A stretch of DNA of 64,000 nt from Xiphophorus maculatus (Eukaryota; Chordata; Actinopteri; Cyprinodontiformes; Poeciliidae). The position numbers were made by a program, and so were the translations under genes. The stretch spans positions 3,411,817 to 3,475,816 of the forward strand of contig NC_036464.1 in the NCBI RefSeq assembly GCF_002775205.1, in the 5' to 3' direction. The notes under the pieces are model-generated. The model did not search any database. It was not told where the DNA came from and saw only the letters and a list, made by a program, of their open reading frames with translations. Shown piece after piece: positions 1 through 64,000 of the stretch (within the stretch, counting starts at the first letter, position 1; each line of letters begins with the position of its first letter).

Positions 1-580
1 CTGCTGACCCAAAGTCACTGCGTCACGGAAAGACAGCAACCAAATGTCGCGATAACTGGACTGAAACTCTCGTTAGTGGGAGACGGAGTGAAGCTGCCCC
101 CTGCTGGTACAAAAGGAGAACCAGAACTATCACTTTCTGTAAGCTTCACTCTGGACTTTCTGTTCCTCCAGTCCTTGATTTTCATCTGAAACCAGAACTC
201 TGGTCCACTGAGCCTCAGTCCAGTTCTGGTTCTGATCTGATTCTGACTGTGGAGATGATGATGACGATAAGATGGATTCTTTATTAAATCAAAAAGCCCT
301 GACCAGCTCTGACCACCGTCTTCATCAGAATGTCTTGAGAACATAGAGAGTCTTCAGATTCGCTGTAACACAGACTGCTACAGCAGATCCTTCATTTCCC
401 TTTGGGATCAATAACGTATTTTTAAATGTAATTTTCTGGTTTTGATTCTAATTTATTTAACTAAAGACAACAAACTGTTATTTCAAACATGTCAGAAGGA
501 AGACGGAAATATTTTATTGTAAATTAGGACTTTTTGAAACTGTTGAGACAGAAAAATGTTTTTTTATTTTTATTTAAACA
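1..580. other. Gene-free stretch
   Basis: I see no exon or named repeat here. Positions 93-109 read GCTGCCCCCTGCTGGTA, a good match on the minus strand to the CTCF core. Around 395-430 there is a 'TTTCCCTTTGGGATCAATAA' string like the 3' tail of several fish LINEs, so part of this may be old LINE debris. Confidence 0.4.
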
Positions 581-770
581 TTTTTTTTTTTTACCCCTCC
601 AGGGGGTATTTTTGTGGGCTCTAGTGTCCCTTATGTGATAGTAGGCTGACAGGAAACGGGGAAGGAGAGGGGGGAAGACATGCGGCAAATGTCGTCGGGT
701 CCGGGAGTCGAACCCGCGACGGCCGCGTCGAGGACTGAAGGCCTCCAAATACGGGTCGCACTATTTCACT
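581..770 (-). repeat. tRNA-derived SINE
   Basis: Read on the minus strand, a tRNA-like head holds a B-box (GGTTCGACTCC) in the block 695-720, followed by a unique body and an A-rich tail (the T-run at 581-592). There is no complete acceptor stem, so this is a SINE and not a working tRNA gene. A second, shorter copy lies at about 60930-61030 with the same body sequence. Confidence 0.7.
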
Positions 771-892
771 TTATTGTGAATATGAAGCTAATGGCTTCTA
801 AATGCAGCTTCTGATTCAGTAAATGGCTAAAGGGTGGACATTAGAGATAATAAATGCAATAACAGGTTTTTGAATCAGTATCTATAAATATT

Positions 893-1171
893 ATGCACCC
901 AAGAAGAACAAAAAGCACAGTTCTCTTACAAAATGTTAAGAAATCTATGATAGTCAAAATTAGGACAAATTATTTGAAATTCCTAATTCCTCCTAAATAT
1001 AAAGAATTACATTTTAAAATAATAAATAACGTTTATCCTTCAAATGAGTTCTTAAGAGAGAGATTTAAGTTTAATGTTGAGAATTGTGGTTTTTGTAAAA
1101 CTCAATTGGAAACAACTAAACATTTGTTTTACGAATGTAAAGAAATATTAAACTTATGGGATCAACTTTGA
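893..1171 (+). mobile_element. LINE fragment, 3' end of ORF2
   Basis: The 92-residue reading frame ends in a zinc-knuckle pattern (CGFC ... HLFYEC) preceded by HFKIINNVYPSNEFLRERF. This is the usual C-terminus of L1/Tx1-like fish LINE ORF2 proteins. The reverse transcriptase and endonuclease are absent, so this is a 5'-truncated copy. The AT-rich DNA to about 1560 is probably its 3' untranslated region. Family level is inferred from the motif alone. Confidence 0.6.
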
Positions 1172-1879
1172 AACTTTCTGTCTTCTAAAACAATAAATGT
1201 GGATTTTATTTCCTTACAAACCATTAAATTTGGTTTATCTATCAAAGAAAAAATATTTTAATTTTTAGTCAATGTTCTAATGATTATAACCAAATATTAT
1301 ATCCATAAATGTCGCTACGCAAAATGCTGCCTCTCATTCTCTGCTCTAAAAAATGATCTTTTTTTTAAAAATGTCTGAGAAAGATGCAGAATTTAAACGC
1401 AATTAAATAGTTTGAGTTAATGGAGGATTTTCAGTTAGTAGTCCCCTCTGATTAATTTTATCAGATATTTTATTATTATTTTATTTTATTTATTCATTAT
1501 TTTAATACTTTGTTTTAACTTTGCATCTAATTGTTTTAGTCAAAAACAGGAGTTGTGATATTATTTTGTTTTTGTAATGTCTGTTATTGACGTGTTGTTT
1601 GAGATTGTTATTGTTATTCTTCTATATTCCATTTTTAAAAATGGCTACAGGGCTAGTTCACCCAATTGTTCACAACCTTCAATCTGCTCTGGTTTAACAC
1701 ATCTTATCAAATGTGCTTTTTTCATCTTGCTACAGAAAATGAACTCACTAAACGTATCTTTCTCTCTCTGTCTGTCTTTTTCTGTCTCACACACACAGAC
1801 ACACACAAGTTTGTTTTTCTAGACCTATTATTACTTTATTAAATCAATCCTCCAGCTGCTGCTGGCATTTTCACTAAAG

Positions 1880-2143
1880 ATGAAAGGAAGGAAGATGGAG
1901 CACATCAGCCCAGTTCTAAAGTCCCTCCACTGGCTCCATGTAGCTCAGAGAATAGACTTTAAGATACTGCGGTTGGTTTATAGATCACTGAATGGCTTAG
2001 CGCCACAATACATTAAAGATCTGCTGTTGCTGTATCAACCTTCCAGTTCACTCAGGTCTCTGGTTCTAATCTTCGGAATCTTGAACAAACTTCCAGAAAA
2101 CTGCAAAACAGCTGAAACACTGAGTTCCTTTAATCAAGACTAA
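1880..2143 (+). mobile_element. L2-type LINE fragment, ORF2 C-terminus
   Basis: The frame contains ISPVLKSLHWLHVAQRIDFK followed by ILRLVYRSLNGLAPQYI, a string found near the C-terminus of fish L2-like LINE proteins. Only about 85 residues remain. A related minus-strand scrap (NPVLQNLHWLPVAQRINLK) occurs at about 41112-41190. The preceding 1570-1870 shows only a short CA-rich run near 1790. Confidence 0.6.
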
Positions 2144-2159
2144 AAACCCATTTGTTTAG

Positions 2160-3018
2160 AGTTGGCCTTAATTAATAAAAACTGGAACACAGGTAAGATG
2201 TGATGTAATTTTTATTTGTTTACTGTGTTATTTTTCATCTTGTCAAACAGATTTAATTGACTCGAAATGTGTTTTACAAGTTGACTTATTGACTTTCCTT
2301 ATCTGATACAATATTTCTTTGGACCTGTGAGCAAACATGACCAAATTAGAAGTACAAGCTGAGTGTATGTATCTCTGAACTGTTTTGTATGTGATATCTG
2401 CTGGCTTTGTCTGACTGCAAACCTTATTTCCTCTGCAGACCTGCATCCAAACCTCTGGGGAGCTGGCCGGGCGGCAAAACCAGAAGCTTCCAGCTTTGGG
2501 AACATAAAGGTTTTTAAAGTCGCTGCGGTCTCCACAGTAACAAGCAGTACTAATTTCAAAGCTAGTTGCACAGTCAGCTTTGACCCTTGAATCTGCAGTC
2601 AGAGGATGCCCAGCATCACTACCTTATTAAAACAATTTCTCTCTCCCAGTTGGCCTGCTTTGTTGTTTACAGTTTTGTTCTCTCAGAAGTAACCCTGTAA
2701 CATGGAGGATGAGCCCAAGCCAGCATCCGTGTATTTATGACGCTTGTTCTCCGTAATATGTCTGTCTCGCTCCGTGTGCATGTATTCTTTTGTGTGTGAG
2801 CTCTGTCAGAGCTCATGATGAGTCATGGCTCAGTCTGGAGTCTCTGCAACACGGCAGGGAGTTTAGAATATAGAGCAGATCCAGTGTTTCACCAACAGAG
2901 AGACGGGGAGACACTCACACACAGGTTTGACAGGATGACTCTGCATTTATTATGTGTGTGCAAATATATGCAGTTGTGCATATCAAGGTTGTGTGGATAA
3001 ATCATGTTTTTAAAGGAG
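2160..3018. other. No recognised feature
   Basis: About 860 bases of mixed composition. Short open frames on both strands between 2243 and 2590 overlap one another and show no family signature or splice pattern. I see no gene here. Confidence 0.4.
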
Positions 3019-3231
3019 CAGTATTATATATATATTTTTTTATAATTGTGTTTATTAGGTATTTTTGAACATTTATACAAAAACAGAAAAAGAAAGAACA
3101 ATAACAAGGCAAAACTTATACAGCACTGATACAAAAAACAAGGCAAAGTCAAAATCGGAGGCATGTACATAAATTACAGCATCATATGAGAAACATAACC
3201 AATTTATACATACACGTCATTCGGATTCACA

Positions 3232-6200
3232 TTACTGGTTTTTTAATTTTGGAATTTTGAAGTATTCAAGAATACGTTCCCATCTTTTTTTAAAAGCATT
3301 AAATTTCCCATTCATACAATATCTCAATCTTTCTAATACAATAACTTCAGAAAGTAAATTTTTCCATAGTTGGATCGAAGGGGCATCACAACCAACCCAT
3401 TTAAGCGTTATTGATTTTCTGGCCAACATCAATAGAAATTGCACAATTTCTTTGTGAGTATCCAGATGACTGGGTATGAACCCAAGGAGACACAGGACCG
3501 GACTGGGGAGAAATGTTTGTCCTATAGTGGAACTAATTTCTCGACATACTGCTCGCCAGAATGACTCTATAGTTTTACTCTCCCATAAACAGTGAATTCT
3601 AGTCCCTGTAATTATTTTACATTTGGGACAATTTGGAGAACTTCCTGGTGTGTACTTGCTATATATATATGGAGATATATATACGTTATGTAAAATATTA
3701 TATTGCATTTCTTTGTAACGGTTACATACTGAGATTCTAGAAGGCAGAGTCAAAATGTCTTCCCATGCTTCTGAATCAATTGTACTTTTCAGAGTTATGT
3801 TCCAGGTTGATCTCAAATTCTCCATATTATCTTTCTTTAGGGCTTGTAATTTAGCATAGAATCTTGACACAAATCTCCCACGTTTATGACAATCGAGAAT
3901 ACTGTTTTCAAGTAAATAATAATCCCCTTGGAACTCAAGCGAGTCCATTTTTGCCTTAACGTAATGCCTTATTTGAAGATATTTATAAAAGTCCCTGGAG
4001 ACAATGTTATATTGTGTTCTTAAGTCCTCAAATGTCTTGAATTTCCCATTGTTCCATAGATCGTGTATTCTAGTAATGCCAGCCTCTTGCCAAGACCTGA
4101 GATCAGGTCCAGCGCCCTCTACTGTCAGATCCGGATTATCTACCAGTGTTGTCAGAGATGAAAAATATTTGTTCTGACCAAACATTTTCCTCAAAATGCC
4201 CCATGCCTTAATAGTATTAGTAATTAAAAAATTATCTTTGACCATAAGTGGCAGTTCTCTGTTTTGTTTATTTAACATATTTATAGGGCGACAAGGTTTA
4301 CAAACACTTTCCTCAATCTCAAGCCATGGATCAGCTTGTTTTTGGGTAGCCCACAGTGAAATAATTCTTGCTTGTATAGCCAGTACATAGTTCTCAACCT
4401 TGGGCAGACCCCATCCACCCAAGGTTCTGGGAAGTTGTAAAACCTCCATTTTAATTTTAGGTTTCCTGCCTGCCCAAATAAATTCTGATATTGCTTTATT
4501 GATTCCAGCTAAATCTTTAGAGTCAATAAACAAAAACAGCATAGACACTGGATAAATTAACTTAGGGAGAATTATCATCTTAATGAGGTTAACTCTCCCC
4601 AAAAAAGATATGGGAGCTTCTTCCATCTCAGCAACTTATCTTTAATATGAATAATGATAGAATTGATGTTTTCAGAGTACAGTTGGTTAGTTCTAGGTGT
4701 AATGTGTATTCCTAGATATTTTAATCCTGTAGGAGCCCATCGAAATGGCTTGATGAAAGTTGGTTCTCCCTGGTCAATAGTGTTTAAAGGCATTATTTCT
4801 GATTTTCCGTAATTTACCTTGTACCCAGATATCTTACCAAATTTGTTGACACAGTCAATCAGAGCCGGGATAGATTTCACAGGGTCTGTCAAAGTTAACA
4901 GTATATCATCAGCGTATAATAATATTTTATACACTTTTTTTCCTATTAATATACCTTTAATATCATTGCTTTGTCTAATTGCAATTGCAAGTGGCTCTAT
5001 AGCCAAGGAGAAAAGTAGCGGGGAGAGAGGGCTTCCCTGCGCCGTCCCCCTACTCAGTCCAAAAGGTGCAGATAAGAGGCCATTTGTCAACACCGATGCT
5101 GTGGGTTTTTATAAAGAATTTTTACCCAATTTATAAAGTTTTCTCCCAGTCCAAATCTTCTCAACACTTCAAACATATACTCCAGTTCGACACGGTCGAA
5201 GGCCTTTTCAGCATCCATTGAAACAATGATGCCTGGTATATGTGTCTGGTTAAGGTGTGGAATGATACTGATAAGTCGTCTAGTATTATTTGATGACAGG
5301 CGCTCCTTTATAAAGCCAGCTTGGTCTATATTGACTATGCTGGAAACTACATTTTCCAGTCTAGTGGCCAAAATTTTGGATAAAATCTTCATGTCTACAC
5401 CAAGCAGGCTAATTGGTCGATATGACGAACATTATTCTGGGTCTTTATCTTTTTTTGGGATTACAATAATATTTGCCATATACATGGTATCAGGTAATTT
5501 CGATTTTTCAAGTGATGTATTAAAGACTCGTTGTAATAATGAGCTAATTTTGCCTTTTAAGGTTTTAAAAAATTCAACAGGATATCCATCAGCACCTGGA
5601 CATTTACCAGACTGTAGTGAAGAAATGGCCTTTTCAATTTCTAGAGTTGTTATAGGTCCTGCTAATATGTTTGCCTGTTCTGGTGCCAATTGTGGTACAT
5701 TTAATTTATCCAGCAGTTCATGTTCTAGTGCACCTTTTTTACTTCGGAACAAAACAATTTTTCATAAAACTGTTTGAAGCATTCATTTATGCGTCTATTA
5801 TCCATATAACGACGACCGTTTTCGTCCTGAATTGAGGATATAAAGTTTGTGCCAGGGGAATTGTTTACTAGTCTTGTCAAATATTTATTTGGTTTGTTAC
5901 CGTGTTCGAAGAACTTTTGCTGTGCAAATAATATATCCTTTTCAGCTTTCTTTGTTGTTATATCAGATAGTGAGGCTGTTTTTAGTTCCCCTAGAATTTT
6001 ATCTGATTTGGATAAAATATATCCCTCTTCCAATTTTTTAATTTTGTTTTCAATTTTATTTTGTTCTGCTAATTGTTCTTTCCTCTTACGACTGGAATAT
6101 GATATTATTATACCCCGCATATATGCCTTATAAGCATCCCATACTAATCTGGGGTCAGTATTATTATTGTCATTGAGTTGTAAAAAGAAGTCTGTCTGCT

Positions 6201-6990
6201 CTTCTAGCAATTTAGTAAAGTCTTCATTTAGCAGCAGCAATCTATTCAACCTCCAGGAAGCTGTGCGATCCAGTGGTCTGGGCGGCTGCATGGCCAGCCT
6301 AACAGGAGCATGGTCAGAGAGGGAAATAGTTCCCATCTCTGTTTCTTCCACAAAGTGGACCAAATGATTCGACATACACAAATAATCGATGCGTGTCAAC
6401 GTTGAATGTGGCAACGAGTGAAAAGTAAAACTTTTTATTGAGAGGTTAAAATGCCTCCATGTGTCCATTAAATCCAGTTCCTCTAGGATATTTTTTACAG
6501 CCCTAGAGATTTTAGATTGGGTGTTTTGGGGGGGGCACCTGTCCATATGAGGGCATAAGGAGCAATTAAAGTCACCGCCGATAAGTATGTTTGGGCAATC
6601 CATCTCAGCAATTTGACTGAGGAGGACAGCAAAGAAATCCTCATCATTTATATTTGGGCCATATACACTGCCAAGCAAAAACCTCTCTCCATATAAAATA
6701 CCCTTAATCAAGATGATTCTTCCTTCTGAGTCTTTAAATGTGTCTGAAACTGTGAAAGGGAGATTTTTATGTATTAAGATTATGACCCCCCTTTTATTTG
6801 TTGAGTATGATGAGAAATAGACTTGTCCTACCCATTCTCTTAAATATTTTTTATGTTCCTCATCCGTGAGATGAGTTTCTTGTAGAAACGCTACTTGGTT
6901 CCTGTCCTTTTTTAAACTATTTAGGATAGCCTTCCTTTTTATTGCATTATTAGAACCTTTTACATTCCATGTGCAAACCTTAATGCTCAT
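3232..6990 (-). pseudogene. L1 ORF2: endonuclease and reverse transcriptase, broken frame
   Basis: The endonuclease part (6990-5725) starts MSIKVCTWNVKGSNNAIKRK and keeps the APE-type residues in QETHL, GGDFNCSL and SDHAPV. The reverse transcriptase follows in three pieces (5752-5432, 5392-5087, 5093-4575) with FDRVELEYMFEVL, GTAQGSPLSPLLF and the catalytic YADDILL. The C-terminal piece (4626-3232) ends in a zinc-knuckle region (CPKCK ... HCLW). Four frame changes or stops separate five readable pieces. Together they match a full-length L1 ORF2 of about 1,250 residues. The protein would nick DNA and prime reverse transcription at the target. Confidence 0.88.
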
Positions 6991-7517
6991 CTATATTAGT
7001 GTTACTTAATGCTGTCTTTTAAAAAGACATCAATAAAATAAAATACAAAGTTACACTGCAACATGCCTGCCTCAAATTGTGTTCTGTGCTGACAAACCAA
7101 CAAAAAAGTTCCAAGCAAAAACTCGAACATTACACAAAGCTTGGACCAGATTCTAAAGAAATAGTAACCATAACAAACTACATAAAAAAATAACAATAAC
7201 GAACTTGTCATACCCTAACTCTAAGGTACAGCAGGTGTGGGGATCCTATGAAGAACCAAGATCAGAAGACAAAAAAGAGTGAAGCATCCTGCCCTCTGGG
7301 TCTGAATATTAAGCCCCCGTGGAAATACCAATGTGAAATATAATGAAGATGTTTCATCTCAACACACCGTTCTTATTTGTAAAACAGTATAAGCAGATCT
7401 GATTTAAACTTACGAATAATGTTATTAAGGTACCATCTTACGAGTGTTCAGTGTTTACCTCTCATCATTACTCAGTCTTTTATGCCCACTGGAACGTGTG
7501 GAAAGGTCCATGTGAAG

Positions 7518-8259
7518 TCATTTATGAAGTGTCTTGATGAATTCGTTAATTTCTTTCATGTCAGATAGGGATGTGGTCGTCCCGTTCTGGTTGAAGACCT
7601 TGATAACCGCAGGGAACCTGACACCGGCCTCTCGCCGAGCGCCTGAGGACTCCTGTCTCTTTCTGACAATTTCCGCAGAAAAATCCTGGTAAAAGGAGAC
7701 TCTGCGATCTTCTACTTGAATTATTCCTTTATTCCTTGCAGCGTTGAGAATCTTTTGTTTATGGATGTAGTTGTGGAGTCTCACCAGGACTGCCCGTGGA
7801 TGGTCTCGGTCACTTTCCTGCGCGGTGGGCTCTTTCTATTTTTATCCGTGTCTGCTGCAGTCCCAGGACTTTAGGGATCCACTCCTCGAAAAAAGCCGCC
7901 GGTTCTCTGCCTTCTTTTAGTCCCATAATCTTAATGTTCTGGCGCCTGCCTTGGTTTTCGAGGCTGTCCAGCCTTTCCAGTGCTCTTTCAATAGTTTTCT
8001 CCATGCCGTCCATTCTAGGTGCGCTTCTTGTTGTTACGTCTTCCAGGTCAGACATGCGCTGTTCAGCAGCAGCCATTCGCCGCGTCATGCTGTTGAATTT
8101 TTCTGCGAGTTCAGAAACTGGTTTAAGAATTGCAGCTACTTTTCTGTCCAGTATTTCTTCGATATTCTTGGTGACTCGCTCTACTATGGTGTCTTCTTTT
8201 AGCGTGTTAGCTTCTTCCACGTCACTCACAATGCTTCCCTGCTCCACGTCTTCAGCCAC
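7518..8259 (-). pseudogene. L1 ORF1: RNA-binding coiled-coil protein, broken frame
   Basis: The first piece (8259-7810) is a heptad-rich coiled coil with MTRRMAAAEQRMSDLEDV, then the RRM-like start QGRRQNIKIMGLKEG. The second piece (7784-7518) continues with the C-terminal domain (NKGIIQVEDRRVSFYQDFS). This is the trimeric RNA chaperone layout of L1 ORF1. One frame change near 7790 separates the pieces, and the extreme N-terminus upstream of 8259 is also out of frame. It lies 5' of ORF2, as expected for L1. Confidence 0.85.
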
Positions 8260-8511
8260 ATCGTCTTGGTCGTTTTGGCTAGCTGCGGTATGCTAGCATT
8301 AGCCCCACCTTTCCGACCTCCTTTCTTCTTTTTGCTCGATGCAGCGGGTACAAAAAAATTATCTAGAGACATGTGGAATCTTACCACAACTATTGTTTCA
8401 GTCCACGCGGTGGGTTGTTGTCTTAAATTATATATTTACTTCGACCCAGAGAGGAGACGAAAAACTCACGACTAATCCGCAGCGTGCATCACGTGATCCC
8501 CAGTATTATAT

Positions 8512-9880
8512 TTTTAAAAATGACTTTCTGAATTTTACATCATGTTATAATGTTATTCCCTCATCAAGAAACATAACTGGAGTGTTTTGATTCTTTCATG
8601 CATGTTTGAGAAATCCTTGAAACGCAGTCCAGTGCTCCGACAACCGTTTCTTAACGCTTAATAGAGAAAATTTGATGTGATGGCTCGCTGAAGGCCGAGT
8701 GCTGAACAGAGCAAGAGCTTCTTAAAGAGACAAAGACCCAATTTGAAGGCGTTGAATTGCAAAGTCAAAATTGAAGGTGACATGATTACTTACTTGATTG
8801 CCTTATAAGATACTATGTAGCTGGAAAATAAATTACTGTCCCTGTAAAACATTCAAACATCATGTCAAATATTAGACGAAAATAAAAACTCATGGATAAT
8901 TCAAAGGGATTAATTCACAGTTTTGTTTTGCTGAAAATTTTTTTTATAAAGATTGCAGTGGATACAATGCACTTTTAAAAATACAAAATTCCTTGCAACA
9001 TGATGTAACGAACTTCCAGTAAGCAATAAGAAGTCTCATGGACACAATCAGACTCTCAGATATCATAGTAATACCTGATTTCCCACAGCGGAGAATCATA
9101 TGGTCTGTCCTTCATCCTGTAATATGCAGCAATTTGATCTTATTCACTTTTTCTACTGCAACCGTCAAGAGACTTCCACATCCCTGATTAATTTGACTAA
9201 GGCTGAGTCTGAGTGAAGAGCACAGAGCTACATTAACGCAGTTTCCTCTGTTGTATCTTCACCATTTTCCCCTGCACAGTATTTGAGTTTGATCTCCCTG
9301 TGACTAAGGAGCGTGTTTTCCCTTTTCTCCACCCCTGCACCTCTAGAGACTGCAGTGAGCTCTCAAAAGAACAGCATTGTGTGATGTATATTTCAGTGAC
9401 TTCCCTCAGCAAACCCCATCTTAAAGACCCATCTTATTTTCTTTTCCCTCTGCCTTTCTGTCTTCCATCATCTGTTGCAGTGGTGGTTATGCAGTCGTGA
9501 CCTGGGTTGGTGAGTTTTCACTAACTTTCTGCTGCTGCCCTGATCAATGACTTGGATTTAAGCTATTTGATGTCATACATCAAAGGTGAAATAAGGAGTT
9601 TACAGGAGGAACTGTCTCCAATTTACCCAGGTGAGTTTCCATAGCATCCTAAATCTATTTGAGTAAAGCTGCAGAGTTAATTCATATTTGACAAAAAGTC
9701 TGTCTCAAAGAATAAAGCTGTATGTCCTGCAAAAACACAGTTTGGTACATGACTTAAAAAAACGCTCAAACCGCGACTACAACATTCTGCCAGGTCAATC
9801 ATTCAAACCCTATAGTGTTTTTTTTTTTTTTTTTAAAGTTTTTCCTTTATGAATAGTATTTGCATACAAATTATAAATCG
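8512..9880. other. AT-rich intergenic stretch without a recognised gene
   Basis: No exon, repeat boundary or family signature found. The 66-codon frame at 9300-9500 has no flanking splice sites or similarity that I recognise. Confidence 0.4.
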
Positions 9881-9884
9881 TTAT

Positions 9885-10275
9885 CCCCCCTCTCATGGGC
9901 CCACCACCTGTGAGAGGGGCCGAAGGTGGTCGGGTGCAGGGTGTGATGGGTGGCGGCCCTGGCGGTCTGACCCTCGGCTGCAGAAGCTCGTGGGACGTGG
10001 AATGTCACCTCACTGGTGGGGAAGGAGCCGCAGCTAGTGTGTGAGGTTGACAGTCGGTCTCACCTCGACACATGGCTCTGGTTCTGGAACCAGCCTCCTT
10101 AGGAGGGGCTGGACATACTGCCACTCTGGAGTTGCCCACGGTGAGAGGCGTCGGGCAGGAGTGGGCATACTTGTTGCCCCCCATCTGGGCGCCTGTACGT
10201 TGGAGTTTACCCCGGTGAAAGAGAGGGTAGCCTCCCTCCGCCTACGGGTCGGGACGGGTTCTGACTGTCTCTGTG
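9885..10275 (+). mobile_element. Non-LTR retrotransposon 5' fragment (APE endonuclease start)
   Basis: Across slightly shifted frames one reads GTWNVTSL(V)GKEP-like and VGLTSTHGSGSGTSLLRRGW, then RRRAGVGILVAPHLGACTLE and FTPVKERVASLRLRVG. This is the start of an APE-type endonuclease common in fish LINEs. It breaks off about 230 bases before the yipf3 start codon, so old LINE DNA sits in the yipf3 promoter region. The clade is not certain. Confidence 0.6.
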
Positions 10276-10503
10276 GTGAACTCAACCGCTTGACTCGGAT
10301 CTCAGAACGGCGCCGGAATTCCCATCATAAATGGAAACCTCGCGATATCTCCACTGTCCACGAAGGCTCTGTAACGTCACAAACACAAACATCTGTGGAT
10401 GTGATCGGTACCGGGCCAGCTTAGAGTCCGCCACACGTCCACAGACACCAGAACTAGGAACTGTCCGAACCCCGGGACCCGGAGCTGCTGCGGCCGCGTG
10501 AGG

Positions 10504-21092
<10,589 letters not shown>

Positions 21093-21389
21093 GGGCCCGG
21101 TAAGGGCCCAGTGAGGGCCCGGTGACGGCTGCTCTGCCTGGACCTTCTGGACCTGGTCTCCTTCAGCAGAACTTTCTCTCTGGTTCTGGTTCTCTGCTTC
21201 CTCTGGGTTTCTCTCTCCTTCTGCTCATTTTCAGCATCTTTATTATTGTTTATTAATGTTTATTATTGTTATTATCTTTGTTGTTGTTGTTTATTACAGA
21301 TGTTGTGTTTGAGTCAGTTAGAAACTCTGGGAAATCTCAGTGTCTCTGACCTTCACAGGAAACTGAAACCTGTCTGTGTTCAACATGTT

Positions 21390-21395
21390 AATAAA
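21390..21395 (+). terminator. yipf3 poly(A) signal
   Basis: AATAAA lies 298 bases after the yipf3 stop codon; it is the first canonical signal downstream. Confidence 0.6.
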
Positions 21396-21460
21396 GATCT
21401 GAGTCCCATCTACTGGTTCTGAACTGGTTCTGAACTGGCAAGAGGTGCAGTTCTGTATTT

Positions 21461-21480
21461 CTGCCAGCAGGCGGCGCAGC
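21461..21480 (+). promoter_or_regulatory. CTCF-like motif
   Basis: CTGCCAGCAGGCGGCGCAGC matches the CCAGCAGG-GGCGC core of CTCF sites. It lies just past yipf3, and a second strong match lies 170 bases on. Binding is inferred, not shown. Confidence 0.4.
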
Positions 21481-21630
21481 CTACCATAACAGACAAACTG
21501 ATGGTTCCCCTCCTGAACCCTCCAGCAGGCCCAGCAGTAAAGGATCCAGCTGCAGGGAGTTGGAACGCTGTCTGCTATGATGCCCTGCCACTTTCAGTCG
21601 TTTCTCACTCAGCAAAACCCAGTGAATCAG

Positions 21631-21646
21631 CCACCAGGTGGCGCTG
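21631..21646 (+). promoter_or_regulatory. CTCF-like motif
   Basis: CCACCAGGTGGCGCTG is a near-consensus CTCF core between yipf3 and the nested hAT elements. Together with 21461-21480 it could mark a boundary downstream of yipf3. Inference only. Confidence 0.45.
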
Positions 21647-21649
21647 CAC

Positions 21650-22427
21650 CAGGCCGCTTCTCTAGATCAGGACCAGCTGCGGATCCAAAGCAGTTCCTGG
21701 AGTTTAAGGGTCAGTGAGCTGAACCCAGCAGGGGGCTCCTGGATCACTTGAGTCAAAGCGTCGCTTAGCAACAGGAAGGTCTATTAAAATGATTTGGGTC
21801 CATATGCTGGACTGATTAGACCATCATATGTGGTGTTTTAGTGCAGAAGCTATTCTGAAAAACTAATTCTCCAAGATTCTGTTTTTGTGGGATTTCTAGC
21901 TGGTTCTGATCAGTGCGTCCAGATTTACTCGGCTCTAAGACCTTCCCTCTTATTTTGGCTTCTCAAATCCAGCGATGTCTGATGCGCAACGAAATACCCA
22001 CAAGCCACGGCTCATTCCGCTTTTATTTTGAAAACCGACACGCAGTGAAGCAGTCACGTGACCTGCGTAATGTGGCACGTCGCTTGTGGATCACGTGGTT
22101 TTCAGCAAGAGGAAAAACCCATCGAGGTGGAGCTTCATCTGACACTTGGCGTTATTTGTCCCCTCACTATCAGCAGCAGGTCTGATAAGCCCCTCCCCCC
22201 GCAGGGTGAGCTCTCTCCCTTTAGCTCCTCCCACACAGGTGAGTTCAGGTACTACAGCAGCACAATAAATAGTTCATTGTGGACAATGTCACTGACTTCA
22301 TCAGTTTGCTGCGTCATTAAACTTTGCAATACATAGCAACCAGGTTGCTATGTATTGCAAAGTTTTTGCTCAGGTTCCTCTTGAAAATGAGATTTAGATC
22401 TCAACGGGGTTTATCTGGTTAAATAAA
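21650..22427. other. Intergenic stretch with E-boxes and a perfect palindrome
   Basis: GTCACGTGAC at 22053-22062 is a perfect CLEAR/E-box palindrome, and a second CACGTG lies about 35 bases on. Positions 22319-22341 and 22343-22365 are perfect complements with a one-base loop. No coding exon is visible. The E-boxes could belong to an unrecognised promoter. Confidence 0.4.
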
Positions 22428-22749
22428 GGAAAAATCAGTGTTGTATAGTAACGAAGTAAAAATACTTCACTACTTTACTTAAGTATTTTTTGGAGTACTT
22501 CATACTTTCCTCGAGTATGAAAATGTTTGATGACTTTCACTTTTACTTCGCTATATTTCCGAACTTAATTGCGTACTTTTACTCCGATACATTTTCAATG
22601 TGTGGTTTAGTTACTCGTTACAAAAAAGTGAGAGAGAGAAACAAAGTGTTTTGACCCCACCTACTGATTAGCAAGTAGCAAGCAGGCTACCGAACAAAGT
22701 CCGTAGCCTGCTTGCCTGGGCTTGTTCATCACCTCCAATAGGTTACACC

Positions 22750-25700
22750 CAGTGGCGGAGCTAGACTTTTATTTCTGGGGGGGCGGATGGGGGGCCAGGG
22801 CTATCTGTAAGGGGTCCACTGACTATGACAATGACAATACAGTAAAAGTACTTTCATTCACATACTATATATAAATAAAGACTCATGAAATGAGATTTGC
22901 TCATGTAATTTGCAGTTTATTATCAATGCATGCCACACAAAGCATAAGTGGACATTAACCTCTAAATGACACCATTGTAACAAGACAAGACTTACAATGA
23001 GAATGCAGTGTCACACAGTTCACAATTACAATATCTCAAAAAAGAAGGTTGTATGTTATGGAAACTGTTATTTAATAGATGCTACATGTGCATTTTATTT
23101 TCGAACTTAATGCAGCTATGACCAAATGTACTGACTCCTAAACTATCATTGGTACAAGTACCAGTCGGTGAAGACCCAAATCATGACGAGAAACGCAAGA
23201 CTTCTTCATGCACTCATAAAAGTAAAATCCTTCGGTTGTTGTGAGATGAAGCAAAATATGTTACAAAGTCATCCATGTTGAGGCCCCGTGCCCTCCTTGA
23301 CTCTATGCTAAGTGTTCCAATGTGACTTAGCCTGGCATCAGCCATTGTTGTCCTTAGGTAACTTTTAATTAATTTTAAAGCAGAAAAGCTTCTCTCACAA
23401 GAAGCAGTACTAACTGGACTAACTACTGCAATCTTGCAAAGTCTGAATAATTCATGTAAAACCTCTTTATAAGGTTCAAGAAACAGAATAAAATCAAGCA
23501 AAGTAGAAGGTGTGCCTAAATCACTCTTTATTCTCTGATCAAGCAAACGCCTTATTTGGTGCACTTCATGTTTCAGGTCATCTAAATCTGACTCAAAGAT
23601 ATGTCCAAAAGCAATCAGAGGCTCCTCATTCAAGAAAGTTGCACTTTTGGGGTTTAGGGACTGCACTCCTTGCATGATCTCACAATTTTTCTTTGAAAAA
23701 CGCCTCTTTAACTCCGCTATGAGACAGTCAAGCACCTGATTAAAGAGTGGTCTGGGGAAGCCCTCGTCATCACATTTTCTCTGTCCTATAGTGCTCATTA
23801 CAAGTGAGTCAAGAAATTTTGAACTTAATCTTGGATTTCTTCTGTCAATTTTTACACTGATTTTGCTCTTCTCAGCAAGTTCCTCAACCTCTTTCCATAG
23901 TTCATCAAAGTACTTTTCATTTCTGTAGTCCTGGAAAGTGTCTATAAGAGCACCTACTAGATCTACAGCTCTTGCTAGGTCAAGAGTGCTGGACTGAAGC
24001 ATGTCGGAAAGACATTTGGCATCACCAAGCACTTTACAAAAGGTAACCAAAAGACCTAAAAATTGGATATCTATTTGAAGAAGCAGGCCCCTTGCCTCCA
24101 CTGTTCTTTCGCCATTTCTTTCAAGTGCAATATCCTGCAACAATCTCAGAACTGCTGGAAGTCTGTCTCTCATGGTACGGCATGCCGTATACCTGCAGGC
24201 CCACCTCGTATCTGAAAGTGCCTGGAGCTCCCTGGGTTGTTCTGCTGGATACAACTCTTTCTGTACGTCAAGCCACCTCAGATGAACATAAGAGCCAGAC
24301 ACAAAGTTATGAAGCTGCTGTAGAAGTGCAAAAAAGTCAACGACCTCAGGGACTGCTTTGGTAGCATCAACAAGGACTAAATTCAAGCAATGTGCGTTAC
24401 AATGAACATAAAATGCAAATCTGGCATTGCTCTGAATTCTGGCAGATACACCAGAATGCTTCCCACTCATGACGGATGCACCGTCATAACCCTGTCCCAC
24501 TAGGTTATTCCTGTAGTCCAGACCATGTTTCTCAAGACAGCTAATGATCATTGCACTAAGACCTGCTGCATTAAGGCTTTCAGCTGCCTGGAAACATAGG
24601 AAGCTTTCGTGGATGACACCATTGTAATAATATCGTACAACCAAAGACATTTGTTCCTTTTTTTGCAAGTCTTTTGTTTCATCTGCAATAACACTGAACA
24701 CTTCACATTCCTTCACTTCTTTTATGATTTCAGTCTGTACCATCTCTGCTAAGCCCTGAAGAATTTCATTTTGGATTTGATGACTTGTGTATTTTGCATT
24801 GGCACATCCTCTAAGCTTTTTTTCAATTAACTGATCATGCTTTGCTATTTCATCCAATATAGCCAAAAAGTTTCCCTTATTTCTAGAGTCCCCAGACTCT
24901 CGATGACCCCTTTGAGCAATATTTTGTGTTGCAGTCAAAAGAAGAACATCGGCTATTGTTTTAATATAATAACGGTTTTCTTCCACCACTTTTTTCCGGT
25001 TTGTGTTTATAGAATTTAGCATGGTTGTATTTCCCTCATTAGCCCTTTTATATTGACTCCATGCATACATTGCATTTACATGGTGCTCTAACTTTGAGTG
25101 AAGCTTAAATCCAGACTCCTTGGACAATGCCTTTTTCCAATTACTGAAGCCGGAATGCGAAGCAAAGACACTATCTGGTGCATTAGGCAAAGAAAAATGC
25201 CTACAGGCAAAGCAGTAGGAGGAGTCTTTAATAACAGAATATTCTAACCAAGAATAGTCTTTGTACCAGGAGCTGTGAAAAGTTCTCTTTCTTGTTCCAT
25301 ACTGAGTTCTGGGGAAGTTTGTCAAACTTGGCTGAACAGGGCCCTGTTCTTTTGACTTTGAAATATCTGGAATACAAACACAATGGTTATGTACACATAA
25401 TTTACATGATCATTATGTCATGTAAATTGTGCAGCTACTAAGCAGGTCTTAGTGTAAGTAAAATTACCACTGGGTCCTTTTGGAAAAGCAAAAGGAGTGC
25501 TGGACACTGCTGAGAAGAGATCAGTGGTATCTCCTGCAATTGCCCCTTCTGGCTCATCATCATCCTGGTCAGGCGCAGAGCTTTCTGTGTTTTCAGACTC
25601 CTCCTTTGATGGAACTACGTTGTAAAAACAGTACATTAACATAATTGAACCAACAATTAAAGAAACACATTAGCAGAAGCCAGCAAGTAAAAATAACCTA

Positions 25701-27421
25701 AAACGGGGCAGGAATTTGACTGTTTCTGTAGATACTCTGACCTGGTGATGGTGGATTGGTGTTTGCCAGACTTTCTTTCTCGTGACTGTTCTCAGGACAT
25801 GAGCTACCAGGACTGCTGATGTCAGAGCTGAACCCTGTTTGATCTGTGCCTGATTTGCTTCTTTTTATAAAGAAGCTGTCTATCCTGCCTCCCTGTCTTT
25901 TCATTCTCAACTGACCCTAGGAAAAAAAACAAGCCAGTCATGTTATGCCAAGTATCACTTCCTATTACTTAGTGTTAATAGATCCCCACTTCCAGTGTGT
26001 AGGTCAGGGGAAACAGACTGTGGCTGTATGTTCAGCATTCAAACTTCTCAGCTACTGGACCGACTAACCTGTTTTTGTTCATGATCATTATCGACTTTAT
26101 TTATAAAGCACTTTAACAGCAGCCAGAGCTGAAATAAAGTGCTAAACATCAGCGATAAGATAAAAGAAAACATAAAAGAAAATGACAAAGCTAAACACAT
26201 AAGAATTTAAATAAATTAAACATTTCATGGAAAACATAATAAAGCAAAAAGAGTAACAGATTAAATTGTCACAAGTTCATGCCCTTTCCTAGGGGAAACG
26301 GAACCTCTAACAAAGTGTTGCCGTTTCATAGAAAATGTTTAGAAAAGAATTAGTAAAAATAGCAAATGTCAGTGGGGAACTTGTGTGGAGTTTTTTCACT
26401 CATTTTATAGTACAAGCTGGCTCCATTAGCATTACCTTTCACAGGTAAGAAAGAAAGAACACAATTTTATGAACAGAATTTCTTGACTTTGTGGCCAAAC
26501 GACAGCTTCTGAGCCAATAAATATTTCCCATGTAATTATATTGGCCAGAAGTAACTACTCTGATTTTTATTTTCTTAGTATAGCTAACATTTTTCATTCT
26601 GTATAGTTTTATTTAATGCGAGAGCTAATAAGAAATCGCTGTTAGAAAGAAAGAGCATTACAGACCAGAGGATTTTGGCAGGTCATATAATCAGGAATGT
26701 CGTGATCCATTCTGTCTGATAACACATGCACCACGTTGGATACTTTTTTTTTTACTTCCCGTATTTATCCTCCCGACATTGTTCAGGCAGACGTGAGTGG
26801 TAAACACACTGAAACACGTCAGCGTCTTTACAATACTTTTTGCTTCTGCGTGCATTACGAGTCTGACTGGCAGACGTGACGTATCATAGCAACTGGCCGA
26901 CTCGCTCACTAAGTCGGCGTCTACGTATGTCTATAGCTGTAGCATTGTTAGCTTGATGCTCGCAACTTATAGTAGTAACTCAACTACCAGAAACTATTTC
27001 CTGGCTGAGCACAAAATGTTTTTAACGGGGTTTTTTTATTGGTAGTAGTAAACCATTGTAAAACTTACCTTTGAAGTCAGATTATCCGTCTTGGAGTCAA
27101 ATCGACTGTATTCCTCTTAGCTGTACAATATTTCTCTATCGTCTCTTCGCGGTTCTCCTTCTCTTCTTCTGTTGGGTCAACTCTGTTGTGTCCAAATGGT
27201 GTATCACAATAAACGTAAATGGTGCATATCGCCCCCTGCTGCTTTTGAGCAGTCACAACAGTCACAAGTGTCACAACCCATTGTGGTACATAGTGCTACC
27301 TACTGTGAAGGAATGACTGGGTGTCGTGACATGTCGATCATTTGGGGGGGCCGCTGGGGGGGCCAATCAGATGGCTGGGGGGGCACTGGCCCCCCCGGCC
27401 CCCCCTCTAGCTCCGCCTCTG
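22750..27421 (-). mobile_element. Inner hAT element (B), apparently autonomous
   Basis: The terminal repeats are CAGTGGCGGAGC (left) and CAGAGGCGGAGC (complement of the right end). The flanking 8-bp duplication GTTACACC is perfect (22742-22749 and 27422-27429). It is 4,672 bp long and encodes one transposase on the minus strand in three exons. A subterminal G-rich/C-rich stretch at the right end (27340-27410) echoes the left end. Identical target duplications and an open coding sequence point to a recent insertion. It landed inside element A. Confidence 0.92.
23214..25904 (-). CDS. hAT transposase, ZMYM1-like (TTF zinc finger, DUF4371, hAT dimerisation)
   Basis: Three minus-strand exons, 25904-25742, 25614-25468 and 25366-23214, join in phase at GT-AG sites to 820 residues without a stop. 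The start MKRQGGRIDSFFIKRSKSG is usual for this group. A TTF-type zinc finger follows (SWYKDYSWLEYSVIKDSSYC, then FACRHF). The RNase-H-like core has VIADETKD, GYDGASVMSG and CNAHCLNLVLVDA. The C-terminal dimerisation domain is STASCERSFSALKLIKSYLR, with the expected glutamate. It would cut and paste element B. Fish databases often call such genes 'zinc finger MYM-type protein 1-like', but the surrounding terminal repeats show it belongs to a transposon. Confidence 0.9.
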
Positions 27422-27483
27422 GTTACACCTGTTTCGCTTCTCCCATTAAACACAAAGCAAGTCTCGCAATCAGCAGCAGCCAC

Positions 27484-27689
27484 ATGGAGGAGGAGACGGA
27501 GACCACAACGACTGCAACTACGTCGGACACGGCTCCAGGGGAACCACCAGCTGGTGATGAGAGCCCATGGCCTTATTTAAACACAATATACTCTTTCGTG
27601 GGTGTTAAAGATTCGTCGTACCGCATGCAGTTTATGTTATTCCTGCGCGAAGATGTGGAAATTCTATCTTACAAAAACTCCCCGTCCAG
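27484..27689 (+). pseudogene. Transposase 5' exon left in outer hAT element A
   Basis: The frame from ATG 27484 contains GDESPWPYLNTIYSFVGVKD, then SSYRMQFMLFLREDVEILSY, and ends at a GT donor at 27690. This composition is usual for the first exon of fish hAT transposases of the BED-finger group. No continuing exon is found before the right end of the element, so the gene is a fragment. Confidence 0.6.
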
Positions 27690-28482
27690 GTAACGTCTTA
27701 TGAAATGGTTATAATCCTCCTGTGTCAGTAACTATAGCTTGGTCACTAGACACTACTGTATTGTGAAATCTTGACCATAAATGAACTTTGTTTGGCATTG
27801 TTTCAGTTCCATACGTGGTGTATTTAGCTTAGGCCTAATGTTGACTGTAGCAGGCTACCTAGACTCCTCTGTTCAAGGGGGACAGAAGCCATAGCGATAG
27901 CAATTTAGACTAAATTTAACGAATATAGGAAAGGCATGCAAGTTCAAAACCACAAACCATTAACATGTGCTACTCTTCAAAACTGGAACAATTTATTAGC
28001 AGGTTTAATTTTGCATTCACTTGGTTGGGTACATTATTTTAAGTGTATTTGACAAGTTTACCAAAATATAAAAAATGTCATTCAAACTGCATTTGCTTTG
28101 TTTTACTTTTTACTTGTACTTTTCATTACATTACTTGAGTACATCCATTTTTACAGTAATTTCCATACTTAAGTACAAGAAGTTTCAGATACTTTAAGAC
28201 TTTTACTCAAGTAACATTTCAGTCAGTGACTTGGACTTTTACCAAAGTCATATTTTGGAGAGGTACTTATACTTTTACTTGACTCTGAGATTTCAGTACT
28301 TTATACAACACTGGGAAAAAACAAAAAACTGGTTTTCTCAGCTGAAGCTCTAATCCCTGAGCGTTGTCTGCAAGGTGGGTTTGAAGCTTAAAGGTTTTTC
28401 ATTCTGATAAAGTTAATCAAACCGTTTCAGCTACACAGAAAAATCTTTGGAAACAACCTGCGAGTCTCAGCGCAGGGGCGCT

Positions 28483-28510
28483 GAACCTCCTCCTGCCGCC
28501 AGATGGCAGC
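28483..28510 (+). promoter_or_regulatory. CTCF-like motif upstream of dnph1
   Basis: CCGCCAGATGGCAGCAG lies about 300 bases before the dnph1 start in GC-richer sequence that is probably its promoter. It fits the CTCF core at most positions. Not tested. Confidence 0.35.
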
Positions 28511-28803
28511 AGAGAGACGATGATCAATGCGATGTATACCAGCTGACGGTTCCTCAGCTGTACACAATAATAAATGCATGTCTGTGTCGCTGCGCATCAC
28601 CAGCGGTTATTTATGGCTGCAGACTGAGGAGCTCCACAGGAACCGGAAATGAATGTTTTTAAAGGGAAGCGGAAACGATAAGAGCTCCGCGCGGGAAGAG
28701 GCCGGAAGTGGGAACCTCGGGTCAGACAGCCAACAGAACTGTAGAATCAGACGAGGACAGCAGGTCCAGACTAAAGGCGGTTCGGAACCAGGCCCGGTCC
28801 AGG

Positions 28804-31495
28804 ATGAAGATCTATTTCTGCGGCAGCATCCGGGGCGGCAGGTCGGACCAGCAGCTCTACCAGAGGATCGTGAACCAGCTGCACAGATACGGGAGCGTGC
28901 TCACCGAGCACGTGGCCAGCGCCCAGCTCAGCGACTCAGGTGGGACGCGCATGCGCACTTGAGTTGTTGATGGACTACAACCAGGCGGGTTGCTCTACAT
29001 CAGTGGAGCCCAAAGTGGCCCCTGAGGCCCGGCATCCTGCGGGTTTTAGTCTCTCCCTGGTTTAACGCACCTGGATCCAATGATGGACCATTAGAGGCCG
29101 AAGAAGAACTTTGACCTGCTGAAAAGGTTGTTTGTACCAGGGAGAGAATAAAACATGCAGGGTGCAACCGGGCCTCAGGGGCCCAGTTTGGGCTCCACTC
29201 CTCTAACCAAGGCTGTAACTTTGAGCTGCCAGTTGAGGAGGAAGAGGAGGAAGAGGAGGCACCGAAGGCCTTTCAGTGCTACGAATACAGCCAGAAGTGA
29301 AATGTGAATATCATTCAGTCTGACTCACTGAACCTGATCCGGCTCGTCAGTTTAATAGCACCTTTTGAAAATGAAACCTTTTAGCAGCTTTAAACATACT
29401 AAGAGTTATAAAGACGTTAAAACATCAGCTGCCATAGCAATGCATGGAAGCACCTACAGTCCTGCACGTTAGCACAAACATTAGCGGTGCACTTCCTCTC
29501 TAGTGACCTGCCTGTGGAGCAAAGCAACGCAAAATAAGCATTTAGCTAGCTTGTATGTATTAGCCATGTTTAGCACACTGAATGGAGAAAGTCAATGATA
29601 GACAACATGCTAGTGACAGCATTTAGGCTAACATTAGCATTTTGGCTCATTTTAGCTTACACACTAGTTTAAACCTACTGAATGGAGTAAGTCCACACTG
29701 GTCAACATGCTTCAGATGTTCCACATGCTATTAATATTATTTTAGCTAAGCCTAGCATTGATGCTAATCTTTAGCATCAGAACCCTGGTTTGACTTTGGC
29801 TTTGAACTTCTTCACAAATGTTCTAGTTAATCTAAAATGTCTTTGCCTTGGTGATGCAATTATTAACATATTCTCATTTATGGAATGAGTCTGTAGATTT
29901 GCTCAATGCTTGCCTACAGTTGAAAACAATTACAAAATCCACCAACATTTTCTGTGAAGTATTATCACAATAATGTAGTTGCCTTTTACTAGCTGATTTT
30001 ACCGAGCGCTCAGAAACTGGAGCACTTCATACAAGAGAGGACAGTTGGGCAGCAGAGTGACCGTCGCTGCTCCTGGACTGGACGGCGGCCATTAGCCGCT
30101 ACAGCTAGTGATGTGAACCTGCGGCGCCATTACTGGCCATCGTTTGATTCCACTGAACCAAACTGATCCGATGCAGGACGAGCAGGAATCTGTCACAACA
30201 AACGGTTGGAGCCCCACATTTCTTATCCACTTTCTATACATTTTGGCTTGAATAAAAGTGCCGACGTTTGGATGTGTAAAATATCTCTACCTCTCTGGAT
30301 ATAAACCTAGAAACAGTTTGGTCACGATACCAGCGGTGGTTGGTTAGCTTCTTTAAACAGCTGCTTTACTGATAATCTGTCAGAAAGTCGATGTTTGGGT
30401 CGCCTTATTTTTGAATTAACTGAACCGAAACACGCAGCGGGTTCATATCATGGCTGTCCAAGTCAAGCTACAGCATTAGGCTACTAACCTGCTCCACACT
30501 TTAGATTCAAGTTTAAACTTTTTACTGACCTGTGAAATGTGATTCCCTTCGATCTTATCTTGCTGTCGTAGCGTTGACCATTAATAACAACACATTACGT
30601 CCCTTTTCAGATTCTGTGCTTGATTGGGTCATTTTCCAGACCACCGATATTCCAGTAGGTCACGTGACGTCCGGTCCACTAGATCACTGAGAGGACTTGA
30701 TATTTACGTTTTGCAAAATAATGTTAAAAAGTTGTTAACGCTCTGAACACAATGAGCAGCTGCTGCCCTGTTACTGTCCGCTGATGGATGCAGGAACATC
30801 AAGGGGGAAAGGTGCAGGAAATGTTGGTGGGGACATGTCCATGTCAGGACGAGGGGCGGGGACATGTCTAGAAATCTGCTTTTATTTTGAAATCTTCTCT
30901 TTAGAGCTGAAGCTGTTGGGGTTTTTGGGACCAACATGGCCACAAGGTTTAATAGTTCATGAATGAACTGGTTCCGCATAGGATGAATTGCGTCACTGCT
31001 GCTGATTGGTCATTGGTCGTGTGATGTCACTTACCAGCTGTGCTCTGATTGGTCAGGAGAGGAGGGCCCAGCAGGGGGCGACAGAGCCATCCATGACCGA
31101 GACCTGGCCTGGCTGCAGCAGTCTGACGGTAAGACCGGATCGTGGCGTCGGTCCCAGAGCGGCGGGCCGCTGACCTCTGACCTCTGTGTGTCTCAGTGGT
31201 GGTTGCCGAGGTGACGCAGCCGTCCCTGGGCGTCGGCTACGAGTTGGGCCGGGCCGTGGACATGAAGGAGAAGAAGGTGCTGTGTTTGTTCCGGCCGTCG
31301 TCAGGACGAGGTGAGGTCACTTCCTGTTCAGGTTGACGTGATTGGTCGTCAGGGTGTTAACTTCCTGCCTCTGCAGCGCTGTCGGCTATGATCCGAGGGG
31401 CGGCGGACGGGCGGCGCCTCCTGGTGGTGGACTACAGTGAGGAACAGCTGGAGGTGGTTCTGGACCGGTTCTTCAGCAGCCTGCAGTCGGTCTGA
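28804..31495 (+). CDS. dnph1: DNPH1 (RCL), 2'-deoxynucleoside 5'-monophosphate N-glycosidase
   Basis: Four exons, 28804-28939, 31057-31128, 31197-31310 and 31377-31495, join in phase to 146 residues (human 174; the difference is mostly in the termini). The enzyme cleaves the N-glycosidic bond of deoxynucleotides, notably hydroxymethyl-dUMP, keeping modified bases out of DNA. Motifs: MKIYFCGSIRGGRSDQQLYQ (phosphate-binding N-terminus), then HDRDLAWLQQSD, VAEVTQPSLGVGYELGRAVD with the catalytic glutamate in GYELG, and ALSAMIRGAADGRR. The ATG at 28804 is chosen because the open frame further upstream has no ATG. Intron 1 is 2.1 kb; the others are short. Confidence 0.94.
29001..29200. mobile_element. 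hAT-like MITE in dnph1 intron 1
   Basis: Inverted ends CAGTGGAGCCCAAA and (complement) GAGTGGAGCCCAAA enclose 200 bp without coding potential. The flanking octamers CTCTACAT and CTCTAACC match at only 5 of 8 positions. The same family, internally deleted, is at 44191-44319 (shared GGCCGGCATCCTGC-like and GAGACTAAAAC-like strings). Confidence 0.65.
29460..29830 (+). repeat. TTAGC/GCTAA-rich dispersed repeat, copy 1
   Basis: Repeated TTAGC and GCTAA pentamers, with TTAGCCATGTTTAG, ACTGAATGGAG and GCTAACATTAGCATTTT-like strings. It is paralogous to 33840-34200 in the same orientation and order. Family not identified; non-coding. Confidence 0.6.
29830..31056 (+). other. dnph1 intron 1, 3' part
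   Basis: No exon seen. It contains GTCACGTGAC at 30659-30668 (E-box/CLEAR palindrome) and one copy of the recurrent word GCTTTTATTTTGAA at 30878-30891. Confidence 0.4.
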
Positions 31496-31576
31496 CCAAT
31501 CAGAGCGCAGCCAGCGGTCACCATGGTTACGTCCACCGGGACAGGGCGGCCTTTGTTTAGATATATCTGGAAAAGT

Positions 31577-31582
31577 AATAAA
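31577..31582 (+). terminator. dnph1 poly(A) signal
   Basis: AATAAA lies 82 bases after the dnph1 stop codon. Confidence 0.7.
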
Positions 31583-31689
31583 AGCCACTGCTGCTTTTAT
31601 AAGAATCAGAAAGAACCTGATGACCCATCTTCATCGTCTTCATCAGCAGCACAAAGGGCCAGAGGTCACAGGGAAGACGTAGAGTTTGT

Positions 31690-32760
31690 CTAGTAGAATG
31701 GTCATGAATCCTGGACTAATGCAGAATATCTATTTGTAAATATTAATTTTCTTTATTGGGGATTTTTGATATTTTAGTATTAAATGTTTCACCTTGTAGT
31801 TTCCATCTGACTTCATAACTGAGGTTTATTAAATGTCTCTTTGTCCAAAACTTTATTAAAAAATTATCTTTTTCCTGGTTCTTTGCAGAATATCTGACTG
31901 TATTCATATAAAAAATAAAAATGTTGAAGAGAATCTGATTGGCCTCCAGTGAAGAAAAGCCAATAAACTGATCAACCTGCCAGGGGAAGAGATCTCCAAT
32001 CAATAACCGTTATTGATAGATGATTAGTAGTTACACACTGGTAGAGCATATTCTCCAGGTGTAGCAGGAACATTACATTTATTAACCCTAACTTCATCAT
32101 TATACATGTTGAGCCAGTGATCCCTGTTCCGTCCAGATCTTGGTAAAAAGTGATTCATTCTTATAAAATGTTCCCATTATTCCAGATATAACATTAGAGC
32201 AGCTTAACACGCTCTGGGTTTCAAGTGTCTCCATATTTTAACTTTCAAACTAGAGCAGATTAAAGTCGATCAAGATTTGAAAAAGTACTTCAGTTTGAGA
32301 ACCAGCAGGAGGTCCAGATGTTCCGGCAGAACCGGGTCTGACGGGACTTCAGACGGGAAATGAGCCTCCATCTGATTCATGTTTTTACCGTGGACTAAAT
32401 ATCGTTTATAGAGTAAAGTTACCTCGGCTTATTTCAACAACCGTGGAGGTGATGTGCTTTTATTTTTGGCAGGTTTCCTGTGACCGTAGCTATGGTAACG
32501 GAGCCGCAGCTCAGAAAATGGGAGTTTAATCTCCCGTCGATAAGGGAAGCAGTTTGCTCTGATCCAGCTGTTGACTGATGATACGGATGGTTTTAATACA
32601 TCAATTAACAGGTGTTCTGTTTATCTATGCTACCCGTAAATCCGTCCTGCCTGGTGGCAGTGCGCATGCGCACATCGATGCTACGTCACATTCTGGTTAC
32701 TCAGCAGATTTCTTGTGGAAGTTTTGTTTCATGTAATTTATTTCTTCGCTAAGCTTTATT
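31690..32760. other. Intergenic stretch without a recognised gene
   Basis: AT-rich unique-looking sequence between dnph1 and a hairpin cluster. No splice-flanked frame or repeat boundary is evident. Confidence 0.4.
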
Positions 32761-32763
32761 GGG

Positions 32764-33049
32764 GCCTGCCCATAGCAATGCATAGGGATGTTATCCCTAT
32801 GCATTGCATGGCAGGCACCTATTGTTCTACACCTCAAAATAACTGCCGCTTCCTACTACCGTTAATGCGGCTCGTACCGCTGCATGCCCCCTCACAATAT
32901 ATATATCAAAACGTGCGGCTCAATCCCGTGAGGGGAGCTATTACTGTTGTTGGCATTTCGAGTAACTGTGGCGACATAATTAACAAAAAACGAGCCAAAT
33001 TTAACTCAAAACAAAAGTCTAACTGACACAAAACAGTGTCAGTTAGACT
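32764..33049. repeat. Hairpin-forming segment
   Basis: At 32764-32818 the inner arms GCAATGCATAGGGA / TCCCTATGCATTGC flank a 5-base loop and extend outward with two single-base bulges. At 33016-33049, 14-base perfect arms (AGTCTAACTGACAC and complement) flank AAAACA. Two further hairpins follow the satellite: 33751-33771 (TGCACCGCC) and 33811-33837 (GAACTGCCTTGC). Confidence 0.7.
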
Positions 33050-33235
33050 CAAAATAGACATAGAATTTAGTCTGCCTCTCTGAACTGCTCTTTAGAGCCA
33101 CAATGACTGAAGGTTAGAACTACAACATGGCGGACACTGAGTGCCTACAAAAGAGGTCTGAGCTGAATGTCAGAACTACAAACATGGTGGAACTGTCAGT
33201 TACTACAGAGGAGGACTGAGCTGGCCTTTAGAACT

Positions 33236-33740
33236 ACTTGTGTTTTGGGCTTTTTATAACTGATTTTACCCAACCATTGTTACACATGGGATTAGTGTGG
33301 CAATTTAAAATGAAGCTTACTGAAAATTTCAAAATAAAAGCCTTGAATATTTTTACATCAGATAATTGCTCTTTTTGGCTTTATGTGACTTTTTTATCCA
33401 AAGCACTGTTACACATGGGATTAGTGTGGCAATTTAAAATTAAGCTTAACAAAAATTTCAAAATAAAAGCCTTGACAATTTTTACATCAGATAATTGCTC
33501 TTTTGAGCATTATATAACTGATTTAACCCAGCAATTGTTACACATGGGATTAGTTTGGCACTTTGAAATGAAGCTTAACAAAAATTTCAAAATAAAAGCC
33601 TTGAGAAATCTTACATTAGGTAATTGCTCTTTTGAGCAATAAATAACTGATTTAACCCAATGACTATTAGACATGGGATTAGTTTGGACCTTTGAAATTA
33701 AGCTTAACAAAAATTTCAAAATAAAAGCCTCAACATGCCC
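33236..33740 (+). repeat. 129-bp satellite, four units
   Basis: The string ACATGGGATTAG recurs at exact 129-base spacing (about 33284, 33413, 33542, 33671). Each unit also holds TTCAAAATAAAAGC (33328, 33457, 33586, 33715). Since 129 is a multiple of 3, an open frame runs through three units, but that is a by-product of the period. Confidence 0.85.
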
Positions 33741-33839
33741 CTGAGGTTAGTGCACCGCCTGCGGCGGTGCAATAATATTATTCTGCATTATATTTTTCTC
33801 TCAGGTCAGGGAACTGCCTTGCTGCGCAAGGCAGTTCAT

Positions 33840-34200
33840 TAGCATTAGCATTTTAGCTTATATAAGCTATTAGCTATTTATTTGACTTATTAGCCATGTT
33901 TAGTCTACTGAATGGAGTAATACCATTATAGAAAACATCCCAGTGATGTCCCACATGCTAGTGACAGCAATCACGCTAACATTAGCATTTTTGCTAATTT
34001 TAGCTGATACACTTACTTTATCATACTGAATGGTGCAAGTCAATGTTAGTAAACATTCTTGTCATTGTATTCATATGATTGCAGCTTTCTTTAGCATCGA
34101 TGCTAATTTCTAGCATCAGAACGCTGGGTCCAAACCGACGGGCACACTTTGGCAGGCCCCGGTTAAATTTCTTCAGGAATTTTCTAGTTTAATTTATTTT
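33840..34200 (+). repeat. TTAGC/GCTAA-rich dispersed repeat, copy 2
   Basis: Same order of strings as copy 1 at 29460-29830: TTAGCCATGTTTAG, ACTGAATGGAG, CACATGCTAGTGACAGCA, GCTAACATTAGCATTTT, then a GCATCAGAAC(C/G)CTGG end. It directly follows the hairpin at 33811-33837. Confidence 0.6.
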
Positions 34201-34704
34201 GTGCCTGGCTTTCATTAAGCTGCTGAATTACTTCATGTTTTTCTTGACAAGCAGCTTATAAATTTATTTATAAATGACTTTAGTTTGCCGTCTGTAATAT
34301 TGTTACTGTAAACAAGTCATTATTTGGCGGTTAATCAGAACAAAATAAGTTGTTTTGTGGCTTTTTTGTCCCTATACTTTAAAATATTTTAGTTTAATTA
34401 CACTCTTTATTACTAAACTTTGCTAAATAGACTTTGGTAGCGATGCTATGTGGGATTGAATCTGTGTAAAAGTGTAATATTAGTGTGCATTAATCATATC
34501 CCATCATTCCAGTGACATATTGTGGCTGCATTTAATAAAGTCTGTCATACAACAGATTAATGCGCAAAAAAGAGTTGCGTTGATCTGTTGTCTGTGTTTA
34601 ATTTAATTCCAATAAAAACCTGTTTACTGTTTTATTCTTACAAACCTCTGTAACTAAAATATTTTAACAGGTAGGATATTCTAGTAAAGGATTAGTGCAA
34701 ACAT

Positions 34705-34976
34705 CTACAGCTTTTCATTTTAAACAGGTAGATATTCAGATGAAGGAAGTGATCTTCTTGTGGTTTCGTCATGGATAGAAATTGTTCTGATGCTAAGCTA
34801 ACCATAATTGCTAAGCTTCCACTTCAGTCACTCTAATAATGTTATAAAATATATTTTACATTAACAACCTGCTGTAGTTTCTGATTGTAAACATGACGGT
34901 AGCAGCTTTGGACGCGTAGCACCGACAGATAGACTTAGCCATCTATCCGTGCTACGGTAGGAGAATCTGACGAGGT
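34705..34976 (+). repeat. Dispersed repeat of about 270 bp, copy 1
   Basis: Nearly identical (only scattered differences) to 45290-45555 in the same orientation, from CAGCTTTTCATTTTAAAC to GAGAATCTGACGAGGTA. Its 3' part contains GTAGCACCGACAGATAG and CTATCCGTGCTAC, an imperfect hairpin. It is probably a non-autonomous element; family unknown. Confidence 0.7.
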
Positions 34977-35200
34977 AGCACTGACAGTCAGCTGGCCTCT
35001 ACGGTGCTACAGTGAGAAAAGCCCCGAAACCTCGCGAGAAGCTTCGTGTTTTCAGCTGTAGTTCCCTCCTATGCCGCTGGGGGCGATAAATCCGACCCTC
35101 TGCTTTTACCGCAGCAGCAGAAGAAGGAGCCCAGCTAGACATCCCGCTAACCGCTAGTCCAGATCTGCTCTGACTGAAACCGAACCGAGCCGAGCCGAAC

Positions 35201-38200
35201 ATGAACGAGTCTGCTGGAGTCCGTTTCCGGCGGCTGCACCGAGCTCACGTGATCACAGAGGAACTTCCGGAGCGGAGACACAAAGGAAGCAGGTGAGACC
35301 CGAACCTCATCTGGACATGGGGTCCTGGTTCAGGTCACAGGGCTTTGCGGTTCCGGGTCTGTTGGTTCTGGTTCCAAGAGAAGGAGCCAATCAGAGGGAA
35401 GCAGACCGGAACTGCCTCACATCGGATTTAAACCCGGATTAGCTGGATGGGGTATAGAGCGATTCGGAACCACCCAGAAGGTTCTGATGGACCTGATAGC
35501 TTCATGTTTGACCCGTTGGATCAGAGCAGTCTGGTCCGGTTCTGCACCCGACCTCCAGGTTTTCGTTCTGGACCGTCCTCCGTCAGCCCAGTAGAAGTTC
35601 TGGTTGCAGCTCCAGAACCTTGAAGACAAAAACCGACCCGGTTCATCAAAATATCTTGGTGTTTAGGAGCTGGTACCAGAACCAGGAGGAACCAGAGCCA
35701 GGGAGAGGGATCCTCCTGGTCCTGGTTCTGGTTCAGGTCCAGCTACCAACGCTGGACTAACAAGTTCATGGCTTTATTCATTCATTTCTCTCAGGTGTAA
35801 ATATACCAGCTGAGTTTTTCTCGGACCGGAACCAGGCTGACTGAATACAGACCAGAACCGGGCTCATTCTGAGTCTCCAAATCATTTTAACAGAAGATTC
35901 ACATAATTTATGACTTTGTGTAAAAATGTTTTTTGCCACATTATCAGCAGCAACCAGGAGGTTATAAAACGGCTGTAACATGTTATTAATGTAACATGTT
36001 ATTAAACTGTAACATGTTATTAATGTAACATGTTATTAATGTAACATGTTATTAAACTGTAACATGTTATTAATGTAACATGTTATTAATGTAACATGTT
36101 ATTAAACTAACATGTTATTAAACTGTAACATGTTATTAAACTAACATGTTATTAAACTAACATGTTATTAAACTGTAACATGTTATTAATGTAACATGTT
36201 ATTAAACTGTAACATGTTATTAAACTGTAACATGTTATTAATGTAACATGTTATTAAACTGTAACATGTTATTAAACTGTAACATGTTATTAATGTAACA
36301 TGTTATTAAACTGTAACATGTTATTAAACTGTAACATGTTATTAAACTGTAACATGTTATTAAACTGTTACAGGGCTTCAGGGGCCATAAATGTTAATAT
36401 TTTAATACAGATACATAAATGTAACATTTATTTATTCAGATGATCAAAGCTGCTGAATTTGATTTAATGGTTTCAGCATCAATTAAAATATTTTAAATTG
36501 TTTAACATTTAAATGGATGATTTAAAGGAGCTGGCAAGTTTACTTTGTAAAAGATCAAAGAACAATATTCATAGTTAGATTGTTTTGTTACCATAGCAAC
36601 AATCTGATGCTGTGAGTTTGAGCCGTTTGTTCATAAATGCAAATGAATAAACTGTAATTATAACTGATTGTTTTTAGTTTGGCCAGTTAATCTACTCTCT
36701 CTCTCCCAGATTAAATCCAACCCAGAAGCTGTTAGAGGTGCTGATGGTTTTAGCAGCAAGAGGGGCCCCTAGGTCAGATTCTGCCCCAGGCCTCATGCAG
36801 CCTTGGACCGGCCCTGCAGGATGAGTTCAATCTGCTGCACTGATGATGAGCAACAAACGGAGATTTAATTTAATGCTAATGTGGCTTTAGCAGCTCTAAC
36901 ATTTCTGTCTGTTGAGTTTTAATAGGAGCCACAGAAACTGTTTTGGTTGCTCACGTTTGTGTTAAGATGATCTCTGCGCGTTAACCCTTTAAACTCCTGT
37001 CCAGCTCCTACAGTGGGAAGGTGTTCCGGGTCACTCTGCTGTCTCTGGGCGGTTTCCTGATTCTTCTTCTTCTCATCATCTTCCTCATCCTGGAGTCTCC
37101 CATCCAGCCAGAGGCCTTCAGGTGAGTCGGTCTGGACCGGGTCAGAATCAGACCAAACCCTCTCTGACCGCCCTCCCTCAACCTCTCTCCTGCCCCCTTG
37201 TTTCCATGGCGACCTGCGGCGCCCCCTGCTGGCTGCAGCTTGAAGGAGCCGCCCCAGATGAAGGGCTGCTGGGAGCCCAACCTGCGGCTCCGGGAGGCCC
37301 GGCGGCTCTACGAGGACCAGCTTCTGGGTCCAGAGTCCATCGTCAACATGGGGGGTCAGCAGCTTCACTTCTGGTTCCCGACCAGAACCAGTACCAGAAC
37401 CTGAGTCTGTTTTTCTCTCCACAGATGTTTTCTTCACTGGAACAGCTGATGGCAAAATCCTCAAGTTGATTGGACGGAGAATCGTTACCTTGGCAACGCT
37501 CGGCAGGCCGCCGTGTGGTGAGATGCTCAAATTGGGTGAAGCTGGGTCTGTGAGAACTGGTTCTTACTGGTTCTTACTGGTTCTGACTGGTTCGCCGTTA
37601 GGATAACCAGTCCTGACCCTGAAGTGAACTGCTGAACCTTGTTGAATCAGGCTAACAGGTTGCTAGCTGTTAGCCTGATTCAATATGAACTGAATGAACC
37701 TGATGGGCTAAAAGGGTCAAAACAAATCTGATTGGCTGAGCATGGCTCCACCTCCAGACTGACCCTGGTTGCCCTCTGACCCTCTCCAGGCACCAGGGAG
37801 GACGAGCCCACCTGCGGGCGGCCCCTGGGCATCAGGGCGGGGCCTAATGGGACGTTGTTCGTAGCCGACGCCTACCTAGGCGTGTTCGAGGTCGACCCTG
37901 CTACAGGTGAGTTTTGATCCCCCTCCCATCCTCCCGCCTCCAGGTCGCGCTGACGACCCGTCTCCCTGCAGGTGCAGCAACCCGGCTGGTGGCGGGGGGG
38001 CAAGAGGTCGGCGGCAGGAAGCTGTCGTTCATCAATGACGTGGCAGTGACGCAGGACGGCAGGAAGCTGTACTTTACCGATTCCAGCAGCAGGTGGCAGC
38101 GCCGGGACTACCTGCACCTCATCATGGAGGCCACGGCGGACGGACGGTACAACCCGCCGCCTGGGTCAAAGGTCAGCTGCAGGGACCCTTCAGAATAAAA

Positions 38201-39277
38201 GCCTGTCCTCCTGTCCGCCTCAGAGTGCTGGAGTACGACACGGAAACGCGGGAACTGACGGTCGTCATGGAGAACCTGCGCTTCCCCAACGGCATCCAGC
38301 TGCTGCCGGACCAGGAGTCGGTTCTGGTGGCCGAGACCACCATGGCCCGGATCCGCAGGTCGGCCCCACGCTGACCCAGGACCGCCTCGGTCCATGGGTG
38401 GTCTCCTCCCTGACCGGCTCTGTCTCCATCCAGGGTCCATGTGGCGGGCCTCAACAAGGGGGGCATGGACACGTTTGTGGACAACCTGCCCGGTTTCCCG
38501 GACAACATCCGGCCCAGCTCCTCCGGAGGATACTGGGTCTCCATGGCGGCGGTCCGGCCCAACCCCGGCTTCTCCATGTTGGACTTCCTGTCCCAGAGAC
38601 CATGGGTCAAGAAGCTCATCTTCAAGGTAAACGGGCCCGTCAGTTTCATGTGACCTCTGACCTGCTGGATGAGAAACTAATGAGAAGGCCTGAGACGTCC
38701 TAGTCAAAGGCTGCATTCACCCAGCAGATCTTGATGCTGCTGCTGATTAAACCCGACTGCAATATGTGACTGAAGAGGAACGTAGCCACCGCCCAGCAGG
38801 GCTATGTTTACGGCAGTAAAGATGGCCGCCGCAGCGCTCTGTTTGCGGCAGTAAAGATGGCCGCCGCAGCGCTCTGTTTGCGGCAGTAAAGATGGCCGCC
38901 GCAGCGCTCTGTTTGCGGCAGTAAAGATGGCCGCCGCAGCGCTCTGTTTACGGCAGTAAAGATGGCCGCCGCAGCGCTCTGTTTGCGGCAGTAAAGATGG
39001 GTGAAGGCAGCCTCAGGCAGCAGCAGTTCTCCAGGTCAAAGGTCACATCTCGGTTTTCGCCCTGCAGCTGTTCAGCCAGGACGTCCTCATGAAGGCCGTC
39101 CCTCGCTACAGCCTGGTGGCCGAGATCCAAGATGGCGGCGTCTGTAGGCGGAGCTTCCACGACCCCAACGGCCTGGTGGCCGCCTACGTCAGCGAGGCAC
39201 ACGAGCATCATGGGAAACTCTACATCGGATCCTTCCGCTCGCCGTACATTGCCGTGTTGGACCTGCAGGGACCGTAG
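35201..39277 (+). CDS. apmap: APMAP, adipocyte plasma membrane-associated protein (strictosidine synthase-like beta-propeller)
   Basis: Nine exons: 35201-35292, 37005-37121, 37239-37354, 37425-37517, 37790-37906, 37972-38146, 38224-38358, 38434-38626, 39068-39277. They join in phase to 415 residues (human 416). Residues 1-39 are cytosolic, and about 40-61 are a type II membrane anchor (VTLLSLGGFLILLLLIIFLI). The rest is a six-bladed propeller with CGRPLGIRAGPNGTLFVADA, KLYFTDSSSRWQRRDYL, RFPNGIQLLPDQESVLVAET and GFPDNIRPSSSGGYWVSMA. Mammalian APMAP has arylesterase activity and supports adipocyte differentiation. Introns hold two minisatellites (35976-36367, 38806-39000). It ends tail to tail with cst7. 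Confidence 0.96.
35976..36367 (+). repeat. TAACATGTTA minisatellite in apmap intron 1
   Basis: Twenty-three copies of the 10-base palindrome TAACATGTTA are spaced 16 or 18 bases apart by linkers TTAATG, TTAAAC or TTAAACTG. The irregular alternation of linkers gives a mixed-period array. No coding potential. Confidence 0.9.
37218..37236 (-). promoter_or_regulatory. CTCF-like motif at apmap exon 3 acceptor
   Basis: The minus strand reads GCAGCCAGCAGGGGGCGCC, a full match to the CTCF core. It ends two bases before the exon 3 boundary, so it overlaps the 3' splice site. Similar cores occur at 20639, 27226, 31068, 43004, 49721 and 53309. Confidence 0.45.
38806..39000 (+). repeat. 35-bp minisatellite in apmap intron 8
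   Basis: Five full units and one partial unit of 35 bases share the core GTAAAGATGGCCGCCGCAGC. Units differ only at GTTTACGG versus GTTTGCGG. The AAGATGGCCGCC core resembles a YY1 site. The array ends about 68 bases before exon 9. Confidence 0.9.
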
Positions 39278-39866
39278 AACTGGGTCGGACCTGGGTCCAG
39301 CCTCCCTCCCTGCTGGTTCTGATGACCCGGTCCTGTTTGGATCAGAACTTGGGGACTTTAAAAGCAGCTGTTGGAAGCTGAGGGGCCCAATCTGGCCCGG
39401 TTCTGGTTCTGTTGCTCCGCCATTATTTCATGTTCAGACTGAATGTTCCTGTGTTGCTTCCCCTACTGTTCTGTTGTAGTGCTGGCCCGGTTCTGCTGGC
39501 CCGGACCAACTGTTGGGTCGACATCAGAACTTTGGCCTGCTGAGGAACTCAGTGGGCTGCAAGGGACAGAACCAGAACCTGCAGGTTCCCGGTCCTGCTT
39601 CTGGTCCTGGTTCCGGACCCGGTTTTAACCAGTTTCCTGGGAACCTGGTCCTGGTTAAAACCGGTTCCGGACCGGTTAAGGTCCTGGTCTTGGTCCCGGT
39701 TCCAGTCCTGGACCCGGTTCCCGTCCTGTTTCTGGTTCCGGATCCTGACCCGGTTCTAAAAATTGTGAAAAAGTGAAATCAGGCGAGTTAACTTGGTTCT
39801 GGTTCGGCCCGGTTCCGTCTAATCCAACCTGTAGACCTACTGGACTACAGTAGGTCCAGTACTTTA

Positions 39867-39894
39867 GTTCTTTTATTCTAGAGAATAAAAGAAC
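39867..39894. terminator. Palindromic poly(A) signal shared by apmap and cst7
   Basis: Arms GTTCTTTTATTCT and AGAATAAAAGAAC with a 2-base loop place AATAAA on the plus strand (39884-39889, for apmap) and on the minus strand (39877-39872, for cst7). A second minus-strand signal is at 39923-39918. The apmap stop is at 39277 and the cst7 stop at 39990, so the 3' ends meet or overlap here. Confidence 0.65.
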
Positions 39895-39989
39895 CGGGTC
39901 TGGATCTGCTGCAACTCTTTATTCACTCATCATTTAAACAGAATCAGATCCTGATCAGAACCGGTTCTGGTTCCGGAACAGAGCTGGTT

Positions 39990-42120
39990 TCAGATCAGAA
40001 CCGGTTCCCGTTGGGGCGATCTGCACAGCAGCTCCAGGGTTTCCCGCCCAGGCTTCCAGGGGATCAGCCACAGCTCCAGGTGACACCGGAAGGTCTGGAC
40101 AGAGACGGGTCGGTCAGAACCTCCAGAACCATTGAATCCTCCTGCGACTCAGATCCAGACTCACCTGGGCCAGCCGGCCCGGAGGCTGGAGGTGGCACCG
40201 GTCCAGGTCCGAGGTCCGGTTCCGTTTGGGACAAACCGTCCTGGAGATCTGGAAGTCCACGATGTACCGGATCCCTCTGACCACCTGGAACACAGAGCCG
40301 GTCCGTTAGGTTCTGCTCCGATCCGGAACCGGGCCTGGGTCCAGACCAGAACTGCAGGAACAGGTCTGCTTCAGGTTCTAGGCTCAGCAGAACTTGGTTC
40401 TGGTTCTCACACCTTAGACTGAATCTGAACATGCTTTTATTTTGAAAGGAGGTATTGTTTCTTGTGAGCAGGTTCTGCAGCGGAGAAACGGGTTCTGGTT
40501 CTGTTGAGCCCTTCTCTGATTGGCTGATTGCTCCGTCCAATCACTACAGACCTGAGCTTCTAATAAACTACTGTTGCTTTAACGGTCCCGCCTGCATCTG
40601 TTCTGGTTCTGATCCATTTTATTCCTTCCAGGGGTTATGACTGCTGGAGGACTGACAGGCTGACCAATCAGACAGAGGGACTGACAGGCTGACCAATCAG
40701 ACAGAGGGAAAGTTTCAAATCAAATCAGATTTGATCTGTATAAAACATTTCAGCATCAAGGCTTTTCAAAGAGCTTTACATCATAAAAACACAAAAACAA
40801 AATCATGCAGCATAGAATCAACATTCAAACATGACATTAAGTCGAGTTCCAGTGTTAAATTGATTATTGATTATGTTTCAAATAAAACTCTAACCAACTG
40901 GTCTGGATTTAAAGGATCTCAGTGTTTCAGCTGTTTTACAGTTTTCTGAAGATTTGTGGTGCATAGAAGCTGAAAGCTGCTTCTCCTCGTTTGGTTCTGA
41001 TTCTGATGCAGAACCAGAACCAGAACCTGAGGGGTCTGGAAGGTTGATCCAGCAGCAGCAGCAGCAGATCTTTAATGTGTTGTGGTTCTGATCCGTTCAG
41101 TGATTTATAAACTAACAGGATTTTAAGTTTATCCTCTGAGCTACAGGGAGCCAGTGGAGGTTCTGGAGAACTGGGTTTATGTCTCTATCCTCCTGGTTCT
41201 GGTTCTGGTCAGAACTCCAGCAGCAGCGTTCTGGATCAGCTGCAGCTGGAGGATTGATTTGTTGGACAGACGCTGCTGCAGGAATCAAAGCAACTGGATG
41301 AGTTTCTCTAGATCTCACTGAGATATTAGTCATCTAGATGTTGTTCAGCTGATAGAAGGCGACTTTGTGACCGTCTTTATGTGGCTCTGGAGGGTCAGGT
41401 CAGAGGTCATTACTGCTCCCAGGTTTCAGCCTGATCACTTTAGTTGTGTTTCTGACCAATCAGAGAGCAGAGACCCGCCCACTGGTTCCCTCCCAGTAGA
41501 TTCTCCTCTGGTGGTTCTGGAGAAACTGGACTTCCAGGTTTTTTGAACCAGTTGGATCTAGACACCAGAGTCTGGACCTGCTGGAGGTTCTGACCCGCCT
41601 CCCATATCACCATAGCAACAACTGTCACCAGGTAAGCGGTACCTGTCGCTGCGCTCTGACGACGGCTGACGGCTTGAACAGGAAGGCGTCGTTTGATTGG
41701 CTGTTGAAGGAGTGGGCGGCGCCGAGGACGGCCTGCTGGACAGCGGCGGCGTTCCTGCTGATGTCATACGGAGAGCCTGGCATGGGGCGGCCATGATGGC
41801 TGCCAGCTTCTGGACCTGGAAGAGAAGAACCAGAGGAACAAGCAGAACCAACAGAACCAGCAGAACCTGGGCCGGTCTGCCAGTTTGTTTCGGACCTGTT
41901 TGTATTTGCAGTTCCTGGTTCTCCTCCTGATGTCTGTGCCTTTCAGAACCACAGAGGACTGTCGGTCCTCTGTGGGTTCTGTTTGGGTCAGACCCTGGGT
42001 CTGACCCAAACAGAACCCAGTGCCGCGTAATTTCTGCCCAACCCGGACCAGAACCAGAACCAGCCCTCCAGTCTTACCCAGAGTGGCGAGCAGCAGCAGC
42101 AGCAACATCTTCGCCTCCAT
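39990..42120 (-). CDS. cst7: Cystatin-F-like cysteine protease inhibitor
   Basis: Four minus-strand exons, 42120-42078, 41815-41643, 40284-40165 and 40094-39990, join in phase to 146 residues (human CST7: 145). A signal peptide is encoded at the start (MEAKMLLLLLLATLG). The mature part has the loop QVVRG (the QxVxG protease-binding motif, across exons 2-3), the second loop PW in LWLIPWKPG, and four cysteines in the usual two pairs (TVC/DRC, FRC/ELLC). NDAFLFKPSAVVRA closely resembles the same place in human cystatin F. Cystatin F controls cathepsins C and L in lysosomes of immune cells. The APMAP neighbour supports the assignment, since CST7 and APMAP are adjacent in human. Confidence 0.88.
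40690..41340. repeat. Interspersed repeat in cst7 intron 2
   Basis: A 31-base direct duplication (GACTGACAGGCTGACCAATC...) lies at 40649-40708. A segment with GGATCTCAGTGTTTCAGCTG and GCTACAGGGAGCCAGTGGAG follows. The latter wording is common in fish genomes, but I cannot name the family. The minus strand at 41112-41190 encodes a scrap of L2-like LINE protein (NPVLQNLHWLPVAQRINLK). Confidence 0.5.
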
Positions 42121-42289
42121 CTCGGTTCACTTCCTGTCACCACAGATCAGCTACTTCCTGTTCCTGCCTCAGCTTCTCTCACACCTGACATTACTTCCTG
42201 TGTCTGACGTTCTCCCTGAGACCCCGCCCCTTTAGTCGGGGTTCCTCCAGGCTGCGTTCTGAGTCCACTGGATTTCCTTTCCTGGCTGC

Positions 42290-42400
42290 CATCAGTCTCC
42301 TGTCACATTTATGCCGAGGACGTCCAACTGTGTTTTTGTTTAGACCTCAGCAGTTGGACAGGCTGTCTGTCCTGCTCCAGTGTCTGAGCCAGTCTGGCTC
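42290..42400 (+). mobile_element. Possible LINE scrap
   Basis: The plus strand reads SCHIYAEDVQLCFCLDLS, which resembles the YADD-QLY catalytic string of an L2-like reverse transcriptase with the second aspartate region altered. It is very short, so it is only a suggestion. Confidence 0.3.
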
Positions 42401-42552
42401 AGACGGACGGCGAACCCAGATCTGTCATGAGTTGTGGTGTGAAGTGGTGAGGCAGACGCTGAGAACCCAGGTTGGTGTGCGGAAATTATGAATTAATGAA
42501 AAATCCAGGCATACAAAGTCCAAAACCCAGGCAGCACAGCTGAGCGGAAGGT

Positions 42553-42882
42553 TTGGTGCTGCGGATCTTCTGGGTGATGAAGCTGGCCCGTCACTTCCTG
42601 GGCCTGCAGACTCTGGGCCTGATGCTGCGCCGCTGTTACCGCGAGATGGTGATGCTGCCCGTCTTTGTTTGTGTCGCCATGGCGATCTAAAGCGCGCTGG
42701 CCCAGCTGCTGGAGCACGGTTTGGATCTGGAGACCGGGAACCCGGACTACGCCAGCATCCCCGCGGCCTGCTGGTGGGTCATCATCTCCATGACGACGGT
42801 GGCGGGCCGGGTGCTGGGCGGAGTCTGCGTGGTGAGCGGCATCGTGCTTCTGGCGCTGCCCATCACCTTCATCTACCACAGC
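42553..42882 (+). pseudogene. kcng3: KCNG3-like (Kv6.3) potassium channel fragment, dead
   Basis: The plus strand encodes VLRIFWVMKLARHFLGLQTL (S4 and S4-S5), then RRCYREMVMLPVFVCVAMAI (S5), a stop codon (42688-42690), [32 protein letters not shown] (pore helix) and [20 protein letters not shown] with TFIYHS (S6). This is the KCNG3 signature. The selectivity filter GYGD and about six following residues are removed by an in-frame deletion at 42801/42802. Nothing recognisable remains of S1-S3 or of the sequence after S6. KCNG3 lies near EML4 in human, and eml4 lies about 11 kb away here, so this is best read as a decayed gene copy in its ancestral place. Confidence 0.82.
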
Positions 42883-42889
42883 TCAAACT

Positions 42890-44190
42890 GCGCTCGGACC
42901 GGACCGGACCGGACCGGAACCGGTTCAGTGGTGTTTGGTACCAGACAGCTTCAAGAAGAATGACTGAAACTCCAAACTGATGAACCTACAGAACAACGCA
43001 AGAGGGCGCCCCCTACAGGACACATCAAAGTGTCCCACAGATTAACCAGCTGGTTAGCTTAGCTAATTGGACTGACCAGTCTACTTCCTGTTGCTTTATT
43101 TTCCACTTCCTGTTTGCGTCACTGAGGGTGACAGCACGCTGGCGTGACTCTGTACTTTCATTGAGATTTTTTCTCTTTTTATCTATAATAACTGAAGAAT
43201 TAATGAGCTACATTTAATTTCCCTTTGGGATTAATAAAGTATTTTTGAATTGGAATTATTTCCACTTCCTGCTCATGTCTGCAGTTTGATGATGTCAAGA
43301 TAATCAGAGCTCATCCTTTATTCCCCTGCTGGAGATTTTAGTTTAGCATCAACACCTTTAAAATGAATCACACAAAGTAACCAAACGCCTCCGCAAAGTT
43401 CTGATGGATGAAAAATATATGATGTTTGATTCTGGAGAGAAAGAGGTGGAAAAGGTTTTTATAGGTTGTTTTTAGCCCAAAGCTAAATGTAAAACACCCC
43501 TGGGACTCGGATGAGTCACTAAAACCAACCTGGTTCAGAAACAAGAGCAAGTCGTGACAAAGAGGAAGAGCGGCCATTAGGGGCCCTAGGGCCGTTAGGG
43601 GCCGTTAGGGTGACCCTCTGGGTGGGACGTCAGGAACCAGGCCAGTTTTCCTCGACAGACTGACCTCAATACTGGACAAGGTGGTAATACCATCAGATTT
43701 AGGAAACTCACTTTCCCCGTCAGATGGAGATCTGGTGGAGCATCAGGGTTCATCAAGAACATCTCATCTGGATTTATATAAGGAGGTTCACCTGAGTTTG
43801 ATGACCTTCTTCTGGAAGGTTTCTCCTCACTTCCTTCTGTGGGTTAGCTTAGCTACCAAGTGAAATTAGCTCCCACAGATCACATCTGTTAATTGTCGCT
43901 ATCCTCATTTTCACAACTTCCAGTGGGCGGTGCAGGTTGCTACAATCCATAGTAGCCACACAGGCACACCCGCTAGAAGGAAACAAACACACCCAGTACA
44001 ACGCTTTCATTCTATTGGCTGAGAGGTTGCTAGGCGACTGCCAAAAAGGCAGTTCCATGTTTCATAAGCGAGCAGAGAGTTGGAGCTCAAGGAGGATTTC
44101 ATGTATTTTGTTCTCAAAACTGGTAGTACTTTCATGTCTTTCTTCTCAAAACTTGTAACACTTGTACTCAAAACCTCTCAGGCTCTAGAG
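42890..44190. other. Intergenic stretch between the kcng3 relic and a MITE
   Basis: At 43200-43255, TTTCCCTTTGGGATTAATAA resembles a fish LINE 3' tail. No exon is seen. A CTCF-like core lies at 43004-43020. Confidence 0.4.
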
Positions 44191-44319
44191 CTGTGGTGCC
44201 CAAAGCGGAGGGCCGGCATCCTGCAAGTTTTATTCTCTCCCTGCTGGTAACAAGAACCTTTTCTGGATCCAGGTGCGTTAAACCAGGAGAGACTAAAACA
44301 TCCACTTTGGGCACCACTG
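44191..44319. mobile_element. hAT-like MITE
   Basis: Inverted ends CTGTGGTGCCCAAAG and (complement) CAGTGGTGCCCAAAG enclose 129 bp. The flanking octamers CTCTAGAG (44183-44190) and ATCTAGAG (44320-44327) match at 7 of 8 positions. It is a shorter relative of 29001-29200. Confidence 0.75.
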
Positions 44320-44329
44320 ATCTAGAGGA

Positions 44330-45285
44330 AGTCAGTCATGGAAACATTTGGTCTCCATGAAAACTGTGAAATGTGTCACTTCCTGTGAAACGTGTCACTT
44401 CCTGTGAAAATTGGCGGCTCAAACCAGAGCAGGATTCCACAGATTGTAGAAATTTGTACATTATAGAAACAGTAAAAACTGAAAGGCAGCAGAACCTGCT
44501 GGGGGCCCAAATGAACCAGAACCAGAACCTGCTGAGTGGAGAGCAGCAGCTGCTGAATGGAGCCGAGGTCAGGAAGAGTTGAATTGAGTTTCACCTTCTT
44601 GTCGGCCATGATTCCTGGAGGCTGAGGAAAAATAACCAACCGTCCTCCTCGCCTCATTGGTTCCAAAGGTTCTGACGCCTCATTGGTCCAAAGGTTCTGA
44701 CCCAGACGACTGAATTCTGTGCAGGAGGAATGAGGCAGGAAGCGATGCACCGGTTCTGAGCCAGTGGAGGGCGCCACTGAACATGCCCAGCAGCCCTCTG
44801 CTGTGCGTCCTCAACACGGACCTTCATTGGTTCTGATGGTTCTGGGTTTTGTCTGACCATTAACAGAACCCTGGGTGTGTGTTGCCATGGTAACCAGGTG
44901 ATCTTGGGCCTCATGAACCTGAGCACCGGTCCTTTAAAAATCACAACAGCTGCTGCTCCGCCTGTCGCCTCCATAAATTCATCTTAATGTAAATTAGGCT
45001 GCCAGTAACCATGGCAACATCCTTGCTTGTAGCAGTATAAATATTTATAGTAATCTTATATATGTAACCGGATCCTGGTTGTGCTGGTTTTATTGGAGGA
45101 TCGGAGTCGTGACACAGTTTGTCTTTAAATCTGTTCTGACGATAAAAACAAACCATAACGCCGTCATGGCCGCCGCTGCAAGTCCTACACAAAACTAAAG
45201 TTAATTCCTGCTGTCGTAGCTTCACTTAAATATTTACATTACAAAATGGATTCATATGTTACAATGGTTCTCATTGGTCTGTACA
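44330..45285. other. Intergenic stretch without a recognised gene
   Basis: It contains a short tandem (GTGTCACTTCCTGTGAAA, two units near 44375-44410) and many GGTTCTG words. The overlapping open frames on the minus strand have no splice pattern or family signature. Confidence 0.4.
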
Positions 45286-45289
45286 ATCT

Positions 45290-45555
45290 TCAGCTTTTCA
45301 TTTTAAACGGGTAGATATTCAGATGAAGGAAGTGATCTTCTTGTGGTTTCGTCATGGATAGAAATTGTTCTGATGCTAAGCTAACCATAACTGCTAAGCT
45401 TCCACTTCAGTCACTCTAATAATGTTATAAAATATATTTTACAACAACCTGCTGTAGTTTCTGATTGTAAACATGACGGTAGCAGCTTTAGACGGGTAGC
45501 ACCAACAGATAGACTTAGCCATCTATCCGTGCTACGGTAGGAGAATCTGACGAGG
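45290..45555 (+). repeat. Dispersed repeat of about 270 bp, copy 2
   Basis: This is the partner of 34705-34976. It stops at GAATCTGACGAGGTA, as copy 1 does, about 10 bases before the left arm of the long-armed element. Confidence 0.7.
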
Positions 45556-45564
45556 TATCACAGA

Positions 45565-48468
45565 GCTGAGTGAAGCTGACACCCCACCCACCTCAAAAAA
45601 TTCAGCAAATAGTCTGAGTGGTTAGTGCTCCGTTTGTGCAGGTTTGTGCCGTAAAAATTTTCGTTTGTGCAGCTTTCGTTTTCGAGATATTAAAAATTAT
45701 ATTTTAGGTCATCCAGAGTTCACCATCCCCCCATGTTGCTCCAAAACAAACCAAACTGGGCTAGTTCGTTAGTGCTCCGTTTGTGCAGGTTTGTGCAGTT
45801 AAAATTTTCGTTTGTGCAGCTTTCGTTTTCGAGATATTAAAAGTTATAATTTTGGCCGATGACGTCACCATCCCCCCATGTTGCACCAAAACAAACCAAA
45901 CTAGGCTACTTCGTTAGTGCTTCGTTTGTGCAGGTTTGTGCCGTTAAAATGGACGTTTGTGCAGCTTTGGTTTCTGAAATATTAAAAATTATTTTTTAGG
46001 TCTTCCGAGTTCACCATCCCCCCATGTTGCTCCGAAACAAAACAAACTGGGCTACTGTTCATCATGAGATATTACATAATTTTCTTTCATATGCCAACTG
46101 ACTTCACCTAAATTGATGACTGTGGCCTGCTCTGGACATAACCACAAAGCAAGCAGTTATTAATTTCGTATGTTATTGTGTAAGTTAAATTCTGCAGATT
46201 TTCAGCTGTTGTACAATGTGTACCTTCTTTTGTTTTGAACTTCAATAAAGATTTACAACAAGAAAAAATTTGTCTCATTTCAAGAAATGTTTTTAGATAG
46301 TAATGTTTTCTCACCAATATAACTTTCTCCACAATAATTGAATCCTGTCAATACATAATTTCAAATCTTTTCTCTCCTGCTTGGCTTTTCGTAAGGTTGC
46401 CAGGTTTGGAAGGTGACTTGGCTCGGGATCTCCAATATCCATCAACTCTGATGCCTTTGCTGACCACATACAGCTGCTTCCATCCTACCCTCACACAACT
46501 CTTTTGAAACCTGTGCACAAAGGGTTCCTGACATGAATCTTTTGGACTGGCCAGTGTGCAGGGAGATGTCGGCGCCTTGGATGGAGCACTGGAGCACCAT
46601 TGGGCTGTTGACCGTTGGCTCTCTGTCACGTCATTTTAACATGGCCTTGACACTCTTTACAGAAGCCTTTGATATCAATGTACTTACTAGTGACAGTTGG
46701 ATAAACTTTTGTTCTTTCCAATACAAATGTACATGTGCTTTTCAACTTTTTCCAAACCAGATCATTAATTATGTGACTCCAAGTGCCAGGTTTTAAAATT
46801 GTGTATTCCCTTTTGCCAGATGATGAAAACTGTCATTGTATTCAACTCTTTCTGGTTTAAATTTAACCCATTCTTCAAATGGAACTTCAAGCTGAAAATC
46901 TGTAAATTGTCCAGAAGAAGTTGTGCCTGAGTGAAACTCTGTGTCCACGGGGCTTTCAGGATCACTTTCTTGATCATTTATTTCCAAGCTTGACCATATG
47001 TTTTGTCTGTTTAGTTTTACAAATGTGTACAGGGCTTTTGCAGACATTTTATTTCCCATCTGCTGACTTAGCTCTGTCCAGACAGCGGCAGCTATTGCCG
47101 TTTTCTAGGATAGCCTCTTTTGACTTGCAGAGAACTGCGAAAAGAGACTCTCTGTCCACTGCTGGCTGTCGAGGCATCTAGTTTAAAAATAAAAAGACTT
47201 TGATTAGCATTGCTCAAAATAATAATTCTGGTCTACATAATTTTGAAGAAGCCACAAAACATTGACATTCTAGCAGAGGCTGCACAGTTACAATAGTCTT
47301 CAACTAAAAAAAGTTAAGTTGGCTTTCCCAGTTTCTCATTTCTACTATTTAAGCAATTTTTTTATATACTGTTTTTATATATTTTTTTAATATAAAATAT
47401 ATTTACTAAATATTAAGTACATTACTTGGATGAACCTTGTTGAACCAATGACGCTGCAGTGCACTTCCGGTTTTACTCTGCAAAAACTTTATTTGCTCAA
47501 GCAACTAGCATGTTAGCTATGGATTTTTGTTGTTGTCGTTTTTTACCCTTTTGCTGCATAATCAGCAGAAAGTAAGTCAACAATGTGAATATAATTGTTG
47601 AAACCACCTCCGAAACCAAAGCACAGTTGAACAGTCATACAAATACACACATTATGTTACGGTCACAGCCGCATGTCCTGTATTGACAGGATTCAATTAT
47701 TGTGGAGAAAGTTATATTGGTGAGAAAACATTACTATCTAAAAACATTTCTTGAAATGAGACAAATTTTTTCTTGTTGTAAATCTTTATTGAAGTTCAAA
47801 ACAAAAGAAGGTACACATTGTACAACAGCTGAAAATCTGCAGAATTTAACTTACACAATAACATACGAAATTAATAACTGCTTGCTTTGTGGTTATGTCC
47901 AGAGCAGGCCACAGTCATCAATTTAGGTGAAGTCAGTTGGCATATGAAAGAAAATTATGTAATATCTCATGATGAACAGTAGCCCAGTTTGGTGTGTTTC
48001 GGAGCAACATGGGGGGATGGTGAACTCGGAAGACCTAAAAAATAATTTTTAATATTTCAGAAACCAAAGCTGCACAAACGTCCATTTTAACGGCACAAAC
48101 CTGCACAAACGAAGCACTAACGAAGTAGCCTAGTTTGGTTTGTTTTGGTGCAACATGGGGGGATGGTGACGTCATCGGCCAAAATTATAATATTTAATAT
48201 CTCGAAAACGAAAGCTGCACAAACGAAAATTTTAACGGCACAAACCTGCACAAACGAAGCACTAACGAACTAGCCCAGTTTGGTGTGTTTCGGAGCAACA
48301 TGGGGGGATGGTGAACTCGGATGACCTAAAAAATAATCTTCAATATTTCAGAAACGATAGCTGCACAAACGTCCATTTTAACGGCACAAACCTGCACTAA
48401 CGAAGCACTAACCACTCAGACTATTTGCTGAATTTTTTGAGGTGGGTGGGGTGTCAGCTTCACTCAGC
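45565..48468. mobile_element. DNA element with 790-bp inverted arms, unclassified
   Basis: The left arm 45565-46354 and right arm 47680-48468 are inverted copies that begin GCTGAGTGAAGCTGACACCC. Each arm has three tandem units of about 145 bases starting GTTAGTGCTCCGTTTGTGCA (left arm: 45621, 45768, 45913), then a 300-base inner part identical enough to give the same 75-codon frame in both arms. The 1.3-kb centre holds the 5' part of an unidentified gene on the minus strand. No clear target duplication is seen. Long arms with subterminal tandem units suggest a cut-and-paste element that has lost its transposase core. Confidence 0.8.
46380..47178 (-). pseudogene. Remnant of an element-encoded gene of unknown family
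   Basis: From ATG 47178 the minus strand encodes MPRQPAVDRESLFAVLCKSK. After a frame slip it continues VWTELSQQMGNKMSAKALYT, FVKLNRQNIWSSLEI and VPFEEWVKFKPERVEYNDSF. After a stop it goes on PGTWSHIINDLVWKKL, TKVYPTVTSKYIDIKGFCKE and DPEPSHLPNLATLRKAKQER. The pieces stay in order and resemble an N-terminal module I associate with uncharacterised animal transposon proteins, but I cannot name the family. The frame runs into the left arm, so the arm boundary appears to have cut the gene; no catalytic domain is present. Confidence 0.5.
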
Positions 48469-48469
48469 G

Positions 48470-48694
48470 ATGCGCGCCCCCGCGACAGGGCGCGCGTTTC
48501 TCAGCATAACAATGTAGCTTCCGCTTCCTGCCGGCTGGCGGCGCTAGAGCCACCGCCAGTCAGCATGCTGGTAAACAACCGTAGAAGAAGAGAAGGAGTA
48601 CAAGAAGAGGAAGAGGAGGACGGAGTTGGAGCAGAGGAAGAACAGCAGCAGCAGCAGAAGAGCAGAGTTATTGATTATCTGATCGATCCGAGAG
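48470..48694 (+). other. Probable tspan14 5' non-coding exon with an upstream ORF
   Basis: A GC-rich stretch ends at the donor AGAG|GTGAGG (48694/48695). It contains ATG 48565 opening MLVNNRRRREGVQEEEEEDG. The first coding exon of tspan14 starts right at an acceptor (CTCCAG|ATG), so a non-coding exon must lie upstream, and this is the best candidate. If joined, the small frame would run across the splice and stop after the tspan14 ATG, out of frame with it. ETS-like TTCCG words upstream fit a promoter. Confidence 0.5.
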
Positions 48695-48719
48695 GTGAGG
48701 AGAAAGGTTCTGATCCAGA

Positions 48720-50787
48720 ATGATTCCGCTCAGGTTCCGCTTCTGTTTTCGGGTTTTAGAGCTCCGTTAGCGGTTAGCACCAACTACTTCCGGTTCGGTC
48801 CAGACTGAGAACCAGAACTAATGGGCCAACCTCAGACTTCAGGCTTTAGAGCAGAACTCTACCAGCTGGAATCCGGTTCGGTTCTGCTAGAACCGGGTTG
48901 TGAGTCGGTTTCACTCTGTCAGCCTGCCGCCGCTTCCGGGGTTATTATGGGATGTTACCGTCATGTAAAGGGTTGGGGGTCAAAGGTCAGAGATTAGAGA
49001 GAACTTTAACCTGAAAGGTTCTTTAACCGGATCATGATCCATTTCCTGTCGGTTCCGAGTTCAGCTCAGTTGGGTTTTACGGTTCTGTTTTAAAGGGACA
49101 ATACTCCCTAATGACCCAGACTCGGGTCAAGGTTCTGGAACATCCTGCTTTGACCCGAACTGGACCTGGGGACCGAACCCCGTCAGGTGGTTCTGAGTGG
49201 AGCTTTAAAGGTTCTTTCTCCGGACCAGAACCCGACCAGAACCGTTCCAGTTGGACGGGTTAGGTTGGGTGAATGATGCTGAGGATTTCAGAGGAAAACT
49301 GGTAAAATAATAATCATCATAATAAACACATTCTTTAGAACTTCCTGTTTCATTAGTTCCCAACATTGACAGGAAGTGATTTTCCTTCCTTTTCATTTGT
49401 AAATTGTAGATTTTGTAGCAAAGTTTTGTTAAATTTCCAATAATCTGTCCTATGATTGTTATGGATTTTAATAGTGATGGTCTCAGTTCCATCACTTTGT
49501 CCACAACGTCCAAACAGACAAAAGTCTCTGAGACTCTAGAGATCATTTATCTGTCCATGTGTGGATCAGATGGTTCTGGATCAGATGGTTCTGGATCGGA
49601 TGGGTCCTGTAGTTTACCTGTAGTTAATAAAACAAAATAAATAATAAATATTTCTTAATATGTACTGTGTCTGATCAATAACTTCTAGAATAACCCATCT
49701 ACCACCGTGTCTGATGCTGAACAGCGCCCCCTGCTGACCTGTTACTGACAGACAAACATCTGGTTCTGTTTCCTGGACAAAATAAAATCTGCTCCCTTAT
49801 TTTGGTAGAAACAAACAGACCCTTCCTCTTTATTTCTAATAATCAATAATAAAAGCAGGAATCAGCTTTTATTATTAAATAAAATAATAAATCTGAAGCT
49901 GTAGAGACAGATCCCACCTCCTTTAGGAAGCAAACCAGTGAAAGTGATTAGGTTATAACTGTGTTATTACCACTCTGTACAGCGTCATGGTTCCTTTCCC
50001 ATTGATGTTGCTGACATAATGGGTCTTTGCGGTTCTCCTCCGGCCTCGGGTTCCTCTCAGATCCTCCAGGTGGTCGTGTTTCTTGGTTCCCTTCCCCGAG
50101 GCGAATCACGCGGTTCTGGACTGAACCTGATGATCGCTGGCCGGTCTGTGGACCTCATCCATCGCCGAGGCGACCGCCGCAGCCTCCGGTTTGGTCCATT
50201 TTAAATCCCAGAACCTGAAGCTCCGTCCAGCAGTGAGTCCTGATCCTCTTTATGGCAGAACTCCAGAGATTTGTTCAGCCCTTCGATGTTTGACGCTTCA
50301 TTGGTTTCCCCATTTCTCTCATTGATGTTTCCAGTTGCAGCCCAGAGGTTCCTGTCTTGTAATTCTCTAAGAGTCGGCTCTTCGTCTTCATTGTGTTTGG
50401 TTTTTGTTTTTCACCTCTTGTCTCTTTAGCTCGGCGTGTTCGGGGAAGAGCTGCTTTCCTCTCCGTCTTTATGTCTTTAATCAGCTCCCAGGTTTCCTTC
50501 TGTCTGTGAAGTTTTCCCTCCTGCATCCTGAGCTAGAAGCTACGTTTAGCCTCGCCACGTTAGCTGCTGCAGGTTTATCTGAATCGTTCTTCAAATCTCT
50601 GCCGCCATCTTGCAGGAAACAGGAAGTCCAAGCAGATTCATATTTGTTATCTAAGAAAAGATGGGATCCGACCAGTCCAGGTTCTGGTTCTGTACTGGTG
50701 AAGCTCTGGATCGGTGTGGCCCGGCTGGTGCTGCTGCAGTGTCTCCCAGTGAAACCAGTTCACCCAGTTTGTGCCGTGTGTCTCCAG
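48720..50787 (+). other. tspan14 intron 1 (presumed)
   Basis: Dominated by GGTTCTG-type words. At 49721-49740 there is ACAGCGCCCCCTGCTGACCT, a CTCF-like core on the minus strand. The minus strand at about 49990-50100 encodes KTHYVSNINGKGTMTLYRVV, which looks protein-like, but I recognise no family and see no intact frame around it. Confidence 0.4.
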
Positions 50788-52655
50788 ATGTACTACTATC
50801 GCTATGACAACCCTGAGGTCAGCTGCTGCTACAAGTACCTGATGTTCAGCTACAACATCATTTTCTGGGTGAGTCACCTGACCCGCTGGACCCGCCAGAA
50901 CCAGAACCTCCTCGCTTCCTGTTGCCATGCAGAAACCAGGAAGTGATGTCAGCAACATGCCGAAGCTTCTCGGCAGCAGGAAGTGACACAGGAAGTTGTC
51001 AAAGAGCAACCAGGAAACAGTCTGGTTCTGGTTCGGTTTGTTTATCCAGTCAGTACTCTCAGGTCCGGTTCTGGTTGCAGAACCTGGGTTCTTCCCTCAG
51101 TGTGACTCTGGTTCTGGTTCTGTTGCAGCTGGCCGGAGCCGCCTTCATTGCCATCGGGTTCTGGGCGTGGAGCGAGAAGGTGAGGCAACCGGACCTCGGA
51201 ACCGCGACCCGTCTGCAGTGGGCAGAACTGACCGACCTGTTCTGTCTGCAGGGGGTTCTGTTGGACCTGACCCGGGTGACCCAGCTGCACAGCTTTGACC
51301 CGGTCTGGCTGGTTCTGGTGGTGGGCGGAGTCACCTTCATCCTGGGCTTCGCCGGCTGCGTGGGAGCGCTGCGGGAGAACATCTGCCTGCTCAAGTTTGT
51401 ACGTCTGACCCGGTTCTGGTTCTGACCCGCACAACATTTAGAGCTGTGGAGCGGACCAGGACCAGAACCGGTTCAGAAACAGCAGCTTTAATCGCTGACT
51501 TTGGTTCTGATCCGTTTCTGATGGATTTCAAACAAAGCAGAATCTGTTGCCACGGCAACCAGAATCTGCAGTTTGTAAATCACAGCCGAAGCCGGGTCAA
51601 AGGTCACCGGGTCGGGCTGCTAAGGGTTAGGATCAGTCTGCAGGTCCAGAACCGGGCCCTGGTTCTGCAACTGCACTGGTTCCGGGTCAGAGCCGGTTCT
51701 AGTCCAGATCTCTGGGGCGACGGGGTTCTGACCTGTGTGTCGTTCTGGTTCTGACCCGGTGTGTTCCGGCCCAGTTCTCCGGGGTGATCGGGTTCATCTT
51801 CTTCCTGGAGCTGACCGTGGCGGTTCTGGCCGTGGTTTTCCAGAGCCAGGTCCGAGAGTGGATCAACAACTTCTTCCTGCAGAACATCAAGGGTTACCGG
51901 GACGACATCGACCTGCAGAACCTCATCGACTCTCTGCAGAAGATGGTACGGCCCCCCGGGTACTGCCGGTACCCCGGCAGCCAGTCTGGTACTGACCCGG
52001 TTCTCCCCGAACAGAACCACTGCTGCGGGGCCCAGGAACCCAACGACTGGAACCTGAACGTCTATTTCAGCTGCAACGGGACCCATCAGAGCCGGGAGAA
52101 GTGCGGTGTCCCGTTCTCCTGCTGCATCCCCGACCCCGCCGTGAGTCCGGTTCCGATCCGAACCCACCTGGGCCTGCCACGAGTCCGGTTCCGATCCGAA
52201 CCCACTTGGTAATCCTGGTTCTGCTCTTTCAGGACTCGGTGCTGAACACCCAGTGTGGCTACGACGTGAGGAACCAGCAGGAGGTGGGTTCAGCTGTTCC
52301 TGTTGGATCTGAGAGGTTCTGTTGGATCTGAGAGGTTCTGTTGGTTCTGTTGGCCCAACAGAAGGAATGGAGTGAAAAGATCTTCGTCAGAGGATGCATC
52401 GTGGCGCTGGAGGAATGGCTGCCACGCAACCTGTACACCGTGGCCTTCATCTTCATCGTCATCTCTCTGCTGCAGGTACCAGAACCCGACCAGAACCCGA
52501 CCCAACTACCTGTTAAGCCTGGCCTGGTTCAGATGTTCTGGATCTGCCTTAAGTAATCTGTAGTTTACCTGCACCTCTCTCTCTGACAGATGGTGGGGAT
52601 CTACCTGGCTCGAACGTTGATCGCCGACATTGAAAAGGTCAAATTCAGCCATTGA
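50788..52655 (+). CDS. tspan14: Tetraspanin-14, TspanC8 regulator of ADAM10
   Basis: Eight exons, 50788-50868, 51129-51179, 51252-51398, 51775-51945, 52015-52140, 52233-52283, 52362-52475 and 52590-52655, give 268 residues (human 270). Four membrane spans are visible (YLMFSYNIIFWLAGAAFIAI; VWLVLVVGGVTFILGFAGCV; VIGFIFFLELTVAVLAVVFQ; YTVAFIFIVISLLQMVGIYL). The large outer loop holds CCG, VPFSCC and eight cysteines in all, the TspanC8 hallmark, plus the site NGT for N-glycosylation. TspanC8 proteins escort ADAM10 out of the ER and tune Notch cleavage. MYYYRY and ENICLL favour TSPAN14 over TSPAN5 or TSPAN17. AATAAA at 53026-53031 is the likely poly(A) signal. Confidence 0.92.
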
Positions 52656-53308
52656 GGCCTCTGCCTGCTGGGGGGCGGAGCCTCGGCCAGGTGTTTTGCA
52701 CCTGGCTGCTGAGTCGCATGTGCCTTCATCTCCTTCTAGTGTGGTCTTCCTCTGATGTGCTCGTTGCTATGGTTACTGAAAATGTCTGACTGAACGTAGT
52801 ATTACTCTGCTGAAGAGCGCCACCTTGTTTTGTCTGCACCTGATGCCTTCACTTCCTGCTTCACCTGAGAGGCCTTCCAGAACCAATCGCTGGCCTTCAT
52901 CACGTCTGATCACCTGAACATCATCAGCAGCAAACACATTACCAGTCCGGTTCCGGTTCTGTTCAGGTCACATGACTTGCTGTTTAATGAATGTGAATGC
53001 CGACACTGGAAAACACGTTGGTCTGAATAAAGTTGTGTTTGAATGTTCTGTGATTGATCAAGGAAACGATTGGTTGATCAGATTATTGACCCTGCCTCAT
53101 TGGGGAGCTTTTATTTTGAAGGGACTGAGTTTTGTGTTTTTTTTACAAAGTGAATTTTAATCTTTTTTATATTCAGAATAATAAAAGTGACTTTTCCTCT
53201 TCTTACGTCTTTTGCTTCATTGATCCAATCGATCCATCCAGGTTTGACCTTTAACCTTTGAAACTTCAGCAGCTGAAATGTCAGTTAATGATCGTGGATC
53301 ATAAAGCA

Positions 53309-53327
53309 ACCAGCAGGTGGCGATGCT
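53309..53327 (+). promoter_or_regulatory. CTCF-like motif before the eml4 promoter
   Basis: ACCAGCAGGTGGCGATGCT matches the CTCF core and lies between tspan14 and the CpG-rich eml4 promoter (about 53330-53672). It could insulate the two head-to-tail genes. Inference. Confidence 0.4.
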
Positions 53328-53672
53328 GCGCCTCTTCCTCAGACCTCCTCCTACGCTCGGCTAACCTCGGCTCCTTTCGGCTCCTCTCCAGCCACAGCAG
53401 CCAGTCGGAAACGCGCAGCAGCGTCGCGGCTCCGCGGCTCGTCTTGCTTTTCTCCCCGCCGTCCAGCCCTCCGGTGCGGCTCTCCCCTCCAGCCCGCAGC
53501 CCAGCGGCGGATCCACGGCCTCTGTGACGGCCGGCCACGGCGCGCAGCGCGGCGGAGCCTGAACCCTTTCCGGCTCTCCTCCTCCGCGGCGGAAAACCCC
53601 GGACGGAGGCCCGCGGTGTGCGCTCCTCCTCCCGCAGGCCTTCGGCCCGGACTCCCGCCTTTCTGCTGAAAA

Positions 53673-56463
53673 ATGGACGGCTTCACCGGAAGTTTGGGTG
53701 AGTACGGGACCCGACGCACCCAGAACCGAACCGAACCTGCTCACCTGCTCGTGCATAGGTAGGAAGGTGAGGGCCGCACGCGCCTCTGGCGGGTTTACAC
53801 GTGTCACTGCTGTTTGTTTCAGGAAGAGGCTGCACCGCCCCTCTGGCCGCTGCAGGGCCACAAAACCAACACCTCCACCCGCAGGAGGGTGTACAGCAGG
53901 GTGTCAAACTCCAGTCCTCGAGGGCCAGTGTCCTGCAACTTTTAGATGTGCCTCTGCTGCACCACACCTGAACAGAATAATTAGGTCATTAGCAAGGCTG
54001 GGAGAACTGACCTACACCAGGAGGAGGTCATTAAGTCATTTCATTCCAGCATTTCGTACCTGTGGCACATCTAAAAACTGCAGGACTGCAGCCCTCGAGG
54101 ACTGGAGTTTGACACCTGTGGTGTACAGAGTCCAAACCTGCCAGAACCGGGTTCTGGTGTGGTCCCAGCTGGGTGCAGCTAGTTCAGGTAGCAGAACCCA
54201 GCTGAACCTGGAGGAACAGAATTGTTTCTAGTCTCCCAAGTCCAGCACAATACAGGTCCAACCGGGTCGAACGGCCCATTAGAAACCAAGGGCAGCAGTG
54301 GTCCTCAGTTGGTTCTGGAGCCCCAGGTTGGGCCACACATAGTCCTCTACTGGAAGCTGATTGGACGATCCATTAGTGCAGGAGTGTCCAACTCCAGTCC
54401 TGCAGGTTTTAACTGAGCCTCAGGTACAAACGGCTTCATCACCTCAGTTCTCCAGAACCTTCACGGCCTCATTGTTCTGTCCAGGTAAAGCAGAGGCTCA
54501 TCTAAAGGTTTCAGGGCAGCAGGCCTCCAGGACTGGAGTTTAACCCCTGGGTCTTAGTGTTTTGGTTCTGATCCAATCCACTGCTCTGTTCTGCTGGTCC
54601 CGTTTCATCTGGTGAACACGGGATCAGTTCACAGGGTCGGTTCCCCTCTAGGGTTCTGTTCCTCTTGGGTTTTGGTTCCCTGATGGGTTTTATTAAAGTA
54701 ACTGGGTCAGAACTGGTTTCAGATCTGTCCAGGTCCTGTCGGATCAGAACCTGTGACCGGGTTCAGGTTGGATCCTCAGCTCTTCTGCAGGCTGTTAATC
54801 ACCCTCAGATTCAATCCAGGTGTGGCAGAAGGGAAACATGCAGGGGTTAAAGGTCACAGTGTAGGGAATACCCCCCCCCCCCCAGGTGTTCTGATACTTG
54901 GAACCATGTAACGGGCCTTCGGTTCTGGTTGTGTTGCTGCGGTTCTGAGCTGGTTCTGGTGTCTGTGCAGACGACAGCATGTCGGCGACCAGCGTCTCCG
55001 ACGTCAACGACCGTCTGTCTGCGCTGGAGCTGCGCGTCCAGCAGCAGGAAGACGAGCTGACGGTGATGAAGGCGGCGCTCGCCGACGTGCTGCGCCGCCT
55101 CGCCGCGTCTGAGGATTCTGGGGCCAACAGGAAGCAGCACGGAGCCAAAGGTAAGGCGCTTCCACCTGTTGCCATGGATACACGCTGCAAGGCGCGGTCA
55201 CCAGCTACGCTGCACCCTGCAGGCGGCGCCGCCATGCGCGAAGCCTCGTCTCTGTCCTGCATCGCCAACGGCGGCACGCCCGGACGCAAGAGAGACTCCG
55301 CCTCCGTCACCAGGAAGGAGACGGTATCTTCGGCCGCCAAGAGGTAAGAACCCACCGGGTCAGCACTGGGGCCGGCAGAACCAGAACCGACCAGAGGGCA
55401 GTAGAAACTTTAGAACCAGAGCAGACCCGACCAGAACCAGAGTAGAACCCATCAGAACTGAAGCTTGGCGCTCTCTCATGGTCCCGGTTCTGTTCACAGC
55501 GGCTCAGAGAAGAAGAAGGAGGCGAGCGGTCAGCGCTCCCACATGGAGGAGATCCAGGAGCATGAGGAAGCTCCGCCCCTAAAGGAGCCGTCACCCAATC
55601 ACTCGTCCCCCATCCTGTCCCACCCCCCCCAGAGGTCGGCCCCGCCCCCTGACTTCGCCAAAGGCCACGCCCCTAAAAGGTTCCACTTCCTGATTTGTCG
55701 GCTGCATCTGACCTGTTTTCCTGCTGATGCTGCTCTGACCTCACCTACTAACCCGTCTCTGAGGCTTTCCCTGCACCTGATTGGCTGAGGGTATTCTTGA
55801 TCAGCCAATCAGGTTTAAGAGTGGGAGGAACTTTGAAACTGCCTTAATGCAGGAGCTGCAGCCCTGACTGCTGTTCTGCTTATTTCCTTATTACTGGGTA
55901 CTTTAACCTGCTAACCAACTACAACCAGCTAACTGTAACCAGCTAACTACCTACAAACTGTAACCTGATAAAGAACTCACCAATTAACTATCCTGCTAGC
56001 TAACCTGTGACCTGCAAACTGCTAACTGACCTGTAGAACCCAGGTCACTGGCTTCTAACTAGCACAGAGGGGTATTGTCTGCATGGTCTGTTTCCATAGC
56101 AACAAACGCTACATAATGTTCTGTCTGATCTCCTCAGGCTACCTTAACCCTTTCAGTCCGCCTTAAGCATCTTCCTCCAGGCTCTTCTCTGATTCTTCTT
56201 CACTGCTGAAATGAGCTGAAGGTGTTTGAAATGAAACCTTTCACTCCTCACCTTGATCCTGCCTTGCTTTTAACTCCTCCCCCTCTGGCTCCTCCCCCTC
56301 TAACTCCTCCCCCTCCGGGTTCTCACTGCGTCTCCTGGTGCTTTGGGTGTTTGTGAGGCAGGGAGTCTCTCTGTTGTTTCTGAGTCAAAGCTTTGACATT
56401 TCAGCGTCAATGAATAAAAAAGTGATGATGAATCTGATGAGAGTTCAGTGATTCCTGCTGCTC

Positions 56464-56525
<62 letters not shown>

Positions 56526-59500
56526 TCCAGAGGTCCCAGCGTAAAGCGGTCTTCAGGAATGGAGCGATCCCAGAGCAGCAACTGGGATTCAGCAGAGAAG
56601 AACCGGAACAAGCTGGTGAAGGCAGCATCTACCTCCAAGCTGCTGGCCAAAGTGGTGAAGAACGCAGACAAGTACAACACACACACACACACACACACAC
56701 ACTTGGGGTTTAATAACCCAGCTGAGATTACTTGAGAACCTGTGAGTGTCGGGTCCGATTAGGGAGGAGAGTAATGAATGTTTCCTGCTCTTTCAGGCAC
56801 AAAGACCCGGTGGTCAGCCAAGGTAGGTTGTCCTTCCTCGCCAAACACACCACACCCATCATCATCATCATTATCGTCACTGTCTACCAGCCAATAGGAA
56901 TCCAGAGGGTCCAGATGTTTTCCGGCCTGTAGTCTGTCAGACGCCATGTTGTTGTTGTTGTTGTTGTTGAGTGACCATGTGACCATGTCTCTGTCTCAAA
57001 CCAGCCAAAATGTCGACCCGAGAGAAAAACAGCCTCGCTGGTAAGTTCAGCTGAAGCCCGCTAACAGAAAGTGTAACACTTCCTGTTTCTGAACCAATCA
57101 CCTCCTTCTGCGTGCTTCCATTGTCTGGCTCACTCATCCATCTGCTGATGTCACTGTTTGGCCCCGCCTCTTCCTTGTTTATAGAATTTATCTGCAAGAA
57201 AAATCACCCTGATTGGAGCCTGAACTTTTTCAAAGCTTCACAGCGAATCAGAACAGTTCCTTGTGTTCAAATCAGGCCAATCACAGGCCTTCTGTGCCTG
57301 TGATTGGCAGAGAAGGTACCGCTGTACCTTGATTGGTACCTCTGCAGGGACGGCTCGGAATATCCGAGTTGTTTTTATTGACGACTCAGACTAAAACGGC
57401 CTAAAGCTCCTTCTGGGTGACTTTACCTCACCTGTCTAAAACCTGCCCCTCACCTGTCTACAAGGCTTACCTGCTTCTCACCTGCTCTGGGTTTGGGGTT
57501 GGTTTTTTCCTCCTGGGATTCTGTCAGCAGAACCTTCGGGCTCCTACTTGAGGTTCTGGTCTGACCGGTTCTGTTACAGCAATGGCCCATCTGACCCAAA
57601 CCTCGGTTCTGTTTGTTGTTTCAGAGGGAAACTCTATCAAGATGTTCATGCGAGGTCGACCAATCACCATGTTCATCCCTTCAGACGTGGAGAACTACGA
57701 CGACGTCCGGGCCGAGCTTCCTCCAGAACGACTCAAGCTGGAATGGGTGTATCCTTCCGACCAGTCGGAGAACCAGTACCACCAATTAGACTAATAGAGC
57801 CCCAGATGGAGCCCAGTAGAACCCCAGGCGGTCCAGTAGAACCATGAGTGATCCAGTAGAACCTCAGGTGCGGTTCCGGTGCTCCTTGACCCTCTGCAGG
57901 TACGGGTACCGCGGTCGGGACTGCCGGGCCAACGTCTACCTGCTTCCCACTGGAGAGATCGTCTACTTCATCGCGTCCGTGGCGGTTCTGTTCAGCTACG
58001 AGGAACGGACCCAGAGGCATTACCTCGGACACACCGACTGCATCAAGTGGTGAGGAACGCTCGGCGTCGCTTCCTGCTCCGCCATTGGCTGCTGCTGTTG
58101 GTGATGTCATCGCTCTCTGTCCGCAGTCTGGCCATCCATCCGGACAAGATTCGGATCGCCACCGGACAGATCGCCGGAGTGGACAAAGACGGACGGGTGA
58201 GCAGAACCGGTTCCGTTCCCAGAATGGGAAGGTTCTGTTGGGGGAACCAGCAGATTTTAGTTCTTAGCACAATGTGCAGTGATGGCATAGTTAATTTGAA
58301 AAAGAAACTTTAATCTGATTACTCCTTGAAAAAGTAACTTAGATTACAAGTAACCTTTTTAGTTACTTTCAGCACCTGCTGACAACAACCTTCCTCCAAT
58401 CAATGTCAAATTACACTGAGTTTTGCCAATACTTGTGTAATCGCCATTTATTTTATAAACATCAACAATGTGTCTCATTGTTGAACCATTAAACAATAAA
58501 TCGTTTCATGGTTACAACAGTCAAAAAAAACCTTTAGTCATTTTTGCGTGTTTTTCTTAGTTCCACTATTGTCTGTAAAACTCTAGATAGGATTTTAGAG
58601 CCCCCTTGCAGCCCCCTCTGTGTTACGGCCCTGCTGGCTCCACCAATCAGATGGCTGCACAGATTAGTGACACTTATCTTAACATTAATGATTAGAGTGA
58701 TGTTCAGTTGTGTAACTTTACAAACTCGTTCGTTGGTGGCTGTTTTCACGTTTATTGATCTGTTCATGTTAGTCTCCATGTTTAAAGTTTTCTATATGAC
58801 CTGTGACGTCATTCACAGGTCATATAGATATTATTACATTAATACATATTCATATTACCTAGACATTAACAAAGATATTTGGACGGATCATCCAGGAAAT
58901 GATGGACAGGGAGAATCCGACTGAAACGACCTGGATGTCAGTCAAATTCTGGGGTTTATTGAGTCTCTGCTTATTTCTAAATGAGCAGCTTCACCTTCAA
59001 AAACAAGCCCAGAAAACCGAACCGACTCATTAAATTTGCAAGTGACTTTAGAAAAAACAAGCCCAAAGTCGCTTATAATAATTGGACCTGATGACAGAAA
59101 CAAATCAAAGTCAAATGCAGTTTGCATCAAAATAAACAATCACCAGTTGCTTAGGCCTGTCGATAAACAATAAATCAATTAATCGTACGATAAATTAAAC
59201 CTATCAACCTCATTTTAATTATCGGCATTATCATCTCTTCCGGCCTTTTTCTCTTTCTGTTGATGACACTGAATGAAAAAAGGCTCAACTCCGGTGCTCT
59301 CCACTGACCCTCCCTTCCTCATTTCCTTAGTGTAAAGCCCAGCGCAGAGACACGATCTTAGAGCTGTCGGCCCATTTTCAAACCCTGACAGATCACACAT
59401 TAGCCGACAGAAATCCTAGGTATAACGGTTCCATCGGGTTCGGTCCTGCCCTGTGGTGTCCAACAATGGGCACAAAATAATGGCTACAAGTTCAGTGAAC

Positions 59501-62477
59501 TAATTTTAAAACCAGGCATTAATCAATGCTTTACTACAATCTACCTGCAATGCATGTGGCTAGTGTCAGCGTAAAGTCCTGACTGAATGAAAATCATTAG
59601 AACCTGTTTACGTCACGTTAAAGAAGAACAGCTGAAAAGTTACCGGGTTTATCAACTGTGGTAGTAATTTCGCTCCAACTCCTCCTCTTGTCATTTCTAT
59701 ATTCTTTGCATGTTGAATAAACATTAATGTTGTTTCCACATATCATCTCCAATGTCAGCTGGACTTCGGGTTGCGCCGTGTCAGCTGTTTGGGATTCCCC
59801 TCCATAATTTCCCCTCAGAAAGCAGGGAGGGGAATCCTGCTTTCTGATTGGCTACCTGTCACATTCAACAGGCTGCTTTAAGCTCCCAGTCAGTAAAAAC
59901 CCCTGATTTGGATCGGAGCGGCAACGACGATCTACCGTAACACACCACACAATCTTAGAAAGACCAACGTTCTAAGATTGTTGTAAGGGGAAAAATAGGA
60001 ACAAAAAATCATGTAGTGTGAATTATTGCATCAGGTAGTCGATGTGCCCATCTTCTCTATTTAAATCTAATTATTACTGAAGGGCAACATGATATACATA
60101 CTTCATAATCTGCACTCTTTTGGTTGAATGCAGTATTTATTTCCACTTTGGCTTTATGTTGTTTAGGTTTTTTTCTAGTACATTTTTGTTAATGGAGACT
60201 GAGGATCCATTTCATTTTTGTTTTTGGTTGTTTTGTTTATTTTGTTTATCAGCTCCAGTGTTAAATATTCTTTTGAAAATAAAGTGTATCTATCTTTGGC
60301 AGGAAATCACATGCATTATTACATCATTTCCATTAAATCAGTGTAAAAAGGTCTTCAGACAATATTATCGTTTATCAGAATAATTTTCGAGACAATTAAT
60401 TGTTGAGCAAAATTTGCTATCGTGACAGGCCTAGTGTTGCTGAATCAAAACTTCCTGATAGCATAGCTAGCTGATTAATGCTGGTTCTGATTGGTTGGTT
60501 CTGACTGAGCTGAGTAATTCTGCAGAACACAGGGAGGAGATAGATTATTATGTATTTATTTATTCATAAATTCTCTCTCATGTTTGGACATATTTAAAGT
60601 TTTAATATGTGAAATCTGTGTTGTTGTTGTTTACGCTGCAGCTTTAAGCAAACGTCCCGGGTGGAGCAGAAATGACGCTCCGTCTGTGAAAAATCCCCAC
60701 CAGTTGAACAGCGAGAGCAGAACCAGCGTCTCGCTCCGCAGCTCCAAGGCTTGAATTATTTTTCAGGCTATTTGTTCAGCTTTCTGACAGTCATGCTAAT
60801 CCGGGGAGTGTTGCTAGCTGTGCTGCTCTACCTGCTGTCTGGATCCGGTTGTCATTTTTTCCTTATGTTGAGCCTCCATGCAGCCAAACTCAGTCAAGTT
60901 CTTGTTTTTTCTCCTCCTCTCCACTTGGTCTTTTATGGCTCTAGTGTCCCTTATATGAAAGTAGGCTGACAGGAGAGGCGGGAAGACATGCGGCAAATGT
61001 CGCCGGGTCCGGGAATCGAACCCGCGCCGAATAAATCTAATATCATATTAGATTTGTTGTGTTGATGCATTGTGACATCATTTTCCGCCGCAACACGCCA
61101 ACGTCCCCGTTCACTCAGAGCGTTAAAGTTTCACACGACAGGATTTGTTGCTGCGCAGCGAGAAGGAAACAGGAAACCAGCTGCAGGCTGAGAATGAGAC
61201 GCAGGTGATCAACAAGAGATGCTGATCGATCACCGATCATAAACTTTTACACGGAAATCGGACGAATATAATCGGAAGGGTTAGTGTGTGTTGAAACGAA
61301 CAGAACCGTTTGAACGGGTCGGGTCAAAACTCAACCACCAAAGACGCTGGAGTCTGGTTGGGACCTCGACCTCTGAATGTTGAACCTGGCTGGTTCTGAC
61401 TGGTTCTGTGCGGTCCGTTTCAGGCGCTACAGCCTCATGTCCGGGTCTGGGACAGCGTCAGCCTGTCCACCCTGCAGGTCATCGGTTTGGGAACCTTTGA
61501 ACGCGGCGTCGGGTCTCTGGCGTTCTCCAAAGCAGTGAGTGTCCATCAGGAGGCGGCTATGATGCACATTCTGGTTCTGTAGAACCTTCCTAATGGGTCT
61601 CTGTGTTTCAGGACTCGGGTCAGCACCTGAGCGTCATCGATGACTGCAACGACCACATGTTGACGGTTTGGGACTGGCAGAAGAAGTCCAAGATCGCAGA
61701 GATCAAGGTGAGCTGGTTCTGACTGGGTTCTCCCGGGTCTGCAACCGGTACTGGCTGGGGTGTTCTGGTCCCTGGTTCTGACAGGTCTGGACCCGGTTCT
61801 AAGTGGTACCCGTTGTTTCCTTACAGACGACCACCGACGTGGTTCTGGCCGTGGAGTTCCACCCGACCGACCCGAACACGATCGTTACCTGTGGGAAGTT
61901 CCACATCTTCTTCTGGGCCTGGAACGGGAACTCGCTGCTGCGCAAGCAAGGACTCTTCGGGGTGAGCAGAACCCAAGAGAACCTTTTGGACCGCCCGCGT
62001 TATTACTGGCTAAAGGGATTCTGCACTGAGCTGCAGCTCATGATCCCAGTAGAACCAGTAAAACCAGTAGAACCCTGAGTGACTGAAAATCATCTGGCTG
62101 AGAGGAAAACCTTCAGTTTAGAGCCAGAAAATAACTTTGTTCTAGAAACGGACCAGTGGCACCAAACTGGTTCTGGTTCCGGTGACCAACTGGTTGGTTC
62201 AGTTGGACAGAACCTTCAGTAGTCTGGTCACATGATCCAACATTTCCTCTTCTGTGGTCAGAGTCACGACCGGCCCAAGTTCATCCAGTGCCTGACCTTC
62301 CGGAGCAACGGCGACATCGTGACCGGAGACTCGTCCGGACAGCTGCTAGTCTGGACCCGGAACTCTGCCGAGGCGCCCACGGGCAAGGCGCCGCAAGGTG
62401 AGAGGAGGACGTCATCAGACCTGAGCTTCATGTCTGACCATTTGATGAGGTCCAAGTGTCGGCTCAGACACTCACTG

Positions 62478-62525
<48 letters not shown>

Positions 62526-62684
62526 CCTTCCAGATGAGGACCGACCTGCGGCCAATCGAAGCTCATGAGAAAGGAGTTTTCTGCATGTGCGACATGCGGA
62601 GCGGCTCGCTGCTGACCGGAGGAGGAAAAGACCGCAGGATCGTCCTGTGGGACCAGCAGCTGCAGCTTGACCGCGACATCGAGG

Positions 62685-62726
<42 letters not shown>

Positions 62727-63881
62727 ACGGAGCTTAACCCCCCATGTGTTCTCAGGTCCCGGATCAGTACGGGAACATCCGGGCGCTGGCGGAGGGAAAG
62801 GGGGACGAGTTCCTGGTCGGGACGTCCAGAAACTTTGTCCTCAGAGGGACCTTCAACGACGGCTTCCAGGTGGAGGTCCAGGTGAGGTCACATGATGACA
62901 TGACATCACAGAGAGGACCTGTGGTGCATTCAGGGTCTCTCTCTCTTTCTGCGGTGCGTTCAGGGTCTTTCTCTCTCTGCGGTCTGTATAGGGTTTTTTT
63001 CCCTGTGGTGCATTCAGGGTCTCTCTCTCTCCACGGTGTGTTCAGGGTTTTTTTCACTCCACGGTGCGTTCAGGCTCTTTCTCTCTTTCTCTCTCCACGG
63101 TGCGTTCAGGGTCTCTCCGAGGTCTGTATAGGGTTTTTTTTCCCTGTGGTGCATTCAGGGTCTCTCTCTCTCCACAGTGCGTACAGGGTCTCTCTCTCTT
63201 TCTCTCTCCACGGTGCGTTCAGGGTCTCTCTCTCTCTCTGCGGTGCGTTCAGGGACACACGGACGAGCTGTGGGGTCTGGCCGCCCACCCCAGCAGGGAG
63301 CAGTTCCTGACCTGCGCTCAGGACCAGATGGTTTGTCTCTGGAACTCTCTGGATCACAGCCTGCAGTGGAGCCGCACTCTGGAGGTGAGGGGGCGGGACT
63401 TGTGACTGGGGCCTGCTGATTGGTTGGAGGGCTGACGGGTGTGTTGCTCCTGCAGGAACACGGACACTGTGCAGAGTTCCATCCCAGTGGAGTTGTAGTT
63501 GTCATAGGAACGCACTCCGGAAGGTCAGCGATGTCATCGCTGTGTCTGCTTCTGATTGGTTGCGCCCGCCTCCCTCTCCTTCTGATTGGTCGCTCTGCAC
63601 TCTTACATGTCTCCAGGTGGTTTGTTCTGGACGCCGAGAGCAAAGATCTGGTCGGGATCCACTCGGACGGCAACGAGCAACTGTCGGTTCTGCGTTTCTC
63701 AGTCGGTGGGTGGAGTCTGCTGTAACCGTGGTGATGTGAAGGGACGATGGTTCCCATCATGCCTCTCTCCCTCCATCCTGCAGATGGCAGCATGCTGGCC
63801 GTGGGGTCTCATGATAACTTCATCTACCTGTACAGCGTGTGGGAGCAGGGCCGCAGGTACAGCCGCTACGGGAAATGCTCG
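53673..63881 (+). CDS. eml4: EML4, echinoderm microtubule-associated protein-like 4 (5' part, runs off the window)
   Basis: Twenty in-phase exons: 53673-53697, 54971-55150, 55223-55343, 55500-55679, 56531-56671, 56797-56822, 57005-57040, 57625-57748, 57900-58049, 58127-58196, 61424-61534, 61612-61707, 61827-61961, 62262-62397, 62526-62683, 62756-62881, 63253-63384, 63456-63523, 63617-63705, 63784-63881. They encode 734 residues of about 980. The start MDGFTGSL and trimerising coiled coil (DVNDRLSALELRVQQQEDEL) are EML4-like, followed by a basic serine-rich microtubule-binding region, the HELP motif (IKMFMRGRPITMFIPSD) and WD blades of the TAPE propeller (HPDKIRIATGQIAGVDKDGR). The donor of exon 4 (AAAAG|GTTCC) is weak; a same-phase donor at 55634/55635 is possible. 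EML4 binds and stabilises microtubules, including in mitosis. Confidence 0.95.
53897..54120. mobile_element. hAT MITE in eml4 intron 1
   Basis: The ends CAGGGTGTCAAACTCCAGTC and (complement) CACAGGTGTCAAACTCCAGT enclose 224 bp. A perfect 8-bp duplication GTGTACAG flanks it (53889-53896 and 54121-54128). This is a very common fish MITE type. Confidence 0.9.
54379..54549. mobile_element. Related hAT MITE, older copy
   Basis: The ends CAGGAGTGTCCAACTCCAGT and (complement) CAGGGGTTAAACTCCAGTCC enclose 171 bp. The flanking octamers do not match convincingly, which fits an older insertion. Confidence 0.65.
56468..56524 (+). repeat. (TG)n at the eml4 exon 5 acceptor
   Basis: A pure TG run ends seven bases before the acceptor CAG of exon 5. 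It takes the place of most of the pyrimidine tract. Confidence 0.95.
56677..56702 (+). repeat. (CA)n at the eml4 exon 5 donor
   Basis: A CA run begins five bases after the exon 5 boundary (donor GTACAA). It is complementary to the TG run upstream of the same exon. Confidence 0.95.
57005..57040 (+). other. eml4 exon 7, conserved cassette microexon
   Basis: This 36-nt exon encodes AKMSTREKNSLA. Human EML4 has a 33-nt optional exon (known as 6b from fusion-transcript work) encoding AKMSTREKNSQ. Length divisible by three and short flanking exons (26 nt before) allow in-frame skipping. Confidence 0.8.
58274..58420. mobile_element. Possible hAT-like end in eml4 intron 10
   Basis: CAGTGATGGCATAGTTA followed by AGTAACTTAGATTACAAGTA resembles ends of a fish DNA element family. 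The other end and target duplication were not found. Confidence 0.35.
59152..60433. mobile_element. hAT-like non-autonomous element in eml4 intron 10
   Basis: The ends TAGGCCTGTCGATAAAC and (complement) TAGGCCTGTCACGATAGCAA fit a fish hAT family. The flanking octamers CAGTTGCT and GTGTTGCT match at 6 of 8 positions. The centre holds the module shared with 19715-20410. No transposase is visible. Confidence 0.65.
60930..61030 (-). repeat. Truncated tRNA-derived SINE
   Basis: It shares TCTAGTGTCCCTTAT and ACATGCGGCAAATGTCG with 581-770 and ends within the B-box region (GGGAATCGAACCCGCG). The tRNA-like 5' part is missing. Confidence 0.6.
62479..62522 (+). repeat. (TG)n at the eml4 exon 15 acceptor
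   Basis: A pure TG run leads straight into the acceptor CAG at 62525 with no pyrimidine tract. Confidence 0.95.
62686..62722 (+). repeat. (CA)n at the eml4 exon 15 donor
   Basis: The donor reads GAG|GTCACACACA; the CA run starts two bases into the intron. It is complementary to the TG run before the same exon. Confidence 0.95.
62918..63252 (+). repeat. Minisatellite of 3' splice-site copies in eml4 intron 16
   Basis: About twelve irregular units of 20-40 bases each combine a TCTCTCT or TTTTTTT tract with GTGCGTTCAG|GG (variants GTGCATTCAG, GTGTGTTCAG, CTGTATAG). The last unit is the true acceptor of exon 17, and the units include the exon's first two bases. Confidence 0.9.
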
Positions 63882-64000
63882 GTGAGTTCCTATTGGTCGG
63901 CTCCCTGCCCTCTAATTGGCTAATAGGTCAGAGTGCAGAACCACAGCCACGCTTGGTTCCGTCCAATCAGAACCCAGGTTTTCAAGACCAGAACTAGAAG

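Follow-up and report, generated by a model that had tools for sequence, protein, structure and literature searches.

Tandem repeats that carry splice signals have already been described on the donor side of introns. According to the title of a 1995 report (NAR 23:1854), a minisatellite gives the IFI6 transcript several alternative splice sites, which are donor sites and are used. The available text of De Roeck et al. (2018; PMC5954066) describes a VNTR in ABCA7 intron 18, composed of 25-bp units beside an exon, in which the first two bases of the unit are a splice donor. RNA testing in that work linked a cryptic donor to retention of a single unit; longer VNTRs raised skipping of exon 19, whereas unit retention was independent of length. 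Here we describe an array in an EML gene of the fish Xiphophorus maculatus that likewise could give a transcript several alternative splice sites. Its sites are acceptors and are known from sequence alone, whereas the ABCA7 VNTR, as far as the available text describes it, is on the donor side, longer and polymorphic; retention of one ABCA7 unit shifts the reading frame, whereas the nearest decoys of the eml4 array preserve it. If a splice-site minisatellite is taken to be a tandem unit of about 10-60 nt with a splice-site consensus, the eml4 array is one, with YAG/GG (the slash marking the splice site) in 12 of 12 units; because its sites are acceptors and not donors as in IFI6 and ABCA7, this acceptor-side version is a variant of arrays already known. 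No acceptor-side splice-site repeat appeared among the matches listed in the open-licence PMC literature.

Two further bodies of work bear on this intron. The first AG downstream of the branch point is the one favoured by the spliceosome, in the available parts of three papers (PMC1431707, PMC7317903, PMC2991248), and two of them state that AGs less than 12-15 nt from the branch point can be bypassed (PMC1431707, PMC2991248), a zone that Corvelo et al. put at maybe just 7-8 nt (PMC2991248). In NF1, exon skipping resulted from 24 of 49 mutations making a new AG in the AG exclusion zone, in the available text of PMC7317903, so decoy AGs close to a real site are often harmful. Introns with an AG exclusion zone (Gooding 2006, PMC1431707; Corvelo 2010, PMC2991248) follow the same logic of distances between branch point, first AG and bypassed AG as the intron studied here, but in the available descriptions they keep an AG-free zone, whereas in the eml4 array unit-end AGs recur every 22-36 nt up to the site. 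Tandem repeats are also found in fish introns, in the GH and MSTN-2 genes of Sparus aurata, and a predicted acceptor outscores the real one in one MSTN-2 allele; the available text does not describe these repeats, unlike those of the eml4 array, as built from the real acceptor (PMC3045353).

The array was found in a 64,000-nt stretch, here called the window (C22:3411817-3475816), of a 704.3-Mb assembly of 101 contigs; unless stated otherwise, positions are those of the window. An EML protein is encoded by plus-strand exons that run from about 54.9 kb as far as the end of the window. In a single-exon profile search, the exon at 57901-58050 matched the HELP motif (PF03451, E 1.2e-15), those at 61827-61961 (E 1.3e-13) and 62525-62683 (E 6.4e-9) matched the first EML propeller (PF23409), and two other stretches, at 57630-57749 and 54970-55137, matched no profile. 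The two exons of interest, numbered 16 and 17 after an earlier note made from the sequence, are separated by a GT-AG intron of 371 nt (62882-63252, plus strand; donor GT at 62882-62883, acceptor AG at 63251-63252). Exon 16 (62756-62881, plus strand) has 42 codons, covers the end of the first beta-propeller and a linker, ends in VEVQ, and matches PF23409 with E 7.6e-5, profile positions 237-267 falling on exon residues 1-31. Exon 17 (63253-63384, plus strand) is symmetrical, with 132 nt and 44 codons, and begins in phase 0 with GHTDELWGL at 63253; it matches the start of the second propeller (PF23414, E 2.4e-11, profile position 1 at exon residue 6). All these matches to PF23409 and PF23414 are below the curated whole-protein cut-offs, as fragments would be expected to be.

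The junction between exons 16 and 17 is sound. All 86 residues of the joined protein align without gaps to EML1 (PDB 4ci8, E 7.2e-30); the solved-structure search gave its lowest E-value, a sum across many repeats, to 2ymu, a repetitive WD40 protein. In an EML paralogue on contig C18 (locus L002) this position is likewise interrupted by an intron, whose acceptor reads TTTCCAG/GGTCACAC. We take the gene to be eml4 rather than another EML on the basis of human EML4 and of its neighbour KCNG3; a channel-like ORF at 42.7 kb matches PF00520 with E 0.0063, below the cut-off. A brain-specific splice event in EML4 lies, presumably, near the N-terminus and not at exon 17. The event is conserved to zebrafish in the available text of its report, which does not name the exon (PMC4438066).

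Most of the intron consists of the array. Twelve tandem units, each ending in YAG/GG, occupy 62916-63254 on the plus strand (TRF limits 62919-63254, period 28, 11.6 copies, score 169). The earlier note had described about twelve near-copies, most of them ending in CAG/GG or TAG/GG, with the true acceptor last and the repeat extending into the exon bases GG, and this description was confirmed. AG/GG closes 12 of 12 units (CAG in 10, TAG in two), and the array adjoins the exon, reaching two bases into it, such that unit 12 (63224-63253, plus strand) holds the real 3' splice site after 63252. Cut at YAG/GG, the units measure 19, 30, 28, 26, 28, 28, 36, 22, 27, 28, 36 and 30 nt, and their 18-nt ends have a mean pairwise identity of 0.76, with 9 distinct ends among the 12. 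Unit 2 is identical to unit 12, the unit of the real acceptor, at 29 of 30 bases. Selection holding AG/GG in the units was considered and is not shown by this constancy, as four more columns of the 18-nt end (C, G, T, T) are equally invariant (12 of 12).

By their middles, the units fall into four types, A (CTGTGGTGCATTCAGG), B (CCACGGTGCGTTCAGG and variants), C (TGCGGTGCGTTCAGG) and D (GGTCTGTATAGG), in the order A C D A B B B D A B B C. Within units 3-7 (62965-63110, plus strand), units 3, 4, 5 and 7 recur as units 8-11 (63111-63223, plus strand), a second block copy one unit shorter, with a 41-base exact run in common, implying that the array grew partly by block duplication. The duplication is visible only with gaps: in an ungapped self-comparison at offsets 20-249, none exceeded 60% identity. 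Minus the array, the intron would amount to 34 nt plus one unit, about 53-70 nt; five of the eight neighbouring introns are slightly longer (71-92 nt).

We scored the acceptors that the array offers, using a simple 23-position matrix with approximate frequencies. By this measure the real acceptor (63253) reaches 6.27, the fourth weakest of 15 placed in the gene (2.54 to 11.40). Upstream of it the intron holds 17 AGs, 11 at unit ends and 6 others, and five of the 17 score at least as high as the real site. The decoy ladder proposed earlier is thus present at the level of sequence, with several decoys equal to or better than the real site. The 11 unit-end decoys score 2.24 to 6.84, four of them at or above 6.27 and the other seven lower. 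The highest-scoring AG of the intron (CTCTCTCTCTCCACAG/TG, 63176-63177, plus strand; 9.18 against 6.27) sits in unit 10, where sister units show CGG, and sets an exon start at 63178. Because decoys match or beat the real site, matrix strength cannot single out 63253. The idea that RNA structure conceals the decoys gained no support: the fold of the intron plus 10 exon bases (-110.8 kcal/mol) is ordinary beside shuffles, with z -0.48 and 31 of 100 at least as stable.

Seven of the 17 upstream AGs are in frame with exon 17, and five of these are open into the exon, at -30, -66, -75, -207 and -261, so the suggestion that extra intron sequence could be included also stands at this level. Of the unit-end decoys, four of 11 are in frame, all four open, and seven are out of frame; the reading frame from 62992 is open to 63405. 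The nearest decoy (TTCAG, AG at 63221-63222, plus strand; exon start 63223, +30 nt) would insert the 10 residues GLSLSLRCVQ. The decoy of unit 10 (AG at 63185-63186, plus strand; exon start 63187, +66 nt) would insert the 22 residues GLSLFLSPRCVQGLSLSLRCVQ, and the high-scoring site at 63178 (+75 nt) would insert 25 residues, CVQ followed by GLSLFLSPRCVQGLSLSLRCVQ. In each case the insert would fall between the end of the PF23409 match (exon-16 residue 31) and the start of the PF23414 match (exon-17 residue 6), an inter-propeller linker position in which it might be tolerated.

The last 28 nt before the real AG (63223-63250) contain no A, so that an adenosine branch point must lie at or above the nearest decoy, at A63221 or A63210. 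A63221, which is inside the nearest decoy AG itself, lies 31 nt above the real site and is the sole TNA candidate close to that site. The base after it is G, and its pairing with U2 is poor in a crude cofold, a measure that is uninformative as a branch-point score, since several other acceptors of the gene have no candidate below 0 kcal/mol. With the branch at A63221, the real AG would be the first AG downstream, and the same geometry would repeat along the array because full units are 22-36 nt long. A63210 (CTCCAC, plus strand) is 42 nt above the real 3' splice site, and lacks a T two bases upstream; the nearest decoy AG ends 12 nt below it. From there the decoy can be placed at the edge of the bypass distance of less than 12-15 nt, but if the zone is 7-8 nt, as Corvelo et al. 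suggest, 12 nt would be too far. Neither adenosine is a good branch site. In contrast to an ordinary AG exclusion zone, the AG-free zone ahead of the real AG holds no TNA candidate. Two TGAC motifs lie at 62898 and 62903, 17 and 22 nt from the 5' splice site; branch points at such distances are probably too close for use.

The earlier note had set the ladder of decoys against the need to choose the correct exon at its far end. The real acceptor is indeed the last, but the choice is less puzzling if A63221 is the branch point, or if A63210 is, 12 nt above the decoy. The arrangement may also not be exotic, because another acceptor of the same gene, at 54971, shares it (one of the 14 other placed acceptors): its 21-nt AG-free zone has no A, and its sole TNA is the A of the zone-defining AG, at 22 nt.

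How particular is the array to this locus? A unit 22-mer, allowing up to 3 mismatches, had 22 matches in the assembly. Eight lie in the host intron, including all those with 0 or 1 mismatch, and the other 14 are scattered, with 2 or 3 mismatches each; a reversed control pattern gave 6. A 411-nt query (the intron plus part of exon 17) had four matches, namely itself, the paralogue exon and an unrelated AGAGAG-type array that is present twice. Neither the DNA search nor the pattern search found another copy of the unit in the 704-Mb assembly, the DNA search being one that passes over simple repeats and scores best candidates only, so that distant copies could be missed. A dispersed repeat or mobile element finds no support in these searches. 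We also rejected the presence of the same array in the homologous intron of the paralogue: the C18 intron carries an unrelated 20-nt array of TTAGC type (L002 1160-1462), which stops about 40 nt before the acceptor.

The intron has nine acceptor-like sites (score at least 5.27), the real one and 63178 included. In 500 single-base shuffles the mean was 2.75 and the maximum 10, and other 371-nt stretches in the window also reach nine; the site count alone is therefore not exceptional. What is special is the regular repetition and its end at the real acceptor. Compared by TRF (period 15-80, at least 4 copies; 8 rows, giving 6 distinct arrays), the array has 0.78 acceptor-like sites per copy against at most 0.14 in the other five, in a small sample of 264 kb (the window, 20 kb downstream and 180 kb spaced) that includes a window picked for this array. 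The earlier view that arrays of splice signals are rare is supported within that small sample; on the donor side such arrays are known.

Several other repeats were seen along the way. Two exons of the host gene, at 56531-56671 (runs included, 56468-56702) and at 62526-62683 (runs included, 62479-62723), are each flanked by dinucleotide runs. A pure (TG)n run, of 28.5 copies at the first exon and 22 at the second, comes immediately before the acceptor, and a pure (AC/CA)n run, of 13 and 19 copies, immediately after the donor. Being complementary, the two kinds of run could form a duplex that encloses the exon; in fish introns, (AC)m-(GU)n pairing has reportedly been found. Further upstream, a 640-nt inverted repeat (45716-46355 and 47679-48318) has arms that are 99% complementary and 1323 nt apart, with 145-nt tandem repeats within and beside them, and has the appearance of a recently inserted palindrome or foldback element. 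Elsewhere in the assembly, an unrelated 31-nt array (7.9 copies, by TRF on L004 only) lies at 1346-1590 of loci L003 and L004, on C20 and on C45, a contig of 87 kb. The two loci are identical from base 1001 to 2100 but not further to the left; C45 may in part duplicate C20.

Taken together, these results lead us to think it fairly probable that the array is a recently amplified, locus-private minisatellite derived from the intron's own 3' splice region, mostly tolerated, with some in-frame leak. A once short intron would have undergone tandem amplification of its 3' end, that is, the pyrimidine tract, the CAG and the first two exon bases, and later growth would have come partly from recent block duplication. 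The array cannot be accommodated within the exon, so its last unit would be the functional acceptor. Exon 17 would be spliced mainly at 63253, from A63221 or A63210; its dominant use is expected because the protein is conserved. Some transcripts would probably use -30, -66 or -75, adding 10, 22 or 25 residues between the propellers with little effect. We prefer this neutral reading because the searches found no second copy, the blocks seem to be recent, and there is no sign of selection on the AGs.

The same decoys could instead be used meaningfully, the sites at -30, -66 and -75 giving EML4 a longer linker whose length is set by the unit number of the allele. The nearest three upstream AGs (five of 17 overall), and all four in-frame unit decoys, are in frame and open, 63178 outscores the real site, and the insert falls between the two propeller matches. 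Openness, however, follows from the stop-poor composition of the units, with no need of selection; seven of the 11 unit decoys are out of frame, and the homologous intron of the C18 paralogue has an unrelated array. We regard such a device as unlikely. The earlier proposal that competition among the sites tunes splicing found no support here. An assembly artefact, with the repeat collapsed or mis-expanded, is very improbable: tandem arrays are error-prone in assemblies, but these units differ (9 distinct ends among 12), the array of about 340 nt fits in a single read, and it occupies a single locus in the assembly.

The array might also act through its pyrimidines. PTB prefers CUCUCU, and PTBP1-like repressors bound to CUCUCU would silence the 132-nt exon 17, which would be skipped more often with a longer array. 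TCTCT occurs 32 times in the 371-nt intron against twice in 938 nt of eight neighbouring introns, which is nonetheless a trivial consequence of pyrimidine tracts. Skipping would preserve the frame, but it would remove the start of the second propeller and so is likely to be damaging. Precedents exist in the available texts on ABCA7, where VNTR length drives skipping of an exon that encodes 44 residues (PMC5954066), and on new AGs ahead of an acceptor, which often lead to skipping (PMC7317903). On balance, silencing of this kind seems quite improbable. A more speculative reading, decidedly doubtful in our view, is that the AG of each unit could serve either as an acceptor or as the branch adenosine of the next unit, as the unit length of 22-36 nt falls in the usual range from branch point to acceptor. 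Expansion would then keep the real exon spliceable while each new unit supplied a further acceptor, giving allele-dependent, partly in-frame linker peptides between the two propellers of EML4.

The array offers a natural competition in acceptor choice: within a single short intron, a dozen similar sites lie progressively farther from the exon. Should the real site nevertheless be used faithfully, position relative to the branch point and the exon would outweigh site strength. If it is not, minisatellite turnover would directly write protein length variants. Either outcome would inform the reading of exon-edge tandem repeats in genomes.
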